In this document: positions 1-64,000 of the stretch, piece by piece | How positions within the stretch are numbered: position 1 is the stretch's first letter | How the letters are laid out: each line of letters starts with the position of its first letter | NCBI RefSeq assembly: GCF_001931675.1 | Contig: NZ_CP014839.1 | Location: 1,364,001 to 1,428,000 of the forward strand | Length of the DNA: 64,000 nucleotides | Direction of reading: 5' to 3' | Source of the DNA: Pandoraea thiooxydans | GTDB taxonomy: Bacteria > Pseudomonadota > Gammaproteobacteria > Burkholderiales > Burkholderiaceae | The notes under the pieces: generated by a model | The model's database searches: none | Seen by the model: only the letters and a program-made list of their open reading frames with translations | Told to the model about the DNA's origin: nothing | Position numbers and translations under genes: made by a program

Positions 1-641
1 TTTTCCTGGATGTTGGCCTTGGGCGTCATCGAGCCGTGCAATCGCCGCGTGCGGCAGAGCTCGAACATGCCGCGGTCGAAATCCTCGATCGAGATGCCGT
101 ATTTGCGGCAGTAGCCGAGCGCGACGAGGCCGTTGTAGGTCGAGAAAATGTCGTAGCCTTGCGGCACGCCATACGCCTGGTTGACCGCCATATCGGTCCA
201 CAGCCAGGTTTGCTGATGCGATATCGGCTCGCGCTCGTACGGGCTGAATTGCTTGACCTTGGTGCGCGTGGTCTCCACGCCGTACACCAGCACCGTGTCG
301 TAGACGCCGGCGGCAATCGACATGGCGGCCAGCGCGGCGCCCACGTTGGTGGTCGAGCATTGCGCCTCGAAATGTACGCCGGCCTTGAACTGGGTGCCGA
401 TCCATTTGGAGAGCTGCGTATAGGTGCCGGGCAACTGCGAGCTGGCGACCATGGCATTGCCCGCGAAGACGGCATCCACGTCCTGCGCGCTTACCCCGGC
501 ATCGTCGAGCGCTTCCTTGACCGCACGCGCGGTGAGCTCCTGGATACTCGTTCCCTTGAGCTCGGGCGTCTCGAGCAGGTCGCCAAAACGAGAGCAGCCG
601 ACACCCGAAATCGCCACTCGTTCGCGCAAAGTGTTTGTCAT
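1..641 (-). CDS. Thiolase-family (SCP-x-like) acyltransferase, N-terminal part
   Basis: The reading frame runs off the left edge, so only the first 213 codons are visible. The protein starts MTNTLRERVAISGVGCSRFG and reads as a lipid-transfer/SCP-x-type thiolase, the family that cleaves or forms beta-ketoacyl-CoA thioesters. The N-terminal thiolase fold is recognisable (SIQELTARAVKEALDDAGVSAQDVDAVFAG), and C95 in FEAQCSTTNVG occupies the place of the nucleophilic cysteine. The start is supported by an AGGAGG site about 7 nt upstream. Members of this group often work with a DUF35/OB-fold partner in fatty-acid or sterol breakdown, but that partner would lie outside the window. The substrate cannot be told. 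Confidence 0.8.
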   Translation of the reverse strand, partial: MTNTLRERVAISGVGCSRFGDLLETPELKGTSIQELTARAVKEALDDAGVSAQDVDAVFAGNAMVASSQLPGTYTQLSKWIGTQFKAGVHFEAQCSTTNVGAALAAMSIAAGVYDTVLVYGVETTRTKVKQFSPYEREPISHQQTWLWTDMAVNQAYGVPQGYDIFSTYNGLVALGYCRKYGISIEDFDRGMFELCRTRRLHGSMTPKANIQE

Positions 642-804
642 GGAAATGCCTCCTTGAATGGTCCACGCAGCGCTATCTCAGCACCGGGCAAGGGGGCATG
701 GTTTGATTCACGTCAATCGCGTCGTGAATTTCGCCGCAGGCGTGTGGGCGGTTTTTGGCGGTGGCGCGCTGATCCGGTCGGTCGGGTTTGGGTGCCTCGC
801 GCCG

Positions 805-1737
805 TCAGTAGCGGCGCTTGCCGCGCGGGGCCGCCGCTTCGTCGAGCAGCCAGTCGCGAAAGGCGACGAGCTTCGGCATCTCGGCGCAATCGGCGCGGTA
901 GACCACGTAGTAGGCCAGCGGGGAGGTGAAGGTGATTTCCGGAAACAGCCGCACCAGCCGGCCGGTGGCCAGGTCGTCGCCGGCCATCACGCTGCGCGCT
1001 AGCGCCACGCCGTGGCCGTCGATGGCCGCCTGCAGCACCGCGGCGGAGTTGTTGATCTTCATGCCGCGCGCGGTCGCCACGCCCGTCACGCCGGCCTTCT
1101 GCAGCCATATGTCCCAGGTGGGAAAGCCGGTGGCGGCGTCCATCGAAAGGTCATGAATCAAGGTTTCGCGCGCAAGCGACTCCGGCGTCAGCAATCGGCC
1201 GCGCCGGTGCAAGAGTTTGGGCGAACAGACTGGATATACCTCTTCGTCCATCAGCTTGACGGCGCTCAGGCCGGGCCAGTTGCCGGTGCCGTAGCGCACG
1301 CCGATATCGACGCCCAGCGCGACGAAATCCACCGGCTTGAGATTGGTGTCGAGCCGCACGTCGGTGTCGGGCCAGGCGGCCTGAAATCGCTCGATGCGCG
1401 GCAGCAGCCATTTGGCGGCAAACGCGGGGCTCACCGCCACGGTGAGCATCCCGCTGGCCGATCCTTCGCGCAGGCGCTCGAGCCCCAGCATCAGGCGATC
1501 GAACCCGGCGCGAATGTCGGGCAGGGCGCGCTCGGCGGCGTCGGTCGGCACCAGCCGCACCCGCCCGCTCGCGGCCCGGTGAAACAGCGCCACGCCCAGC
1601 GACTCTTCCAGCGTGCGCACCAGTTGCCCGACCGCGGCCGGGGTTACGTGCAATTCGGCCGCGGCAGCCGCAAAGCTCTGGTGGCGGGCGCTGGCTTCGA
1701 ACGCGCGCAATGCGTTGAGGTGAACCGGAGATTTCAT
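805..1737 (-). CDS. LysR-family regulator, GcvA-like
   Basis: A 310-residue LysR regulator. Residues about 5-65 form the winged helix-turn-helix (LNALRAFEASARHQSFAAAAAELHVTPAAVGQLVRTLEESLGVALFHR), and the rest is the periplasmic-binding-protein-like effector domain. The opening LNALRAFE and the FHRAASGRVRLVPTDA stretch are typical of the GcvA subgroup. It is divergent from the cupin/amine oxidase pair that starts at 1904, so that pair is its most likely target. The tail is also only 163 bp from the thiolase start on the same strand. The effector is unknown. Confidence 0.88.
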   Translation of the reverse strand: MKSPVHLNALRAFEASARHQSFAAAAAELHVTPAAVGQLVRTLEESLGVALFHRAASGRVRLVPTDAAERALPDIRAGFDRLMLGLERLREGSASGMLTVAVSPAFAAKWLLPRIERFQAAWPDTDVRLDTNLKPVDFVALGVDIGVRYGTGNWPGLSAVKLMDEEVYPVCSPKLLHRRGRLLTPESLARETLIHDLSMDAATGFPTWDIWLQKAGVTGVATARGMKINNSAAVLQAAIDGHGVALARSVMAGDDLATGRLVRLFPEITFTSPLAYYVVYRADCAEMPKLVAFRDWLLDEAAAPRGKRRY

Positions 1738-1903
1738 GACGGTAAAGATTTTCTATCGATGCCGGATACTTTATCTCGTTTGCCAGCCGGCGGGAATCGA
1801 TGAAAAATTCCACCATTGGTCCGCTCGAATGAACATGCGGCGCATGCCCGTCGGGGCGCCGGCGCCAGGCGGGCTCGGCAGATAGTTTTCCTTTTTGACA
1901 ACC

Positions 1904-2578
1904 ATGCTGATCAATGACGATTTTTCGCGTTGGGCGAGCGTGACGCCGCGCGAGTATCGGTGGGTCGCTTCCCCGCAGGGTGGCGTCGAGCGCGTCATGC
2001 TCGACCGCATCGGCGCCGAGCAGGCGCGCGCGACCAGCATCGTGCGCTATGCGCCGGATTCGTTTTTTCCACGCCACGAGCATCCGGCCGGCGAAGAGAT
2101 CCTGGTGCTCTCGGGTGTTTTCTCGGAGGAGGGGGCGGATTATCCGGCGGGCTGGTATCTGCGCAACCCGCCGGGTTCCGGCCATTGCCCGTCGAGCCGC
2201 GAGGGCGCGCTCATTTTCGTCAAGCTGCGGCAGATGCTGCCCGACGAGCGCCTGAGTGTGCGCATCGATACCCGCGATCCGGCATCGTGGCAGAAAGAGG
2301 GTGATGCCGATGTCTGCCCGCTATTTGCCAACGCGGCGGAGTGCGTCAGCCTGCGGCGCGTGGCGCCGGGCGCGACGGCCCTGGCCGCGTCGAAGCGCGG
2401 CGCCGAACTGCTGGTATTGGCCGGTGACCTCGTGATCGGTGCGCAGTCCTACGAGTGCGGCAGCTGGATCCGCTCGCCGCGCGGCGAATGTCCGGCCGTC
2501 GTGGCCGGCGCGCACGGCGCGATGTTTTACGTGAAGCTGACCGAAGCACTCGATCGCCCGGGCGAGGCACAGCCATGA
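1904..2578 (+). CDS. ChrR-like two-cupin protein
   Basis: A 224-residue protein with two cupin barrels. The first carries a metal-site pattern (F-P-R-H-E-H-P-A-G-E-E-I-L-V-L-S-G-V-F) typical of the ChrR cupin domain, with a later GSGH. The second half (LLVLAGDLVIG...GSWIRSP) repeats the fold without the histidines. It lacks the zinc-binding anti-sigma domain of true ChrR, so it is probably an enzyme or sensor cupin, not an anti-sigma factor. An in-frame TTG at 1895 would add three residues; the ATG at 1904 is preferred, although no strong ribosome site is visible. Its stop overlaps the next start (ATGA), implying co-translation with the amine oxidase. Confidence 0.75.
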   Translation: MLINDDFSRWASVTPREYRWVASPQGGVERVMLDRIGAEQARATSIVRYAPDSFFPRHEHPAGEEILVLSGVFSEEGADYPAGWYLRNPPGSGHCPSSREGALIFVKLRQMLPDERLSVRIDTRDPASWQKEGDADVCPLFANAAECVSLRRVAPGATALAASKRGAELLVLAGDLVIGAQSYECGSWIRSPRGECPAVVAGAHGAMFYVKLTEALDRPGEAQP

Positions 2579-3789
2579 ACACCACGCGCGTCGCCATCGT
2601 GGGCGCCGGTGTCGCCGGCCTGTATGCCGCGTATCTGCTCGAGCGGCAGGGCATTCGCGATTATGTGGTTCTGGAGGCGCGCACGCGGCCGGGGGGCCGC
2701 ATCCTGTCGGCCTCGCTGGCGCCAACGCCCGATACGGCCGAGAGCGCCGGTTCGAGCGGCATCGATCGCTTCGATCTCGGGCCGACCTGGTTCTGGCCGG
2801 CGCTGCAGCCCGAACTCGACGCGCTGATAACGCAGCTGGGCCTGGCGCGCTTTGCCCAGCACGAAACCGGCGACATGGTGGCGGAGCGCTCGTTGCACGA
2901 GGGGCCGATGCGCATGCGCGGCTATGCGACGTCGCCCCAATCGGTGCGCCTGGCGGGCGGCATGGCCGCCCTGACCGATGCGCTGCAACGGCAGTTGCCG
3001 CCGTCCCGGATCGCGCTGGGCATGCGGGTGCGGCAGCTGCGCCGCACCGGGGCGCACGTCGAGCTGAGCGTCGAGAACGTCGACGAGGCGCAGGGGCAGC
3101 GCGCGATTTACCGTGCCGAGCAGGTGCTGCTGGCCGTGCCGCCGCGTCTTGCGCTCGCCTCGATCGAGTTTGCGCCTGAGCTGCCCGCGCCGCTCGCACG
3201 CGCGTGGCATCGCACCGCCACGTGGATGGCCGCGCACGCCAAGTACGTTGCCGTCTACGATGCGCCGTTCTGGCGCGATCGGGGGCTCTCCGGCGAGGCT
3301 CGCAGCGCCTGCGGCCCGCTGGTCGAAATCCACGATGCATCGATGCCGGGCGGTCGTGCCGCGCTGTTCGGTTTTTTCGGGATCGCCGCGCAAGCGCGCC
3401 AGCGTCTGTCCGATGACGCGTTACGCGAGCACTGCCGGGCGCAGTTGACGCGGCTCTTCGGCGAGCCGGCCGCGCGCCCCCGCGAGGAGTTCGTCAAGGA
3501 TTGGTCCGCCGACCCGCTCACCGCCACCGACGACGACCTGAGCGGTCCGGCCGAACATGCCGCCGCGCCGGCCGCCACGGCCGGCGAGGGCGTGTGGCGC
3601 GATGCGCTGGTCGGTATTGCCAGCGAATGGTCGCCGCAATTCCCGGGCTATGTCGCGGGCGCCATCGAGGCGGCCGGCGCGGGAGTGCGCGCGGTATCGG
3701 GCTCGATATCGGGCTCGATATCGGGCGCCGTGCCGGGCGCAGCATCGGACATTGACCCGTACAATGCGGTTTCGGCCGAGCGTCGCTGA
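2575..3789 (+). CDS. Flavin-containing amine oxidase (FAD-dependent oxidoreductase)
   Basis: A 404-residue flavoprotein of the monoamine oxidase family. The N-terminus has the FAD dinucleotide fold VAIVGAGVAGLYAAYLLE followed by the ARTRPGGRI motif (about residues 6-44). The C-terminal FAD-binding segment GIASEWSPQFPGYVAGAIEAAG is present near residue 350. It should oxidise an amine or related substrate to an imine with O2 as acceptor. The start at 2575 gives an ATGA overlap with the cupin gene; longer in-frame starts would run into that gene. The last 40 residues follow the usual family end and contain a Ser-Gly-Ser-Ile repeat made by a 12-bp DNA repeat (3695-3730). Confidence 0.85.
   Translation: MNTTRVAIVGAGVAGLYAAYLLERQGIRDYVVLEARTRPGGRILSASLAPTPDTAESAGSSGIDRFDLGPTWFWPALQPELDALITQLGLARFAQHETGDMVAERSLHEGPMRMRGYATSPQSVRLAGGMAALTDALQRQLPPSRIALGMRVRQLRRTGAHVELSVENVDEAQGQRAIYRAEQVLLAVPPRLALASIEFAPELPAPLARAWHRTATWMAAHAKYVAVYDAPFWRDRGLSGEARSACGPLVEIHDASMPGGRAALFGFFGIAAQARQRLSDDALREHCRAQLTRLFGEPAARPREEFVKDWSADPLTATDDDLSGPAEHAAAPAATAGEGVWRDALVGIASEWSPQFPGYVAGAIEAAGAGVRAVSGSISGSISGAVPGAASDIDPYNAVSAERR
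3695..3730 (+). repeat. Three 12-bp tandem repeats inside the amine oxidase tail
   Basis: The unit TATCGGGCTCGA occurs at 3695-3706 and 3707-3718, followed by a degenerate third copy at 3719-3730. It is in frame (4 codons) and encodes the SGSISGSISGA stretch at the protein's dispensable-looking C-terminus. Copy number could change by slippage without a frameshift. Confidence 0.85.
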
Positions 3790-3918
3790 GGCCGGCGGCG
3801 CGGCGGCACCGGCAGCAGGCAACGGCCGCGCCAACGACACTGGGAATAACCAACGTGAAAATTACGATAAAGGCCAGGCAGGTGACGACCCTGCACGCCT
3901 CCGGGCGGAGCGCGCAGG

Positions 3919-5211
3919 GTGAGGTTGCATGCCGGGCGGCCTTGGCGATGGGGAACACGCATCTTGCATTCTGACGACAACCTTTACACCCACGCCGGCA
4001 GCAACGTGGCCAGACTCACGATTGCGCAGGCGCTGGCCGGCGCGAATTCGACCGTGGTGTTCGCCACGGGCTCGATCGTCGGCAATGCGCTGGCGCCGCA
4101 CCGCGCGCTCGCGACGTTGCCGATTTCGATATTTGTGGTGGGCATGGCGGCGTGCTCGTTGCCGGCGGGGGTCGTCGCCCAGCGGTTCGGGCGCCGCGCC
4201 GCATTTCTGCTGGGCACGGGGTGCGGCATGCTGGTCGGCCTGCTGGCCGCGCTGGCGATCGTGCTGGGCTCGTTCGCGCTGTTCTGCACGGCGATGTTCT
4301 TCGGTGGCGCCTATGCGGCCGTGGTGCTGTCTTTCCGTTTTTCGGCGGCCGATTGCGTGCCGCCCGAGCGCCGCGCAAGGGCGCTGTCGTTCGTGATGGC
4401 CGGCGGCGTGTTCGCCGGCGTGCTCGGTCCGCAGCTGGTGAACTTTACGATGAACCTGTGGACGCCGCACACGTTCGCGGCGACGTTCCTCGCGCAAGGC
4501 GCGGTCGCCATGCTGGCGGCGCTCGTTTTGTCGGGGGTGCGGATTCCGGGACACGCGCGGGCTCCGGCGCCGGCACCCGCCTCGGCAACCGCGGGCGCGC
4601 CGCTCAAGACGCATGCCGCCGGCGGGCGTCCGATGCGTGTCATCGTTCGCCAGCCGCTGTTCGTGACCGCGGTGTTTTGCGCGGCGGTGTCTTACCTGCT
4701 GATGAATTTTTTGATGACGGCGGCGCCCCTGGCAATGCGCATGAGCGGCTTGTCGCAGACCTCGTCCAACCTCGGCGTTCAATGGCACGTGATCGCCATG
4801 TACGCGCCCGGGTTCTTTACCGGTCGCATCATCGCGCGGGTCGGCGCGCAGCGGGTCGTCATGACCGGGCTGACGCTGATCGGACTCGCGGCGGCGGTCG
4901 GCCTGACCGGTGTCGACGTGGCGCACTTCTGGGTCACGCTGGTCCTGCTGGGCCTGGGCTGGAACTTTGGTTTCGTGGGAGCATCCGCGCTGGTGCTCGA
5001 ATGCCATCGTCCGGAGGAAAAAGCCCGCGTGCAATCGGTGAACGACTTCATCGTGTTCGGGACGATCGCCTGCGGTTCGTTCCTCTCGGGCAGTCTTTTG
5101 AACGCGTACGGATGGAGCACCGTGCTGTGGGTGTCGTTCATTCCGCTGGCGCTGGTGGCGTGCGTGCTGGGCTACGCTGCCGCGACGCGTCGCGGCGAGA
5201 TGGCCGCCTGA
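3919..5211 (+). CDS. MFS transporter (drug/metabolite exporter type)
   Basis: An MFS carrier with about 12 hydrophobic segments and the loop 2-3 motif AQRFGRRAAFLLGTG. Conserved glycine-rich helices (MFFGGAYAAVVLSFRF, MAGGVFAGVLGPQLVNF) and a second half beginning near FVTAVFCAAVSYLLMNF are visible. The sequence resembles the putative YcaD/YfkF-like exporters; the substrate is not identifiable. The start is uncertain: GTG at 3919 gives 430 residues, TTG at 3964 gives 415 and begins closer to the first membrane helix (LTIAQALAGANSTVVFATGSIVG). It follows the amine oxidase by 129 bp on the same strand and may be transcribed with it. Confidence 0.82.
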   Translation: MRLHAGRPWRWGTRILHSDDNLYTHAGSNVARLTIAQALAGANSTVVFATGSIVGNALAPHRALATLPISIFVVGMAACSLPAGVVAQRFGRRAAFLLGTGCGMLVGLLAALAIVLGSFALFCTAMFFGGAYAAVVLSFRFSAADCVPPERRARALSFVMAGGVFAGVLGPQLVNFTMNLWTPHTFAATFLAQGAVAMLAALVLSGVRIPGHARAPAPAPASATAGAPLKTHAAGGRPMRVIVRQPLFVTAVFCAAVSYLLMNFLMTAAPLAMRMSGLSQTSSNLGVQWHVIAMYAPGFFTGRIIARVGAQRVVMTGLTLIGLAAAVGLTGVDVAHFWVTLVLLGLGWNFGFVGASALVLECHRPEEKARVQSVNDFIVFGTIACGSFLSGSLLNAYGWSTVLWVSFIPLALVACVLGYAAATRRGEMAA

Positions 5212-5229
5212 GACCGGGCTCGGCCTCGA

Positions 5230-5976
5230 TCAGCCTGACGCCAAAGGCCGGTCGGGGCGCGACGCTTCCTTCGCGATGCAACTCGCGAGCGTCTCGATCT
5301 GCTGGCCCCGGGCATCGAAATTGTGCGGATCGAGCCATCGTGCATAAGCAGCGCGCAGCGCCGGGTATTCACTGTCGATGATCGAATGCCACGCAGTGTC
5401 GCGGTTGCGCCCGCGCGTGACGATCGCCTGGCGAAAAATCCCCTCGAAAGTGAAACCGTAGCGCAAGGCCGCGGCCCGCGAGGGCTCGTTGAGCGCATCG
5501 CATTTCCACTCGAAGCGGCGGTAGCCGAGATCCTCGAACACGTATTTCATCAGCAGCGCCAGCGCCTCGGTGGCGATGCGGGTGCGCTTCAGGCGCGGCG
5601 AATAGGTGACGTGCCCGACTTCGATGACGCCGTTGGCCGCATCGATGCGCATCAGCGCGAAGGTGCCGACCGCCTTGCCGGTGGCCAGATCGATCACCGC
5701 GTAATGCATCGGGTCGCGGCTTTGCGCGGCGCTCGTCAAATGCGTCCGGTAAGCGTCGAGCGTCGCGAATGGCCCGACCGACAGATAGGTCCAGTCGCGG
5801 CCGTCGGGCGCATCTCGGTAGGCCTCGAACAGTTCGGCGGCATGCCGCTCGACCGCGATCGGTTCGATCCGGCAATAGCGTCCCGCCAGCGTCACCCGTT
5901 CCGGCAGCCGCGCGCCGCGCCAATCCGGCAGGGCCGCACCGATCGGCTGCTGGTATTCGTTGAGTCGGGACGCCAT
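5230..5976 (-). CDS. GNAT acetyltransferase, RimJ/RimL-like
   Basis: A 248-residue acetyltransferase of the RimJ/RimL (Acetyltransf_3) group. The acetyl-CoA-binding strand-loop reads IEVGHVTYSPRLKRTRIATEALALLMKYVFEDLGYRRFEWKCDALNEPSRAAALRYGFTFEGIFR, with the typical N-x-x-S-x-x-A-A-x-x-x-G-F ending. It probably acetylates a small amine or a protein N-terminus. It is convergent with the MFS gene (18 bp apart). Upstream lies an insertion sequence; without that element the gene would be a divergent neighbour of the MocR regulator at 7655, a common pairing. Confidence 0.88.
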   Translation of the reverse strand: MASRLNEYQQPIGAALPDWRGARLPERVTLAGRYCRIEPIAVERHAAELFEAYRDAPDGRDWTYLSVGPFATLDAYRTHLTSAAQSRDPMHYAVIDLATGKAVGTFALMRIDAANGVIEVGHVTYSPRLKRTRIATEALALLMKYVFEDLGYRRFEWKCDALNEPSRAAALRYGFTFEGIFRQAIVTRGRNRDTAWHSIIDSEYPALRAAYARWLDPHNFDARGQQIETLASCIAKEASRPDRPLASG

Positions 5977-6104
5977 GTCAATCTTGTATGGATGCCTCCC
6001 GGCGATAGGTAGTAACCCGCATCGTGTTGTGAAGAAGTCGGCTGCTGCCTTGTATCCGGCCTAGTGTGTGGATCGATGGGTTGCCCCGCTCGGCCACTGG
6101 CCCC

Positions 6105-6112
6105 GATGTAAT
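6105..6112. repeat. IS subterminal inverted repeat, transposase-downstream side
   Basis: GATGTAAT, the exact reverse complement of 7535-7542. Eight base pairs is short, but the spacing and position relative to the transposase are what is expected of IS1111-type subterminal repeats. Confidence 0.5.
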
Positions 6113-6280
6113 CCGCTGACGAACACCTCATCTCCAAAACGGACTGTTGAAGTCCGGAATGACATTCAGGTTTAGCTCGTCCCGGTCTGACCTGTTTCAC
6201 ATCACTTCGCTTCGTGCTGCCTGTGCGCCTTCAAAGGCTCACCATATCCTTCTAAAGGTGATGGATGATTGGTTACCGAG
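6113..6280 (-). ncRNA. Candidate guide (seekRNA/bridge RNA) region of the IS
   Basis: Noncoding stretch directly downstream of the transposase stop. In IS1111-type elements the target-choosing guide RNA is generally encoded downstream of the transposase. The strand can form hairpins: a 6-bp stem at 6140-6145/6151-6156 (CGGACT/AGTCCG, 5-nt loop) and a 5-bp stem at 6239-6243/6257-6261 (TCACC/GGTGA). Location and structure fit, but no guide loops were assigned. The upstream end is equally long and also structured, so the side is an inference from family rules. Confidence 0.4.
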
Positions 6281-7357
6281 TTAGGCCGCAAGCGGCTTGG
6301 TGCTCTGGTAACCCCGTTGGTACTCTTGCTGCTTGGCGGTGATGGCCCAGATCGTGCGTGCCATCTTCGCGGCTTGTGCCACGATGACCACGTTCGCTGG
6401 GCGCCGCACCTTGATCTGTTCAAGCCATGGTCCCGGCTCCTTGGCGTTCGTGAGTACCGACCGCGCCCCGTGAATCAGCAACGTGCGCAAATAGGTGTCT
6501 CCTCGCTTGGAGATGCCCAGCAGATTGACCTTGCCCCCTGTGCCGCGTTGCTTTGGCACCAAGCCCAGCCACGCGCAGAATTCGCGGGCGGACTTAAAGG
6601 CGCGAGCCTCGCCCATCGTGGCGATCGCTGCCGTCGCGGTGAGCAGACCCACGCCCGGAATCTCGGCCACGCGCTTCATGTCAACGTTCTCACGCAGGCG
6701 CTGCGCCAGCCGCTGTTCGATCGCCCTAATGTCGGCTTCGGTTTGCTTGATCCGTTGAGTTTGCTCTCGCAGGCTGTCAGCTACGTACTGCGGGATGTCC
6801 TTGGCCAACGATTCAAGCGCCGTCTCCATCTCACTGAGCAGGGCCCTCGCTCCCTTGGCGAAGATCGTGCCGAACTCATAGAGCAGGCCTCGCAGTGAGT
6901 TCATCTGCATGATTTTCATCTTCATGAGCAGCTCTCTCTGGCGGTGCAGCGTCAGCGTCGCCTGCTGCTCCAACGTCTTCATGCCCACGAACTTCGTTCC
7001 AGGTTGCTGAATAGCCAGCCAGATCGCACGTGCGTCCGTCGCGTCGGTCTTGTTGCCGCAGACAAACGGCCTTACTGCCTTGGCGTGGATGAGTCGTACG
7101 CTGTGACCCAGCGCCTTGAACTTGCGTGCCCAGTAGTGCGCACCACCGCACGCCTCAATGCCGATCAAGCAGGACTGACGGTTTGCGAAATACTCCAGCA
7201 CCTTCGCACGCTTGATCTGCTGGTTAATGATTTCGCCAGTGTCCATGTCCACCGTGTGTAGCTGGAAAACGCTCTTGGCAATGTCCACCCCAAAGACCTG
7301 CTGGCCGTCGATCAAGCCGATGATTTGCCCAGCTCCCATGCTTGCTTTACGATTCAT
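6281..7357 (-). CDS. IS110-family DEDD transposase
   Basis: A 358-residue transposase. The N-terminal RuvC-like DEDD domain shows D25 (VFGVDIAKSVFQLH), E69 (GIEACGG) and D105/D108 (TDATDAR). A coiled linker follows, then the C-terminal Tnp_IS116/IS110/IS902 domain with the helix-hairpin-helix EIPGVGLLTATAAIA and the serine-bearing LLGISKRGDTYLRTLLIHGA segment. All expected catalytic positions are present and the length is normal, so it looks functional. The start MNRKASMG at 7357 is chosen because longer in-frame starts fall in the structured noncoding end. It acts on its own element's ends with an RNA guide, by family knowledge. Confidence 0.92.
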   Translation of the reverse strand: MNRKASMGAGQIIGLIDGQQVFGVDIAKSVFQLHTVDMDTGEIINQQIKRAKVLEYFANRQSCLIGIEACGGAHYWARKFKALGHSVRLIHAKAVRPFVCGNKTDATDARAIWLAIQQPGTKFVGMKTLEQQATLTLHRQRELLMKMKIMQMNSLRGLLYEFGTIFAKGARALLSEMETALESLAKDIPQYVADSLREQTQRIKQTEADIRAIEQRLAQRLRENVDMKRVAEIPGVGLLTATAAIATMGEARAFKSAREFCAWLGLVPKQRGTGGKVNLLGISKRGDTYLRTLLIHGARSVLTNAKEPGPWLEQIKVRRPANVVIVAQAAKMARTIWAITAKQQEYQRGYQSTKPLAA

Positions 7358-7360
7358 GTC

Positions 7361-7437
7361 GGACCCTCGATGGTGTTTGTGAAGACCTCGGTCTATCACA
7401 CCCTGGGCACCTTGATGCCGTATCCATTCGAGGGTCC
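7361..7437. repeat. Inverted repeat in the IS end upstream of the transposase
   Basis: GGACCCTCGATGG (7361-7373) and CCATTCGAGGGTCC (7424-7437) are inverted copies differing by one extra T, so the transcript could fold into a long stem just before the transposase start. A second small hairpin (CTTGCG/CGCAAG, 7440-7456) lies next to it. It may sequester the transposase ribosome site or belong to a structured RNA. Confidence 0.55.
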
Positions 7438-7534
7438 ACCTTGCGATCGCCGCAAGACAACTCCACAGAACAGCCACGTTCTTCATCTCCGTACTCCAGT
7501 CCCAGTTTCAATCCCCGTAGGGAGGGAGGCATCC

Positions 7535-7542
7535 ATTACATC
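7535..7542. repeat. IS subterminal inverted repeat, transposase-upstream side
   Basis: ATTACATC, inverted copy of 6105-6112. The region just inside it (7503-7524) contains a phrase resembling a CRISPR repeat, but it is a single copy. Confidence 0.5.
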
Positions 7543-7654
7543 TCCTTTTTTCCGCGGGTATGAGTCAGGGTGAGTCGTGTTCTGCACGTAAGATACGGCA
7601 GCTGTGGTACGTTAAAAAGATCCAGGAATTGATCATTTCATAGGTCCAGGCACC

Positions 7655-9136
7655 ATGATCGAAATCATCGGCCCGTTGACGCCAGGGGCGACTGCGCCGA
7701 CCGGCAAGCTCGTGCCGCTGCAAAAGCAGCTGATCGAGCGCCTGCAACAGGCGATTCTGTCGGGCCGCCTGCCGGCTGCGGCGTTGCTGCCCTCGTCGCG
7801 GCTGCTGGCCGCCGAGCTTGGCGTGTCGCGCAACACGGTGGTGATCGCCTACGACCATCTGGCCGCGCAGGGCTATGTGATCGCCGATCGGCAGGGCACG
7901 CGGGTGAGCGCGCTGTCGAGCGCGGCGCTGCGAAACGAGCTTGCGGCCGATGCCGCGTTCGCGCCGCCGGCGCTGGCGCGGCGGCTTGCCGGGTTTGCCG
8001 GCGTGAGCCTGCGCCCGGTGCGCGAGGCGCTGCTCGGGGCGGGCACGCCGGCGCTGGATCATTTTCCCCTGGCAGTTTGGCGCCGCTGTGTCGAGCGCGC
8101 ATTGCAAAGCGCGCAGCCCCGTGCGCTGGGCTATGGCGACCCGGCCGGCGAGCCGGTGCTGCGCGAGGCCATCGCCGCGCATTTGCGCATCGCGCGGGGC
8201 GTGCGCTGCGATGGCGCACAAGTGGTCATCACCGGCGGCGCGCAGGAGGCGCTGAATCTGTGCGTGACGCTGCTGGCCGACCCCGGCGACGTGGGCTGGG
8301 TGGATGATCCTGGCTATCGCGGCGCGCGCGCGGCATTCCGTGCCGGCGACCTGCGGATCGTGCCGATACCCGTCGACCACGAAGGGCTGGCCGTGCCTGC
8401 CAACGCCTGGCGCACGCATGCGCCGAAGCTCGTCTATACGACGCCCGCGCATCAGTATCCGACCGGCGCCGTGCTGTCGGTCGCCCGCCGGCTCGAACTG
8501 ATCGCCCAGGCCAGACGCGCCGGCGCGTGGCTGATCGAGGACGACTACGACGGCGAGTTTCGCCACACCGGCGAGCCGATCGCCAGCATGCAGGGGCTGG
8601 TGCCCGATGCGCCGGTGCTCTATGTCGGCTCGTTCAGCAAGACGATGTTTCCGGCGCTGCGCATCGGCTTCGTCGTGTTGCCGCGCGGCATTGTCGAACC
8701 CTCCCGGCTGGCCTTGCAGGAGCTGCTGCGCGGCGGCCACCGGCTCGACCAGCTGGCGCTCGCCGACTTCATCGACAGCGGCGAGTTCGCCCGGCATCTT
8801 GGGCGCATGCGCCGCCTGTACCGCGAGCGGCAGCAGGTCCTGCGCGACGCGCTGGGCCGGCATTTCGCGCAGGCGCCCATTCTGGGCGGCAACTGCGGCA
8901 TGCACCTGAGCCTGCGCCTGCCCCCGCATATTGCCGACCGCAAGCTGGTCGAGCTGGCCCAGGCTCATCGGATCGGCGTGGGGGCGCTGTCGCGCTTCAC
9001 GAGCGACGGCGGTGCGCAGGAAAACGGGCTGGTGATCGGCTACGGCAACACATCGGCCGACGAGATTCCGGGGGCCGTGAAGGTGCTGGCGCGGTTGGCG
9101 TCGCAGGTGGCCCGGACTGCCGCAGTGCGGCAATAG
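7655..9136 (+). CDS. MocR/PdxR-type regulator (GntR domain fused to aminotransferase fold)
   Basis: A 493-residue MocR-family protein. Residues about 18-90 are a GntR winged helix (LQKQLIERLQQAILSGRLPAAALLPSSRLLAAELGVSRNTVVIAYDHLAAQGYV). Residues about 115-490 are a fold-type I aminotransferase domain with the PLP lysine K329 in SFSKTMFPALRIGF and the IEDDYDGEF motif. Such proteins sense PLP or an amino-acid aldimine and regulate a neighbouring gene, usually divergent. Here the divergent position is taken by the insertion sequence, with the GNAT gene beyond it. TCCAGG at 7621-7626 is repeated at 7645-7650, 24 bp apart, a possible direct-repeat operator. Confidence 0.92.
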   Translation: MIEIIGPLTPGATAPTGKLVPLQKQLIERLQQAILSGRLPAAALLPSSRLLAAELGVSRNTVVIAYDHLAAQGYVIADRQGTRVSALSSAALRNELAADAAFAPPALARRLAGFAGVSLRPVREALLGAGTPALDHFPLAVWRRCVERALQSAQPRALGYGDPAGEPVLREAIAAHLRIARGVRCDGAQVVITGGAQEALNLCVTLLADPGDVGWVDDPGYRGARAAFRAGDLRIVPIPVDHEGLAVPANAWRTHAPKLVYTTPAHQYPTGAVLSVARRLELIAQARRAGAWLIEDDYDGEFRHTGEPIASMQGLVPDAPVLYVGSFSKTMFPALRIGFVVLPRGIVEPSRLALQELLRGGHRLDQLALADFIDSGEFARHLGRMRRLYRERQQVLRDALGRHFAQAPILGGNCGMHLSLRLPPHIADRKLVELAQAHRIGVGALSRFTSDGGAQENGLVIGYGNTSADEIPGAVKVLARLASQVARTAAVRQ

Positions 9137-9197
9137 CGCGGGCACGCGATGCGCCCCGCTGTGGACCGGTGGCGGAGCGAGCGTGCGGCGCACGTTC

Positions 9198-10421
9198 TCA
9201 CGCCGCGCGCAGATGCGGCCGAAGCGCCAGCGCAAGCGGATAGATGGCCAGCGCCGACACTGCGGTGGCGATCGTCGCGCCATGCACGCCGATGCGGTCG
9301 CCCAGAAAGCCGTAAGCCACCGGAGCCAGTGCGCCGGCCGCGATGGTGCCGGTGTAAAAGAGCGCAAACGCCCGTTCGGTGCGCTCGACCGGGGTCAGCT
9401 CGGGCACGGTGCCGTACAGCACGGACGAGGTGCCGTTGAGCATCACGCCAAGCACCGGCAACAGGATCATCGCCGGGGTCAACGGCAGGTAGATCACGGC
9501 CAGTATCAGCGCGGCCGTGCCGCCCTCGGTGGCGAACACCGTGCCGATGACGCCCAGGCGCGCGCCGAGCCAGCCGCACACGAACTTGCCGGCGGCGCCG
9601 CCGATGAAGACGAGCGCAAGCGCGGTGCCGATCATCGGTGGCGAGATGCCTTTTTCTTTCAACAGGAAGGGCAGGAAAGTCAACAACCCCATGCGCACGG
9701 CGGTGTCGAGCACACCGATCGTGAACAGCCATGAAAAGCCCGATCGCGAGCCGCCGCGGGCGGCGCGGGGCGCATCGGTGGGCGACGGTTCGCCGCGCGG
9801 TACCGACGGGAGAAAAAGTGCAATTGCCAGCGCGAACAGGATGCCCACGGTGGACAGGGCCCAAAGCGCATGGCGCCACGGCATGAAGGTAATCAGCAGC
9901 GAGATGGCGGCCGGCAGCGCCGCTTTGCCGAGATCTCCGGAGAAATTGTAGACACTGAGCGGGCCGCGTGCGTCGCGGCCGTATGCCCGCGCGACGGCGC
10001 CCGAAGCCAGCGGGTGTTGCGTGCTCGAGCCGCTGCCCGAGACGGCGAGCGCCACGCATAAGCCCACCAGCGTGCCGGACACGCCCGCGACCGCATAGCC
10101 CAACGCGGCCAGCAACGTGCCCAGCGCAAGCGTCGCCCGCGTGCCGAAGCTCCGGGCCAGGCGCCCGGCGGGCATCTGCAGCGCGGCCATGGTGCCCGCA
10201 TAGACGCCGCGCACGATTGCCAGGGCGCCGTAATCGAGCCCGAAGTCCGCCTGCCAGATGGGCAGCAGCGCGTAAATCATGTCGGTGTACCCATCGTGCA
10301 GCGCGTGCGCCATGCACGAGATCCATAACACGCGGGTGCGTGATGCGGCCGTCGCCTGGGCGAGGCCGTCGGCCGTGTCGATTGTGTCGGTCGTGGAGCT
10401 GGAGAAAGAGAAAGGTCTCAT
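9198..10421 (-). CDS. MFS transporter, fosmidomycin-resistance-like
   Basis: A 407-residue carrier with about 12 membrane segments. The opening helix (ISCMAHALHDGYTDMIYALLPIWQADFGLDYGALAIVRGVYAGTMAALQMPAGRLARSFG) follows the Fsr/YnfM-like pattern of an H-x-x-x-D-x-Y motif in helix 1 and a degenerate loop 2-3. Family members export small drugs such as fosmidomycin. A hydrophilic central loop (VPRGEPSPTDAPRAARGGSR) separates the halves. It is convergent with MocR and divergent from the LysR gene at 10558, which is the likely regulator. Confidence 0.85.
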   Translation of the reverse strand: MRPFSFSSSTTDTIDTADGLAQATAASRTRVLWISCMAHALHDGYTDMIYALLPIWQADFGLDYGALAIVRGVYAGTMAALQMPAGRLARSFGTRATLALGTLLAALGYAVAGVSGTLVGLCVALAVSGSGSSTQHPLASGAVARAYGRDARGPLSVYNFSGDLGKAALPAAISLLITFMPWRHALWALSTVGILFALAIALFLPSVPRGEPSPTDAPRAARGGSRSGFSWLFTIGVLDTAVRMGLLTFLPFLLKEKGISPPMIGTALALVFIGGAAGKFVCGWLGARLGVIGTVFATEGGTAALILAVIYLPLTPAMILLPVLGVMLNGTSSVLYGTVPELTPVERTERAFALFYTGTIAAGALAPVAYGFLGDRIGVHGATIATAVSALAIYPLALALRPHLRAA

Positions 10422-10517
10422 GGTTCAAGCGATTCGCGCTGGCGCGGGCTTGGGCGGCAGCGCCGGCGTCGTGTTGCGTAACATCGATAGTCTAGGTTCG
10501 CCACCCATGGGCCGCAA

Positions 10518-10537
10518 CTGACGTAATATTGAGTCAG
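10518..10537. promoter_or_regulatory. Inverted repeat, candidate LysR site
   Basis: CTGAC-N10-GTCAG, 21 bp before the LysR start and inside the LysR/MFS divergent intergenic region. Arm spacing and AT-rich centre fit a LysR recognition site for autoregulation and control of the MFS gene. Confidence 0.45.
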
Positions 10538-10557
10538 CCGGGAGAAAAAGTCACCTT

Positions 10558-11547
10558 ATGAGCACCGTCAAACGCACCGCCAAGGACGCCGAAAAATTGC
10601 CGCCATTGAATGCGTTGCGGCACTTCGAGGCGGTGGCCCGCCTGGGGAGCTTCGCGGCGGCGGCAAGCGATCTGCACGTCACGCATTGGGCTGTCGGCAA
10701 ACAGATCCGGTTGCTGGAGGATTGGTTCGGTGTGCCGCTTTTCGAGCGGCGCTCGCGCGGCGTGGTGTTGACCGACGAAGGCGCCGCGCTGCTCAACGAC
10801 GTCAACGGCGCGTTTGCGCGCCTGAGCAGCTCGGTCACCCGGCTGCGCCACGAATCGATGCCGCGCCGCATCACCGGGGTGGTGCGCGTCAATGCGCTGG
10901 CGAGCTTCGCCTTGTGCTGGCTGATCCCCCGCCTGGCGAATTTCCAGGCCCGCTATCCCGACATCGAGGTGCGGCTCTCAACGGCCTCGCGCCGGCTGCG
11001 TTATGTCGGCGATGCATTCGACGTTGGCGTGCGCTCGGGGCCGGAGGAAGCCGCGGGCCTCGTGTCGACGCCGCTGATGCCCGACTTGCGGCTGCCGGCC
11101 TGCAGTCCGGCGGTGCTGCTCAACCATCCGATCAGAACGGTTGCCGATCTGCGCAATCACACGCTGCTGCACTCGATGAGCACGCGCGGCGCCTGGTCCG
11201 ACTGGCTGCGCGAGGCCGGCGCGCCGGGCCTGCGGGGCGTGCGCCATCTCGACTTCGATCATGTCTTTCTGCAACTGGGCGCGGCCACCGAAGGCCTCGG
11301 CGTGACGTTGGCGTCGCTGCCGCTGATCGAGCGCGAGATTGCCACCGGGCGCCTGGTCTGTCCGATCTCGAAGCCGGTCTGGCGCGGCCCCGATTACACG
11401 CTGGTGGTGAACACCGAGCGCGCGGACGACGACGCGGTCATGGCTTTCAAGGAATGGATCACCGCGGCGGCGCGACATCCGGGCGCGCCGGCCCGAAGCG
11501 AGTCCGCCAGCCGGGTTCGGCGGGCGCCGTCGTCCTTGAGCCCTTGA
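10558..11547 (+). CDS. LysR-family regulator, GcvA-like
   Basis: A 329-residue LysR protein. The DNA-binding domain spans about residues 15-75 (LPPLNALRHFEAVARLGSFAAAASDLHVTHWAVGKQIRLLEDWFGVPLFERRSRGVVLTDEG) and an effector domain follows. The recognition helix carries THWAVGKQI instead of the usual TxxAVSxQI. It is divergent from the Fsr-like MFS carrier, so it most likely controls export of that carrier's substrate. The C-terminal 30 residues are low-complexity Arg/Ser-rich and longer than usual. Confidence 0.88.
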   Translation: MSTVKRTAKDAEKLPPLNALRHFEAVARLGSFAAAASDLHVTHWAVGKQIRLLEDWFGVPLFERRSRGVVLTDEGAALLNDVNGAFARLSSSVTRLRHESMPRRITGVVRVNALASFALCWLIPRLANFQARYPDIEVRLSTASRRLRYVGDAFDVGVRSGPEEAAGLVSTPLMPDLRLPACSPAVLLNHPIRTVADLRNHTLLHSMSTRGAWSDWLREAGAPGLRGVRHLDFDHVFLQLGAATEGLGVTLASLPLIEREIATGRLVCPISKPVWRGPDYTLVVNTERADDDAVMAFKEWITAAARHPGAPARSESASRVRRAPSSLSP

Positions 11548-11616
11548 TGCGGTCGGCCCAGGGGTGACGGCGGTGTGGGTTACCTGCCACGCCGCTCGTG
11601 CGAGGCAGGCGCCAAC

Positions 11617-12417
11617 TCAATGCGCGGCAAAACTCTCGTTGAGCCAGTCGTGCATCATCCGGTAGGAGCGCGCCGCTGCCTTGGCGTTGTAGCGGCAATT
11701 GCCGGTCGTGGCGGTCTCTTCGGTTTCGGTGAAGCAATGCACGGCATGGCCGATTTCGACGAACTCCCAGTCGGCGGGGCTTTGCCGCATGTCCTGGGTG
11801 AATTGCGGCACTTGCGGCATGGTGAAGGCGTCGTCGGCGCCGTTGATGGCCAGCACGCGCGCCTTGATGTTTTTGGCGAGTGCCGGATCGTCGGTGCTCA
11901 GGTCACCGTGAAACGCCACCACTGCCTTCACGTTTGCCCCGCTGCGCGCCAGGTCGAGCACCGCGGCGCCGCCGAAGCAAAAGCCGATGGCGGCCAGCCG
12001 CGACAGATCGATCGGCGCGCTGCCGGCTTCGGCCTTGAGTTGCGCGAAGGCCCGGCCGATGCGCGCGCGCATCAGGCTGCGATCGTGATAGAGCGGCGCC
12101 ACCGCCTGCTGGGCCTCGCTGGTATTGGTGGGCCGCACGCCCGCGCCATACATGTCGGTGAGCAGAATCACGTAGTCCTTGCCCGCGATCATTTTGGCTT
12201 TGGCGATGGCGGTGTCGTTGACGCCGAACCAGTTGGGCACCATCACCAGGCCGGGGCGCTTGGCCGTGCTGGCGTCGTCATAGACCAGCACGTTCTTGAA
12301 GGTGGTGCCCCCGAGGGTCCAGTCGACCGGGCGGGCGACCATTTTCGCGAAAGCCGGCGAGGCGGCGAGTGTGGCGAGCGCGGTGAGCAAAACGGGGATG
12401 AGGCGTGCGAGTCGCAT
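11617..12417 (-). CDS. Secreted dienelactone hydrolase-family protein
   Basis: A 266-residue alpha/beta-hydrolase with a clear Sec signal peptide (MRLARLIPVLLTALATLAASPAFA, then KMVARP). The nucleophile elbow appears as GFCFGG, the cysteine form typical of dienelactone hydrolases. An aspartate (INGADDAF) and a histidine (EIGHAVHCF) complete the likely triad. The substrate is unknown; the periplasmic location argues against a role in classical cytoplasmic chlorocatechol degradation. The start is set by the signal peptide; longer in-frame starts would overlap the upstream exporter gene. It lies 32 bp downstream of the DMT exporter and is probably in the same operon. Confidence 0.86.
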   Translation of the reverse strand: MRLARLIPVLLTALATLAASPAFAKMVARPVDWTLGGTTFKNVLVYDDASTAKRPGLVMVPNWFGVNDTAIAKAKMIAGKDYVILLTDMYGAGVRPTNTSEAQQAVAPLYHDRSLMRARIGRAFAQLKAEAGSAPIDLSRLAAIGFCFGGAAVLDLARSGANVKAVVAFHGDLSTDDPALAKNIKARVLAINGADDAFTMPQVPQFTQDMRQSPADWEFVEIGHAVHCFTETEETATTGNCRYNAKAAARSYRMMHDWLNESFAAH

Positions 12418-12449
12418 GGCAGTGTTCTCCCGGCGGTTGAGACGACGAT

Positions 12450-13322
12450 TCAGTGTGACGGTTGGCGCGCCAGCCTGCGAGTGGGGCTTTGGCTCAGCCA
12501 AATGCTGCCGATGACAAGCACGATACCGGCGATCTGCGGCGGGCTCAGCGTCTGATTCAGGATCATCCATCCCAGCAGCACGGCGGTCAATGGGCTGATG
12601 AACAGCAGCGGCGACACCACGGCGGAGTCGAGCCGCGCGATACCCCGGAACCAGAGCACGTAGGTCAACGCCGCGCCGATCAGGCCGAGCCACGCCAGTC
12701 CGGCCAGGTTGGCGAGGGTGGGCGCCGGCATCGCCGGCTCGAACAGCAGCACCGCCGGCACCAGCAGGATGCCGCCGGCGGTGAGTTGCCATGCGGTGAA
12801 AGTCAGCAGCGAGACTGGCGGCTGCCACTTGCGGGTCAATATATTGCCCACCGCCATCGAGGCCGCGCCGGCCAGCCCCGCGGCCACGCCCACGGCATCG
12901 AGCGCGGCGTGCGGGCTTAGCACCAGCAGCCCGACGCCGCCGATGCCGATCAGGGCTGAGACGATCGCCACGGTACGGATCGGACTGCCGAGCAAAGCGG
13001 CGGCCAGGAAGATCGCGAACAGCGGCTGGACCGCCGCTACCGTCGCGGCAACCCCGCCCGGCAAGCGGTACGCCGCGACGAACAGCATGCTCAGGAAGAT
13101 CGAGATATTGAGCGCGCCGAGCACGAATGCGCGCAACCACCAGATGCCGCTCGGCAACTGCCGCACGATTGCCAGCAGCAGCAACCCCGCGGGCAGGGCG
13201 CGCAGCATGGCGACCGTCATCGGCGAAAAATTCGGCAGAAACTGGGTGGTGACGATATAGGTGCTGCCCCAGACGGCAGGCGCGATTGCCGTGAGCAGCA
13301 GGTCGGAGGCAGTGGTTTTCAT
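12450..13322 (-). CDS. EamA/DMT-family permease
   Basis: A 290-residue integral membrane protein with ten predicted helices arranged as two EamA repeats (first starting LLLTAIAPAVWGSTYIVTTQFL, second around AGLAGAASMAVGNILTRKW). The drug/metabolite transporter superfamily exports amino acids and other small metabolites. Its ATG overlaps the nitroreductase stop (ATGA), so the two are translationally coupled. The substrate is unknown; the operon suggests export of a product or inducer related to the nitroreductase. Confidence 0.88.
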   Translation of the reverse strand: MKTTASDLLLTAIAPAVWGSTYIVTTQFLPNFSPMTVAMLRALPAGLLLLAIVRQLPSGIWWLRAFVLGALNISIFLSMLFVAAYRLPGGVAATVAAVQPLFAIFLAAALLGSPIRTVAIVSALIGIGGVGLLVLSPHAALDAVGVAAGLAGAASMAVGNILTRKWQPPVSLLTFTAWQLTAGGILLVPAVLLFEPAMPAPTLANLAGLAWLGLIGAALTYVLWFRGIARLDSAVVSPLLFISPLTAVLLGWMILNQTLSPPQIAGIVLVIGSIWLSQSPTRRLARQPSH

Positions 13323-13936
13323 GCGATTTGCAGGACCTCGGAGAGCGGGCGGCGGGGCTTCTGCGGCCAGTTGCCGGGCGCGGCCCGGCCAACCGGGAGC
13401 AGCAGCACCGGGATTTCGTTCGCGGCGAGCCCGAACGCGTGTGCGACGCCTTCGGCATCGAACCCGACCATCGGGCATGAGGCGAAACCGAGCGCTCCGG
13501 CACCATGGATCAGTGTCGCGGCGCCCAGGGTGGCCGAGCGCACGGCTTCGTCGCGGGCGGTCCGCGCATCGGCATATTGCGCGACAGCGCCGGCTTGCCA
13601 GCCCGCCGCCATCTTCGCCGGCATGTGGCCGGCTTCGACGAAGGGCGACAGCCGCGCGGGGATCGCGGCCGGATCGGGCAGCGCGCCGCAGACGATGAAA
13701 GTGACGGCAGCCTCGGACACCTTGACCTGGCCATGCGCCAGGCTGCGCAGCCTAGCCTTGGCCTCTGGCGTGTGCACGGCGACGAATCGCCAGTTCTGCA
13801 GGTTATAGGCGCTCGGGGCGCGCGTCGCAAGGCGCACCAGCGTCTCGATCTCCGCATGCGCCACGGTATGCGAGGCATCGAATCGGTCGGCGGAGACGCG
13901 CTGTTCGATCAACGTAATGCTGGGATGGGTCATCAT
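13319..13936 (-). CDS. Nitroreductase-family flavoprotein
   Basis: A 205-residue FMN-dependent nitroreductase-like protein. The motif ATRAPSAYNLQNWRFVAV is the family's FMN-binding signature, and AATLIHGAGALGFASCPMVGFDAEGVAHAFGL is the conserved C-terminal half. It should use NAD(P)H to reduce nitro groups, quinones or enones. Two adjacent ATGs (13936, 13933) lie behind an AGGAACG site; longer in-frame starts extend into the divergent promoter region. It heads an operon with the DMT permease and secreted hydrolase, divergent from the LysR gene at 14046. Confidence 0.88.
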   Translation of the reverse strand: MMTHPSITLIEQRVSADRFDASHTVAHAEIETLVRLATRAPSAYNLQNWRFVAVHTPEAKARLRSLAHGQVKVSEAAVTFIVCGALPDPAAIPARLSPFVEAGHMPAKMAAGWQAGAVAQYADARTARDEAVRSATLGAATLIHGAGALGFASCPMVGFDAEGVAHAFGLAANEIPVLLLPVGRAAPGNWPQKPRRPLSEVLQIA

Positions 13937-14024
13937 TTCGTTCCTGACCGGGAAAGTGAGAAAGGCTCCAGCTAGAATACGAAATGCACTGTCAGATGTT
14001 AATGCGCAAAAAATAAGAATACTT

Positions 14025-14039
14025 TTTACCAAGGGTAAA
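14025..14039. promoter_or_regulatory. Inverted repeat before LysR start
   Basis: TTTACC-AAG-GGTAAA, six-base arms, only 6 bp before the ATG at 14046. It overlaps the likely ribosome site and is well placed for autorepression of the LysR gene. Confidence 0.4.
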
Positions 14040-14045
14040 TAATCG

Positions 14046-14951
14046 ATGGATCGCTATACGGCCCTGCAGGTGTTTCGTTGTGCCGCGGAGTTCAACAGCT
14101 TCGCCGAAGCCGGGCGGCGGCTCGGTCTGTCCTCGGCGGCGATCAGCAAGAATGTCGCCGAGCTCGAGGCCCATGTCGGCGTGCGGCTCATCCACCGGAC
14201 GACGCGGCGCATGGCGCTGACCGAGGAAGGACGCATTTATCTGGCGCATGTCACGCGCGGGCTCGACGCGCTGGCCGAGGCCGATCAGGCGCTGTCCCCG
14301 ATCAAGGCGGCGCCGCGCGGCACGCTGCGCGTGAGCGCGCCGATGACGGTGACCTTGACGTGCCTGTCGGCGGCCATCCCCCGATTTCTGTCGCGCTATC
14401 CCGATCTGAAACTCGACCTGCATCTTGACGATCGCCGCGTGGATCTCGTCCGGGACGGGTTCGACATGGCCATTCGCGGCAGCGACAATCTCGAGGATTC
14501 GAGCCTGATCGCCAGGAAGCTGGCGGTCATGCCGCACGTGCTGTGCGCGGCGCCGTCTTATTTCGAGGCGCGCGGCAAGCCCCGCACGCCGGCCGACTTG
14601 AAGGCGCTCGATCACGTCCGCTTCAGCCTGTCGGGGCATGCCGATGTCTGGGATTTCAGCAAGGACGGCAGCACCGAGCGGATTGCCGTCGGCGCGCGCT
14701 ATTCGGTGTCCTCGAGCCTGGCGGTGCGCGACGCGCTGCGTGCCGGCTTCGGCGTAAGCCTGGTGCCCTGTCCCTATGTCGAAGACGACCTGCGGGAAGG
14801 GCGGCTGCAAGCCGCGCTGGAGGACTGGCGCACCGTGGAGACAACGCTCTACGCCATTTATTCGTCGCGGCTGCACGTCGCCCCGAAGGTTCGCGCTTTT
14901 CTCGAGTTTCTGGTCGAAGAGTTCGGCCGCCTGCCGATCACTACCGCGTGA
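14046..14951 (+). CDS. LysR-family regulator
   Basis: A 301-residue LysR protein (MDRYTALQVFRCAAEFNSFAEAGRRLGLSSAAISKNVAELEAHVGVRLIHRTTRRMALTEEG) of the broad DsdC/AaeR-like subgroup that opens with MDR. A normal-length substrate-binding domain follows. It is divergent from the nitroreductase-DMT permease-hydrolase operon, which is its probable target, with a 109-bp shared regulatory region. The inducer is likely a quinone, nitroaromatic or electrophile, judged only from the neighbour. Confidence 0.9.
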   Translation: MDRYTALQVFRCAAEFNSFAEAGRRLGLSSAAISKNVAELEAHVGVRLIHRTTRRMALTEEGRIYLAHVTRGLDALAEADQALSPIKAAPRGTLRVSAPMTVTLTCLSAAIPRFLSRYPDLKLDLHLDDRRVDLVRDGFDMAIRGSDNLEDSSLIARKLAVMPHVLCAAPSYFEARGKPRTPADLKALDHVRFSLSGHADVWDFSKDGSTERIAVGARYSVSSSLAVRDALRAGFGVSLVPCPYVEDDLREGRLQAALEDWRTVETTLYAIYSSRLHVAPKVRAFLEFLVEEFGRLPITTA

Positions 14952-14976
14952 GTTGAGTCGGCACAAGTTTGGCGGG

Positions 14977-16206
14977 TCAGCGCGACACGACACGCTCCAG
15001 CATTGCCACCGCTGCGGCGACGCCGTTTTCCGCTTGCATTAATTCACCCAGCGCTTGGGCGCGACTTCGAACCTTGGTCTGAGCGACGAAGTCCAGCGCG
15101 CGCGCGAAGGCCGCGGCTTTGGGCCGTCGTCCATTCACGGCGCACGGTGCGACGCCAGCCAGGCGCAGGCGCTCCGCCCAGAAGAACTGGTCGCCGGCGA
15201 AGGGCGTCACGATCGAGGGCACGCCGGCGCGCGCGGCGGAGTGCGAGGTGCCTGAGCCGCCATGATGGATGACTGCCGCCGTGCGCGGGAACAGCCAGTC
15301 GTGCGGAGTGTTGCCGATGACGAGGAAATTGCCCGGAAGGCGCCGCGTATCGATGCCGCTCCAGCCGGGATAGAACAGCGCGCGGCGCCCGGCCATCGCT
15401 TCGATCAGCGCGTCGAGCAGTCGTTCGTTGTCGAAGCCGGCCATGCTGCCAAAGCCGATATAGACCGGCGCTTGCCCGGCGGCGAGAAAGTTCGCCAGCG
15501 CCGGCGGCGGCGTCCACACGGGGTCGGGTGCCAGCCACTGGCCGCACAAGTGTGCGTTGGCGGGCCAGTCGGCGGGAGCGGGCAGCAGGCTGGGCGAGAC
15601 GCCATAGACCATCGGGTGACTGGACCATACGGCCGTGCGTGGCGGCAGCCCGAAGGCCGCGCGGGCGGCATTGGTTCGGTCGCGGAAAGCCTTCCACAAC
15701 ATCGTATTCACAAAGCGGTGGCTGGCCCGGTTAAGCGGTCGCGGCACCCACCGGGGCGGCAGAAACGGCGACGGGAAAGCGGTGCTCGGCGTGATCGGAA
15801 TCATGCCGGAACCGATGCCCTGGACGCCCAGGTACTCGGCGGCGCAAAGCCCGACGAACGAGGCCAGCCCCGCGACCAGGATCGCATCGCAACCTTCGCA
15901 GGCCTGAACGATGGTGCGCATCCAGGCATCGGCGTTTTCGTTGGCAATATTCGCCAGCGCGCGTGCGGTGCCGTTAAATCCACCGCCCTTGGCGACCACG
16001 CCGGCGATCGCATGGTCCGCGCCAAGCGTGCCGCGGATGTCGCCGGCCAACGCGGTAGTCGGCACACCCAGCGCCTGAGCGCTGCCGAGCGTGGCGGCAT
16101 CGGCGAGCAGCCGAGCCTCGTGGCCGGCATCGATCAAGCCTCGGCACAGCGCGGCGAACGGTCGCGCGTCGCCCTCGGTGCCATACGTCGCAACAATGAA
16201 CTTCAT
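14977..16206 (-). CDS. GT1-family glycosyltransferase (UGT/MGT type)
   Basis: A 409-residue GT-B glycosyltransferase related to sterol glucosyltransferases and RhlB. The N-terminal acceptor half starts MKFIVATYGTEGDARPFAALCRGL. The C-terminal donor half has PVYIGFGSMAGF and the nucleotide-sugar motif ending HHGGSGTSHSAARAGVPSIVTPFAGDQFFWAERLRLAGV. It transfers a hexose or rhamnose from a nucleotide sugar to a hydrophobic acceptor, possibly a natural product. Its start overlaps the TetR stop (TGATG), so regulator and enzyme are made together; self-regulated detoxification by glycosylation is the simplest reading. Confidence 0.88.
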   Translation of the reverse strand: MKFIVATYGTEGDARPFAALCRGLIDAGHEARLLADAATLGSAQALGVPTTALAGDIRGTLGADHAIAGVVAKGGGFNGTARALANIANENADAWMRTIVQACEGCDAILVAGLASFVGLCAAEYLGVQGIGSGMIPITPSTAFPSPFLPPRWVPRPLNRASHRFVNTMLWKAFRDRTNAARAAFGLPPRTAVWSSHPMVYGVSPSLLPAPADWPANAHLCGQWLAPDPVWTPPPALANFLAAGQAPVYIGFGSMAGFDNERLLDALIEAMAGRRALFYPGWSGIDTRRLPGNFLVIGNTPHDWLFPRTAAVIHHGGSGTSHSAARAGVPSIVTPFAGDQFFWAERLRLAGVAPCAVNGRRPKAAAFARALDFVAQTKVRSRAQALGELMQAENGVAAAVAMLERVVSR

Positions 16207-16868
16207 CAGCTTTTCTTCCTGGGTTTGGGCGATGCCTTGGCCGGCGCACTGGCTGGGCTCGCTGCTCCGTGCAGGAACAATTCGACGGTTGCGTTGAATT
16301 CTTCGCGCAGTCTCAGGCTCGGGTCGGCAAGCCAGCGCAGCATGGCGCCGAGGTAGAGGTGGTGGAACGCAATGGCGAGGCTTTCCGCATCCAGATCGTC
16401 ACGAATGTCGCCTGAAGCTTGCCCGCGCCGGATCAGCCAACCGAAAGTGTCGACGATGTCGCTCAATTGCTCGCTGTCGTGCGAGGCAGAGGGCACTGCG
16501 CCGATACCAAGGAACCGGAAGCGCAGGTAGGGCGCGAGATAGTCCGGATGGGTCTCGCACCAGTTGGCCGAGTGGTCCAGCACAAACCGCGCGCCTTCGG
16601 CGAAGCCGGGCCGGGTCTGCAGCGCCTCGTGCAGCATCGCCAGATTCGTCGCGAGTTCCATATGCAGCCAATGCGCGAGCACCGCCTCCTTGACCGGGAA
16701 ATGGTTGTACAGCGTGCCCTTGGCCACGTCCGCCGCGGCGGCGATCAACTCCATGGTCACCGCCTCGTAGCCGTGGGCCTCGAATAGATCGGCAGCGGTG
16801 CGTGCAAGGTGCGCCATGGTTTGCAGGCGCTTGCGGTCTCGACGGCCTGAGGGCGGCGGCGTGGGCAT
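16206..16868 (-). CDS. TetR-family repressor
   Basis: A 220-residue TetR protein. The DNA-binding domain is at about residues 18-65 (AHLARTAADLFEAHGYEAVTMELIAAAADVAKGTLYNHFPVKEAVLAHWL), and a divergent ligand domain follows. It ends with a Lys/Pro/Ala-rich tail (ASPASAPAKASPKPRKKS). The gene leads a two-gene operon with the glycosyltransferase through a one-base overlap. A perfect 15-bp palindrome 14 bp upstream of its start is the probable operator, so it should repress its own operon until the ligand (perhaps the glycosyl acceptor) binds. Confidence 0.92.
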   Translation of the reverse strand: MPTPPPSGRRDRKRLQTMAHLARTAADLFEAHGYEAVTMELIAAAADVAKGTLYNHFPVKEAVLAHWLHMELATNLAMLHEALQTRPGFAEGARFVLDHSANWCETHPDYLAPYLRFRFLGIGAVPSASHDSEQLSDIVDTFGWLIRRGQASGDIRDDLDAESLAIAFHHLYLGAMLRWLADPSLRLREEFNATVELFLHGAASPASAPAKASPKPRKKS

Positions 16869-16881
16869 GTGAGTTATAAAT

Positions 16882-16896
16882 TTGAACGATGTTCAA
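16882..16896. promoter_or_regulatory. TetR operator palindrome
   Basis: TTGAAC-GAT-GTTCAA, a perfect 15-bp dyad just upstream of the TetR start at 16868. A second copy of its left side in inverted form (CATCGTTCA at 16904-16912) pairs with TGAACGATG (16883-16891), so two overlapping dyads exist, as in many TetR control regions. Confidence 0.7.
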
Positions 16897-17050
16897 TATT
16901 GTGCATCGTTCATGAATTATGTGCAACACGAAGCATGGCGGTCGATGCGGGCGAAATCTGTCCGGCGGCGCGTTCGCCATGACACGGCAGCCGGTTTCGC
17001 GCGCTGGTCTGCCCCGATCCCGACCCGCTCGCTACGTTTTCAACACCCTG

Positions 17051-17911
17051 CTAGTGCAGATGCCGCAGCTTGTCCGGATTGCGCACCACGTAAATGGCGC
17101 GCACCTTGCCGTCCTCGATTTCGAGGGCGGTCGTCTGCAGTTCGCCGTCGGCCTCGCGCGTGATGAAGCCCGGCAGGCCGTTGATCAGGCACGCGCGCAC
17201 GAAGGTCGAGGCGTGCTCGCGGAACAGGTCGGCCAGGCGCGCGTGCACCGCCATCACCGCTTCGAAACCGAGGACCGGGTGGCCAGCGGCCGATCGCTTG
17301 CCGCCGCCGTCCGCATGGATGCTCACGTCGGCGGCCAACAGCGCGCCGAGCGCACTCATGTCGCCGCTGCGCGAAGCCGCGAAGAACGCCTCGGCGAGCT
17401 TCAGGCCGTGCTGCTTCTCGACCTGAAAGCGCGGGCGTGATTCCCGCACATGGGCGCGCGCCCGGGTCGCGAGTTGACGGCACGCGGCGGGCTCGCGCTG
17501 GATGGTCGCGGCGATTTCGTCGAACTCCAGCCCGAACACGTCATGCAGCAGGAACGCCGCGCGCTCGAGCGGCGAGAGACGTTCGAGCGCGAGCATCAGC
17601 GGCAGCGTGATGTCGTCCTGCGGGTCTTCCTCCACGACCGGCTCGGGCAGCCATGGGCCGATGTAGGTCTCGCGCTGATGCCTGGCCGACTTGAGCTGGT
17701 CGAGGCACAGCCGCATCACCATGCGGCGCAGGTAGGCCTCGGGCACGCGCACCTCGGTGCGATCGGCGTTCATCCAGCGGATGAACGCGTCCTGCACGAC
17801 GTCTTCGGCGTCGGCCACCGAGCCGAGCATCCGGTACGCGACCCGGATCAGCGTGCGCCGCAGCGGGTCGAAGCTCGCCGCGGCTTGCGTGGTGGGAGGC
17901 AGGTCCGTCAT
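17051..17911 (-). CDS. ECF41-group sigma factor with C-terminal SnoaL-like regulatory domain
   Basis: A 286-residue ECF sigma factor. Region 2 (about residues 14-80: FDPLRRTLIRVAYRMLGSVADAEDVVQDAFIRW) and region 4 (about 110-165: ERLSPLERAAFLLHDVFGLEFDEIA) are followed by a SnoaL-like domain. Three ECF41 signatures are present: WLPEP in the linker, DGGGK in HADGGGKRS and NPDKL near the end. In this group the fused tail both activates and inhibits the sigma factor and replaces an anti-sigma factor. Its start overlaps the AhpD-like gene's stop (ATGA), the classic ECF41 partner arrangement, and the matching promoter precedes that gene. Confidence 0.93.
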   Translation of the reverse strand: MTDLPPTTQAAASFDPLRRTLIRVAYRMLGSVADAEDVVQDAFIRWMNADRTEVRVPEAYLRRMVMRLCLDQLKSARHQRETYIGPWLPEPVVEEDPQDDITLPLMLALERLSPLERAAFLLHDVFGLEFDEIAATIQREPAACRQLATRARAHVRESRPRFQVEKQHGLKLAEAFFAASRSGDMSALGALLAADVSIHADGGGKRSAAGHPVLGFEAVMAVHARLADLFREHASTFVRACLINGLPGFITREADGELQTTALEIEDGKVRAIYVVRNPDKLRHLH

Positions 17912-18378
17912 TCGGCCGCAACCCTGGCGGCTTTCAGCGCCGCCGGATCGGCCCACAGGCCGAAGCCGACCGCGAGGCGGTTCCAGCCGTTGATGACGTT
18001 GACGAGCAGCGTAAGGTTCACCTGTTCCTCCTGACTGAAATGATCGTTGAGCGCGCTGCGCGCGCCGGCCAGCGCATGGCCTTCGCACAGTCGCGTCAGC
18101 GCGTCGGTCCAGCCGAGCGCCGCGCGTTCGCGCTCGGAATAGCACGGCGCTTCGCGCCAGGCCGCCAGCAGATACAGGCGCTGCTCGGTCTCGCCTTTGT
18201 CGCGCGCATCGGTCGCGTGAATGTTAATGCAGTTCGCGCATCCGTTGATCTGCGACGCGCGCACTTCGACCAGCGCAACCAGGCTGGGCTCGAGGCTGCC
18301 GGCCGCGGCCAGCGATGTGCTCATCCAGGTTTTCATCAGGGCGGGGGCGGCGGCGAACGGATCGAGCTTGGCAGTCAT
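17908..18378 (-). CDS. Carboxymuconolactone decarboxylase/AhpD-like protein (ECF41 partner)
   Basis: A 156-residue AhpD-like protein with the redox motif C47-A-N-C50 in NGCANCINIHATDARDKGE and the downstream helix YSERERAALGWTDALTRL. It belongs to the carboxymuconolactone decarboxylase/alkylhydroperoxidase group that is the standard target of ECF41 sigma factors. It probably acts in peroxide or organic-radical detoxification. The start at 18378 is set by AAGGAG seven bases upstream; longer in-frame starts would include the ECF41 promoter itself. It is first in the operon with the sigma factor. Confidence 0.9.
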   Translation of the reverse strand: MTAKLDPFAAAPALMKTWMSTSLAAAGSLEPSLVALVEVRASQINGCANCINIHATDARDKGETEQRLYLLAAWREAPCYSERERAALGWTDALTRLCEGHALAGARSALNDHFSQEEQVNLTLLVNVINGWNRLAVGFGLWADPAALKAARVAAE

Positions 18379-18412
18379 GTGACATCTCCTTTGGTGAGGG
18401 TTCACCTGACAT

Positions 18413-18439
18413 GACGAGCGGGCGGCCTCGCGTGTGACA
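18413..18439 (-). promoter_or_regulatory. ECF41-type promoter
   Basis: Read on the minus strand: TGTCACA (-35, 18439-18433), 16 bp, then CGTC (-10, 18416-18413). This matches the published ECF41 consensus TGTCACA-N16-CGTC and lies 34 bp before the AhpD-like start. It implies that the ECF41 factor drives its own operon. Confidence 0.85.
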
Positions 18440-18550
18440 TCGGCGCGAAAAATTTTTCGGGCACCGCACGGGCCGCGCATGCGTGCGCGCCGGGTTCGAC
18501 GCATCGGACAAGGGTTAACGCGCATTGCGACTCATGTCGTTTCATATAAA

Positions 18551-18560
18551 CATATATATG
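18551..18560. promoter_or_regulatory. CATATATATG palindrome before GntR gene
   Basis: A 10-bp perfect palindrome in an AT-rich patch (18540-18580), 13 bp before the GntR start. It is plausible as an autoregulatory site or as part of the promoter. Confidence 0.3.
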
Positions 18561-18573
18561 ACTAAACGACCAA

Positions 18574-19308
18574 ATGATATTTGCCATGCAAATCGACAAC
18601 CGCTTGCCGCGCTACCAGCGCCTGCGTGACGAGTTGGCCGCACAGATCGCCGAGCGGCGCTGGCGGCCGGGCGAGGCCATTCCCACCGAGCAGGAGCTCG
18701 CGCGCAGTTACGACGTTGCGGTGGGCACGGTGCGCAAGGCCGTGGATGTGCTGGTCGCCGAGGGCATGCTCGAGCGCTTTCAGGGGCGCGGCACGTTTGT
18801 GCGGCGGGTGAGTTTCGATGGTTCGCTGTTTCGCTTTTTCCGGTTTCAGAGCCGGCTTGGCGAGCGCCGCATTCCGTCGAGCCGCATTCTGAAGCGCGAA
18901 GTGCTCGAGGCGCCGTCCGCCGTTTCGTCGGCGCTGCAGATCGCGCCGAATGCCAAGGTGATTCGCATGTCGCGGCTGCGGATCATCGATGACGCCCCGA
19001 TGCTCGCCGAGGAGATCTGGCTGCCTTACGAGCCTTTTGCCGCCTTCGCCGAGCTCGACCTCGCCGACATCGGCGATCTGCTGTACCCCGTCTACGAGGC
19101 GCAGTGCGGCCAGGTGGTCGCATCGGCCAACGAGACCCTGACCGTGGAGACGGTCGATCCGATGCACGCGCGGCTGTTGCGTATCGAGCGCGGCGCGCCG
19201 GTGGTGGTGATCGAGCGGCTGGCCTTCGGCTACGACCGTCGCCCGCTCGAATGGCGGCGCTCGCGCGGGCCGGCCAGTGAATTCCTTTACCAGGTCGAGA
19301 TCCGCTAG
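18574..19308 (+). CDS. GntR/HutC-family regulator with UTRA domain
   Basis: A 244-residue regulator. The GntR winged helix covers about residues 8-75 (LPRYQRLRDELAAQIAERRWRPGEAIPTEQELARSYDVAVGTVRKAVDVLVAEGMLERFQGRGTFV). The UTRA effector domain covers about 95-240 and ends LEWRRSRGPASEFLYQVEIR. HutC-type proteins bind a pathway metabolite through UTRA. No ribosome site separates the two possible starts (18574 and 18586). It leads directly into an MFS carrier and an amidohydrolase, so it probably controls a small catabolic operon. Confidence 0.9.
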   Translation: MIFAMQIDNRLPRYQRLRDELAAQIAERRWRPGEAIPTEQELARSYDVAVGTVRKAVDVLVAEGMLERFQGRGTFVRRVSFDGSLFRFFRFQSRLGERRIPSSRILKREVLEAPSAVSSALQIAPNAKVIRMSRLRIIDDAPMLAEEIWLPYEPFAAFAELDLADIGDLLYPVYEAQCGQVVASANETLTVETVDPMHARLLRIERGAPVVVIERLAFGYDRRPLEWRRSRGPASEFLYQVEIR

Positions 19309-19345
19309 AGATCGTCGCGACCGCTGTCAATGATTGAGGAGACCC

Positions 19346-20641
19346 ATGATGTTCAGTTGGTTCAAGCAAATATCGTCGTCCGAAAAGCGTACCTTCTGGG
19401 CGTGCTTCGGCGGCTGGGCGCTCGATGCGCTCGACGTGCAGATGTTCAGTCTGGTGATTCCGGCGATCATCGCCGAATGGGCGATCAGTAAAACCCAGGC
19501 CGGTTATGTGGGCGGGGCCACGCTGATCGCCTCGGCGGTAGGTGGCTGGATTGCCGGTGCCATGGCCGACCGCATCGGGCGGGTGCGCACCTTGCAGATC
19601 ACGATCGCGTTTTTTGCAGTGTTTACTTTCGCCTCGGCGTTCGCGCAGGACTACACGCAGTTTCTGCTGCTGAAAACGCTGCAGGGCCTCGGTTTCGGCG
19701 GCGAGTGGGCCGCCGGCGCGGTGCTGATGGCCGAGTCGATCCGCCCCGAGCATCGCGGCAGGGCGATGGGCACGGTGCAAAGCGCCTGGGCGGTCGGCTG
19801 GGCCGCCGCGGTGCTTCTCTATATGCTGGCGTTTTCCGTGATGCCCGCGCATATGGCCTGGCGCGCGATGTTCGCCGCCGGTATTTTGCCCGCGCTGCTC
19901 ATTCTTTACGTGCGCCGTCATGTCAAGGAGCCCGAGGCGCCGCGCCAGGCGGCGCGCAACGCCGGCAACCGCGACGACAGCGCGCCGCTGGTCGGCATCT
20001 TCTCGCCGCGCATGCTGCGCATGACGCTGGTCGGCGCGCTGCTGGGCGTGGGCGCGCACGGTGGCTACTATGCGCTGATGACCTGGCTGCCGACTTACCT
20101 GAAGACCGAGCGGCACCTCTCGGTGCTCGGCACCGGCGGGTATCTGGCGGTGATCATCTTCGCGTTCTTTTGCGGTTGCGTGGCCAGTTCTCACTTGCTC
20201 GACCGCATTGGCCGGCGCGGCACGATCCTGTCGTTCGCGATTTGCTGCGTGGCCACGGTGCTGATCTACCTGTTCCTGCCGCTCGGCAACGCCGCGATGC
20301 TGGTGCTGGGCTTTCCGCTGGGGTTTTTCGCCGCGGGGATTCCGGCCAGCATGGGCGCGCTGTTCAGCGAGTTGTATCCGCGCGGCGTGCGTGGCACGGG
20401 CGTCGGATTCTGCTATAACTTCGGACGCGTCGCGTCGGCCGCTTTCCCGGTGCTGGTCGGGCATATGGCTGCGAGCATGCCGCTGGGCTATGCGATCGGG
20501 ATCGATGCGGCGATTGCCTATAGTATCGTCGCGCTGGCCGTGCTGATGCTGCCCGAGACGCGCGGGCGCTCGCTGGCCGAGAGCCTGCCCGGCGGCGAGC
20601 CGGCGCAGGCAGCCACGGCCGGCCATCAGGCCCGCTACTGA
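19346..20641 (+). CDS. MFS transporter, AAHS/sugar-acid symporter type
   Basis: A 431-residue MFS importer with the hallmark GGWALDALDVQMFSLVIPAI in helix 1, GAMADRIGRVRTLQ in loop 2-3, and LKTLQGLGFGGEWAAGAVLMAESIRPEHRGRAMG in helices 4-5. These features are typical of the aromatic acid:H+ symporter and sialate/benzoate-like groups. The start at 19346 is set by GAGGAG just upstream; an in-frame ATG follows at 19349. It lies between the GntR regulator and the amidohydrolase and probably imports that enzyme's substrate or its precursor. Confidence 0.9.
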   Translation: MMFSWFKQISSSEKRTFWACFGGWALDALDVQMFSLVIPAIIAEWAISKTQAGYVGGATLIASAVGGWIAGAMADRIGRVRTLQITIAFFAVFTFASAFAQDYTQFLLLKTLQGLGFGGEWAAGAVLMAESIRPEHRGRAMGTVQSAWAVGWAAAVLLYMLAFSVMPAHMAWRAMFAAGILPALLILYVRRHVKEPEAPRQAARNAGNRDDSAPLVGIFSPRMLRMTLVGALLGVGAHGGYYALMTWLPTYLKTERHLSVLGTGGYLAVIIFAFFCGCVASSHLLDRIGRRGTILSFAICCVATVLIYLFLPLGNAAMLVLGFPLGFFAAGIPASMGALFSELYPRGVRGTGVGFCYNFGRVASAAFPVLVGHMAASMPLGYAIGIDAAIAYSIVALAVLMLPETRGRSLAESLPGGEPAQAATAGHQARY

Positions 20642-20718
20642 GGCGCGCGGCGCTGCAGCCGCGCCGTGAGAGACTTCAATATGCCGGTGCGGCGGGTCGT
20701 TGGCCCGCCGCACCGACG

Positions 20719-21612
20719 ATGTTTATGCAAAACGTATCGACCATGCTGGAGATTTCCGACTCGCTCGCCTGCGCGGCTTCGCCGCGTGCCGAAGCCATCA
20801 CGGCCATCGATACGCACGCGCACGTGTTCGTGCGCGATCTGCCGTTGGCGCGGCAACGCCGCTACGCGCCGGGTTACGACGCGCCGCTTGGCGCCTATCT
20901 GGCGCAACTGGATGCGCACGGCGTGTCGCATGGGGTGCTGGTGCAACCCAGTTTTCTGGGAACCGACAACGCCTATTTGCTGCAATCGCTCGCCGCGCAA
21001 CCGGAACGGCTGCGCGGCATCGTGGTGATCGACCCGCTCGAGGCCGCCGCGGATGCGCAGCGGCTGCAGCGATGGGCGCGGGCCGGCGTGGTCGGCATTC
21101 GCCTGAATCTGCTCGGCATGCCCGATCCCGATTTCGCTGCCGCCGCGTGGCAAACGCTGCTGCCGAGCCTGGCGGCATTGGGCTGGCAGATCGAATTGCA
21201 GTGCGAAGCGTCGCGGCTGGCCCGGTTGGTTCGGCCGCTGCTCGAACACGGCCTGGACGTCGTGATCGACCATTTCGGCTTGCCGGATCCGGCGCAAGGC
21301 GTCACCGACCCGGGCTTTCGTTATTTGCTGACGCTGGGCGCGACGCGGCGGGTCTGGGTCAAGCTCTCGGCGGCGTACCGCAGTGCCGCGGGCGTCGCCG
21401 GCGAGGCAATCGCACGCGCGGCGACGCCGCTGCTCAGGCACGCCTTCGGGCCCGAGCGCCTGCTGTGGGGCAGCGATTGGCCGCACACCCGCTTCGAGAC
21501 CACGGTGGACTATAGCCAGGCTTGCCGCGCGATACAGGCGCTGCTGCCCGATGCCGACGAGCGGCGCGCGGTGCTGGTCGATACGCCGGCCCGACTCTTC
21601 AGGTTCGGTTGA
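20719..21612 (+). CDS. Amidohydrolase_2-family hydrolase (PDC lactonase-like)
   Basis: A TIM-barrel amidohydrolase of the COG3618 group that contains 2-pyrone-4,6-dicarboxylate hydrolase and L-fucono/rhamnono-lactonases. The metal site begins AIDTHAHVFVRD; a conserved histidine lies in VIDHFGLPDP and the aspartate in LLWGSDWPHTRFE. It probably opens a lactone. The start is uncertain: ATGs at 20719, 20725 and 20743 all precede the conserved core. It is the last gene of the GntR-MFS-hydrolase operon. The lack of partner enzymes suggests a single hydrolytic step feeding central pathways. Confidence 0.85.
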   Translation: MFMQNVSTMLEISDSLACAASPRAEAITAIDTHAHVFVRDLPLARQRRYAPGYDAPLGAYLAQLDAHGVSHGVLVQPSFLGTDNAYLLQSLAAQPERLRGIVVIDPLEAAADAQRLQRWARAGVVGIRLNLLGMPDPDFAAAAWQTLLPSLAALGWQIELQCEASRLARLVRPLLEHGLDVVIDHFGLPDPAQGVTDPGFRYLLTLGATRRVWVKLSAAYRSAAGVAGEAIARAATPLLRHAFGPERLLWGSDWPHTRFETTVDYSQACRAIQALLPDADERRAVLVDTPARLFRFG

Positions 21613-21687
21613 GGCGGCGGGGCGCCCTGCCGCCAGACGCTTGCGCCCGCCTGCCGATTTTCGCGGCGAATGGCGTCGGGCAGGGTA

Positions 21688-21723
21688 ATACAGGGTCGCG
21701 CGCCAGGCATACAGGGCTATAAT
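21688..21723 (+). promoter_or_regulatory. Promoter with 21-bp-spaced direct repeats upstream of ClC gene
   Basis: A perfect -10 TATAAT (21718-21723) has no good -35. Upstream, ATACAGGG occurs twice (21688-21695, 21709-21716) exactly 21 bp apart, two helical turns, with the second copy abutting the -10. The pattern suggests an activator-dependent or tightly repressed promoter. Confidence 0.45.
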
Positions 21724-21752
21724 GGCAGGCTTTCGCCTTTCCCCCCGAAACC

Positions 21753-23081
21753 ATGCAATTGCGCTACCTGATGGATCAACGGACATTCCAGCGCGCCTAC
21801 CGGCTGTGGCTCCACTATGGCATTTTCTGGCTTGGCGCCATTGCGGTGGGTCTGATCGCCGTGCTTTACGCTGAATTGATCGACGTCGGTTATGCCGCAT
21901 TCCTGCATGTCGCCAAACATTATCCGTGGCTGCCGCTGCTGGTCACGCCCGCGGTCAGCGCGGCGTGCGTGTGGATCACGCTGAAATTCTTCAAGGGCTC
22001 CGAGGGCAGCGGTATCCCGCAGGTGATCGCGATGCTGCACGGGCCGGCCGAGCTGGGCGAGCGGCTGCTCACGATCCGCATTCTGATCGGCAAGATTCTG
22101 GTGTCGTTTCTTGCGATTCTCGGTGGCCTGACGATTGGCCGCGAGGGTCCGACCATTCACGTCGGTTCGGCGTTGATGTATAACCTGCGCCGCTTCTATC
22201 CGAAGCGCTTCCGTGCGATGCGCGGCGTCGCGCTGGAGCGGCGGCTGGCGCTGGCCGGCGCCGCGGCAGGATTGTCGGCCGCGTTCAATGCGCCGCTGGC
22301 CGGGGTGGTGTTCGCCATCGAGGAATTGACCCGCAGTTTCGAGCAGCGTACCAGCGGGGTGCTGATCACCGCGATTATCTTCGCCGGTATCGTCTCGCTG
22401 GGTCTGCAGGGCAACTACACTTATTTCGGCACCATCAATATCGGCTCGCGCTTTCCCGATCTGCTGGTCGTGGCCGTGGCGATGATCGGCGTGCTCGCGG
22501 GCTGCGCCGGCGGCATCTTCTGCTGGCTGCTGCTCAATACCTCGCGCTGGATGCCGGCCTCCGTGTTCGCGCTGCGCGCCAAGCGCCCGGTTTACTTCGG
22601 CGCCCTGTTCGGTCTGGTGATCGCCGTGGTCGGCGTGGCCTCGGGCGGCCACACGTTCGGCAGCGGCTACGCCGAAGCGCGCTCGATGCTGGATCAGCGC
22701 GGTCACTTCACGGTGTTTTACCCGGCGCTCAAAATGGTGTCGATGGTCGGCTCGTATTTGCCGGGCTCGCCGGGCGGGCTGTTCGCGCCGTCGCTGGCAA
22801 TCGGCGCAGGCATCGGCAATACGCTGCACCTGGTGTTTTCGCAAATGCAGTTGCCGATGCTTATCGCGCTGGGCATGGTCGGCTATCTGGCCGCCGTCAC
22901 GCAGAGCCCGATCACCGCGTTCGTCATCGTCATCGAGATGATCAACGGTCACGCGCTGGTGATCGCGCTGATGGCCACCGCGCTTATCTCCAGCCGCGTC
23001 TCGAGCTTCTTTGCGCCGCCGCTGTACGAGGCGCTGTCGGAGCGCTATCACAGTAACGAGCACAAGCAACCGGCAGCATGA
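21753..23081 (+). CDS. ClC-family chloride channel/transporter
   Basis: A 442-residue ClC protein with about ten or more helices. The selectivity-filter motifs are intact: GSEGSGIPQVI, GREGPTIHVGSAL (with the gating glutamate) and GSPGGLFAPSLAIGAGIG. It lacks C-terminal CBS domains, as usual for bacterial members. The gating glutamate suggests Cl-/H+ exchange, or fluoride-independent acid resistance, but coupling cannot be read from sequence alone. It is a single gene downstream of the amidohydrolase with its own -10 element, and convergent with the SDR gene. Confidence 0.93.
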   Translation: MQLRYLMDQRTFQRAYRLWLHYGIFWLGAIAVGLIAVLYAELIDVGYAAFLHVAKHYPWLPLLVTPAVSAACVWITLKFFKGSEGSGIPQVIAMLHGPAELGERLLTIRILIGKILVSFLAILGGLTIGREGPTIHVGSALMYNLRRFYPKRFRAMRGVALERRLALAGAAAGLSAAFNAPLAGVVFAIEELTRSFEQRTSGVLITAIIFAGIVSLGLQGNYTYFGTINIGSRFPDLLVVAVAMIGVLAGCAGGIFCWLLLNTSRWMPASVFALRAKRPVYFGALFGLVIAVVGVASGGHTFGSGYAEARSMLDQRGHFTVFYPALKMVSMVGSYLPGSPGGLFAPSLAIGAGIGNTLHLVFSQMQLPMLIALGMVGYLAAVTQSPITAFVIVIEMINGHALVIALMATALISSRVSSFFAPPLYEALSERYHSNEHKQPAA

Positions 23082-23088
23082 CCGGCGC

Positions 23089-23793
23089 TCACCAGGGCAC
23101 GACGCGGCCGAGATAATCCAGATACTGCAACCCGGGGCGGTCCTGCTGCGTCTCGATGACGCTCACCAGCGCGGGAATGCTCTCGTCGATGCTCAGGCGC
23201 GCATCGGGCCCGCCCATATCGGTGCGTACCCAGCCAGGCGCCATCAGCAACAGGGCGCGTGAGTCGCCGGCGTGGCGCGCGGCAAAGCTGCGCATGAACA
23301 TATTGAGCGCGGCCTTGCTGCCGCGATAGACCTCGTAGTTGCCGTTCTGGTTGTTGGCGACGCTGCCCTGACCGGACGACATTACGCCGATCGTGCCGTC
23401 CGGCGCGACGAGATCCTCGAACGCCTCGACGACTCGCATCGGCGCCAGCGCGTTGGTCACCATCACACGAACGAACTCCCCGGTCGAGACATCGGCGATC
23501 GTCTCGCGATCATCGTTCTTGACGCCCGCATTCACAAACAGCAGGTCCAGCCGGCGCGTCGCCAGGCGTGTGCGCAAAGCCGCGATTTCGTCTTCGCGCG
23601 TGATGTCGACGGTCTCGACTTCGAGCATGCCGGCGCCATCCTGGGCGAGGCGGCGCAAGCGTTCCGTCGAGTTCGCCCGGGCGGTGGCGATAACCCGCCA
23701 GCCCCGCTTCAGGTATTCCTCGACCATGGCAAACCCGAGCCCACGGGAGGCTCCGACGAGCAGGGCGGTTTTATGCGGCGATGGATGTTGCAT
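23089..23793 (-). CDS. Short-chain dehydrogenase/reductase
   Basis: A 234-residue SDR. The cofactor motif is LLVGASRGLGFAMVEEYLKRGWRV, followed by VNAGV in place of NNAG and the catalytic YxxxK as YRGSKAALN. The upstream active-site serine region is GVMSSGQGSV, and the C-terminus is shorter than typical. It reduces a carbonyl or oxidises an alcohol with NAD(P)(H); the substrate is unknown. AAGGAG lies before the ATG at 23793. It is divergent from the LysR gene at 23993, its likely regulator, and convergent with ClC (7 bp apart). Confidence 0.88.
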   Translation of the reverse strand: MQHPSPHKTALLVGASRGLGFAMVEEYLKRGWRVIATARANSTERLRRLAQDGAGMLEVETVDITREDEIAALRTRLATRRLDLLFVNAGVKNDDRETIADVSTGEFVRVMVTNALAPMRVVEAFEDLVAPDGTIGVMSSGQGSVANNQNGNYEVYRGSKAALNMFMRSFAARHAGDSRALLLMAPGWVRTDMGGPDARLSIDESIPALVSVIETQQDRPGLQYLDYLGRVVPW

Positions 23794-23992
23794 GGGCGAC
23801 TCCTTGGGGACAAGACGGCTTCGCGCAGGCGGCCGACGCATGGTCGGCGGCAACGTGGAGCGAGCCGGCCCGGCCAATATAGCGACGCGCCGGCCATGGC
23901 GGAAGGCGCGGCGGATGCACTGCTTGCATGCGTCACACGCCATGTCCGCCGGCCGGGCGCCCCGGCCCATGGCTGCGTGCTAGGATTCGCGC

Positions 23993-24916
23993 ATGGCTGA
24001 ACTCGATTTGAACCTGCTCGTCGCGCTCGATGCGCTGCTCGCCGAAGGCAGTGTCGCGGGAGCGGCGCGCCGGCTGGGCCTGAGCGCCTCGGCCATGAGC
24101 CGCACGCTGGCCCGCCTGCGCGCGGCCACCGATGATCCGTTGCTGGTGCGCGCGGGGCGCGCCATGGTGCCCACGCCGCACGCCCAGACGCTGCGCGAGC
24201 GCGCCCGGGATGCGCTGCAGCAGGCTCGCACCGTGCTGCGGCCCGCGGCGACGGAAGTCGATTTGCCGGCGCTGGATCGCACCTTTGTGATCCGGACCAA
24301 CGAGGGTTTCGTGGAAGTTTTTGGCGCATCGCTCATCGCGGCAGTCACCGCGGCCGCGCCACTGGCGCGCTTGCGCTTTGCCGCCAAAGCGGAGAAGACT
24401 GCGACGCCCTTGCGCGAAGGAGCGGCCGACCTGGAGGTCGGCGTGCTGGGCGAGATGGGGCCGGAAGTGCGCGTGCAGGCGCTGTTTCGCGATCGCTTCG
24501 TGGGTGTCGTCAGAAGCGGGCATCCGCTCGCCGCCGAGGGCGACGTGACGCTGGCGCGCTACCTGGCATTCGGCCACGTGGTCGCGTCGCGCCGGGGGCG
24601 TGCGAGCGGCCCGGTGGACGCGGCGCTCGCGGCATTGGGTTCGGCACGCACCGTGACGGCTATCGTGCCGAGTTTTTCAGCGGCGCTGGCCGTGGCTCGC
24701 GCCTCGGATCTGGTGGCGCTGGTGCCGGCCTCGATCCTGCGCGCGCAGCCGGCCGGCGCGGGCGATGGCGCGGCGATACACGCGTTCGAGCTGCCGGTGG
24801 CCACCGAGGCCATCACGGTTTCGTTGATGTGGCATCCGCGGCTGGAGGCCGACCCGGCCCACCGTTGGTTGCGGCGGTTGTTTGTTGCGGTCTGCCGGCA
24901 GCAGGAGCCGGGCTGA
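23993..24916 (+). CDS. LysR-family regulator, NodD/NahR-like
   Basis: A 307-residue LysR protein of the subgroup opening with DLNLLVALDALLAEGSVAGAARRLGLSASAMSRTLARLRAATDDPLLVRAGRAMVPTPHA, typical of NodD/NahR relatives. The effector domain is normal in length. It is divergent from the SDR gene with about 200 bp between them, so it probably controls that gene. Its stop directly abuts the stop of the convergent YciI-like gene, with no intervening base. Confidence 0.9.
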   Translation: MAELDLNLLVALDALLAEGSVAGAARRLGLSASAMSRTLARLRAATDDPLLVRAGRAMVPTPHAQTLRERARDALQQARTVLRPAATEVDLPALDRTFVIRTNEGFVEVFGASLIAAVTAAAPLARLRFAAKAEKTATPLREGAADLEVGVLGEMGPEVRVQALFRDRFVGVVRSGHPLAAEGDVTLARYLAFGHVVASRRGRASGPVDAALAALGSARTVTAIVPSFSAALAVARASDLVALVPASILRAQPAGAGDGAAIHAFELPVATEAITVSLMWHPRLEADPAHRWLRRLFVAVCRQQEPG

Positions 24917-25213
24917 TCAGCGCCCGGGCGAGAGCAGCGCCTCGAACCCGGGGGCGACTTTGGTCGCGTCGAACTCGATGACCTGATATTGCGCAACCTG
25001 CTCCCGATGAAAGGGATCCTCGGCGAGCACGGCGTCGAGTTCCGGCCGAGATAGCCCGTGGGCGAGAATGGCGCCTCCCACGCGCGGCACCTGGGGCCCG
25101 GAGGCCACGAAGTGTCCGGCCGCATAGTGACGCGCCAGATAATCCCTGTGTTCCTGGACGTGGCCCTCGACCACCTCGATGGGTTTCACGTAGCGAAGCA
25201 AAACAATAAACAT
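24917..25213 (-). CDS. YciI-like protein
   Basis: A 98-residue YciI family protein (MFIVLLRYVKPIEVVEGHVQEHRDYLARHYAAGHFVASGPQVPRVGGAILAH). The ferredoxin-like fold carries the conserved H-x-x-H/D positions (H in QEHRDYL) and the SGP motif seen in this family, whose members include small dehydrochlorinase-like or thiol-binding proteins. The biochemical role is unknown. AAGGAG precedes the ATG at 25213. It stands alone, just downstream of the RND outer-membrane gene on the same strand. Confidence 0.85.
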   Translation of the reverse strand: MFIVLLRYVKPIEVVEGHVQEHRDYLARHYAAGHFVASGPQVPRVGGAILAHGLSRPELDAVLAEDPFHREQVAQYQVIEFDATKVAPGFEALLSPGR

Positions 25214-25364
25214 CGATTTCTCCTTGGGCTGCCGGAACAACGCTTCCGGGACCCCGGTTCGTCTCGGCCGGCAGGGGGTTGCTGGCGCTCTCCAGCGCTT
25301 TGCCGTGCCTGCCGGCGATGCAGATCGACCGGATCGGGGCACGGCTCCCGTACAGTTCGGCATT

Positions 25365-26735
25365 CTATCCTTTTGCCGCGAATATGCCGCTGCCGGTCAG
25401 CAGTTGCAGCGCCACGGTGCGCTCGGCGATCTGTTGGGCGTTGGCCTGCAGGGCCAGTTGCTGGTCGAGCAGCGCCTGCGCTTGCCGCTGTGCCTGCGGC
25501 AGGGTGATTTCGCCGGAGCGCAGCGCGGCGCCGGCCGCCTGTGCGGCGCTTTGCAAGGCGGGCAGGGAGGCCCGCAGTGAGGATTGTTCCTGTTGCAGGA
25601 TGGTCAGGTCGGCCAGCGCTCGCGCCACCTCCGTATGCGCCTGCTGCAGGCGCACGCGATAGGCATCGTAGAGCGCGCGGCGCGTGGCGCGCTCTACGGC
25701 GATCCTGCCGGGGCTGCCGTTGAGAATCGGCAGGCTGAAGTCGATGGCGAATCCCAGGGTATGCACGTTGGAGGTGTCGCGCGCGCGGGAGAGCGTCACG
25801 CCCACCGACGGGAACTGCGACAGCACGGCCTTGCGCAGCGTCTGCTCCTGGCTTGCATAGCCGGCGCGCAGGGCCATCAGGTCGGGCCGGATTTTTGGTA
25901 GCCGGTCGAGCGAGCCGGCTGCTGCGCGCACCGCCGCGGGGTCGAAGCGGGGTAATCCGGCGAGGCTCAGCGCCTGCCCGGGCGGCAGTCCGAGCATGGC
26001 GTCGAGCTCGCCTTGCCTGGCCGCGCGCTGGCGCGCGTCGGCGGCCAGTTGTTGCTGTACGGTGCTCAGTACGATCAGATCGGCGTCGGCCGTTGTGCGC
26101 GGCGCGATGCCGGCCGCCGCGGCGGCGCGCTCGCGCCCCAGCCGCGCGGCAATGGCGCGGCGGCGCGTCTGGAGCAACCGGTCGCGCTCGCGCAGCCCGA
26201 CCAGGGCGATGTAGTCGAGCTCGGCCGCCGATGCGGTTTGCCATTCCTGCCACAGGATGCCGAGGTCGACCGCCCGCACGTGCTCGCGAGCGGCCGAGAC
26301 TGCCGCGCCGCGCGTGATCAGTTGATCGAGATCGAGACTCAGGCCGAGGTTGTAGGCGGTAGTGGTGGCGTCGGATTGTCCTTGCGGAATGTCGCGCTCG
26401 GCCGAAAATTTCGGCACGGGCAGCAAGCCGGCGGCGAACGCCTGGGCGCGTGCCACGCCGGCCCGGTCGCGCGCGGCCTGCAGGCGCGGATCGTTGAGTA
26501 CCGCCAGCGCGGCCACTGCCGAGATGTCGAGCGGCGCTTGCAAATCGATGCGTTGCGCGGCAAGCGCGGGCAGTGCGAGCTCGCGCGTGGTCACGCGCGG
26601 GCCGGCGGCGCTGTCGCGCCAGGCGACGTTGTTCGGCAATGGTTTCGGGGTATAGGTCGCACAGGCCGCCAGCACGCCGCACAAGGCAAGCGCCGGGCCG
26701 ATGCGCAGCAGGCGCGGGACGTTCATCGGCTTCAT
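25365..26735 (-). CDS. Outer-membrane efflux factor (TolC/OprM family lipoprotein)
   Basis: A 456-residue outer-membrane channel. The signal peptide ends in a lipobox (LCGVLAAC, lipidated Cys at about residue 24), and two outer-membrane-efflux repeats follow with long helical stretches. It forms the exit duct of the tripartite pump encoded by the four genes before it. Its start overlaps the pump gene's stop (ATGA). It resembles the outer-membrane factor at 59028 (shared LWQEWQ, SQFP/GQFP and LPI-N motifs), so the two pumps are paralogous. It is last in the BlaI-M56 operon. Confidence 0.9.
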   Translation of the reverse strand: MKPMNVPRLLRIGPALALCGVLAACATYTPKPLPNNVAWRDSAAGPRVTTRELALPALAAQRIDLQAPLDISAVAALAVLNDPRLQAARDRAGVARAQAFAAGLLPVPKFSAERDIPQGQSDATTTAYNLGLSLDLDQLITRGAAVSAAREHVRAVDLGILWQEWQTASAAELDYIALVGLRERDRLLQTRRRAIAARLGRERAAAAAGIAPRTTADADLIVLSTVQQQLAADARQRAARQGELDAMLGLPPGQALSLAGLPRFDPAAVRAAAGSLDRLPKIRPDLMALRAGYASQEQTLRKAVLSQFPSVGVTLSRARDTSNVHTLGFAIDFSLPILNGSPGRIAVERATRRALYDAYRVRLQQAHTEVARALADLTILQQEQSSLRASLPALQSAAQAAGAALRSGEITLPQAQRQAQALLDQQLALQANAQQIAERTVALQLLTGSGIFAAKG

Positions 26736-29700
26736 GCCGGCTCCTTGCGTTGCGCCACGCGTGCGAGTTGCTTGCGCCGCCAGTGCAGGTACAGCGCCGG
26801 AATCAGGTTGGTGCTGCGCACCGCGCTCCAGATCAATCCGCCGAGAATCACGACGGCCAGGCCCTGCTCGGGGGCGGCGCCCTCGCCGAGTCCGAGCGCG
26901 GTCGGCAGCATTCCCAGCATGGCGGTGATGGCGGTCAGCATGATCGGGCGAAAGCGCACCTGGATGGCCTCGCGCACGGCTTGCTCCACCGGCATGCCGG
27001 CGGCCTCGTTGTGGCGCACGCGGTCGAGCAGGACGATGCTGTGCCGCAGGCCGATGCCGATCAGCGTCAGAAAGCCGATCATGCCGGTGGCGTTCAGGCC
27101 CACGCCGCTGACCACCAGCGCAACCGTGCCGCCGGTCAGCGCAAGCGGAATTTCGAGCAGCAGGATGGCCGGTATCAGCAGGCCGTCGAATTGCAGCAGC
27201 AGAATGCCGACCATGATCGCGAACGCCGTCAGCGCGGCGACCAGCAGCCCCAGCGCCGCCTGTTCGATCTGCGCGTAGAGCCCGCCGAAGGCGATCCGGT
27301 AGCCGGCCGGCAGGTGCACGTCGGCCAGCGCGTGCCGCACGGCCGCGATGGTGCTGCCGATCGGGCCGTTGGGCGTGGCCAGGATGTCGAGCGCGCGCGC
27401 GCCGGCGATGTGTTCGATCTGGTTGGGGGTGTTGCCGAGTTCGATGCGTGCGAGCTGCGACAGCGGGGTCCAGCCGCCGGGCGTGCGAATCGGCAGCGAA
27501 GCGAGTTGCTCCATGCTGCGCTGCGGCGCGTCGGCCAGCCGCAAATAGAGCGCCAGCGGCACGTTGCCCTCGGGCACGCGGCTGATGATGCTGCCGTTGA
27601 TCAGCGCGTCGAGCTGCGTGTAAAGGGAGGCCGGCGTCATTTTGTGAGCCGCCAGCGCCTGGGTGTCGGGCTCGATTTGCAACTGCGTGACCGGGTAACC
27701 GTCGTTGTTGAAGACGTCGCTCAGCGCGGGTATTTGATGCAGTTTGGCGGCAATGACCTCCGAGAGCTTGCGCAGCTGCGCGACGTTGCTGCCGAACAGA
27801 TGAATCACGAACGGCTGCGGCAGGCCCGACAGGCTCTCGCCGACCCGCTCGATGGTGGGCGTATCGACCGCGAGCTGCACGCCGGGCAGTTGCGATTCGC
27901 GCTGGATGCGCTCGCCGATCGCATCGAGCGCATTGACGCTGACGCCGGGCTTGAGCACCACCTGGATTTCACCCGCGTAGGCCGGCTCCGTATAGGACGT
28001 CGAGGAGGCCGAACCGATGCGCGCATAGACATGCGCGACGGCCGGGTCCTTGAGCAGGCTTTGGGTAATGGTGCCGACCGCCGCGCGCGTGTCGAGCAGC
28101 GAGCTGCCGGGCGGCAGCGTGAAAGACTCGAGCAGCGCTCCCTCGTTGGGTAACGGCAGGAAACTGATCGGCACCAGCACGAGCCCCACCAGGCTCAACG
28201 CCAGCACGCCGAAGGTAATCGCCAGGCTGGTGCGCGGCGCGCGCGCCACCCACTGAAACAGCTTCTCGTTGGCCTGCTGCAGGCGCCGCAGCAGGCGCTG
28301 CCCGCCGCTGGTGCCGGCGCTCGGCCTGGCGCGCAAAAAGCCCAGGCTCAGCGGCGTGAAAGTCAGCGAGACCAGCAGCGAGGCCAGCAGCGCCAGAATC
28401 ATTGCCAGCGAGAAGGGAATGAAGAACAGGCCCACCAGACCGCCGACGAACAGCAGCGGCACGTAGATCGCGATGTTGGTCAGCGTGCCGGTGATGTCGG
28501 GAATCACGATCGACTTCAGGCCGGCCCAGATACCGTCCCAATGCGCGTCGCCCTGCTCCCAGCGGTGATAAATGCTCTCGAGCACGATGATCGCATCGTC
28601 GGCGAGCAGGCCGACGGCGACCGTCAGCGCGCCGAACGTCATCAGATTCAGGTCTTGTCCGAAGGCGTGCAGGGCGGCAATGGCCAGCGCCAGCGAGAGC
28701 GGGATACTGGTGGCCAGGGCGACGATGCCGCGCCCGGCGCCCAGCACCCAGAACAGCACCAGCACCGCGAGCGCCGCGCCGATCAGCAGGTTGCGGCCCA
28801 GATCGGTGCCTACCAGATGCACCAGATGGCCCTGGCTGTAGGTGCGCACCCAATGAACGCCGGACGGCAACTGCGGCAGCGTCTGCTCGAGTGTGCGTTG
28901 CACCGCGCCGGTGACCGCCAGCGTGGAGGCGCCTGGCTGCTTGACGATGGTCAGCGCGATGCTGGGGCGGCCGTCCAGCGCGACGGCATTGTGCGTCGGC
29001 ACGCCGGCGCGCACGATGCGCGCCAGTGCGCTCAGCGATATGACCCCGTGCGGCGTCGTCACCGGCACCCGCTCGAGCTGCGCGATGTGCACCGGCAGGT
29101 GGCGCGCCTCGATCAGCACGTCGTTGTGGCCCATGGTCACGAAGCCGGCCGGCTCGAGCAGCACCTGCGCCTTGACCGCCCGCGCCAGCGCCGTCACCGG
29201 CACGCCATAGCGCCGCATCGCGTCGAGATCGGGCTGAATCCAAAGCGCCTCGTCACCCGTGCCGAACACATGCACGAATTGCACCCCCGGGATCGCCCGC
29301 AGCGCCGGCACGACGTTCGCGCGCACCGCTCGCTGCACCTGTGCGGGTGCGACGTCGGCTGGAATCTGCGCGGTGTAGTCGGCCACCTCGTTGATCGCAT
29401 TGCCCATGATCTGCGCGACCGGATCGACCTGCGGCGGCAAATCGGGGCGGGCCCGATCGAGCGCGCCGTTGATGCTTTGCAGATCGAGCTGCGCGTTGCT
29501 GCCCTGGCGAAACCGCACGTCGATCTCGACCGTGCCGTTGCCCATCGTCGAGCGCACGCTGGCGAGGTTGGTCAGCGTCAGGATCTGGCTCTCCAGCGGA
29601 TTGACCACCAGCCGCTCGAGCTCGGTGGCGGTGGTGCCCGGCAGGTGCGCTGTGACGCTGACTTGCGGAAAGTCGAACTGCGGCAGTACTTCGACAGGGG

Positions 29701-29803
29701 TATGGACGAACGCGTAGGCGGCATAGAGCAGCACCCCGCCGAGCACGAGCAACCATAGTACCGGGCGCTGCAGCACGCGCGATAGCGAGACGTTCCTGTT
29801 CAT
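26732..29803 (-). CDS. RND efflux pump inner-membrane subunit
   Basis: A 1023-residue RND permease with the expected two halves, each with one helix, a large periplasmic loop and a helix bundle. The proton-relay pair in TM4 is D402-D403 (VGLLADDAIIVLES), as in drug-type RND pumps. The opening (RPVLWLLVLGGVLLYAAYAFVHTPVEVLPQFDFPQVSVTAHLPGTTATELERLV) places it in the broad CusA/MdtB-related group but outside the well-known heavy-metal or AcrB clades. The substrate is unknown. It sits between the adaptor (6 bp upstream) and the outer-membrane factor in the BlaI-controlled operon. Confidence 0.92.
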   Translation of the reverse strand: MNRNVSLSRVLQRPVLWLLVLGGVLLYAAYAFVHTPVEVLPQFDFPQVSVTAHLPGTTATELERLVVNPLESQILTLTNLASVRSTMGNGTVEIDVRFRQGSNAQLDLQSINGALDRARPDLPPQVDPVAQIMGNAINEVADYTAQIPADVAPAQVQRAVRANVVPALRAIPGVQFVHVFGTGDEALWIQPDLDAMRRYGVPVTALARAVKAQVLLEPAGFVTMGHNDVLIEARHLPVHIAQLERVPVTTPHGVISLSALARIVRAGVPTHNAVALDGRPSIALTIVKQPGASTLAVTGAVQRTLEQTLPQLPSGVHWVRTYSQGHLVHLVGTDLGRNLLIGAALAVLVLFWVLGAGRGIVALATSIPLSLALAIAALHAFGQDLNLMTFGALTVAVGLLADDAIIVLESIYHRWEQGDAHWDGIWAGLKSIVIPDITGTLTNIAIYVPLLFVGGLVGLFFIPFSLAMILALLASLLVSLTFTPLSLGFLRARPSAGTSGGQRLLRRLQQANEKLFQWVARAPRTSLAITFGVLALSLVGLVLVPISFLPLPNEGALLESFTLPPGSSLLDTRAAVGTITQSLLKDPAVAHVYARIGSASSTSYTEPAYAGEIQVVLKPGVSVNALDAIGERIQRESQLPGVQLAVDTPTIERVGESLSGLPQPFVIHLFGSNVAQLRKLSEVIAAKLHQIPALSDVFNNDGYPVTQLQIEPDTQALAAHKMTPASLYTQLDALINGSIISRVPEGNVPLALYLRLADAPQRSMEQLASLPIRTPGGWTPLSQLARIELGNTPNQIEHIAGARALDILATPNGPIGSTIAAVRHALADVHLPAGYRIAFGGLYAQIEQAALGLLVAALTAFAIMVGILLLQFDGLLIPAILLLEIPLALTGGTVALVVSGVGLNATGMIGFLTLIGIGLRHSIVLLDRVRHNEAAGMPVEQAVREAIQVRFRPIMLTAITAMLGMLPTALGLGEGAAPEQGLAVVILGGLIWSAVRSTNLIPALYLHWRRKQLARVAQRKEPA

Positions 29804-29809
29804 GACGGC

Positions 29810-30904
29810 TTAGTCCGGCGGCTGATACGAGTGGGCGATGCCGCGGTGATACTCGAGGAAGGCGTCCTGCGCGACGACCTGTTCGCCGGGCCGCAGGCCC
29901 GAGGCGATCCAGGTCTGCCATCCGCGAGTCGGGCCGGGCACGACCCGGCGCGGCTCGTCGCCGTGCGCGGTGCGCACCATCACCCACCAGTTGCCGCGAT
30001 CGAGAATCAGCGACGCGGTGGGCACCGCGAGCATCGCCCGCGGCGCGCCGTCGAGCGTGACCGTGCCCCATTGGCCGCTCGCCCACGGTACGGCACCCGC
30101 GGCCCGCGCGGGGCTCAGCCCGACTTGCGTGCCGCCGTCGGCGTCGAGTGCCGCGCCGACCGTGGTGACCTTGACCGCGAGCGGCGTGCCGCCGCCGGCC
30201 GGCTCGAAACGGCCGCTCATGCCCACATGCACCGCCGCGGCGTCCACGCCGAAGTATTCGGCGCGAATCCAAAGCTTGCCGGCCGGCTGCAGGGTCAGCA
30301 GCGTCTGACCGGGCGTGAGCTCCTCGCCGTCGGCGGCCTGCACGGAGACCACTGCGCCGGCGGTGGGCGCCTTCAAGACCTGCAGATCGCGGGCTTCGTC
30401 GAGCTGGGCCTGCGCGGTTTGCCGGGCCGCTTGCGCGGCGGCAAGTTCGCTGGCCGCGGCGTCCACCGCCTGTCGGGTGCTCAGTTGCGCCGCGAGCTGG
30501 CGACGCGCGATCGCCAGCGCCTGGCGCGCCGTATCGAGCCGTGCCTGGGCACTGCGCACGGCGCTCTCGCGTTGCGTGAGCAAGGCCTGCATGCGCGTGC
30601 CGGTGAGTCTGGCGAGGACTTCGCCGACGCTTACCACGCTGCCCGGCAGCACGCGCAGCTCACGCACTACCCCGGCATTGACCACGCGAACCTTGACCAT
30701 CGCGGTGGGCACGACCTGGCCGTAGGCGCTCAGGCGCGGCGAGAATGTTTTGGCTTGCACGGTCACCGCGGCCGGCGCTGGCGTGGCGGCAGCCTGCGCT
30801 GCAGCGGCGGCGTGCGTCAGGCCCGCGCCGCCCAGGCAGAGCATGGGAGCGAGCAGCCACGCGGCCGTCGCGCGCCGTTGGCGAATCGGCAGATGAGTTT
30901 TCAA
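29810..30904 (-). CDS. RND periplasmic adaptor (membrane fusion protein)
   Basis: A 364-residue adaptor with a signal peptide (KTHLPIRQRRATAAWLLAPMLCLGGAGLTHA). A split lipoyl domain (SPRLSAYGQVVPTAMVKVRVVNAGVVRELRVLPGSVVSVGEVLARL ... LKAPTAGAVVSVQAADGEELTPGQTLLTL) flanks a coiled-coil hairpin (about residues 105-175), followed by beta-barrel and membrane-proximal domains. The best start is a TTG at 30904 whose last two bases overlap the M56 stop; no ATG would keep the signal peptide. Coupled, weak initiation may set pump stoichiometry. Confidence 0.88.
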   Translation of the reverse strand: MKTHLPIRQRRATAAWLLAPMLCLGGAGLTHAAAAAQAAATPAPAAVTVQAKTFSPRLSAYGQVVPTAMVKVRVVNAGVVRELRVLPGSVVSVGEVLARLTGTRMQALLTQRESAVRSAQARLDTARQALAIARRQLAAQLSTRQAVDAAASELAAAQAARQTAQAQLDEARDLQVLKAPTAGAVVSVQAADGEELTPGQTLLTLQPAGKLWIRAEYFGVDAAAVHVGMSGRFEPAGGGTPLAVKVTTVGAALDADGGTQVGLSPARAAGAVPWASGQWGTVTLDGAPRAMLAVPTASLILDRGNWWVMVRTAHGDEPRRVVPGPTRGWQTWIASGLRPGEQVVAQDAFLEYHRGIAHSYQPPD

Positions 30905-31800
30905 AATGTCCAGGCGAGTAATGGATGCAGAATGCGTTCGCCGTAGAGCGCGCCGAGTATGCCGGCGGCCATCAGCAGGCATATGAAACGTGCCTCGATC
31001 TGCAGGAAGCGGGTCATCGCGCGAGGTGCCGCCGGGGCTTCGGCCAGCGGGGCCAGCAGCAGGGCAACGCGTCGTTGCAGCGCTTGCGGGTCGCCCGTCA
31101 GGCAGGCATGCGCGCTCAGATGCGTGCGACTGCGCCGCGCCTGTGCTTCGGCGCCCGAGGCCGAGCGCCGCAAGGTGCTCAGCAACGCGGCGGCCAGCGC
31201 CGTGCCGGAGGCGCCATGCCGCCGCGCCTCGTCGTCGCGCGCCAGCTCCAGCGCCTCGAGCCAGGAATCGAAACGCTGCCGCGCGCCTGGCCACGGCCAT
31301 TGCAGATCGGTCGCAAGCTGGGCCAGCCAGATGCGCAGCGGATCGCGGTGCTCGACGTGCGCCTGTTCATGGCGCCAGGCCGCGTCGATCATGTCGTCGT
31401 CGAGCGTCTTGGCAAGAAACGGAGAGAACAGAATTTGCGGCCGCAGCAGGCCGACGGTGCAAACGCCGGTGCCCGCATCGAAAGGCTCGCGCGTGAGCGC
31501 CCAGACCGCGCGCAGCGCCGCGCGCCACACCACCACGGCAAACGGCACGCATGCGCCGATCAGCACCCAGCGATCGAGGTGGTCGTGCACCGGATCGGGT
31601 TCGCGCAGCGCCCAGCCGCACAGCCAGGCGGCGACCATCAGCGCGGGCATGACCGGCAGCCACAGGCGCAGCCAGGCGCGGCGTTCGGCGCTGCGGCCAT
31701 CGGGCGCGGGCGTCGTGCGCAGCGATATCATCGCGAACGGCTGGACCGCCAGGCCGCCGAACAGGATCAGCAGAACCGTCAACAGCGATTCACGTTCCAT
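30901..31800 (-). CDS. BlaR1-like M56 metallopeptidase lacking a penicillin sensor domain
   Basis: A 299-residue membrane protein of peptidase family M56. Helices lie at about residues 5-25, 45-65 and 78-95, and the zinc motif HEQAH is at 144-148 in AAWRHEQAHVEHRDPLRIW. A last helix (ARFICLLMAAGILGALYG) is near residue 275. True BlaR1/MecR1 add a ~250-residue extracytoplasmic penicillin-binding domain; here the protein stops after the last helix, so beta-lactam sensing is unlikely. By analogy it should cleave the BlaI-type repressor encoded next to it (11-bp gene overlap) on a signal, perhaps membrane or cell-wall stress. It is followed by three efflux genes. Confidence 0.88.
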   Translation of the reverse strand: MERESLLTVLLILFGGLAVQPFAMISLRTTPAPDGRSAERRAWLRLWLPVMPALMVAAWLCGWALREPDPVHDHLDRWVLIGACVPFAVVVWRAALRAVWALTREPFDAGTGVCTVGLLRPQILFSPFLAKTLDDDMIDAAWRHEQAHVEHRDPLRIWLAQLATDLQWPWPGARQRFDSWLEALELARDDEARRHGASGTALAAALLSTLRRSASGAEAQARRSRTHLSAHACLTGDPQALQRRVALLLAPLAEAPAAPRAMTRFLQIEARFICLLMAAGILGALYGERILHPLLAWTF

Positions 31801-32185
31801 GGCCCGGCCCTCGTTTGGCTTGGATGGCGCGCTCGAGGTCTTCGAGCAGCACCGGATCGATCTCGTCGACCGCGTCGACCAGGGCGGCCACTGCCGCATG
31901 CGGCGCCGCGCCGAGAAAGCGGGTCATCAGATGACGTGCGCGGGCGCGCTCGACTTCCTGCTGATTGACGGCCGGGCTGTAGACGAAACCGCCTGCCTCG
32001 CGACGGCGCTCGATCAGGCCCTTCTCGCGCAGCCGGTCGACGACTTTCGCGGTGGTCGTGTAGGCGCGCCCGGCGGGCTCGCCCAGGCGCTCGTGCAAGG
32101 TTCGGACGGATCCCGTGCCGAGCTGCCAGAGCAGGCTCAGCACCGCGTATTCCAGATCGTCGGCAGGGAGTCGATAACGTGTCAT
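31790..32185 (-). CDS. BlaI/MecI/CopY-family repressor
   Basis: A 131-residue BlaI-type protein. The winged helix (YRLPADDLEYAVLSLLWQLGTGSVRTLHERLGEPAGRAYTTTAKVVDRLREKGLIERRREAGGFVYSPAV) carries the typical AYTT-T-K recognition helix. The C-terminal part (about 75-125) is the dimerisation and proteolysis-sensitive region. It is first in a five-gene operon: repressor, M56 protease, adaptor, RND pump, outer-membrane factor. A perfect 18-bp palindrome between its -35 and -10 is the expected operator. No ribosome site precedes the ATG, and the predicted transcript start nearly coincides with it, so the mRNA may be leaderless. Confidence 0.93.
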   Translation of the reverse strand: MTRYRLPADDLEYAVLSLLWQLGTGSVRTLHERLGEPAGRAYTTTAKVVDRLREKGLIERRREAGGFVYSPAVNQQEVERARARHLMTRFLGAAPHAAVAALVDAVDEIDPVLLEDLERAIQAKRGPGHGT

Positions 32186-32191
32186 GCGGCG

Positions 32192-32221
32192 ATGTTACGA
32201 CGTTCGTCGTAAATTGGTCAA
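32192..32221 (-). promoter_or_regulatory. BlaI-type operator inside the efflux-operon promoter
   Basis: The minus strand shows a -35 TTGACC (32221-32216), an 18-bp spacer and a -10 TAACAT (32197-32192). The palindrome TTACGACGTTCGTCGTAA occupies 32195-32212, eight-base arms around TT. It resembles the TACGAC-type dyads bound by BlaI proteins of other bacteria. Bound repressor would block the spacer and -10. The same 80-bp region must also carry the promoter of the divergent DUF72 gene. Confidence 0.8.
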
Positions 32222-32266
32222 GCGCCTATACTTGCCCTATCGCAGCGCTCGCCATGGGGAGGCGGC

Positions 32267-33166
32267 ATGTCGCGCATTCTGGTCGGTACCGCCTCGTGGA
32301 CGGACAAGTCGCTGGTTGCCTGCGGACGTTTCTATCCGCCGGAAGCGAAAACACCCGCGGCGCGGCTGCAGTTCTATGCAAGCTGCTTTCCGGTGGTCGA
32401 AGTCGACAGCGCCTACTACGCGCTGCCCAGTGCCCACAACGCGGCGCTATGGGTCGAGCGCACGCCCGCCGATTTCGTTTTTCACATCAAGGCTTTCCGG
32501 GCGTTCACGCAGCATCGCACGCCGATCGAGGCGCTGCCGCGCGAGCTGCGCGAAGCCTTGCCGCCCACCGGCAAGACGGACATCTATTACAAGGACATGC
32601 CGGCGGCGATCGTCGATCGGCTCTGGGAATATTACCGCGCCGGCATCGCGCCGCTGCACGAGGCGGGGCGCCTGGGTGCGGTGCATTTCCAGTTCGCGCC
32701 GTGGGTGCTTTACGGCGGCGCCGCGCTGGACCACATCGAAGCGTGCATGGCGCGGCTGCCGGGGCTGCGCCTGTCGATCGAGTTCCGGCACCGCTCGTGG
32801 TTTACTCCGGAGCACCGCGACAAGGTGCTCCGGTTTCTGGCCGACCGCGGGCTGGTGCACACCGTGGTCGATGAGCCGCAGGGTTTCGTCAACAGCGTGC
32901 CGGCCATCTGGGAGGTCACGTCGCCCGAATTGGCGGTGGTTCGCATGCACGGACGCAACGCCGCGACGTGGAATCGAAAAGGGCTGAACAGCTCGGCGGC
33001 GCGCTTCAACTACGATTACAGCGACGCCGAACTGGCGGAGCTCGCCGGGAAAATCAAGCAACTCGCCGCGCGCAGCCACACGGTGGCGGCATTCTTCAAT
33101 AACAACTATGAGGATCAGGGGCAGCGCAACGGAAGGACCTTGATGCGCATATTGACTCGTTCGTAG
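32267..33166 (+). CDS. DUF72 family protein (YecE-like)
   Basis: A 299-residue DUF72 protein with a TIM-barrel-like fold. The conserved opening is ILVGTASWTDKSLVACGRFYPPEAKTPAARLQFYASCFPVVEVDSAYYALPS, and IEFRHRSWF and the terminal AAFFNNNYEDQGQRNG stretch are family hallmarks. The function is unknown; related proteins have been linked to nucleic-acid or Fe-S biology only tentatively. A strong GGGGAGG site precedes the ATG. It is divergent from the BlaI efflux operon across 81 bp, so it may respond to the same repressor. Confidence 0.9.
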   Translation: MSRILVGTASWTDKSLVACGRFYPPEAKTPAARLQFYASCFPVVEVDSAYYALPSAHNAALWVERTPADFVFHIKAFRAFTQHRTPIEALPRELREALPPTGKTDIYYKDMPAAIVDRLWEYYRAGIAPLHEAGRLGAVHFQFAPWVLYGGAALDHIEACMARLPGLRLSIEFRHRSWFTPEHRDKVLRFLADRGLVHTVVDEPQGFVNSVPAIWEVTSPELAVVRMHGRNAATWNRKGLNSSAARFNYDYSDAELAELAGKIKQLAARSHTVAAFFNNNYEDQGQRNGRTLMRILTRS

Positions 33167-33204
33167 CGCTAAACTACGCGCATATCGACTGCTCCCTGGA
33201 ATCC

Positions 33205-33744
33205 ATGCCCACGCCTCGCCGCCGCTCCCGTTCGCCTGCTCCGCGTCCCGCGCCGGCCCGGGACGATCCATTGCTCGATCCCGCTTTACTGCGCCGCTTG
33301 CTGCGCGCCAAGGACAGGATGGACGCCGCCTCTCACGAGGCTTGGCCGGTGGCCCGTCTGGCGGCGCTTTGCGGTGTCTCGGAAGCATATTTCGCGCGCT
33401 CCTTCAAGCGTGCCTATGGGATGCCGCCGCATCGTTACCTGTTGACGCGGCGCATCGAGCAGGCCAACACGTTGTTGCGCGACACCGAACTCAGCATCAC
33501 TGAAATCGCCTTTGCCACCGGCTGGGAGAGCCTGGGCACCTTCGGCCGCATTTTTCGCGACGTCACCGGCCGCAGCCCCGGTGCCATGCGCGTGGCGGCG
33601 AGGGCTGCCGGCGATCGGCTCGACCGCGTACCCGCCTGCGTGCTCAAGGCCGCGCAGCGTCCCGATCTCACCAGCGCAGTTTTGGAGAAGCGCCGTCGCA
33701 TGGGCGCGGGTACATTGCGGCCATCAACCAAGGAGGTGTCATGA
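33205..33744 (+). CDS. AraC-family regulator (short)
   Basis: A 179-residue regulator consisting almost only of the AraC double helix-turn-helix (about residues 45-135: WPVARLAALCGVSEAYFARSFKRAYGMPPHRYLLTRRIEQANTLLRDTELSITEIAFATGWESLGTFGRIFRDVTGRSPGAMR). The basic, Pro/Arg-rich N-terminus (MPTPRRRSRSPAPRPAPA) does not look like a ligand-binding domain. Its stop overlaps the VOC protein start (ATGA), so the two are co-translated; it probably controls that gene. Confidence 0.9.
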   Translation: MPTPRRRSRSPAPRPAPARDDPLLDPALLRRLLRAKDRMDAASHEAWPVARLAALCGVSEAYFARSFKRAYGMPPHRYLLTRRIEQANTLLRDTELSITEIAFATGWESLGTFGRIFRDVTGRSPGAMRVAARAAGDRLDRVPACVLKAAQRPDLTSAVLEKRRRMGAGTLRPSTKEVS

Positions 33745-34172
33745 TGCAAGGTATCAATGTGGTGGGCCTGTATGTCGACGATCAGGACGAAGCGCTGGCG
33801 TTCTATGTCGAAAAACTCGGATTTCGCGTTCATACGGACGTGCGCAACGGCGACTATCGGTGGCTCACGGTCCAGCATCCGGAACAACCTCTGTTTCAAC
33901 TGGGCCTGTTCGCGCCCGGCCCGCCGGTTCACGATGACGCCACCGCGCTCACCTTGCGCGCGATGGTCGCCAAGGGGGCCATGCCGCCATTGGTGCTCGC
34001 GGTGTCGGACTGCCGCGCGAGCTACGCCCGCCTCAAGGCCCGCGGCGTGGAATTCACCCAGGAGCCGGTCGAGCGCTACGGCAGTGTCGACGCGGGTTTT
34101 CGCGATCCGGCCGGCAATGGCTGGAAAATGATTCAGATGCCGCCGGGCGCGGCCGAGGCGAACGCTTCCTAG
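33741..34172 (+). CDS. VOC-superfamily protein (glyoxalase/bleomycin-resistance fold)
   Basis: A 143-residue protein with two beta-alpha-beta-beta-beta modules (NVVGLYVDDQDEALAFYVEKLGFRVHTDVRNGDYRWLTV ... VEFTQEPVERYGSVDAGFRDPAGNGWKMIQ). The C-terminal glutamate common at the metal site is not obvious, so it may bind rather than convert its ligand. Starts at 33741 and 33744 are both ATG behind an excellent AAGGAGG. It is coupled to the AraC regulator. Similar small pairs handle antibiotics or reactive aldehydes, but the substrate here is unknown. Confidence 0.88.
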   Translation: MMQGINVVGLYVDDQDEALAFYVEKLGFRVHTDVRNGDYRWLTVQHPEQPLFQLGLFAPGPPVHDDATALTLRAMVAKGAMPPLVLAVSDCRASYARLKARGVEFTQEPVERYGSVDAGFRDPAGNGWKMIQMPPGAAEANAS

Positions 34173-34191
34173 GCGGTTTGATACGCGTTTC

Positions 34192-34719
34192 TCACCGCCA
34201 CAATGCCGCGCGCTTGTTTTGCACGGCCGCGATGATCCCTCGCAGGATGTCGATCGGCGGGGGCGGGCAACCGGGGATCGTGACGTCCACCGGCAGGAGA
34301 TTCGATAGCGGTCCGCAGACGGCGTAATTGCCGTGGAAGATGCCGCCAGTGCAGGCACAATCCCCCGCGGCGACCACCAGTTTGGGATGGGGCGTGGCTT
34401 CGTAGGCTCGCAACACGGCATCTCGCATGTTCAGCGTGAGCGGGCCGGTGACCAGCAGCATGTCGGCATGGCGGGGGCTGGCGACGAATTTGATGCCGAG
34501 TCCCTCGATGTTGTAGTACGGGTTGCTGAGCGCGTTGATTTCGAGCTCGCAGCCGTTGCAGGAGCCGGCATCGATTTCACGGATGCACAACGCGCGGCCG
34601 AGCACGTCGAGGATGTCCTGGTGAATGCGCTCGCCGTCGGCACGCCAGGCGTCTTCGCCGGCCGGTGCCGGTTCGGCGGGGGCACGGGTGCGGGCGATCT
34701 GTTTGAGGAGTTGCCACAT
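34192..34719 (-). CDS. hyfI: Ehr complex NuoB/HyfI-like Fe-S subunit
   Basis: A 175-residue homologue of the hydrogenase small subunit and NuoB. Cysteines of a single [4Fe-4S] cluster are visible: C54 and C57 (GSCNGCE), C121/C123 (GDCACTGG) and C151 (IPGCPPPP). The proximal cluster of this position passes electrons to or from the site formed with the large subunit. The start at 34719 overlaps the large-subunit stop (TAATG). It is last in the six-gene operon. No ferredoxin subunit (HyfH/NuoI) follows, so the electron donor is unknown. Confidence 0.9.
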   Translation of the reverse strand: MWQLLKQIARTRAPAEPAPAGEDAWRADGERIHQDILDVLGRALCIREIDAGSCNGCELEINALSNPYYNIEGLGIKFVASPRHADMLLVTGPLTLNMRDAVLRAYEATPHPKLVVAAGDCACTGGIFHGNYAVCGPLSNLLPVDVTIPGCPPPPIDILRGIIAAVQNKRAALWR

Positions 34720-36269
34720 TACAGGTCGTGTCCAGCGTAGTTGAGGTTGAACGATTTGTTGATCAGCGGGAAATCGGCAACGATGTTCCCGATGATCGCG
34801 TGCTCCAGCGCCGGCCAGCTTTGCCATGACGGATCGTGGCAATGGCAACTGGCGATGCGCCCGGCGGCGTCGGTCTGGAGCGCGACGAGCACGCCGCCGC
34901 GCCACCCTTCGATCCAGCCGATCCCGCAAGAGGCGGCTCCGTGGTGAGCGGCCGGCAGATGGATTTCGCCGGCCGGCAGGGCGTCGGTCAGTGCGCGGAT
35001 CAATCGCAGGGATTCGTAAATTTCGTTAAAGCGCACCGCGACCCGGCCAGCCACATCGCCCCGCGTATCGCCGACGGCGCGCGCCGGCACCTGGCGATAG
35101 GGGGCATGGGGGTAATCGACACGCACATCCATGGCACGGCCGCTGGCGCGCCCGACGAGTCCGTACACGCTGAAATGTTCGGCCACGTCCGCCGCGAGCC
35201 GGCCCGTGCCGGAGAGGCGGTCCTGCAATCCCGACTGTTCGTCGTAAATGCGCTGCATTGCGCGAACCTGCTGTTCGATCTGGCCGCATTGCTCGACGAT
35301 GGCCGAGACGACCGGCGGCGTGACGTCTTGCGCGAGGCCGCCCGGCACGATCCGGTCCATCAGGTAACGATGGCCGAATGCCTGGGCGTTCAAGCGCAAC
35401 CAATCTTCCTTCAGGCGGGAGAAGTGCGCCAGGCCATAGGCAAAGCCGGCATCGTTGCCGAGCGCGCCGAGGTCGCCGAGGTGGTTGGCCACGCGCTCGC
35501 GCTCGAGCAGGATGGCGCGCAGATGGTGCGCGCGTGGCGGCGCGCCGGTTCCCAGCGCCTGTTCGGCGGCCATGCAGAAAGCCCAGGAGAATGCCACCGT
35601 GGAATCTCCTGCGACGCGCCCGGCAAGGCGGTGTCCGCCGAGCAGCGGCATGTCCAGGAACTGGCGTTCGATACCACGGTGCGCATAGCCCAGGCGCTGT
35701 TCCAGGCGCAGGACTTTTTCGCCGACGACGGAGAAGCGGAAGTGTCCGGGCTCGATGGTCCCGGCGTGGATCGGACCGACCGCGATTTCGTGGACACCGT
35801 CGCCAAGCACCGGCACGAATGGATAGTCGTCGGGTCGCGGCAAGCCTGGCGTTGCCGTGACCGGGGCGCGCCGCAACGGATAATCGCCGGCGGGCAAGTG
35901 ACCATGATCGAGCCAAGGGCGGGTATCGGCGGCCCCCGACGCATGCAATCCGAGCAGATCGTGGAGCGCGCGTTGCATGCGCGTCGCGCAGGGAAAGAGG
36001 GCCGACAGATCGGGATAGCCGTCCTGCTCGCCAATGGGCAGTTGCAGCCATAGCAAACCGTCTTCCAGTGCGTAGGCCGCCGAGACCGCGAAGGTGTCCT
36101 CGCTTTCCTGGCCGCCCCACAGCGAGATCAGCCATGCGCCGTCCTGGCGTGCCATCCTGGCGAACTCGATCCAGGCACGGGCGTCGACGCGGGCCACGAT
36201 CGTTGCAGGACTGTCGCCGACGCTGGGCAAGCGATTCCGGTTGGGTAATGAAAGTTGTTCAAGGCGCAT
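34719..36269 (-). CDS. hyfG: Ehr complex large subunit (HyfG/NuoCD-like) without [NiFe] cysteines
   Basis: A 516-residue fusion of a NuoC-like N-domain (about 1-130) and a NuoD/hydrogenase-large-subunit domain (about 155-516). In [NiFe] hydrogenases two CxxC pairs bind the metal. Here the first site reads RVAGDSTVAFSWAFC, with A220 and S223 in place of Cys, and the second reads DPSWQSW, with S481 and S484. The R-G-I-E-R segment (198-202) before the first site is kept. All four ligands are gone, so this is not a hydrogenase; it fits the Ehr group between group-4 hydrogenases and complex I. Catalysis, if any, is unknown. Confidence 0.92.
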   Translation of the reverse strand: MRLEQLSLPNRNRLPSVGDSPATIVARVDARAWIEFARMARQDGAWLISLWGGQESEDTFAVSAAYALEDGLLWLQLPIGEQDGYPDLSALFPCATRMQRALHDLLGLHASGAADTRPWLDHGHLPAGDYPLRRAPVTATPGLPRPDDYPFVPVLGDGVHEIAVGPIHAGTIEPGHFRFSVVGEKVLRLEQRLGYAHRGIERQFLDMPLLGGHRLAGRVAGDSTVAFSWAFCMAAEQALGTGAPPRAHHLRAILLERERVANHLGDLGALGNDAGFAYGLAHFSRLKEDWLRLNAQAFGHRYLMDRIVPGGLAQDVTPPVVSAIVEQCGQIEQQVRAMQRIYDEQSGLQDRLSGTGRLAADVAEHFSVYGLVGRASGRAMDVRVDYPHAPYRQVPARAVGDTRGDVAGRVAVRFNEIYESLRLIRALTDALPAGEIHLPAAHHGAASCGIGWIEGWRGGVLVALQTDAAGRIASCHCHDPSWQSWPALEHAIIGNIVADFPLINKSFNLNYAGHDL

Positions 36270-36272
36270 GCG

Positions 36273-37736
36273 TTACCCCGAAATCATGGCGGCGGCTTGC
36301 CGGTACCATGTCGCCAGATGCGGCGGAATATATAGCCCGAGCATGAGGGCGAGGCCCAGATGGATGAATACGGGCAGCAAGGCCGGCGAGTGTTCAAGGA
36401 CCTTGGCCGTCGGCTCGCCGAACACCATGCGGCGCACGCGCGAGAAGGCCGTGGTGAATGCCACGGCCAGCGTGATCAGCAGGATGGGCGCCGCCCACGG
36501 CAGTTTGCTCATGGTGGTGGTGACGATCAGGAACTCGCTGGCGAAGACGCCAAAAGGCGGCATCCCCAGGATCGCCAGCGAGCCCAGCATCATGCCCCAT
36601 CCCACCGTGGGGCTCACGCGCAGCACGCCGCGAATGTCGTCGATGACCTGGGTGCCGGTTTTTTGCGTGGCGTGGCCGACGGAAAAAAAGATCGAGGATT
36701 TGACCAGGGAGTGCACCGTCATGTGCAGCAGCCCGGCAAAGGTCGCGACCGGGCCACCCAGGCCAAAGGCGAAGGTCATCATCCCCATGTGTTCGATCGA
36801 CGAATACGAAAACAGCCGCTTGACATCCTTCTGGCGGAAGAGCGAGAACGTCGCCACCACGACCGAGAGCAGTCCGAAGCCGACCAGCAAATGGCCCGGC
36901 AAGCCGTTGTGGAGGGCGCCGTCGGCCAGGACCTTGCAGCGCAGCACCGCGTAGAGCGCGACGTTCAGCAGCAAGCCGGAGAGCACGGCGGAAATGGGCG
37001 TGGGACCCTCGGCGTGAGCATCGGGCAGCCAGTTGTGCATCGGCACCAGGCCGACCTTGGTGCCGTAGCCGACCAGCAGGAAGACGAACGCCAGCGACAT
37101 GATGGTGGGGTCGAGATGCCCTTTGACGGCGTTCAGGCTGGTCCAGAGCAAAGCGTCGCCCGCGCCGCCGAGCTGGCGGTTGGCCGCGAGGTAGAGGAGC
37201 ACCGTGCCGAACAGCGCCTGGGCAATGCCAACGCCGCAAAGAATGAAGTACTTCCACGCGGCTTCGAGGCTCGCCGCGGTGCGATAGACGCTGACCAGCA
37301 GCACGGTGGTGAGCGTGGCGGCTTCCATCGCGACCCACAGAATCCCCATGTTGTTGGTCAGCAGCGCGAGCAGCATGGCAAAGATGAAGAGCTGGTACAT
37401 GCTGTGATAGAGCCGCATGCGTGCGCCGGTCATCTTGCCTCGATCGCATTCGATTCGCATGTATGGCCGCGAAAACACCGCGGTGGTCCAGCCGACGAAG
37501 GCGGTCAAGGCGACCAGGAATACGTTGAAGGGGTCGACGAAGAAGAGCTGATCGAGCAGGACCGCTGGCCCGCGCGAGACGATTTTCCCGGCCAGCAGCA
37601 TGGTGGCCGCGAAGGTCAGGAAGCTGAATCCGATGTTGAGCGCGGGGGCGGCGCGATGCTGCCCCACCCACGCCAGGCAACCACCGCCCAGCAGCGGAAT
37701 CGCCAGAATCAGGAGCAGCGTATGGGCGTCAGTCAT
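36273..37736 (-). CDS. hyfF: Ehr complex antiporter-like subunit (HyfF/NuoN-like)
   Basis: A 487-residue membrane subunit with about 14 helices and the proton-antiporter (NuoM/N, MrpD) core. TM5-TM8 hallmarks include WVAMEAATLTTVLLVSVYR and VGYGTKVGLVPMHNWLPDAHAEGPTPISAVLSGLLLNVALYAVLR, with the conserved helix-7 lysine and helix-5 glutamate. It is expected to translocate H+ or Na+ across the inner membrane. The start at 37736 overlaps the HyfE-like stop by 8 bp; the next gene follows after 3 bp. Confidence 0.92.
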   Translation of the reverse strand: MTDAHTLLLILAIPLLGGGCLAWVGQHRAAPALNIGFSFLTFAATMLLAGKIVSRGPAVLLDQLFFVDPFNVFLVALTAFVGWTTAVFSRPYMRIECDRGKMTGARMRLYHSMYQLFIFAMLLALLTNNMGILWVAMEAATLTTVLLVSVYRTAASLEAAWKYFILCGVGIAQALFGTVLLYLAANRQLGGAGDALLWTSLNAVKGHLDPTIMSLAFVFLLVGYGTKVGLVPMHNWLPDAHAEGPTPISAVLSGLLLNVALYAVLRCKVLADGALHNGLPGHLLVGFGLLSVVVATFSLFRQKDVKRLFSYSSIEHMGMMTFAFGLGGPVATFAGLLHMTVHSLVKSSIFFSVGHATQKTGTQVIDDIRGVLRVSPTVGWGMMLGSLAILGMPPFGVFASEFLIVTTTMSKLPWAAPILLITLAVAFTTAFSRVRRMVFGEPTAKVLEHSPALLPVFIHLGLALMLGLYIPPHLATWYRQAAAMISG

Positions 37737-38388
37737 CTTTGAGCTTTTCGAGGTGATGAATGTCCAGGCTGTCGAACTGCTCGCGAATCTGGAACATGAA
37801 TACGCCAAGGATCACCAGGCCGACCAGCACGTCCAGCCCGATGCCCAGTTCGACGATCATCGGCATGCCGTTGGTGGCGGCGGTCGCGGCGAAGAACAGT
37901 GCGTTCTCCATCGACAAAAAGCCGATCACCTGGGGAATGGCCTTGGCGCGCGTGATCATCATCATGAAGGACAGCAGCACGCAAGCCAGTGCGATGCCCA
38001 GCGTGCCGCGCGCGACCGAGGTGGCAAGCTGGCTGACCGGGGAGGCGACATTGAAGGCGACGATGACGAGCACGATGCCGACCAGGAGTGTCGCGGGGAT
38101 ATTCAAGAGCGGTTCGACGTCGGCCTTTACGTTGAGCCGTTGCACCAGTTTGTAGAGAATCCAGGGCAGCAGCGCCACTTTGAGCACGAGCGTGAGCGCG
38201 GCCGACACGTAGAGGTGGGTATCGGCGGTGGCGAGCGCCAGGACAAGGTTGGCCAGGACGAGCATGACGCCTTGCAGCGTGTAGAGATGGATCAGTGCCA
38301 GAAGGCGGCGCTGGCTGAGCATCGCGAACGACAGCAACAACAGAATGGCTGCCAGGAAATTGATGATCTGCGTGGCAAAGCCGTGCAT
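37729..38388 (-). CDS. hyfE: Ehr complex HyfE-like membrane subunit
   Basis: A 219-residue membrane protein with about six helices, related to HyfE and to NuoK/MrpC-like subunits (MHGFATQIINFLAAILLLLSFAMLSQRRLLALIHLYTLQGVMLVLANLVLALATADTHLYVSAALTLVLKVALLPWILYKLVQRLNV). It probably links the antiporter-like subunits in the membrane arm. It abuts the HyfC-like gene with no gap and overlaps the HyfF-like gene, showing tight co-translation. Confidence 0.88.
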   Translation of the reverse strand: MHGFATQIINFLAAILLLLSFAMLSQRRLLALIHLYTLQGVMLVLANLVLALATADTHLYVSAALTLVLKVALLPWILYKLVQRLNVKADVEPLLNIPATLLVGIVLVIVAFNVASPVSQLATSVARGTLGIALACVLLSFMMMITRAKAIPQVIGFLSMENALFFAATAATNGMPMIVELGIGLDVLVGLVILGVFMFQIREQFDSLDIHHLEKLKDD

Positions 38389-39342
38389 CTATGCCCCCAG
38401 CAGGAAATGGACCAGCATGCCGATGACGGCCAGCAGGAACGCCATCGACAGGAATTCGGGGACGCGGAAAAGACGCATCTTGGCGTTGGTGGATTCGACC
38501 AGTGCCAGTGCGGCGCCGCCGACGGCAAGCTTGAGAACCAACAGTGGCAGCGCCAGCAGCAGCGCCATCAGGTTGCCCGCCTCGGCGATGCCCCACGGCA
38601 CGAACAGGGCAAGGCCAATGCAGGAATAAGCGAATAATTTAAGGCTGGCGGCCCATTCCATGAGCGCCAGGTGCCGGCCCGAATACTCGAGGATGAGCGC
38701 CTCGTGGATCATCGTCAGTTCGAGGTGCGTGTTCGGGTTGTCGACCGGCAGCCGCGCGTTCTCCGCCAGCGACACCATCGTAAAGGCGATGCCGGCGAAG
38801 GCCAGGCTGGGATAGATCGCCAGGTCGCGGTGGCTGAGCGTGCCGGCGATGCTGGTCAGCAGGGTCGATTGCGTGAGCAGCGAGGCCGAGAACAGCACCA
38901 TCAGCAAGGCCGGCTCGGCCAGGAACCCGACCAGCATTTCCCGCCGTGCGCCGAGCGTGCCGAAGGCCGTGCCGATGTCCATCGCGGCCAGGGAAATCGT
39001 GACGCGCGCCAGCGCGAACAAGCCCACCAGCGCAATCGCGTCGGCCGCCGGCGACAGCGGCAGGTCAGTCGACAGGGTCGGCACGATCGCGCACGCCAGC
39101 GTCATGCAGGCCCACACGACGTAAGGTGCGCCGCGAAACACCGGCGTCGCGTGCTCGGCCACGACCGACTCCTTGTTGAACAGCTTGTGAAGCATCCGAT
39201 AGGGTTGCCAGAGGCTCGGCGGCCGACGGTTTTGCAGCCAGGCGCGGCATATGTTGACCCATCCGGTGAGCAGTGGCGCGGCCGCCAGCGCGAGCAGGAT
39301 TTCGAGTCCTTGCGAGAAAATCCCGGAGAGTGTGGGCATCAT
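38389..39342 (-). CDS. hyfC: Ehr complex HyfC/NuoH-like subunit
   Basis: A 317-residue membrane protein of the NuoH/HycD family with about eight helices. The conserved acidic loop after helix 5 (AENARLPVDNPNTHLELTMIHEALILEYSGRHLALMEWAASLKLF) matches the family's E-x-x-R-x-P-x-D-x-P signature, which connects the peripheral redox arm to ion channels. Its start overlaps the HyfB-like stop (ATGA). Confidence 0.92.
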   Translation of the reverse strand: MMPTLSGIFSQGLEILLALAAAPLLTGWVNICRAWLQNRRPPSLWQPYRMLHKLFNKESVVAEHATPVFRGAPYVVWACMTLACAIVPTLSTDLPLSPAADAIALVGLFALARVTISLAAMDIGTAFGTLGARREMLVGFLAEPALLMVLFSASLLTQSTLLTSIAGTLSHRDLAIYPSLAFAGIAFTMVSLAENARLPVDNPNTHLELTMIHEALILEYSGRHLALMEWAASLKLFAYSCIGLALFVPWGIAEAGNLMALLLALPLLVLKLAVGGAALALVESTNAKMRLFRVPEFLSMAFLLAVIGMLVHFLLGA

Positions 39343-41345
39343 CTGACCACCATCAGCAAGGCGATGAGCACAAGAAAGCTGTGCAGCAGATAGATGGAAA
39401 TGCGGCCGGTCTGGAGGACGCCGACCAGCGCCGCGATGCCCTTGACGGCAAACACCACCGGCTCGTAAATCCAGCGCCAGGTGCGATCCACGGCGGTGAC
39501 GCTATACGCGGGTTCGGTGTCGAACGGGGAGGGCAGATGCCGTTCGATCTTGAAAAACGGCGTGAAAATCTCGCGAATCGGCTGGCCGAATCCTTCGGCG
39601 GTGTCCTGCATCCGGGCATTGCTGGACGGATATCCGCAACCCCATGGCGCCGCGCGCCGCGTGCGGCCACGATAGAGGCGGCGCACGAGCAGCCAGGCGA
39701 GCGCGCAGCAGGCACAGAAGAACAGGAGAAAGACCACCGGCATATAGCTGGCGCGGCTGACGCTGGTGGGCGCCAACAGCAGCCAGCCGTGGCTTGCTAC
39801 TGTCGCTCCGATGCCGGCGCCCACCAGAATCTGGGTCACACGATCGAGCACGCTTACGAACTGCACGGGCAGCAAGCCCAGCAGTATGCAGAGGGCTGCC
39901 AGCCACATGAACCCGGCGCGTTCCCACCGGTTTGCGTCTCGTGCGTCGCGCAATTTGGTTTCGCGCGGTTGCCCCAGAAAGATGATGCCGAAGAACTTGA
40001 CCATGGTGTAGCCGGCAAGCGCGGCGACCAGCGCGATGAGCGCAGCCACCAGTGGCACGGCCATATTCAGGAACGGGTTGGGCAACCCCGGGGTGAAGAG
40101 AAAGCTCTGCAACAGCAGCCATTCGGAGACGAACCCGCCAAGCGGCGGCAAGCCCGCGCTGGCCAGCACGCCGACCAGTACCAGCCATGCCGTCCAGGGC
40201 ATGAAGCGAATCAGTCCGCCGAGGCGCCCAAGATTGCGCTCCCCGGTTGCGTGCAGCACGGAGCCGGTACCCAGGAACAGCAGGGTCTTGAACGTAGCGT
40301 GGCTGGCGATCTGATAGAGCAGCGCGGTCAACGACAGGGCTGCCAGCATATTCATGCCGTAGGCGCGAAACAGGATCGCCAGTCCCATGCTGACGAACAT
40401 CAGGCCGATATTGTCAATCGACGAATAGGCGAGCAGCCGTTTCATGTCCGTCTGGATCGTGCTGAATACCACGCCGAACAGTGCGGTGAAGAGCCCGAGC
40501 GCGAGCACGAGCGCTCCCCACCACCACACCTGGATGTGCAGCAGGTCGAACACGATACGCAGCACACCATACAGGCCGGTCTTCAGCACGAATCCGCTGA
40601 GTAGCGCGGACACAGGCGAGGGCGCCGCGGGGTGGGCCTCAGGCAGCCATACGTGCAGCGGGAAAATGCCTGATTTCGTGCCGAAACCGAATAAAGCCAG
40701 CAAGAATGCCGTCGACGACCAAAATACGCTCAGATGCTGAAGGCGCATGTTGGCAAAGGTGTAGTCACCGGTATTGGACTGCAGCAAGCCGAAGCACAGC
40801 AGCAGCGCCAGCGCGCCGACGTGGGAGATCACAAAATAGAGACTGGCTGCGCGCCGAATCTCGGCAATGCGATGGTTGGTCATGACCAGAAAGACGGCGG
40901 ACACCGTCATGGTTTCCCAAGCCACCATGAAGCAATAGGCGTCGTCGGCCAGCAACAGCAGGACCATACTCGCCAGGCACACGTGGTATTCGAAACATAG
41001 CAGGCCGGGCGGGGTGCCCTCGCCCTTGCGGAAGTATCCGGCGGAGAAAGCGCTGATGCCGGTGCTGGCCACCCCGAGAACGAAGAGAAAGTATGCCGAT
41101 AAGCCGTCGAGCCGCAGATGGAAGGGCAACTCCGGCAACCCGAGCGGGAGAATGAGTTCCTGGGGCCCGGAAAAGACGCTGACGAGGCTCAAACCGCACA
41201 GCAGCAGACCCAGGGCCGCTCCGACCGGAAACAATCCGTGCGCCACCGCGCGGGTGCGGCGCAGGTTCAGCAGCCCGAGTGCGCCGACCGCCAGCCAGCC
41301 GACCGCCACCAGCAGTACGTCATGGATGACCTGTAAATGCTCCAT
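39339..41345 (-). CDS. hyfB: Ehr complex antiporter-like subunit (HyfB/NuoL-like)
   Basis: A 668-residue membrane subunit with about 16 helices, the largest of the complex. The antiporter core shows LMVAWETM-type helix 5 (FMVAWETMTVSAVFLVMTNHR) and FGFGTKSGIFPLHVWLPEAHPAAPSPVSALLSGFVLKTGLYGVLR, keeping the charged residues needed for ion pumping. The C-terminal extension (RIS-rich last helix) resembles NuoL's lateral helix only weakly. It is the first gene of the operon; the upstream region carries a 19-bp palindrome (41421-41439). Confidence 0.92.
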   Translation of the reverse strand: MEHLQVIHDVLLVAVGWLAVGALGLLNLRRTRAVAHGLFPVGAALGLLLCGLSLVSVFSGPQELILPLGLPELPFHLRLDGLSAYFLFVLGVASTGISAFSAGYFRKGEGTPPGLLCFEYHVCLASMVLLLLADDAYCFMVAWETMTVSAVFLVMTNHRIAEIRRAASLYFVISHVGALALLLCFGLLQSNTGDYTFANMRLQHLSVFWSSTAFLLALFGFGTKSGIFPLHVWLPEAHPAAPSPVSALLSGFVLKTGLYGVLRIVFDLLHIQVWWWGALVLALGLFTALFGVVFSTIQTDMKRLLAYSSIDNIGLMFVSMGLAILFRAYGMNMLAALSLTALLYQIASHATFKTLLFLGTGSVLHATGERNLGRLGGLIRFMPWTAWLVLVGVLASAGLPPLGGFVSEWLLLQSFLFTPGLPNPFLNMAVPLVAALIALVAALAGYTMVKFFGIIFLGQPRETKLRDARDANRWERAGFMWLAALCILLGLLPVQFVSVLDRVTQILVGAGIGATVASHGWLLLAPTSVSRASYMPVVFLLFFCACCALAWLLVRRLYRGRTRRAAPWGCGYPSSNARMQDTAEGFGQPIREIFTPFFKIERHLPSPFDTEPAYSVTAVDRTWRWIYEPVVFAVKGIAALVGVLQTGRISIYLLHSFLVLIALLMVVR

Positions 41346-41420
41346 CGGTGTCGTGTTCCGTGTCGCCGGAAAGTCGGCCTTTTCCCATTCCCGCAGAGGG
41401 TTTCATTAGGTTACCACTAA

Positions 41421-41439
41421 ATGATAACAACGTTATCAT
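41421..41439. promoter_or_regulatory. 19-bp palindrome between the Ehr operon and RHH gene
   Basis: ATGATAAC-AAC-GTTATCAT, a perfect dyad in the 219-bp divergent region. It lies 76 bp from the HyfB-like start and 126 bp from the RHH start. It looks like a dimeric regulator's operator. The adjacent RHH protein is one candidate binder. Confidence 0.65.
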
Positions 41440-41564
41440 ATTCGGGATTTGGCGAATCGATGCCGCATCGGGCGTGCAGCCTATCGCTGAGCGGTGTGTC
41501 AATGAAGACGCAGCGTTTGCCGTGTATTACAATTCGATTAACATATCGGAACCCGCCGCTCATC

Positions 41565-41762
41565 ATGGAAACCAAAAGTGCCCGACTGACGATTTTGATC
41601 GATCCGGTCAAGAAGGAAGCGTTCGAGAAGCTCTGCGCGGCGCTCGACCTTACGCCCTCGCAGGTGGTGCGCCAGCTGATTCGCGAGTACCTGGAGCAGC
41701 ATGGCGTGAGCTACAAAACCAAGAGTCCGATTGCCACGCGTGCACGGCGCAAAGCCGTATAA
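41565..41762 (+). CDS. Small ribbon-helix-helix (CopG-like) protein
   Basis: A 65-residue protein, METKSARLTILIDPVKKEAFEKLCAALDLTPSQVVRQLIREYLEQHGV, followed by a basic tail. The strand (ARLTILID) and two helices match the MetJ/Arc RHH fold, which binds DNA as a dimer. Longer in-frame starts exist to 41421 but they would overlap the palindrome and lack family similarity. No toxin gene lies beside it, so it is not an obvious antitoxin. Its position divergent from the Ehr operon makes it a candidate regulator of that operon. Confidence 0.8.
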   Translation: METKSARLTILIDPVKKEAFEKLCAALDLTPSQVVRQLIREYLEQHGVSYKTKSPIATRARRKAV

Positions 41763-42027
41763 GGCAACGAGGGTACCGGCGCGCGCGGGCGGTAACTGCG
41801 GTTTGCGCTGCTCGCGTCCCTGCCATTGCGTAATTGGGCTCCCATTCGCGCGGTAACCAGCATTACCCCGTATAATCGCGCATGACCTTTTCCCTCTCCA
41901 GGACGCCAAGCCCACGAGTGGCAGCGTGCGTGCAATTCATCGGTGCGACGAGCGTGCGCGCCGCGACCTGCCCGGCCAACTTCTCCCGTTATGCGTGCAT
42001 GTTCGAGCGCCGACAGCTGGCGCTCGC

Positions 42028-42882
42028 ATGAAAATACCCGCGCGACTCGTCCCCCTGCTCAGCGAAGGGCTCATCGACCAGGTCATCAGCCAGTTGATGA
42101 GCGGCAAGGAAGCCACCGTCTACGTGGTGCGCAGCGGCGACTCGCTGCGCTGCGCGAAGGTCTACAAAGACGCCAAGCATCGCAGTTTCCGGCAAGCCGC
42201 GTCGTATCGCGACGGCCGCAAGGTCAGGAACAGCCGGCAGGCGCGGGCGATGGAAAAAGGCACGCGCTACGGCCGCCAGATGCAGGAGGAAGTGTGGCAG
42301 AACGCCGAAGTCGACGCGCTGTTCAGGCTGGCCGCAGCGGGCGTACGTGTGCCTGAGCCGTATATCTGCACCGACGGCGTGCTGCTCATGGAACTGGTGG
42401 TCGACGAATCGGGCCATGTCGCGCCACGCCTGAACGACGTGGCGCTCGGCGAGGCGCGCGCGCTCCAGTTGCACATGCAATTGCTCAAGCAGGTCGTGCG
42501 CATGCTTTGCGCCGGCGTGATTCATGGCGACCTGTCCGAATACAACATCCTGCTTGCCGCCGATGGGCCGGTGATCATCGACCTGCCTCAGGCCGTCGAT
42601 GCGGCGGGTAATAACGAAGCCGCGGCGATGCTCAAGCGCGACGTCGACAATCTGGCTGCCTACTTCGGGCGCTTCGCGCCGCACCTGCTCGATACGGATT
42701 ACGGCACCGAGATATGGAAGCTTTTCGAAGCGGGCCGGCTCGATATCGACGTCGAATTGACCGGCCGCATCGAACTCGACACCCGCCCTGTCGACCTCGA
42801 TGGCGTGCTGCAGGAAATCGAGGACATCCGCCTCGAAGAGGAGGCGCGAGTGCGGCGGCTGCAGGAGTTGAACGCGGGCTGA
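42028..42882 (+). CDS. RIO-type serine/threonine kinase
   Basis: A 284-residue RIO1-like kinase. The P-loop region is SGKEATVYVVRSGDSLRCAKVYK, with the catalytic loop IHGDLSEYNIL and the metal-binding IIDLPQAVD (IDxPQ), hallmarks of RIO kinases. Homologues in Pseudomonas and Burkholderia are stress-linked orphan kinases. The start ATG overlaps the stop of a 10-codon reading frame (41999-42031, ATGA) that could be a leader; no strong ribosome site precedes the kinase itself. The C-terminus is an acidic, charged helix. Confidence 0.9.
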   Translation: MKIPARLVPLLSEGLIDQVISQLMSGKEATVYVVRSGDSLRCAKVYKDAKHRSFRQAASYRDGRKVRNSRQARAMEKGTRYGRQMQEEVWQNAEVDALFRLAAAGVRVPEPYICTDGVLLMELVVDESGHVAPRLNDVALGEARALQLHMQLLKQVVRMLCAGVIHGDLSEYNILLAADGPVIIDLPQAVDAAGNNEAAAMLKRDVDNLAAYFGRFAPHLLDTDYGTEIWKLFEAGRLDIDVELTGRIELDTRPVDLDGVLQEIEDIRLEEEARVRRLQELNAG

Positions 42883-43261
42883 ACAATCCTCTGGGCATTC
42901 GCGACGGCGACCGGCATGCCGGCTGCCATCGCCGCCGTCGCCATGATCTTGCGGATCGACACGCGAGGCCGCGAACGTCGCGAACGCCGCGAACATTCGG
43001 TGCCGTATTGCGCTGAAAATCCCTCGTCATACCAATTGCCCGTTCTTTCCTGGGCACAACGCCGATTAATACGTTTTTCGACTTTATCGTGTCGGAAAAA
43101 TATATTGGACGTCTTGTCGCCGCTCTCGCACTATGCGTACACTTGCGCCGCACGGCGTGCTCGCGACGGCCAGTTTGCGTCCGGCAGGGGGCACGGTGCG
43201 CCGATCGGCCAGCGCGCAACACCAATTTCAATGACAACCACACCCACACTCGAGGATACAA
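42883..43261. other. ilvD upstream intergenic region (379 bp)
   Basis: No gene is supported here. It contains three 9-bp tandem repeats (42968-42994) and an AT-rich patch around 43060-43110 that probably holds the ilvD promoter. No branched-chain amino-acid leader peptide with an attenuator was recognised. On the minus strand a GTG-started frame at 42962 opens with a signal-peptide-like stretch but runs antisense into the kinase gene. Confidence 0.5.
42968..42994 (+). repeat. Three 9-bp tandem repeats upstream of ilvD
   Basis: GCCGCGAAC, GTCGCGAAC, GCCGCGAAC in direct tandem, one base different in the middle copy. Function unknown. Confidence 0.8.
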
Positions 43262-45124
43262 ATGCCTGAATACCGATCGAGAACTTCGACGCACGGCCGC
43301 AACATGGCCGGCGCCCGCGCCCTGTGGCGCGCCACTGGCATGAAAGACGGCGATTTCGGCAAGCCGATCATTGCCGTGGTGAATTCCTTCACCCAATTCG
43401 TGCCGGGGCACGTGCATTTGCGCGATCTGGGCGCGCTGGTGGCCAAGCAGATCGAGGCCGCCGGCGGCGTGGCCAAGGAATTCAACACGATTGCGGTCGA
43501 CGACGGTATCGCGATGGGCCATGGCGGCATGCTGTACTCGCTGCCCTCGCGCGAGCTGATCGCCGACTCGGTGGAGTACATGGTCAATGCGCATTGCGCC
43601 GACGCAATGGTGTGCATCTCCAATTGCGACAAGATCACCCCGGGCATGCTGATGGCCGCCATGCGCCTGAACATTCCGGTGGTGTTCGTCTCGGGCGGAC
43701 CGATGGAGGCGGGCAAGGTCAAATCGCCGGCCGACGGCCAGGTGATCGCCAAGATCGACCTGATCGATGCGATGATCAAGGCGGCCGACCCCAAGGTCAG
43801 CGACGCCGAGATCGCCGAAGTCGAGCGCAGCGCGTGCCCGACCTGCGGTTCGTGCTCCGGCATGTTCACCGCGAACTCGATGAACTGCCTGACCGAGGCG
43901 ATCGGCCTGGCGTTGCCCGGCAACGGCACCATCGTCGCCACGCACGCCTGGCGACGCGGCCTGTTCGAGCAGGCCGGCCGCCTGGTCGTCGACCTGTGCC
44001 GTCGCTACTACCAGGAAGAAGACGCGTCGGTACTGCCGCGCAGCATCGCCACCAAGGCGGCGTTCGAGAACGCCATGTCGCTCGACGTGGCCATGGGGGG
44101 CTCGACCAACACCGTGCTGCACTTGCTGGCCGCCGCGCAGGAAGCCGGCGTCGACTTCACCATGTCGGACATCGACCGCATTTCGCGCAGAGTGCCGTGC
44201 CTGTGCAAGGTGGCGCCCTCGACCGACAAATATCACATCGAGGACGTGCATCGCGCCGGCGGCATTATGGGCATTCTCGGCGAGCTGGCGCGCGCCGAAC
44301 TGCTCGACCTGTCGTGCGGCAGCGTGCACAGCGGCACGCTGGGCGAGGCGATTGCGAAATGGGACGTCGCCGGCGAGGCGGGCGAGGAGGCGCAAAAATT
44401 CTATCGCGCGGCGCCCGGCGGAATTCCAACCACCGTTGCGTTCAGCCAGGAAGCCGTCTTCGACGCGCTCGATACCGATCGCAATACCGGCTGCATCCGC
44501 AGCAAGCAGAGCGCTTATTCGAAGGACGGCGGCCTCGCGGTGCTGTACGGCAACCTGGCGGAAAAGGGCTGCATCGTCAAGACCGCGGGTGTCGATGAAT
44601 CGCAGTGGGTGTTCTCCGGACGCGCGCGCGTTTTCGAGAGCCAGGACGATGCCGTCGAAGCCATTCTGGGTGACAAGGTCGTCGCGGGCGACGTGGTGGT
44701 GATTCGCTACGAAGGCCCCAAGGGCGGCCCCGGCATGCAGGAAATGCTTTACCCCACGTCGTATCTGAAATCGAAGGGCCTGGGCAAGACCTGCGCGCTG
44801 TTTACCGACGGCCGTTTCTCGGGCGGCTCGTCCGGCCTGGTGATCGGCCATGCGTCGCCCGAAGCGGCCGAGGGCGGCACGATCGGCCTGGTGGAAGAGG
44901 GCGACGTGATCGAGATCGACATCCCGCAACGCAAGATGCACCTGGCGGTATCCGACCAGGTGCTGGCGAGCCGGCGCGCGGCCATGGAGGCGCGCGGCGC
45001 CCAGGCCTGGCAGCCGGCCGCTCGCGAGCGCGTGGTATCGCAGGCGTTGCAGGCCTATGCCGCGCTGGCGACCTCCGCCGATCGCGGCGCCGTGCGGGAT
45101 ATCTCGCAACTCAAGCGCAAGTAA
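43262..45124 (+). CDS. ilvD: Dihydroxy-acid dehydratase
   Basis: A 620-residue IlvD almost collinear with the Escherichia coli enzyme ([27 protein letters not shown]). It dehydrates 2,3-dihydroxyisovalerate and its homologue to the 2-oxo acids of valine and isoleucine synthesis. Fe-S ligand positions C122 (SNCDK) and C195 (CPTCGSC) are visible, and the C-terminal [15 protein letters not shown] loop is intact. It is the long, enterobacterial-type form rather than the ~560-residue form. It stands alone, without other ilv genes. Confidence 0.97.
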
Positions 45125-45143
45125 GGCGCGGCGGCTTTGGCGC

Positions 45144-46226
45144 TCAAAGCAGATCCGGCGCGACCGGGGCGTCGCGAGACGCCTCGCGAGCGCCGGACTG
45201 CTTCGATGTCTGTCGAGTCGTTGCTTTGGGCTTGCCCGGCGCGCGTGCGACGTGCGCCGCGCTCTCGGTGCGAAAGCGATCGCGATATTCGGTGGGATTG
45301 ATTTGCAGCCTGCGGGCGAAGACCCGGCGCAGCGCGTCGGTGCTGTCGAATCCGCAGCGTTTGGCGATCTCCCGCAGCGACAGGTCGGTGCTCTCCAGAT
45401 GGCGTCGCGCGGCATCGATGCGCGCGTTGCTCAGAAAGGTGATTGGCGTCACTCCACATTCCTTGATGAAGGTTCGTGAGAGATTGCGCGCACTCATATG
45501 GACGCGTTCGGCCAACGATGCCACCGTGTGATCGATATTCAGGTTGTCGAGAATGTACTGCTGTAGCGCGATGGTCTGCGATCCCGGGGCCGCCTGCGAT
45601 TCGAGCAGGGGACTGAATTGCGATTGACCGCCCGCGCGGCGCAGGTAGACGATCAGGTATTTGGCGACGTCCAGCGCCATCGCTTTGCCGAAATCTTCCT
45701 CGATCAGCGCCAGCGAAAGGTCGATGCCGGCGGTCACGCCGGCCGTTGTGTAGATGCTGCCGTCGTTGACGTAGATGTGATCGGGCTCGATGCGCGTCTT
45801 TGGAAAGGTCGCCGAGAGTCTCGGTACGTCCATCCAGTGCGTCGTCACCACGCGGTTGTCCAGCAGGCCGGCCGCGCCCAGCGCGAACAGGCCGTTGCAG
45901 ATTGCGCAGACGCGTCGCGCCCGCCGGTAATGCTCGTACAGCCACTTGCTCAGTGCAGGATCGTCGAACGCGTCGAAGATGCCCAGGCCGCCCGGCACGA
46001 TGATGGTGTCGAACTCGGGGCAGACGTCGAAGATCGTGCGATCCGGCACCACGGTCAAGCCGCTGGAGGATTGCACCGCGCCGCGTGTCGTGCCCACGGT
46101 GAGCATTTCGTATTCGCACTCGCCGCGGCTCAGGATCCGGACTTCGGCGAATGCATCGCGCGGGCCCGCGATGTCGAGCAGCTGGAAGCCTGGAAACACC
46201 ACCATACCGATCTTGATGCGCTTCAT
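45144..46226 (-). CDS. GlxA-type AraC regulator (DJ-1/PfpI domain plus AraC HTH)
   Basis: A 360-residue regulator. Residues about 5-170 form a DJ-1/PfpI-like domain (GMVVFPGFQLLDIAGPRDAFAEV; the nucleophile-elbow cysteine in RRVCAICNGLFALG). Residues about 225-315 are the AraC double helix-turn-helix (LAERVHMSARNLSRTFIKECGVTPITFLSNARIDAARRHLESTDLSLREIAKRCGFDSTDALRRVF). A GTG nine bases upstream is an alternative start. It ends the nitrile hydratase gene string, on the same strand, 66 bp after the cobalt transporter, and is its likely regulator. Confidence 0.88.
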   Translation of the reverse strand: MKRIKIGMVVFPGFQLLDIAGPRDAFAEVRILSRGECEYEMLTVGTTRGAVQSSSGLTVVPDRTIFDVCPEFDTIIVPGGLGIFDAFDDPALSKWLYEHYRRARRVCAICNGLFALGAAGLLDNRVVTTHWMDVPRLSATFPKTRIEPDHIYVNDGSIYTTAGVTAGIDLSLALIEEDFGKAMALDVAKYLIVYLRRAGGQSQFSPLLESQAAPGSQTIALQQYILDNLNIDHTVASLAERVHMSARNLSRTFIKECGVTPITFLSNARIDAARRHLESTDLSLREIAKRCGFDSTDALRRVFARRLQINPTEYRDRFRTESAAHVARAPGKPKATTRQTSKQSGAREASRDAPVAPDLL

Positions 46227-46292
46227 CGAGGTCACTCGCGGAGTGGAAACGGTTGAAGGCCGGGGCGTGCGTTGCGCGCCGCCCCGCGCCGA

Positions 46293-47342
46293 TCAGACTG
46301 CAGTGGCGTCCCGCTCGTAGCCATTGAACTTATAGAGCAACGCGGAGACGATCCAACCGCCGACAAAGATGCCGACGATCGCGTAGCCAAGCAGGCCGAA
46401 GTTGCTGTTGATGGCATCGACGAAACGCCAGAACGGCCCTGACAGACTGAGCGTCTGACTGACAATGCCAAGCGCTTCCATGCCGCCGATCAGCAGCGCG
46501 ACGACCGTTGAAATCAACGTGATCGTCACGTTGTAGTATAGCTTGCGCAGCGGCTTGACAAAGGCCCAGCCGTACGCTCCGAGCATCAGGATCCCGTCGG
46601 TCGTGTCGATGCTCAGCATGCCTGCGGCGAACAGGCAGGGAAGCAGTAGGATCGTCCATATCGAAAAGCCGGCCGACGCCTGCGATGCCGAGGTGCCGAG
46701 CAACCCCACCTCGGTGGCGGTCTCGAAGCCGAGCCCGAACAGAATCCCGAGTGGGAACATGAGCCAACTCGAGCGTACGAGACTGAATAGCGGCCGGAAA
46801 ACGCGAGCGAGCAGATTGCCGTCGAATTGCAGCAGGCGTGTGTCGCCGATCGACTGGGTTGGTTTGCCGCGCATCCGGCGCAAGGCCTTGAGCAGATCGG
46901 CCAGCAGTACGATGTTGACAGCGCCGATCGCAAGCAGGAACGAGGCTGAGGCCACGGTACCGATGATTGTGCCCGCGTCTTTGAATGCGGCGAAATGATC
47001 GGCCACGGCCTGCGCAGCCAGCGCGACGAAGACCGCGCCCAGGACCACCATCAGCGCATGCCCGAGCGCAAAGAAAAAGCCGACGCAAATGGGGCGTTTG
47101 CCGTCGTTCATCAGCTTGCGCGTGACGTTATCGATCGCAGCGATATGATCCGCGTCCATCGCGTGGCGCAGGCCGAAACTGTAAGCGAGGAATACCGTGC
47201 CGAGCAGTTCCGGCGAGGTCCGCAGCACGGCGTAGGCCCACCCCCATGCGAACAGATTGATGAGTCCGAGGGCCACGTACATCGTGACGATCCTGGCGCG
47301 CATCGAAGCGGCGGGGTGTGCGGTTCCAGCAGGGGTAGTCAT
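46293..47342 (-). CDS. NiCoT-family nickel/cobalt importer
   Basis: A 349-residue permease with about eight helices. The signature RHAMDADHIAAIDN (residues 59-72) in helix 2, together with LGHALMVV and LFGLGFETATEVGLL, identifies the HoxN/NixA/NhlF family. Next to a cobalt-type nitrile hydratase it is most likely a cobalt importer, like NhlF. AAGGAA lies before the ATG at 47342. It is 64 bp downstream of the activator gene in the same operon. Confidence 0.93.
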   Translation of the reverse strand: MTTPAGTAHPAASMRARIVTMYVALGLINLFAWGWAYAVLRTSPELLGTVFLAYSFGLRHAMDADHIAAIDNVTRKLMNDGKRPICVGFFFALGHALMVVLGAVFVALAAQAVADHFAAFKDAGTIIGTVASASFLLAIGAVNIVLLADLLKALRRMRGKPTQSIGDTRLLQFDGNLLARVFRPLFSLVRSSWLMFPLGILFGLGFETATEVGLLGTSASQASAGFSIWTILLLPCLFAAGMLSIDTTDGILMLGAYGWAFVKPLRKLYYNVTITLISTVVALLIGGMEALGIVSQTLSLSGPFWRFVDAINSNFGLLGYAIVGIFVGGWIVSALLYKFNGYERDATAV

Positions 47343-47406
47343 GACCAATTCCTTTATTGCCGATGCGATTTTCCGTCGCGCGCCGGCCTGCGGTGGCGCA
47401 TGCGCT

Positions 47407-47736
47407 TCACCGTTCGGCCAGCACGCGTTCAAGTTCGGCCCTGCTGAGCGTGCCACTCGACTCCGTCACGCTCAGCAGGGCTTCGAGGAAGCGCTCGTAA
47501 TAATCCCAGCGCGGCTGGTTCGCGCAGTCCAGCGCCTCCCACCTGGCAATCGACGCGATCAGGCATTGCCGAAAGGCTTCCCACTCGAAACAGCCTGCCT
47601 TCGAGAGCGACAATGCCAGCCCGAACACGTCGCGCTCCCAGCGGTTGGAAAAGAACAGCTTGCCGTCCAGGCGCGGCGGCGAGTCCGGCTCGCCGAGCAT
47701 CGCCGCCGCGGCGTATTCCTCGAATCGGGTGAACAT
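47407..47736 (-). CDS. Nitrile hydratase activator/accessory protein
   Basis: A 109-residue protein resembling the N-terminal part of the nitrile hydratase beta subunit (FSNRWERDVFGLALSLSKAGCFEWEAFRQCLIASIARWEALDCANQPRWDYYERFLEALLSV). Such P14K/NhlE-type activators bind the alpha subunit and help insert cobalt and oxidise the ligand cysteines. It lies 9 bp after the alpha-subunit gene. Confidence 0.9.
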   Translation of the reverse strand: MFTRFEEYAAAAMLGEPDSPPRLDGKLFFSNRWERDVFGLALSLSKAGCFEWEAFRQCLIASIARWEALDCANQPRWDYYERFLEALLSVTESSGTLSRAELERVLAER

Positions 47737-47745
47737 GGCGCCCTC

Positions 47746-48369
47746 CTAGGCCTGCGGCGGTGCCACGAGCGCGACGCCCATCATCGATTCCGGTGTGACC
47801 AGCGAGGCGAGTTCGGCCTCGCTCATGCCATCGGTGTTGGCCGGGCGTTCGGGGATCACGAACCAGCGAATCTGCGCGCTGCTGTCCCACACTTTCACCT
47901 CCTTGGTTTCCGGCACGTCGACCCCGAACTCGCGCAACACGGCGCGAGGTTCGCGCACGCCGCGTGCGCGAAATACCGGGTCCTTGTACCAATATGGCGG
48001 CAGTCCGAGCACAGGCCACGGGTAACACGAGCACAGCGTGCAGATGATCAGGTTGTGAACGTGCGCGTCGTTGGCGACTGCTGCCATGTGCTCCCCCTCG
48101 GCGCCGGCCATGCCGGCCGGCAAATCCAGTTCGGCGATCGCGCTCGGGGTGTTCGCAATCAGCCGCTGCTGGTAGGCCGGGTCGACCCACGCGCGGGCGA
48201 CGATCCTGGCGCCGTTGAACGGCCCTGCGACGGTCTCGAAATGGCGCAGCACGGTGTCGACCGAATCGCTGCCGATCACGCCTTTCTCGATCAGCAGCGC
48301 TTCGAGTGCGCGCACTTTCGCCGCGCTGGTGGCCTCGCGGTCTTGCGGAAAACCAAAGATGTCGCTCAT
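47746..48369 (-). CDS. nthA: Cobalt-type nitrile hydratase alpha subunit
   Basis: A 207-residue alpha subunit. The metal-binding claw is C110-T-L-C-S-C115 in NLIICTLCSCYPWPVLGLPP; the threonine at position 2 marks the cobalt form (iron enzymes have Ser). The two later cysteines are expected to be oxidised to sulfinic and sulfenic acid. Hydrates nitriles to amides as an alpha-beta heterodimer in the cytoplasm. It lies between beta and activator genes. Confidence 0.96.
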   Translation of the reverse strand: MSDIFGFPQDREATSAAKVRALEALLIEKGVIGSDSVDTVLRHFETVAGPFNGARIVARAWVDPAYQQRLIANTPSAIAELDLPAGMAGAEGEHMAAVANDAHVHNLIICTLCSCYPWPVLGLPPYWYKDPVFRARGVREPRAVLREFGVDVPETKEVKVWDSSAQIRWFVIPERPANTDGMSEAELASLVTPESMMGVALVAPPQA

Positions 48370-48385
48370 GTCGTTAAGCTCCTGG

Positions 48386-49129
48386 TCAGTGAGCGGCCTG
48401 CACGTAGGCTTCGTACAGGTCCGCGTAGATGGTCGTGTTGGGTTCGCTCTTGTCGGAGCCCCAGACGTCGGCCGCCTTGAAGGCTATCCGGTAGACCGGC
48501 ATCGGCCGGCCGATGCCGTCGACACCTGTCGAGACGAAATATGAAAAATGGCCTGGATAGATGGCATCGACGGTGCCGGTCTTGCAGCGCAGGTATCCAG
48601 GAAGGCGCGTGTGATCCACGGCCGCCGGGTCGGCCACGCGGACCATGTCACCGGCGGCGAAGCGCGGTGCGCGCTCGGGCGGGTGATAACCGGAGTCGCC
48701 CTGCTGCAAATACGCGCCGATCTGCGCGGCGATGGGTGCGCTCGGGCGATCCGGTAGCGCGGCGTCGGGGTGCGCGCGATAAAACGCGCTCTTCTCCTCG
48801 AGCTCCTGCGCGGTGAGATAGCCGGCGTCGATGAAGAATTGCGAGATGCCGCCCAGCCACTTCTCGTAATAGCGATACTTGAAGTATTCGAACGGTTGCA
48901 TGTCTTCCGCGCCGGTGCGCAACGAGGCCCAGGACCAGTTGCTTTTGAATGCGGTCGGCAGGTCCTTCACCGCATAGGCAGGTAACGCGTCGGCGAGATG
49001 CGCGCTCTCGGCCATCATCGCGGTGTGAATGCCGAAGATGCGTTGCTCCCAAGGCTCGACAAAGACGCGCGTCTCGAGACTGACGGGGCCGAGGTTTTCG
49101 ATGCCTCCAAGATGATGCTGTAGTTTCAC
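48386..49129 (-). CDS. nthB: Nitrile hydratase beta subunit
   Basis: A 247-residue beta subunit (MKLQHHLGGIENLGPVSLETRVFVEPWEQRIFGIHTAM ... C-terminal SH3-like barrel FAAGDMVRVADPAAVDHTRLPGYLRCKTGTVDAIYPG). It packs against alpha and supplies conserved arginines that hydrogen-bond to the oxidised cysteines. The beta-alpha-activator order is typical of cobalt enzymes. It lies 16 bp upstream of the alpha gene. Confidence 0.95.
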   Translation of the reverse strand: MKLQHHLGGIENLGPVSLETRVFVEPWEQRIFGIHTAMMAESAHLADALPAYAVKDLPTAFKSNWSWASLRTGAEDMQPFEYFKYRYYEKWLGGISQFFIDAGYLTAQELEEKSAFYRAHPDAALPDRPSAPIAAQIGAYLQQGDSGYHPPERAPRFAAGDMVRVADPAAVDHTRLPGYLRCKTGTVDAIYPGHFSYFVSTGVDGIGRPMPVYRIAFKAADVWGSDKSEPNTTIYADLYEAYVQAAH

Positions 49130-49229
49130 GATGTCGCTCCTGAAGAATGACGAGGGTCCTGCGCGGTGAAGCGCATTGGTGACTGCTGCTGGATAGGAGG
49201 GGCTGCGCGGTGCCGCCGGTCGCGGGCCG

Positions 49230-50291
49230 TTACCCCGAACTGCTTGTCATGGCGGGCCGCGCCGTCGACGGTGGCCGGCGGGCCGTCGCCATGGCTGCGG
49301 GAGCTTCGGGGGAGCCTGTCGTTTCGGCGACGCAGCCGAGCAGGCCCGTACGCAGGGCCTGCTCGTCGAGCGCTCGGCCAATCACGACGAAGCGGCTCGC
49401 GTGCGCTTCATCCGCCCCCCACGCTTTGCCGAAGCTGCCTTCCATCAGCATGTGCACGCTGTGAAAATGCAGCCGCCGCGCTTCGCCGCTCACGCGCAAC
49501 ACTCCCTTCATGCGCAGCAGCGCGGTGCCATGCGACTGCACGAGTTGAGTCGCCCAGCGGTTGAAGCGAACGCCGTCGATTTCGCCGGGGATATGAAAAG
49601 CGCAGGATGCGATGCTCGTGTCGTGTACATGCTCATGATCGGTTTGCGTGAGCAGGGCGGGCTCTACGGCGAGCAGGTTGTCGATCGAGAAGGTGCGTGG
49701 CCCGAGCAGTGTGTCGATCGCGATCGCCGAGCGCGTTGTGAAGTCGAGCGTGGCCGTTGGATTCAGCGCGCGCACGCTCGACTCGAGCATGGCGAGCTCG
49801 GATGGTGAGACGAGTTCCGTCTTGTTGATCACAACGCGGTCGGCGAATACGATCTGCTCACGGGCAATGTCGTCGCTCAGTTGACTGTGCGCATGGCGTG
49901 CGTCGACGACCGCAATCACCGATTCCAGTTCGACGCGTTCGCGCACATCGGGGTCGGCAAGGAACGTCTGCAGGACCGGCGCGGGGTCCGCGAGTCCGGA
50001 GGTTTCGACGATCAGCCGCTCGAGCCTGTCGCCGTGGCGCGCCAGCAGTTGCAGCACGCTGGCGACGAGGTCGCTGCGGACCGTACAGCACACGCAGCCG
50101 TTGTTGATTTCGATGACCGCCTGCTCGTCGGCAACGATCAACTGCCCATCGATGCCGACTTCGCCGAACTCGTTGACCACCACGCCGATAGGTGCCGGGC
50201 GCGTGTGCTCGAGTATGTGGTTGACGAGCGTCGTCTTGCCGGCGCCGAGAAAGCCGGTCACGACAGTGGTCGGGATTTTCCGGATACGCAT
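49230..50291 (-). CDS. CobW/COG0523-family GTPase (putative cobalt chaperone)
   Basis: A 353-residue G3E GTPase. The Walker A GFLGAGKTT (13-21), the metal-binding GCVCC (65-69) and the later NKTE guanine motif are clear, and a CobW C-terminal domain follows (SCAFHIPGEIDGVRFNRWATQL). A His-rich patch (TDHEHVHD) lies between them. COG0523 proteins deliver metals to enzymes; this one is directly upstream of the nitrile hydratase genes (100 bp), so a role in cobalt insertion is likely. The last 30 residues are low-complexity. Confidence 0.88.
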   Translation of the reverse strand: MRIRKIPTTVVTGFLGAGKTTLVNHILEHTRPAPIGVVVNEFGEVGIDGQLIVADEQAVIEINNGCVCCTVRSDLVASVLQLLARHGDRLERLIVETSGLADPAPVLQTFLADPDVRERVELESVIAVVDARHAHSQLSDDIAREQIVFADRVVINKTELVSPSELAMLESSVRALNPTATLDFTTRSAIAIDTLLGPRTFSIDNLLAVEPALLTQTDHEHVHDTSIASCAFHIPGEIDGVRFNRWATQLVQSHGTALLRMKGVLRVSGEARRLHFHSVHMLMEGSFGKAWGADEAHASRFVVIGRALDEQALRTGLLGCVAETTGSPEAPAAMATARRPPSTARPAMTSSSG

Positions 50292-50489
50292 TTTATGACT
50301 CCGTGGGAACCTGTCCGCCCTGATATATCAAGAGAATAGCGGCATTTATGCGGCAGAATCGCCGTTGTCCATTCGCATATCGACGTTGGCGCAATCTGCA
50401 TGCGCGGGTGGCTGAAGATGTCCAAATAGCCGGATACGGCCAAATTGAGACCCGTGTGCGATGTTTGCCGGCGCCCGTCGCTCATGAGG

Positions 50490-50993
50490 TTAGTTAAGGC
50501 GTGCTTCGCGCTTGAGCGTCAGGGCGTTGCCGATGACCTCCGACACGAATCCGAAGGCCGCGCCGGTGATGAGCGCGGCCGCCGCGACCAGTGCCGGGTT
50601 GGACAGTCCTGCCGTGGTAATCGCCTTGCCGGTGGCCACGGTGGTGCCGACAGTCGAGGCAAAACCCCAGACGATCGCCGGGAGCACGTCGAGCAGTTTG
50701 ATCTTCGATGCCTGCACCATCGCTGCGCTGCCGATGCCGACACATATGGCGATTGCGATGGCGGTGTTGCTGGTCGTCGCGATCGCAAGCAGCGTGAGCG
50801 AACTGATCGCGAGTCCGGTGAGATTCGATGCGACGCTCTTGACGAATCCCGCCGTGCCGCCGCCGAGCACGAAGAAAGATGCCCACGCGATAAACGTGAC
50901 CCAGACCGGGACGGGGAAGACCGTGCCGGTCAACCAGGTGTCGACGACTGCCAACACGCCAATGCTGAGCGTATATGCCTCTGACTGTTTCAT
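50490..50993 (-). CDS. DUF1097 family membrane protein
   Basis: A 167-residue membrane protein with about five helices (VWVTFIAWASFFVLGGGTAGFVKSVASNLTGLAISSLTLLAIATTSNTAIAIAICVGIGSAAMVQASK). It matches the DUF1097 (YahC-like) family, with no known function. It is on the same strand as the nitrile hydratase cluster, about 200 bp upstream of the CobW gene, and might import a nitrile or amide, but this rests on position only. Confidence 0.85.
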   Translation of the reverse strand: MKQSEAYTLSIGVLAVVDTWLTGTVFPVPVWVTFIAWASFFVLGGGTAGFVKSVASNLTGLAISSLTLLAIATTSNTAIAIAICVGIGSAAMVQASKIKLLDVLPAIVWGFASTVGTTVATGKAITTAGLSNPALVAAAALITGAAFGFVSEVIGNALTLKREARLN

Positions 50994-51522
50994 GACTCTC
51001 TCCTATTGAGCATCGATGCGTTGAGGGATGTGGGAACGCGATTGCATGTAGCCATTCAAGCGACTTCCGTGCCGAAGCTCCGACACTGTCCGTGGCGTTC
51101 GAACGATTGGCCGGAATCTAATGCGGTGATGTCCGCAATGGAATGAACGACGTATGACGGACGAGCGCGGCTTCGTGTGCATGCCGATTCCCGACGTCTG
51201 GCGGCTGGAAAAAATTCGCTGCACCCGTTCCAGCGTGGTGCGTGTATCCCCCGATTCGTGCGCTGCGCATCGATCTGGAGCCCCCGGCGTGAGATGCGAT
51301 GGTGCATGCGCCCGGGCTTTCGACACGGAAAGCGACGGTTGGCGCGAACGCAATTGACCTGCCGGACTTCACCGCGCGAACGGCGGCGACGACCTTGCCG
51401 GAGCATCCCCGAAAGGGGGCGTCCCGGACAACTCCTACCGAGCCCGAGACGGCTCGCGTAGAATCTGGGCTTCTCATCGGTCGCGGTGAGATTTTGTTTT
51501 CTCTTAAACCAAAGGTATTCGA
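50994..51522. other. Intergenic region (529 bp) before HU-like gene
   Basis: No supported gene. Open frames on both strands lack family similarity and ribosome sites. The right end probably holds the promoter of the HU-like gene (TAGAAT at about 51459-51464). Nothing repetitive was noticed. Confidence 0.5.
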
Positions 51523-51945
51523 ATGGCCATTGCCAAGAAAGCTGCAGTGAAGAAACCCGCCGCCAAAAAAGCCGCGCCGCGCAAGACGGCGGTCGCCAAG
51601 CCGGCCCCCGCCAAGACCGTGGCGGCGCCCAAGCCGATCAAAACGAGTTTCACCAAGGCCGCTCTGGTGACGCATCTGGCGCAACAGGCGGCTGTCGAAC
51701 CCAAGGCCGCCAAGGCGTTGCTGGCTGCGCTCGAAGCCACCATGCTGGCCTCCATCAACAAAAAGGGCCTTGGCGAATTCACGCTGCCCGGCCTGTTGAA
51801 GGTCACCGCGCAAAAGGTGGCGGCCAAGAAAAAGCGTTTCGGCAAGGATCCGTTCACCGGTGAAGATCGCTGGTTCGATGCCAAGCCGGCAACGGTGCGC
51901 ATCAAGGCGCGCGCCCTGAAGAAACTCAAGGACGCCGCGCTGTAA
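51523..51945 (+). CDS. HU-like nucleoid protein with Lys/Ala-rich N-terminal tail
   Basis: A 140-residue protein. The first ~40 residues are a histone-H1-like tail of Lys, Ala and Pro (MAIAKKAAVKKPAAKKAAP), and the rest is an HU/IHF-type fold (SFTKAALVTHLAQQAAVEPKAAKALLAALEATMLASINKKGLGEFTLPGLLKV ... RWFDAKPATVRIKARALKKL). The beta-arm region is altered (TAQKVAAKKKRFGKDPFTGEDRWFDAK). Such tailed HU proteins are known in Burkholderiales and probably add DNA compaction. AAAGG precedes the ATG. A strong terminator follows. Confidence 0.9.
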   Translation: MAIAKKAAVKKPAAKKAAPRKTAVAKPAPAKTVAAPKPIKTSFTKAALVTHLAQQAAVEPKAAKALLAALEATMLASINKKGLGEFTLPGLLKVTAQKVAAKKKRFGKDPFTGEDRWFDAKPATVRIKARALKKLKDAAL

Positions 51946-51963
51946 GCGTTTTTGTCGTAGCAT

Positions 51964-52003
51964 GGCCCCGCGAGCCGCATTCGGCGCGCGGGGCCGGTGT
52001 TTT
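51964..52003 (+). terminator. Rho-independent terminator after the HU-like gene
   Basis: A perfect 9-bp GC stem (GGCCCCGCG at 51964-51972, CGCGGGGCC at 51987-51995), with extra CCG/CGG pairing inside, is followed by GGTGTTTT. It lies 19 bp after the HU-like stop. Confidence 0.8.
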
Positions 52004-52056
52004 AGCCGATCGGGCGTGCGCGGATACGCGTCCCCGCCGTCCTGCCGGCGTCATCA

Positions 52057-52836
52057 ATGCGAATAGACATGCCATATCTGGGAATCGGTCTTCACGTCAT
52101 CATCGCGATTTACTTTGCCGTGCATGCGGTGCGCAGCCGCCAGAACATGGCATGGCTGTTCATCCTGTTTTTCTTCCCGGGGCTGGGCAGCCTGGTCTAT
52201 TTCTTCGCGATCTATCTGCCGAGCCTGCGGCAGTCACGCGGCGCCCGTGTGGCGACGCGGGCCATCAGCCAGTTCGTCGACCCCAATCGCGCGGTGCGCG
52301 AGGCGCGCACTGACTTCGATCGTGCGCCGACGGTCGAGCACCGCATGCGTCTGGCCGCCGCGCTGCTGGCCGCCGGCAACGCCGATGAGGCGCTCGAGCA
52401 TTATCAGGCCGCGGCCAAAGGCCCTTTCGCCACCGATCCCACGTTGCTGTTGGGCCTGGCCCAGGCGCAGTTTGCCGCGAACGACGTCGCGGCGGCCCGC
52501 GCAACCCTGTCCGACCTGTTTGCGGCCAACCCGCAAGCGCGCCGCCAACCCGAACCGGCGTTACTCTACGCCCGCACGTTGGCTGCGCTCGATGCGGCCG
52601 AGGCGCGCGATGCCTTCGAGCAGGCGCTCGCCTGTGCCAGCGATGCCGCACCCCGCTGCCTGTTTGCCGACTGGCTGGCCCGTCAGCCCGACGAGGCGGA
52701 TCGTCGGCGCGCGCAAGCGCTGTACGCCGAAATCGTTCACGATGCCAAACACTGGCCGCGCCATGCCAGGGAGCACAACCTGCAGTGGCTGCAGCGCGCC
52801 CAGGCCGCGCTGGCCTCGACCCGTTCGCCCCAATGA
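52057..52836 (+). CDS. Membrane protein with phospholipase-D-nuclease-type N-terminus and TPR-like domain
   Basis: A 259-residue protein. Two hydrophobic segments at the N-terminus (YLGIGLHVIIAIYFAVHAVRSRQNMAWLFILFFFPGLGSLVYFFAIYL) match the cardiolipin-synthase-type PLDc_N motif. The C-terminal part (about 90-250) is helical and TPR-like (LAAALLAAGNADEALEHYQAAAKGP, LGLAQAQFAANDVAAARATL). It may be a membrane scaffold; the enzyme domain of cardiolipin synthase is absent. An alternative start is ATG at 52069. Its stop overlaps the next start (ATGA). Confidence 0.8.
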   Translation: MRIDMPYLGIGLHVIIAIYFAVHAVRSRQNMAWLFILFFFPGLGSLVYFFAIYLPSLRQSRGARVATRAISQFVDPNRAVREARTDFDRAPTVEHRMRLAAALLAAGNADEALEHYQAAAKGPFATDPTLLLGLAQAQFAANDVAAARATLSDLFAANPQARRQPEPALLYARTLAALDAAEARDAFEQALACASDAAPRCLFADWLARQPDEADRRRAQALYAEIVHDAKHWPRHAREHNLQWLQRAQAALASTRSPQ

Positions 52837-53258
52837 ATCCGGCTGAAAACATCGATCGATTGATCGACGAGCTCGCCGACTGGCGAGGCGATACACTCGC
52901 CGCGGTGCGCCGGTGCATTCGGCAGGCCGACCCGGCAATCGTCGAGCAGTGGAAGTGGATGGGCAGCCCCACATGGTATTGCGAGGGCATCATCGCGGTC
53001 GGCAATGCCCACAAAGAAAAGGTCAAGCTGACTTTTTCCCATGGCGCGAGCCTGCCGGACCCGGATCACCTTTTCAACGCGGGTCTGGGTGGAAAAGTAT
53101 GGCGCGCGATCGATTTTTTCGAAGGCGACAAGGTGAACACTCGGGCGCTCAAGGCGCTCGTTGCAGCCGCGGTCGATTTCAATCGAAGCAAGGCCAGGAT
53201 GAAAACGCGGGCTTCGTCGAGAGCGCGAGCCAAGGCCGTCGGCGACACGCAAGAGTAA
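52833..53258 (+). CDS. DUF1801 (YdhG-like) protein
   Basis: A 141-residue DUF1801 protein (INRLIDELADWRGDTLAAVRRCIRQADPAIVEQWKWMGSPTWYCEGIIAVGNAHKEKVKLTFSHGASLPDPDHLFNAGL, first residues approximate). The family resembles frataxin-like folds and has no firmly known function. The basic tail (SRARAKAVGDTQE) is low-complexity. The ATG at 52833 overlaps the previous stop, so the pair is co-translated. Confidence 0.82.
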   Translation: MNPAENIDRLIDELADWRGDTLAAVRRCIRQADPAIVEQWKWMGSPTWYCEGIIAVGNAHKEKVKLTFSHGASLPDPDHLFNAGLGGKVWRAIDFFEGDKVNTRALKALVAAAVDFNRSKARMKTRASSRARAKAVGDTQE

Positions 53259-53314
53259 AGGGCGCGCCGCCGCGGGTCGGTATAATCAGTGACCCCATTC
53301 GAGACCGGCCATCG

Positions 53315-54070
53315 ATGTCGAGCATTGCCAAACTGTTGTCCATACTCGAGTTGTTTTCAGAGGCACGCCCATTTTTGTCGGCCGAGCAAGTGGCGGCCGA
53401 ATTGGACTGCTCGATTCCGAGCGCCTATCGCTACCTGCGCGAACTGGTCGAGTCGGGGATTCTGGTGAGGTTTGCCGGCGGCGAGTACGGCCTGGGCCCG
53501 CGCATCATCAGGCTCGACTACCATTTGCGCGTGTCCGATCCGCTGCTCAGGGCGGGGCAACCCATCATGAAGGAGCTGGCCGAGCACTCGGGCTTCGACG
53601 TGGTGATGTCGCGCTGGTACGGCAATGAGCTGGTCGATACCTACCGCGAGACGCACGACACGACACTCGATTTGCGCTACGGCCGCGGGCGGCCGCGCCC
53701 GCTGTTTCTGGGTGCCGCGCCCAAGGCGATTCTCTCGACCTTTCCCAAAGCCAAGCTCGCGGCGCTGTTCGAGCAGCATGCCGAGGAAATAGCCGCCAGC
53801 GGCCTGGGCGCCTCGCTCGAGGCATTCCGTGCGAACCTGCTGAAAATCCGCCGTGCGGGCTTCTATCTGTCCAACGGCGAACTGGAAGAGGGCGTCTCGG
53901 CCATTGCCTCGCCGCTGTTCACCGACGACTCCGGAGAGGCAGTGGGGTCAATGGCGCTGGTGGTCCCCAGCCGTCGTCTCGAGATCCTCAACCTCGACCG
54001 CCTGGTGGAGGCACTCAAGGACGCGGCGGCGCGCACTTCCGCACGGGCACGGGCGCTGATCGAAGCGTAG
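53315..54070 (+). CDS. IclR-family regulator
   Basis: A 251-residue IclR protein. The winged helix (SSIAKLLSILELFSEARPFLSAEQVAAELDCSIPSAYRYLRELVESGILVRFAGGEYGLGPRIIRL) is followed by the GAF-like effector domain (SDPLLRAGQPIMKELAEHSGFDVVMSR ... GVSAIASPLFTDDSGEAVGSMALVVPSRRL). Typical regulators of aromatic or acid catabolism. It lies next to, and convergent with, the VOC dioxygenase gene and beside the FAH-MhpA operon, so it probably controls both. The start is ATG at 53315. Confidence 0.9.
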   Translation: MSSIAKLLSILELFSEARPFLSAEQVAAELDCSIPSAYRYLRELVESGILVRFAGGEYGLGPRIIRLDYHLRVSDPLLRAGQPIMKELAEHSGFDVVMSRWYGNELVDTYRETHDTTLDLRYGRGRPRPLFLGAAPKAILSTFPKAKLAALFEQHAEEIAASGLGASLEAFRANLLKIRRAGFYLSNGELEEGVSAIASPLFTDDSGEAVGSMALVVPSRRLEILNLDRLVEALKDAAARTSARARALIEA

Positions 54071-54083
54071 CATCCCGCCCGCG

Positions 54084-54647
54084 TCACTCGATCCCCATGC
54101 GCCTGGCCATTTCCGCTTCCCACTGCGCGCGCGGGCGAAACCCCGGAAGGCCGCTTGCGTGCCGCTCGACTTCGACCATCAACGCGTCGTCGGGCAATGC
54201 GAAATCGACGGGCACTCTCATCGGCTGGTCGACGTACCAGGGGGTGTCGATAAAAATCTCCAGGCGATTGCCTTCCGGGTCCCGCGCGTAGACCGAGACC
54301 GCGTTGCCGTGCGTGACCGGGCGAATCTCTCCCATGCCTTCGTCGACGAAGCGTCGATGAAAGCGCCGCAATGTCGCCAGACTGTCCGCCTCGAGCGAAA
54401 TCTGATTGATCGGATTGAAAGGTAGCGTGGCAGGCCGCCCGCTTGCCAGCACGATCTGATGATGCACGAGCGGGTCCCGGCTCAAAAACACCAGCTGCAC
54501 TTCGCCTTGAGCGGTCGCGAGCCTGCCGCGATCGGTCACGGTGAACTCCAGCACGCGCGCATAAAAGTCTTCCTGCCGGGCCATGTCATTGACATAGAAG
54601 CCCATGTGACTGAGCGAAAGGCCGGGACGTTTGCTCGACGGTGTCAT
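54084..54647 (-). CDS. VOC-family (extradiol-dioxygenase-like) protein
   Basis: A 187-residue VOC protein with two modules: LSLSHMGFYVNDMARQEDFYARVLEFTVTDRG opens the first, and INQISLEADSLATLRRFHRRFVDEG ... VSVYARDPEGNRLEIFIDTPWYV the second. The metal triad of a type I extradiol dioxygenase can be read as H in SHMGF, H in VHHQI or a later site, and E in LEIFIDTP, so ring cleavage of a catechol is plausible. AAGGAG precedes the ATG at 54647. It is divergent from the FAH-MhpA-MFS operon and probably acts in the same pathway. Confidence 0.8.
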   Translation of the reverse strand: MTPSSKRPGLSLSHMGFYVNDMARQEDFYARVLEFTVTDRGRLATAQGEVQLVFLSRDPLVHHQIVLASGRPATLPFNPINQISLEADSLATLRRFHRRFVDEGMGEIRPVTHGNAVSVYARDPEGNRLEIFIDTPWYVDQPMRVPVDFALPDDALMVEVERHASGLPGFRPRAQWEAEMARRMGIE

Positions 54648-54711
54648 GTCGTCTCCTTGGATAATGATAAACCCTGAATTGAAAATCGTTGTAAATCGAA
54701 TTTTTATTAGT

Positions 54712-54771
54712 GTATTATCAAAATACGATAAACGCACGACAAAAATTGCGAATATTCGACGTGATTAATCA
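54712..54771. promoter_or_regulatory. Divergent control region with two palindromes
   Basis: Between the VOC and FAH genes an AT-rich 145-bp region contains GTATT-ATCAA-AATAC (54712-54726) and the perfect decamer TGATTAATCA (54762-54771). Both are candidate sites for the nearby IclR regulator, which would control the two divergent transcripts together. Confidence 0.5.
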
Positions 54772-54792
54772 GCCTTTTGTCAATGGAGCATC

Positions 54793-55644
54793 ATGAGACT
54801 CATCAGCTTTTCCACGCCTGCCGGCCAGTCCTTCGGCGTCGTCCGGGATCAGGCCGTCTTCGATCTTTCGAAGCGGCTCGACGGCCGTTTTGCCGACCTG
54901 AAATCGTTGATCGCGGCCGATGCGCTTGCGCAGGCCCGGCAAGCGTGTGGCACGGGCGACGGGGATTTCGCGCTGGATACGGTGACGCTCGAGCCGGTGA
55001 TTCCCAACCCGCAACAGATTTTCTGCGTGGGCCTGAACTACGCCGAGCACGTCAAGGAAACGAACCGCGAGACCACCGAGAACCCGGTGATCTTCATGCG
55101 TGTGCCGGCTTCGCAGGTGGGTGCCGGCAGCCCGATGCTGCGCCCGCCCGAGTCGGTCCAGTTCGACTACGAAGGCGAGATCGCCGTGATCATCGGGCGG
55201 GGCGGGCGGCGCATCGCCGAGGCCGATGCCTGGGGCCACGTCGCCGGCTACAGCTGCTACAACGACGGCTCGGTGCGGGACTGGCAACGCCACACCGGCC
55301 AATGGGGGCCCGGCAAGAACTTTTATCGCACCGGCGCTTTCGGTCCGTGGATGGTCACCAGCGACGAGATCGAACCCAACGCCGTGATGACGCTCGTCAC
55401 GCGCCTGAACGGGCTGGAGGTTCAGCGCGCGACGACCGAGATGCTGATTCACGGCATCGCCCGGCAGATCGCCTATCTCTCGACCTTTACGCCGCTGTTC
55501 CCCGGCGACGTGATTGTTACCGGCACGCCAGGCGGGGTCGGGGCCAAACGCAATCCGCCGCTTTTCATGAAGGCGGGGGATGTCGTCGAGGTCGAAATCG
55601 ATCGCGTGGGCATTCTTTCCAATCCGATTGCCGACGAAGTCTGA
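54793..55644 (+). CDS. Fumarylacetoacetate hydrolase-family protein
   Basis: A 283-residue FAH-family enzyme (PQQIFCVGLNYAEHVKETNRE ... VQFDYEGEIAVIIGRGGRRIAEADAWGHVAGYSCYNDGSVRDWQ). The metal-binding Glu-Glu-Asp set is visible as E in DYEGE and D in YNDGS. FAH relatives hydrolyse the ring-cleavage 2,4-dioxo acid or act as decarboxylase/isomerases in aromatic degradation. It leads the plus-strand operon with the monooxygenase and MFS carrier. Confidence 0.9.
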   Translation: MRLISFSTPAGQSFGVVRDQAVFDLSKRLDGRFADLKSLIAADALAQARQACGTGDGDFALDTVTLEPVIPNPQQIFCVGLNYAEHVKETNRETTENPVIFMRVPASQVGAGSPMLRPPESVQFDYEGEIAVIIGRGGRRIAEADAWGHVAGYSCYNDGSVRDWQRHTGQWGPGKNFYRTGAFGPWMVTSDEIEPNAVMTLVTRLNGLEVQRATTEMLIHGIARQIAYLSTFTPLFPGDVIVTGTPGGVGAKRNPPLFMKAGDVVEVEIDRVGILSNPIADEV

Positions 55645-55704
55645 ATCGAATCATTCGGGGTGCGATATGCAGTGTCTGGCCCCGTTTCAATGAGGTATAT
55701 CAAG

Positions 55705-57228
55705 ATGGCACATCCCACAGATTTCACCGGCTCATGCGAGTACGACGTGGCGGTGGTAGGCTTGGGCCCGACCGGCGCCACGCTGGCCAACCTGCTGGCC
55801 CTGAAAGGCATGAAGGTGCTCGTGCTGGAAAAGGATGCGGACATTTTCGCCTTGCCGCGCGCCGTGCATTTCGATGCCGAGTGCATGCGTGTTTTCCAGA
55901 CGCTGGGCTTGTCCGAAGCATTGTTGCCCAATCTGTTCGTCGGCCCCGGCATGAAGTTCATCGACGCCGACGGGCGGCTGCTGATCGATTGGCAGCGCCC
56001 GACCCAGATCGGGCCGCTTGGCTGGTGCGCCAGCTACAAATTCCATCAACCGGACCTCGAGCGGATGCTGCGTGCGCGACTCGCGCAGCAGCCGAACGTC
56101 ACGATTGGCCTGCGCCATGAGGCTTTTTCGATCGAGCCGATGGCCGCCGGCGTTGCGATTCGCTTCGAGGATACCCGCTGCGCAAAGCTTGGCCGCGCGA
56201 CGGCGCGTTATGTGGTCGGATGCGACGGCGCGCGTTCGATCGTCAGGCGTTTCATGGGTACCGAGCTCGACGATCTGCGCTCGCACGAGCGCTGGGTCGT
56301 CGTCGACGTGCTGCTCGATGCGCCGCGCCCTGACCTGGGCGATTTTTCGATTCAGTATTGCGATCCGCGTCGTCCCGCCACCTACACACGGGGCCCGGGC
56401 AATCGGCGACGCTGGGAGCTGATGGTGATGCCGACCGACGACACGGCCCGACTCCAGTCGCCCGAGTGGCTATGGGCCAACCTGTCGCGCTGGATCACGC
56501 CCGAGGACGCGACGATCGAGCGCTCGGCGGTCTACACCTTCCACTCGGTGGTTGCCAAGGGCTGGCGCGCTGGCCGGCTGCTGCTCGCCGGCGACGCGGC
56601 GCATCAGACACCGCCCTTCATGGGACAGGGTATGGCCGCGGGCATTCGCGACGCCAGCAACCTGGCCTGGAAGCTCGGTGCGGTAGTGCGCGGCGAGGCC
56701 GCGTCAGATCTGCTCGACACCTACGAGTCGGAGCGCTCGCCCCACGTGCGCGAATTCATCGAGACGGCCGTCGCGCTCGGCGGCGTGATTCAGTCCCGCG
56801 CCGTTGGCAAGGATGCGTCGGATGACGATTCGATCCGGGCGATGCGCAATTTCGTCACGCCCGAACCCAGGCTGGGCGACGGCGCGCATCTTGGCCACGC
56901 GCAGCCGCAGGGCGGCCGTGTCGCCCGCCAACCGCGTCTGTCCGACGGCCGTCTGCTCGACGACGCAGTCGGCTACCGGCACGCCATCGTGCTCACGCCG
57001 CAGGCGCTGGCCGAGCGCCCCGACCTGAAGGCGTGGTCGGCCCAGCTCGACGTGGCAGTGATCGCGGACAGCGCACCGGCGGTGCGCGAGTGGCTCGCCC
57101 AGCTGGGTGCCGCGGCCGTACTCGTGAGGCCCGACCGATACGTCTACGGCATCGCCCGTGACGCCGGCACTGAACTCACCGACCTTTTGTGCCAGGCGTT
57201 TCCGCCTCAGGAGGCGGTAAGCGCGTGA
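55705..57228 (+). CDS. MhpA-like FAD-dependent aromatic hydroxylase
   Basis: A 507-residue flavin monooxygenase of the MhpA/phenol-hydroxylase-like class. The FAD motif is VVGLGPTGATLANLLALKGMKVLVLEKD, followed by the DG motif VVGCDGARSIVRRFMG and the GD motif LLLAGDAAHQTPPFMGQGMAAGIRDASNLAWKLG. A C-terminal thioredoxin-like dimerisation domain (IADSAPAVREWLAQLGAAAVLVRPDRYVYG) is present. It hydroxylates an aromatic ring with NAD(P)H and O2, probably ortho to an existing OH. The ATG at 55705 follows GAGG and is preferred over 55690 or GTG 55660. Confidence 0.9.
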   Translation: MAHPTDFTGSCEYDVAVVGLGPTGATLANLLALKGMKVLVLEKDADIFALPRAVHFDAECMRVFQTLGLSEALLPNLFVGPGMKFIDADGRLLIDWQRPTQIGPLGWCASYKFHQPDLERMLRARLAQQPNVTIGLRHEAFSIEPMAAGVAIRFEDTRCAKLGRATARYVVGCDGARSIVRRFMGTELDDLRSHERWVVVDVLLDAPRPDLGDFSIQYCDPRRPATYTRGPGNRRRWELMVMPTDDTARLQSPEWLWANLSRWITPEDATIERSAVYTFHSVVAKGWRAGRLLLAGDAAHQTPPFMGQGMAAGIRDASNLAWKLGAVVRGEAASDLLDTYESERSPHVREFIETAVALGGVIQSRAVGKDASDDDSIRAMRNFVTPEPRLGDGAHLGHAQPQGGRVARQPRLSDGRLLDDAVGYRHAIVLTPQALAERPDLKAWSAQLDVAVIADSAPAVREWLAQLGAAAVLVRPDRYVYGIARDAGTELTDLLCQAFPPQEAVSA

Positions 57229-57307
57229 CCCGCAAGCCTGTATCAACCGCAATTCAATAAGGCTTCTATCCAAGAAGCCAAACAACCCTATCCGGATGGA
57301 GGAAACA

Positions 57308-58627
57308 ATGAAGACGATCGACGACGCAACCGCGTCCGGCCATGCGCCGGCCCCCGGGATTTCCAGAACGCAGTGGCGGATGATCCTGATCGCGAGTCTC
57401 GGCGGCTCGCTCGAGTTTTACGATTTCATCGTGTATGGCTTTTTTGCGCATGCGATTGCCGAACAGTTCTTTCCCAACGCGTCGTCGCTGGTGAGCCTGC
57501 TGTTTTCGTTCTCCGTGCTGGCGATCGGCTATGTGATCCGGCCGCTCGGCGGCATCGTGCTGAGCAGTTGGGGCGACCGTTATGGGCGGCGCCCGGTCTT
57601 TCTGAGCTCCATCATCGTCGTTACCGCGGCGACGGTCTGCCTCGGCCTGCTGCCGAACTACCAGCACTGGGGCATCGCAGCCTCGCTGCTGCTGATCGCG
57701 CTGCGCATGGTGCAGGGCTTCTGTGTGGGCGGGGAAATGCCGGGGGCGATCACCTACGCGGTGGAGGCTGTGCCGCGCAGGGCGGGACTGGCCGCGGGCG
57801 TCATCATCTGCGCGGTCAACCTCGGCGTGCTGCTCGCGACATTGGTCAATCTCGGCATCCAGCTGTTCCTTTCGAGCGCGGATGCCGCGGCGTTCGGCTG
57901 GCGCATCGCCTTCCTGTTCGGCGGGCTTTGCGGGGTCGTGTCCTATGCCATGCGCCGCCATCTCGACGAGTCGCCGGAGTTCGAGCGCATGCGCGGCGCC
58001 GTGGTCAAGCAGCCGTTTCGCGAGACGCTGCGCCATCATGGCCGCCAGGTCGTGATCGGCGTCATGTCGATTGCCGTGATGGCCGGCGTCAACGGCATCC
58101 TTTACGGACACATGCCGGCTTTTCTGGTGGAGCAATTGCACTATTCGCCGCGTATCGCGGCGATCGCGCAAAACGCCTATCTGGTCGTGAGTTCTTTCGG
58201 CCTGCTGTTTGCCGGCTGGCTGGGAGACAAGGTGCCGCGCCGCTATCTGCTGCTCGCCTCGGCGGCGCTGCTGGTGGTGCTCAGCTATCCGTTCTATCTT
58301 GCCTTGAGCGCGCACAGCGTCGACCTCGTGGTGCTGTTCGTCCTGGCGGCGCTGGTGTTTTCGCTGGCCAGCGGCACATGGGCTTCGGTGCTGGCGGATT
58401 ATTTCCCGGTGCAAATCCGCTACAGTGGCATTGCGCTTTCCTACAACGTCGCGGTCGTGGCCTTCAGCGGCTTTGCGCCGCTGCTCGCCACCATGCTGAT
58501 TCGCGAGACGGGTTCGCTCGCTTCGCCGGCGCTTTACGTGATCATGGCCTCCGCCGTCACGCTCATCGCCGGAGCCCTCACGGCCAAGGCACCGGTGCCC
58601 ACGGGCGCGCCATCGCAAGCGCATTGA
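57308..58627 (+). CDS. MFS transporter, metabolite:H+ symporter (MHS) type
   Basis: A 439-residue MFS carrier of the MHS/ShiA-like group. Hallmarks are GGSLEFYDFIVYGFFAHAIAEQFFP in helix 1, SWGDRYGRRPVFL in loop 2-3 and LRMVQGFCVGGEMPGAITYAVEAVPRRAGLAAGVI around helix 4. It probably imports the aromatic acid degraded by the two preceding genes. A GGAGG site at 57298-57302 points to the ATG at 57308, not the one at 57296. Confidence 0.9.
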   Translation: MKTIDDATASGHAPAPGISRTQWRMILIASLGGSLEFYDFIVYGFFAHAIAEQFFPNASSLVSLLFSFSVLAIGYVIRPLGGIVLSSWGDRYGRRPVFLSSIIVVTAATVCLGLLPNYQHWGIAASLLLIALRMVQGFCVGGEMPGAITYAVEAVPRRAGLAAGVIICAVNLGVLLATLVNLGIQLFLSSADAAAFGWRIAFLFGGLCGVVSYAMRRHLDESPEFERMRGAVVKQPFRETLRHHGRQVVIGVMSIAVMAGVNGILYGHMPAFLVEQLHYSPRIAAIAQNAYLVVSSFGLLFAGWLGDKVPRRYLLLASAALLVVLSYPFYLALSAHSVDLVVLFVLAALVFSLASGTWASVLADYFPVQIRYSGIALSYNVAVVAFSGFAPLLATMLIRETGSLASPALYVIMASAVTLIAGALTAKAPVPTGAPSQAH

Positions 58628-58657
58628 TCGCCGCCGTCCGGGGCCGGGCGGAAGACA

Positions 58658-58686
58658 GCCTTGCCGGTGCATTGTGCCGGCAAGGC
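58658..58686 (+). terminator. Hairpin after the MFS gene
   Basis: GCCTTGCCGG (58658-58667) and CCGGCAAGGC (58677-58686) form a perfect 10-bp stem with a 9-nt loop, 30 bp after the stop. There is no T-run behind it, so it is an imperfect terminator or an mRNA-stabilising end. Confidence 0.5.
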
Positions 58687-58850
58687 ACCCGCCTGGTGCC
58701 GCCCACACGCTTGTCGCTCATCCCGGGTACCAGTGTTCGACCCGTCTCAGGCTCGTCCCTGATCGGCCCGTAACGCCGAGCCGACAACGACGGCCGTCAT
58801 TTCAGGCGGATTCCTGCTGGGCCCCGCCGGCCGACGTCTTCACCCCGCCA

Positions 58851-58868
58851 CTAAGTTAAAGCTAAGTT
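58851..58868 (+). promoter_or_regulatory. Direct repeats with 11-bp period, candidate response-regulator site
   Basis: CTAAGTT occurs at 58851-58857 and 58862-58868, period 11 bp, in an AT-rich island of this GC-rich region. OmpR/PhoB-type response regulators bind such repeats. It lies 160 bp before the second outer-membrane factor gene, which has no regulator beside it in this window. Confidence 0.4.
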
Positions 58869-59027
58869 TCGTCCGTTACGCTGCGTCACATCGTTGTGTT
58901 TGCATTTGCCGCCTTATCGACATGCCCGATTCGATGTCGATTGGTCGTGACCCCGAACACTTCGGTAGCCGATTAAATCAACAACTCTGATCCGGCATGG
59001 ACGACATGTCGGGCAAGGCGGCGGAAT

Positions 59028-60389
59028 ATGACGAGATTACTACCCGGCATCGGGTTACTGATAAGCGTACTGGCGATTGGCGGCTGCGCGACCTACCACC
59101 CGCTGCCGCTGGCCACGCGGGCGGATCTTGGGGCCAGCATCACGCAGGTGCTGCACACGGTGCCGGCAGGCGCGGGGCGGCCGGGCGTGAGCATCGACGT
59201 GAGCCGGGCGCTGAGCGTGGACCAGATCGGCGTACTGGCGATCCTCAACGATCCGGCCCTGCGTGCCGAGCACGGCCAGTCCGAGCTGGCGCGCGCCGGG
59301 GTGATCCAAAGCGCGCTGCTGCCCAACCCGTCGGTGGGCCTGGGCTACGCGGCGCTGCTGGGCGGGCCCGGCACCACCGGCGCGCTCAGCGCCTCGCTGA
59401 GCCAGGACATTGCCTCGCTGGTGACTTATCACAACCGCGTGGCCTCGGCGCGCGCGCACGCGGCCCAGGTCAACGCGCAGCTGCTGTGGCAGGAGTGGCA
59501 GGTCGCGCAGAAGGCGCGCCTGCTGGCGCTGGACCTGTACTGGGGCGGGCAGGCGATCGCGGCCAGCCAGGCCCGGCTGGCCGCGCTCACGCAATTGAGC
59601 CGGCGCCTGCAGCAGGCGGTGGACCAGGGCAGCCTGAGCCTGGCCGCGCTGGGCCCCGTGCAGGCCTCGCTGGCCTCGCAGGCGCAGGCGCTGCAGGCGC
59701 TGCATTTGACGCAGATGGACAACTGGCGCGCGCTCGACGCGCTGCTGGGGCTGCGCCCGGCGGTGCGCTTCGATATCGCCCGGCCGCATCCGCCGGTGCT
59801 GCCCGCGCAGCTGGACGCGCTGGCCGCGAGCGTGGCGCAGCGCCGCCCCGACCTGATCGCGCTGCGCCTGGGCTACCGCTCGGCCGACCAGGACGTGCGC
59901 GCGGCCATCCTCGGCCAGTTCCCGGCGTTCGTGCTGGGCGGCTCGTGGAGCTCGGACACCTCGGACGTGCGCTCGGGCGGGCCCACCGTGACCTTCGACC
60001 TGCCGATCTTCAACCGCAACCAGGGCCAGATCGCCCAGGCGCGCGCGAGCCGGCGCGTGCTGCACGCGCAGTATCAAAGCCGGCTCGATGACACGCAGGC
60101 CAGCATCCTGGCGCTGCGCGCGCGCAGCCAGTATCTGGCCGCGCGCCTGGGGCCGGCGCGGGCCGCCGCGGCCACGGCCGGCGCGCAGGCCGAGGCGGCC
60201 CGCGGGGCCTATGCCCAGCACAATCTGGACCAACGCACGCTGGACGATTATGAGAGCACTGCCTTGCAGCAGCGCCTGGCGCTGTTCGATCTGCAGCGCG
60301 GCCTGGGCGAGGCGCGCATCGCACTGACCCTGGAGCTGGGGCTGGGCCTGCCGCCCGCCCGCATCGCTCCGCTCGATTCCAAGAGGTAA
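59028..60389 (+). CDS. Outer-membrane efflux factor of second RND system
   Basis: A 453-residue TolC/OprM-type lipoprotein. The signal peptide MTRLLPGIGLLISVLAIGGC ends in a lipobox, and two OEP repeats follow. It shares landmark motifs with the factor at 25365 (LAILNDPALRA, LLWQEWQ, LGQFPAF, DLPIFNRNQGQIAQA), marking a paralogue. It is the first gene of the operon, with the adaptor starting 3 bp after it. Third codon positions are almost all G or C, more extreme than in most of the window. Confidence 0.9.
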   Translation: MTRLLPGIGLLISVLAIGGCATYHPLPLATRADLGASITQVLHTVPAGAGRPGVSIDVSRALSVDQIGVLAILNDPALRAEHGQSELARAGVIQSALLPNPSVGLGYAALLGGPGTTGALSASLSQDIASLVTYHNRVASARAHAAQVNAQLLWQEWQVAQKARLLALDLYWGGQAIAASQARLAALTQLSRRLQQAVDQGSLSLAALGPVQASLASQAQALQALHLTQMDNWRALDALLGLRPAVRFDIARPHPPVLPAQLDALAASVAQRRPDLIALRLGYRSADQDVRAAILGQFPAFVLGGSWSSDTSDVRSGGPTVTFDLPIFNRNQGQIAQARASRRVLHAQYQSRLDDTQASILALRARSQYLAARLGPARAAAATAGAQAEAARGAYAQHNLDQRTLDDYESTALQQRLALFDLQRGLGEARIALTLELGLGLPPARIAPLDSKR

Positions 60390-60392
60390 GCC

Positions 60393-61439
60393 ATGAACTA
60401 TCGATGGATTCTCGGCGCAGCGCTGCTCGCCGTGGGCACGGGCGCCGCCTTGGGCGCGCCGGCCAAGGACGCGGCACCGAGCGTGCTGGTCACGCTCACC
60501 GCCTTGCATCAGGGCAGCCTGGCGCGCACGGTCTCGGCCTACGGGGTGGTGCAGCCCGGGGCCGCGGGCCAGCGCACGGTGATGGCGCCGGCCTCGCAAA
60601 CGGTGGGCGCGGTGTACGTGCGCGCGGGCGAGGCCGTGGCCGCGGGCGCGCCGCTGCTGCGGCTGGTGCCCAGCCCCGAGACGGCCGCGGCCTACGCGCA
60701 GGCCCGCTCGGCGCAGCGGGTGGCCCAGCAGTTGGCCACGCGCACGCAGCAGATGTTCGCGCAGCACCTGGCCACCGCGCAGCAACTGGCCGATGCGCAG
60801 AAGGCCGCTGGCGACGCGCGCGCGACGCTGGCCGCGCTCGATGCGCAGGGCGCGAACGGGCCGACGGTGCTGCGCGCGCCGTTTCGCGCGATCGTGCTGC
60901 GCCTGTCGGCCGCGCCCGGGGCGCTGGTCTCGGCGGGCACCCCGCTGCTGGCGCTGGCCAGGCCCGAGGCCCTGGTGCTCAAGGTGGGGGTCACCCCCGC
61001 GCAGGCCGCGCTGATCCAGTCTGGCGAGTCGGCCAGCATCGCCGTGCCGGGCCAGGCGCAGCCCATCGCGGGCCGCGTCGAGCAGCGCGGCGCGATGATC
61101 GATCCGGCCAGCGGGCTGGTGCCGGTGCAGATCGGCGTGCCGGCCAATCGGTTGCTGCCCGGCCAGGCGGCCGAGGCCACCATCACGGTGGGCCGGACGC
61201 AGGGCTATGTGGTGCCGCATGCGGCGCTGCTGGCCGACGATCAGGGCGCGCCGTACGTGGTGCAGGCCAAGGGCGGCGCCGCGCGCAAGGTGCCGGTGCG
61301 GGTGCTGGGCACGCACGGCGACCAGGACGTGATCGCCGGGGCGGGCCTGGACGCGGGCCAGCCGCTGGTGCTCTCGGGCAACTACCAGCTCGATGACGGC
61401 ATGCACCTGCGGGTCGCAGCCCAGGGAGCGGCCAAATGA
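60393..61439 (+). CDS. RND periplasmic adaptor of second system
   Basis: A 348-residue membrane fusion protein with a signal peptide (MNYRWILGAALLAVGTGAALGAPAKD). Lipoyl halves are SLARTVSAYGVVQPGAAGQRTVMAPASQTVGAVYVRAGEAVAAGAPLLRL and VLRAPFRAIVLRLSAAPGALVSAGTPLLALA, flanking a short helical hairpin (about residues 95-140). Beta-barrel and membrane-proximal domains follow. The stop overlaps the pump start (ATGA). Confidence 0.9.
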   Translation: MNYRWILGAALLAVGTGAALGAPAKDAAPSVLVTLTALHQGSLARTVSAYGVVQPGAAGQRTVMAPASQTVGAVYVRAGEAVAAGAPLLRLVPSPETAAAYAQARSAQRVAQQLATRTQQMFAQHLATAQQLADAQKAAGDARATLAALDAQGANGPTVLRAPFRAIVLRLSAAPGALVSAGTPLLALARPEALVLKVGVTPAQAALIQSGESASIAVPGQAQPIAGRVEQRGAMIDPASGLVPVQIGVPANRLLPGQAAEATITVGRTQGYVVPHAALLADDQGAPYVVQAKGGAARKVPVRVLGTHGDQDVIAGAGLDAGQPLVLSGNYQLDDGMHLRVAAQGAAK

Positions 61440-64000
61440 CGCTCGCCGGCTGGCTTCACCGTTATCGCCTGCCGGTGCTGAGCGTGGCGTTCGTGCTCAC
61501 GATCGCCGGCATCTACGCGGCCATCAGCTTGCCGGTGGGCCTGTTCCCGCTGACCAGCTTCCCGCGCATTCGCATCGAGGTCGACGCGGGCAGCATGCCG
61601 GCGCGGCAGATGCTGGTCGATGTCACGCAGCCGCTGGAGGCGGCCGCGCGGGCGGTGCCCGGGGCGGTGGACGTGTCCTCGACGACCTCGCGCGGCTCGG
61701 CCGAGATCTTCGTGGACTTCCCGTGGGGCTCGGACATGAACCGGGCGCTGCTGAGCGTGGATGCGGCCTTCGCGCAGAAGCTGCCGGACCTGCCGGCGGG
61801 CACCGGGTACGATGCGATCCAGATGAGCCCGAACGTGATCATGCCGTTCGTCTCGTACGCGCTGCTCTCGGACCAGGTCTCGCCCGCGGCGTTGCGCCAG
61901 CTCGCGCGTCACCAGATCCTGCCGATGCTCACCGGCATCGCGGGCATCCGGCGCGTGGGGGTGCTCGGCGGCCAGACCCCGGAGGTGCAGGTGTCAGTGG
62001 CGCCGCAGACCCTGCAAAGCTACGGGCTGACGATCGACGACGTGGCCCACGCGCTGTCGGCCACCAACACGGTGGCCGCGGTCGGGCGCCTGGAGGACAA
62101 CGACCTGCTGTATCTGGCGGTGGCCAACAACGCCTTCACCTCGATCGAGTCGGTGCGCCGCGTGACGGTGCCCACCGCCGGCGGCGGCATCGTGCGGCTG
62201 GACCAGATCGCCCAGGTCAAGATGGGCTCGGCCCCGCAGTGGCTGCTGGTCGACGACAACGGCCACCCGGCGGTGACCTTCGACGTGTACCAGCAGGACC
62301 GGGCCGATTCGCTGGACCTGGCCCGCCAGGTGCAGCAGCGCCTGGACGCGTTCATGAAGACGCAGCCGGGCTCGATTCACCTGTATAAGTGGTACGACCA
62401 GACGCAGCTGGTGCGCTCCTCGATCGCCGCGCTCGAGGAGGCCATCGCCATCGGGCTGGTGTTTGCCGCGGGGGTGCTGTTCTGGTTCCTGCGCAATTGG
62501 CGGGTGACGGCCGTGGCGATGATCGTGGTGCCCATGTCGGTGCTGTGCAGCGTGCTGATCCTGTACCTGCTGGGCATGACCCTGAACATCATGACGCTGG
62601 GCGGGATTGCCGCGGCCATCGGCCTGCTCATCGACGACGTGATCGTGATGATCGAGCATATCGCGCGGCGCGTGGGCCACCCCGATCAGACCGACCCGCA
62701 TGCGGGGGTGCTGCACGCGGCGCGCGAATTCCTCTCGCCGCTGCTGGGCTCGACCCTGGCCACCACCATCATCTTCATCCCGCTGGCGTTTCTCTCGGGC
62801 ATCACCGGGGCGTTCTTCAAGTTCCTCTCGCTGACGATGGCCTCGTCGCTGATCATCTCGTTCCTGTTGACGGCCTTCACCGCGCCCTTGCTCGCGCGCG
62901 GCCTGGTCGACTTCAGCAAGTGGAAGGACCCCGGGCACGGCAAGGACACCTGGCTGCGGCGCACCCACGCGCGCCTGCTCGACAAGCTGTTTCGCGTGCC
63001 CCTGCTGATCCTGCCGGGGCTGCTGGTGCTCATCGGCTTCGGCTACCTGGCCTACCACCACGTGGGCACCGGCTTCCTGCCGCGCATGGACGAGGGCGGC
63101 TTCGTGCTGGACTATCAGACCGCGCCGGGCACCTCGCTGGGCGAGACCAACCGGGAGCTCGCCCAGGTCGAGGCGATCCTCAAGCACAACCCGTACGTCG
63201 ACACCTACTCGCGGCGCACCGGCGCGGGGCTCGGGGGCGACCTGAGCGAGACCTACCAGGGCGACTTCTTCGTGCATCTGACCGATGCGGCCAAGCGGCC
63301 CGACATCTGGCACGTGATGGACGACATCTCGGCCAAGGTCACGCAGCAGGTGCCGGGCATCGACTTCGATACGCACCAGCTGATGAGCGACATGATCGGC
63401 GACATGGTGGGGCGTCGCCAGCCGGTGGTGATCCAGCTGAGCGCGAAGGATCCGGGCGTGCTGGGGGCGGTGGCCCAGCGGGTGGCCGATGCGATCGGCA
63501 AGGTGCCGGGGATCGAGCCGGCCTCGGTCGACGACGGCGTGGTGCCGGCGGGCGACGCGCTGGAGATCCGGGTCGACCCGGCCGCGGCCGCGCTCAAGGG
63601 CATGACCCCGGCGCAGGTCAAGGCGCAGGTCTATCACTACCTGCACGGCGCGCTGGTCACCCGCTATCTGGGCACGGTCGAGGACGTGGGGGTGCGGCTG
63701 TGGCTCGCCGCGCCGCACACGCCGATCTACCGGGACGCGCTGGGCGCGCTGCCGCTGCGCGCGCCCAACGGGCAGCTGTTCACGCTGGGCACGGTGGCCA
63801 GCACGCGCTTCGTGGCCGGGCAGCCGCAGCTCACGCGCGACAACCTGCAGCAGATCGTGGCGGTGACCGCGCAGATCGGCGGCGGGCACGACCTGGGCTC
63901 GACCATTGCCGCGGTCAAGCACACGCTGGCCAAGCCCGGGCTGATCCCGCCCGGGGTCAGCTACACCTTCGGGGGCGCCTACAAGCAGCAGCAGATGGCG
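61436..64000 (+). CDS. RND efflux pump of second system, truncated by window end
   Basis: The first 855 residues of an RND permease. The TM4 proton-relay pair is D400-D401 (AIGLLIDDVIVMIEHIA). The opening MTLAGWLHRYRLPVLSVAFVLTIAGIYAAISLPVGLFPLTSFPRIRIEVDAGSMPARQ and TM helices at about 335-350, 358-378 and 385-405 are clear. It is related to, but clearly diverged from, the BlaI-controlled pump (LPVGLFPLTSFPRIRIEVDAG against TPVEVLPQFDFPQVSVTAHLP). Roughly 165 more residues should lie beyond the window. Confidence 0.93.
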   Translation, partial: MTLAGWLHRYRLPVLSVAFVLTIAGIYAAISLPVGLFPLTSFPRIRIEVDAGSMPARQMLVDVTQPLEAAARAVPGAVDVSSTTSRGSAEIFVDFPWGSDMNRALLSVDAAFAQKLPDLPAGTGYDAIQMSPNVIMPFVSYALLSDQVSPAALRQLARHQILPMLTGIAGIRRVGVLGGQTPEVQVSVAPQTLQSYGLTIDDVAHALSATNTVAAVGRLEDNDLLYLAVANNAFTSIESVRRVTVPTAGGGIVRLDQIAQVKMGSAPQWLLVDDNGHPAVTFDVYQQDRADSLDLARQVQQRLDAFMKTQPGSIHLYKWYDQTQLVRSSIAALEEAIAIGLVFAAGVLFWFLRNWRVTAVAMIVVPMSVLCSVLILYLLGMTLNIMTLGGIAAAIGLLIDDVIVMIEHIARRVGHPDQTDPHAGVLHAAREFLSPLLGSTLATTIIFIPLAFLSGITGAFFKFLSLTMASSLIISFLLTAFTAPLLARGLVDFSKWKDPGHGKDTWLRRTHARLLDKLFRVPLLILPGLLVLIGFGYLAYHHVGTGFLPRMDEGGFVLDYQTAPGTSLGETNRELAQVEAILKHNPYVDTYSRRTGAGLGGDLSETYQGDFFVHLTDAAKRPDIWHVMDDISAKVTQQVPGIDFDTHQLMSDMIGDMVGRRQPVVIQLSAKDPGVLGAVAQRVADAIGKVPGIEPASVDDGVVPAGDALEIRVDPAAAALKGMTPAQVKAQVYHYLHGALVTRYLGTVEDVGVRLWLAAPHTPIYRDALGALPLRAPNGQLFTLGTVASTRFVAGQPQLTRDNLQQIVAVTAQIGGGHDLGSTIAAVKHTLAKPGLIPPGVSYTFGGAYKQQQMA

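Follow-up and report, generated by a model that had tools for sequence, protein, structure and literature searches.

In Staphylococcus and Bacillus licheniformis, the BlaR1/BlaI and MecR1/MecI systems consist of a BlaI-family repressor gene adjoining the gene of an M56 gluzincin membrane protease, with a palindromic operator in the promoter and a beta-lactamase or PBP2a as the output. BlaR1 and MecR1 carry a PBP-like sensor domain, and BlaR1 has a long first extracellular loop (EL1) that serves as a plug of the sensor site. The functional residues of S. aureus BlaR1 are H201ExxH205, D210 and E242xxxD246 (PMC9834060). Sensor-less BlaR is known in the mycobacteria (Rv1846c/Rv1845c for BlaI and BlaR, respectively; PMC9834060, PMC5473688), and mycobacterial BlaI has targets beyond beta-lactamase (PMC5473688), those reported being blaC and the cytochrome bd and ATP synthase genes. 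Loss of the sensor is therefore not new in itself. The copper repressor CopY belongs to the same superfamily as BlaI and controls metal export. The heavy-metal RND operons CzcCBA, CusCBA and ZneCAB, which encode complete adaptor-permease-outer-membrane factor sets, are for the most part controlled by two-component systems, MerR regulators or sigma factors.

The window analyzed here, a stretch of 64,000 nucleotides from Pandoraea thiooxydans, was found to contain a minus-strand operon (25365-32185, with the promoter starting at 32221) in which blaI is followed by the genes of an M56 protease, an adaptor, an RND permease and an outer-membrane factor. The first gene (31790..32185) encodes a BlaI/MecI/CopY-family repressor of 131 aa that matched the winged-helix family PF03965 Penicillinase_R with 74.3 bits (E=1e-20; cut-off 22.6), and the second (30901..31800) encodes a BlaR1-type M56 membrane metalloprotease of 299 aa. 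The periplasmic adaptor, or membrane fusion protein, of 364 aa (29810..30904; NCBIfam RND_mfp above cut-off) has a TTG start at 30904 that overlaps the M56 stop, and it is followed by the RND permease of 1023 aa (26732..29803; Pfam ACR_tran, E=1e-185) and by an outer-membrane factor of the TolC/OEP family of 456 aa with a lipoprotein-like N-terminus (25365..26735; Pfam OEP, E=4e-11). The BlaI and M56 frames share 11 nt, the M56 and adaptor frames share 4 nt (TTGA), the adaptor and the permease are spaced by 6 nt, and the permease and outer-membrane factor frames share 4 nt (ATGA). By Pfam and NCBIfam, all three parts of a tripartite RND pump are thus encoded together, and the five-gene operon of overlapping or near-touching genes described in an earlier note on this DNA was confirmed in full. 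The absence of a nearby PBP gene also held, since no penicillin-binding transpeptidase (PF00905) was found in the window and the six in the genome are located elsewhere.

The M56 protein scored 27.6 bits (E=2e-6) against PF05569 Peptidase_M56, below the gathering score of 31, which is a detection threshold and not a structural feature; the assignment therefore rests on the catalytic motif and the fold. The HEQAH motif lies at residues 144-148, and the gluzincin catalytic set H144, E145, H148, D153, E185 and D189, equivalent to the HExxH, D210 and ExxxD residues of BlaR1, was invariant in 25 of 25 M56 sequences. A profile of the protein gave only chance matches to PDB sequences, so that a fold comparison was needed. 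An AlphaFold2 model of moderate confidence (pLDDT 75.6), computed with the window protein plus 19 relatives as input, had as its top five fold matches five BlaR1 cryo-EM entries (Z 9.3-11.1, 193-210 residues aligned), the best being S. aureus BlaR1 (Z 11.1 over 210 residues). The sixth match was Ste24p, another gluzincin (Z 6.2), and the first non-gluzincin scored Z 4.2. BlaR1 was also ranked first by Foldseek, with a weak E-value of 0.16. Within the moderate confidence of the model, the transmembrane scaffold and gluzincin fold of the protein match those of BlaR1.

Hydropathy and charge indicated four transmembrane helices, with a positive loop (residues 25-48) inside and an acidic loop (67-77) outside, the same topology as that described for BlaR1. 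The chain ends approximately 10 residues past TM4 and therefore has no C-terminal extracellular PBP-like sensor domain, as the earlier note had claimed for this 299-residue HEQAH protein. Moreover, the first extracellular loop (TM2-TM3), which is long in BlaR1, is here approximately 10 conserved residues; the motif WLCGWALxxPDPV, which runs from TM2 into this loop, was near-invariant among relatives, and the short loop may be the sensing element. Cys61 was ruled out as an essential sensor residue, as Ala was found at that position in three held-out genomes of another genus of the order (one of them complete), which were obtained from an M56 profile search. By its anatomy, as read from sequence, the pair would work like BlaR1/BlaI, yet it lacks the sensor domain that defines the BlaR1 receptor.

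The nearest solved sequence to the permease was ZneA, followed by MdtB and MexK. Unlike CzcCBA, CusCBA and ZneCAB permeases, however, this protein, termed type A, shows a DD pair of the HAE-like kind in TM4 together with an Arg in TM10, at the position of AcrB Lys940, and it reached only 401 bits against the CusA/CzcA model TIGR00914, well under the curated cut-off of 701, so that a metal substrate is only suggested. The unrelated type B permeases found in some relatives (see below) scored 549-669 bits against the same cut-off. Among the family set of 22 named loci (L014-L035), P-type ATPase genes flank L015 and L025, that of L025 being of the heavy-metal type and accompanied by a MerR gene. 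Several of the host metagenome-assembled genomes appear to come from acid or contaminated sites, judging from record titles. The proximity to ZneA, the CzcA-type pumps of a sister lineage, the P-type ATPase flanks and the sites of origin lead us to lean towards metals or envelope stress as signal and substrate. In L023, L025 and L028 the genes immediately upstream of blaI are of the VTT-PAP2-LssY (DedA/PAP2) type, so that the signal may instead be an envelope lipid.

These VTT-PAP2-LssY genes are also consistent with another explanation, in which a separate partner, a kinase or a PBP, makes the M56 protein responsive to peptidoglycan or beta-lactam damage and the pump exports cell-wall-active compounds. 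Such a partner, PknB, has been proposed for the sensor-less mycobacterial BlaR (PMC9834060). The lack of a PBP gene in the window, the sister-lineage pumps, which are metal exporters by family, and the P-type ATPase genes at L015 and L025 argue against it, and we regard it as unlikely. The reading that we prefer, in which the M56 protein itself receives the signal, would place the release of repression in the cleavage of BlaI.

The BlaI family profile matched the solved chain 2g9w and the S. aureus BlaI and MecI structures. When aligned, the S. aureus BlaI cleavage site Asn101-Phe102 corresponded to Ala101-Leu102 of the window protein; the Asn-Phe pair is not kept, and Leu102 was invariant in 18 sequences. 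Membership in the CopY superfamily (TIGR02698, E=1e-10, far below the cut-off), together with the metal-type pumps linked to several loci, would fit a repressor that is itself the sensor, its DNA binding altered by a metal or other ligand as in CopY, with the M56 protein as a secondary or turnover protease. In contrast to CopY, however, the window BlaI contains no cysteine and hence no CopY-type metal site, and it is accompanied by an adjoining M56 protease that is catalytically invariant in the relatives examined; direct sensing by BlaI is thus quite improbable. Signalling through the M56 protease remains the preferred reading.

A predicted BlaI operator, a perfect 8+2+8 inverted repeat (TTACGACG-AA-CGTCGTAA) conserved across relatives and overlooked in the earlier note, was found at 32195..32212 on the minus strand. 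Its core TACGACNNNNGTCGTA (32196-32211, minus strand; pattern TACGAC-N4-GTCGTA) lies at -26 to -11 from blaI, within the spacer of a sigma-70-like promoter, TTGACC-18-TAACAT (32192..32221, minus strand), which was called independently of the repeat and has 9 of 12 consensus matches against a background mean of 0.5 sites in shuffled regions. The end of the -10 box is 6 nt from the blaI ATG, a distance short enough that a leaderless blaI mRNA is predicted. Thus the palindromic operator in its own promoter, a trait of the BlaI family, is predicted here as well, with a sequence different from that of the BlaR1/BlaI and MecR1/MecI operators.

The exact operator core was found once in the whole genome (4,464,185 bases; 4.46 Mb), at the blaI promoter, and nowhere else genome-wide that would point to further regulon members. 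It was present at blaI in 19 of the 21 family loci with readable upstream DNA (window included); in L030 it has one mismatch, and in L035 it is absent from its usual place. The core starts 26 nt upstream of the start codon in nearly all loci (27 in L024 and, by the chosen start, 29 in L034). The remaining upstream DNA differs among the loci, the TTG of the -35 box and the final T of the -10 box being largely kept. The exact core was also found at -26 in all three held-out genomes, which were not used to derive the motif. Most relatives have exactly one operator site genome-wide; with the pattern reversed as a control, only four sites were obtained across 21 genomes. Extra exact sites in relatives were found at a second BlaI-M56 copy in G110, as a second operator before the pump in G107 and G108, inside an ilvD-like coding frame in G111 and before a TonB-receptor-like gene in G121, the last two being possibly chance matches.

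BlaI precedes M56 in all 22 named loci where the contig permits, and an RND pump directly follows the pair in 18 of them. Twelve loci carry a type A orthologue of the window permease (68-93% identity), preceded by an adaptor with 46-87% identity to that of the window, and six carry the type B, CusA/CzcA-like permease (27% identity) in the order outer-membrane factor, adaptor, permease. The order BlaI-M56-adaptor-RND, found again in 12 further loci and in the three genomes identified later, is therefore not due to chance. The arrangement is shared by many environmental Proteobacteria unrelated to one another, with its order kept across orders and phyla and with pumps of more than one kind. An order unique to this strain, which the earlier note had named as a refutation, was thus ruled out by the 22 named loci and three held-out genomes that possess the pair. 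Within the genus, the M56 gene was found in only 3 of approximately 32 genomes. A plasmid- or phage-borne module was also ruled out, as no M56 match was obtained in plasmid or phage collections.

On the M56 tree, type B pumps occur at two places, one of which (L021, L022) is nested with strong support among type A loci, indicating replacement of the pump under an unchanged switch. In these two relatives the stretch from M56 to the replacement pump genes contains a second exact operator. The identities of M56 and type A permease correlate (r = 0.80), which could equally arise from vertical descent alone. No RND gene adjoins the pair in four loci: L020 carries an outer-membrane factor, L030 has an MFS gene upstream, and in L031 and L035 a beta-propeller/phosphoesterase protein is encoded close by. 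The switch is therefore not pump-specific. That the pump genes merely adjoin a BlaI-M56 pair which regulates only itself, with no regulatory link to the pump, would accommodate these four loci and the pairs whose neighbours elsewhere in the wider family are other genes, but it is very improbable given the frames that overlap or touch through to the outer-membrane factor, the adjacency in 18 of 22 loci and the second operator in front of the swapped pump.

Coupling of the switch to the pump, the preferred reading, is not confined to this family. A search of 274 genomes drawn from the class gave 29 M56 matches, and a separate lineage of BlaI and sensor-less M56 was found to precede true CzcCBA operons. 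Four of the matched regions (L075, L078, L079 and L082), and also L036, combine BlaI, a sensor-less M56 of approximately 320-350 residues and an RND pump of the heavy-metal type, the L036 permease scoring 1412 bits against TIGR00914 (cut-off 701). In several of these loci blaI is preceded by another type of palindrome, AACCGATT-N3-AATCGGTT. At least two M56 lineages thus show coupling of BlaI-M56 to RND pumps. The nearest pumps outside the clade (54-55%) lie beside two-component genes in Paraburkholderia, a 54% homologue there being plasmid-borne, and a pump relative in G068 is probably also beside such genes (a histidine-kinase-like ORF).

Taken together, the single promoter, the single-copy conserved operator, the coupled genes and the order conserved across orders and phyla bear out the proposal that the BlaI/M56 pair is wired to the pump, and we consider it probable that a BlaR1/BlaI-type proteolytic switch without a beta-lactam sensor controls a tripartite RND pump. 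We infer repression, BlaI cleavage, signal and substrate as follows. BlaI dimers bound to the inverted repeat in the promoter spacer would keep the operon off. A signal at the membrane or on its periplasmic side, the likeliest being a toxic metal or an envelope-active compound, would be received by the TM2-TM3 loop (WLCGWALxxPDPV) and flanking helices of M56, activating the cytoplasm-facing HExxH/ExxxD zinc protease. The protease would then cut BlaI, probably before the invariant Leu102, which aligns with Phe102 of S. aureus BlaI, so that blaI, the protease and the pump would be transcribed together; once the compound is exported, fresh BlaI would restore repression.

The description of the system as self-contained and undescribed stood in part. 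The single operator site in the genome supports it, whereas the four related loci without an adjacent RND and the known loss of the sensor in mycobacterial BlaR do not. No published account of an RND pump under the control of a BlaI/M56 pair was found in the open-access literature, which is weak evidence, as most subscription journals fall outside that scope; the reported mycobacterial BlaI targets differ from the same-operon RND pump seen here. More tentatively, with somewhat less than an even chance, these loci may represent a hitherto undescribed, portable repressor-plus-protease class in Gram-negatives, in which sensor-less BlaR1 proteases sense toxic metals or envelope stress through a periplasmic loop of approximately 10 residues and their transmembrane helices, and by cutting BlaI release the expression of exchangeable RND pumps. 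The class would occur in at least two lineages that differ in their operators, and would stand in for the usual two-component systems.

BlaR1 is the classic example of repressor proteolysis set off by an antibiotic. A BlaR1-like protease without a sensor, with a minimal loop, a predicted operator and a pump output that can be scored, would isolate the relay of the signal by the membrane part for study, and the operator motif offers a simple route to finding more such systems. If the proposed control is true, the proteolytic switch also governs efflux in Gram-negatives.

A VTT-PAP2-LssY fusion protein is encoded directly upstream of blaI at loci L023 (2381-4426), L025 (7262-9295) and L028 (1185-3230), and a VTT-domain protein is encoded directly after the pump at L034 (16425-17774). 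At two loci where the BlaI-M56 pair occurs without an RND pump, a gene upstream of blaI encodes an outer-membrane factor (L020) or an MFS exporter (L030). In the window, a YciI-like gene of approximately 98 codons lies on the minus strand at 24917-25211, approximately 150 nt past the outer-membrane factor gene, and its product had no match in Pfam. This gene was also present in the Pandoraea relative L016 (16595-16891) and was not observed in the other lineages.

In a sister BlaI family (loci L036, L075 and L077-L080), a long palindrome of the AAAACCGATTG-N-CAATCGGTTTT type, unlike the operator of the window family, was located approximately 60-80 nt before blaI, and in several of these cases CzcCBA-type operons follow downstream. 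An exact operator-like site precedes a TonB-receptor-like gene at L035 2983-2998 (equivalent to L055 1501); the blaI of that genome has no operator at the usual place. In the metagenome-assembled genome G110, the BlaI-M56 module is present twice, in divergent versions (L043 and L024) that both have the operator; this genome could be a strain mixture.

Between the promoter and the blaI start in the window (32192-32185), 6 nt separate the end of the -10 box from the blaI ATG, and the spacing in the relatives is similar. This distance predicts that translation of the repressor would be leaderless.
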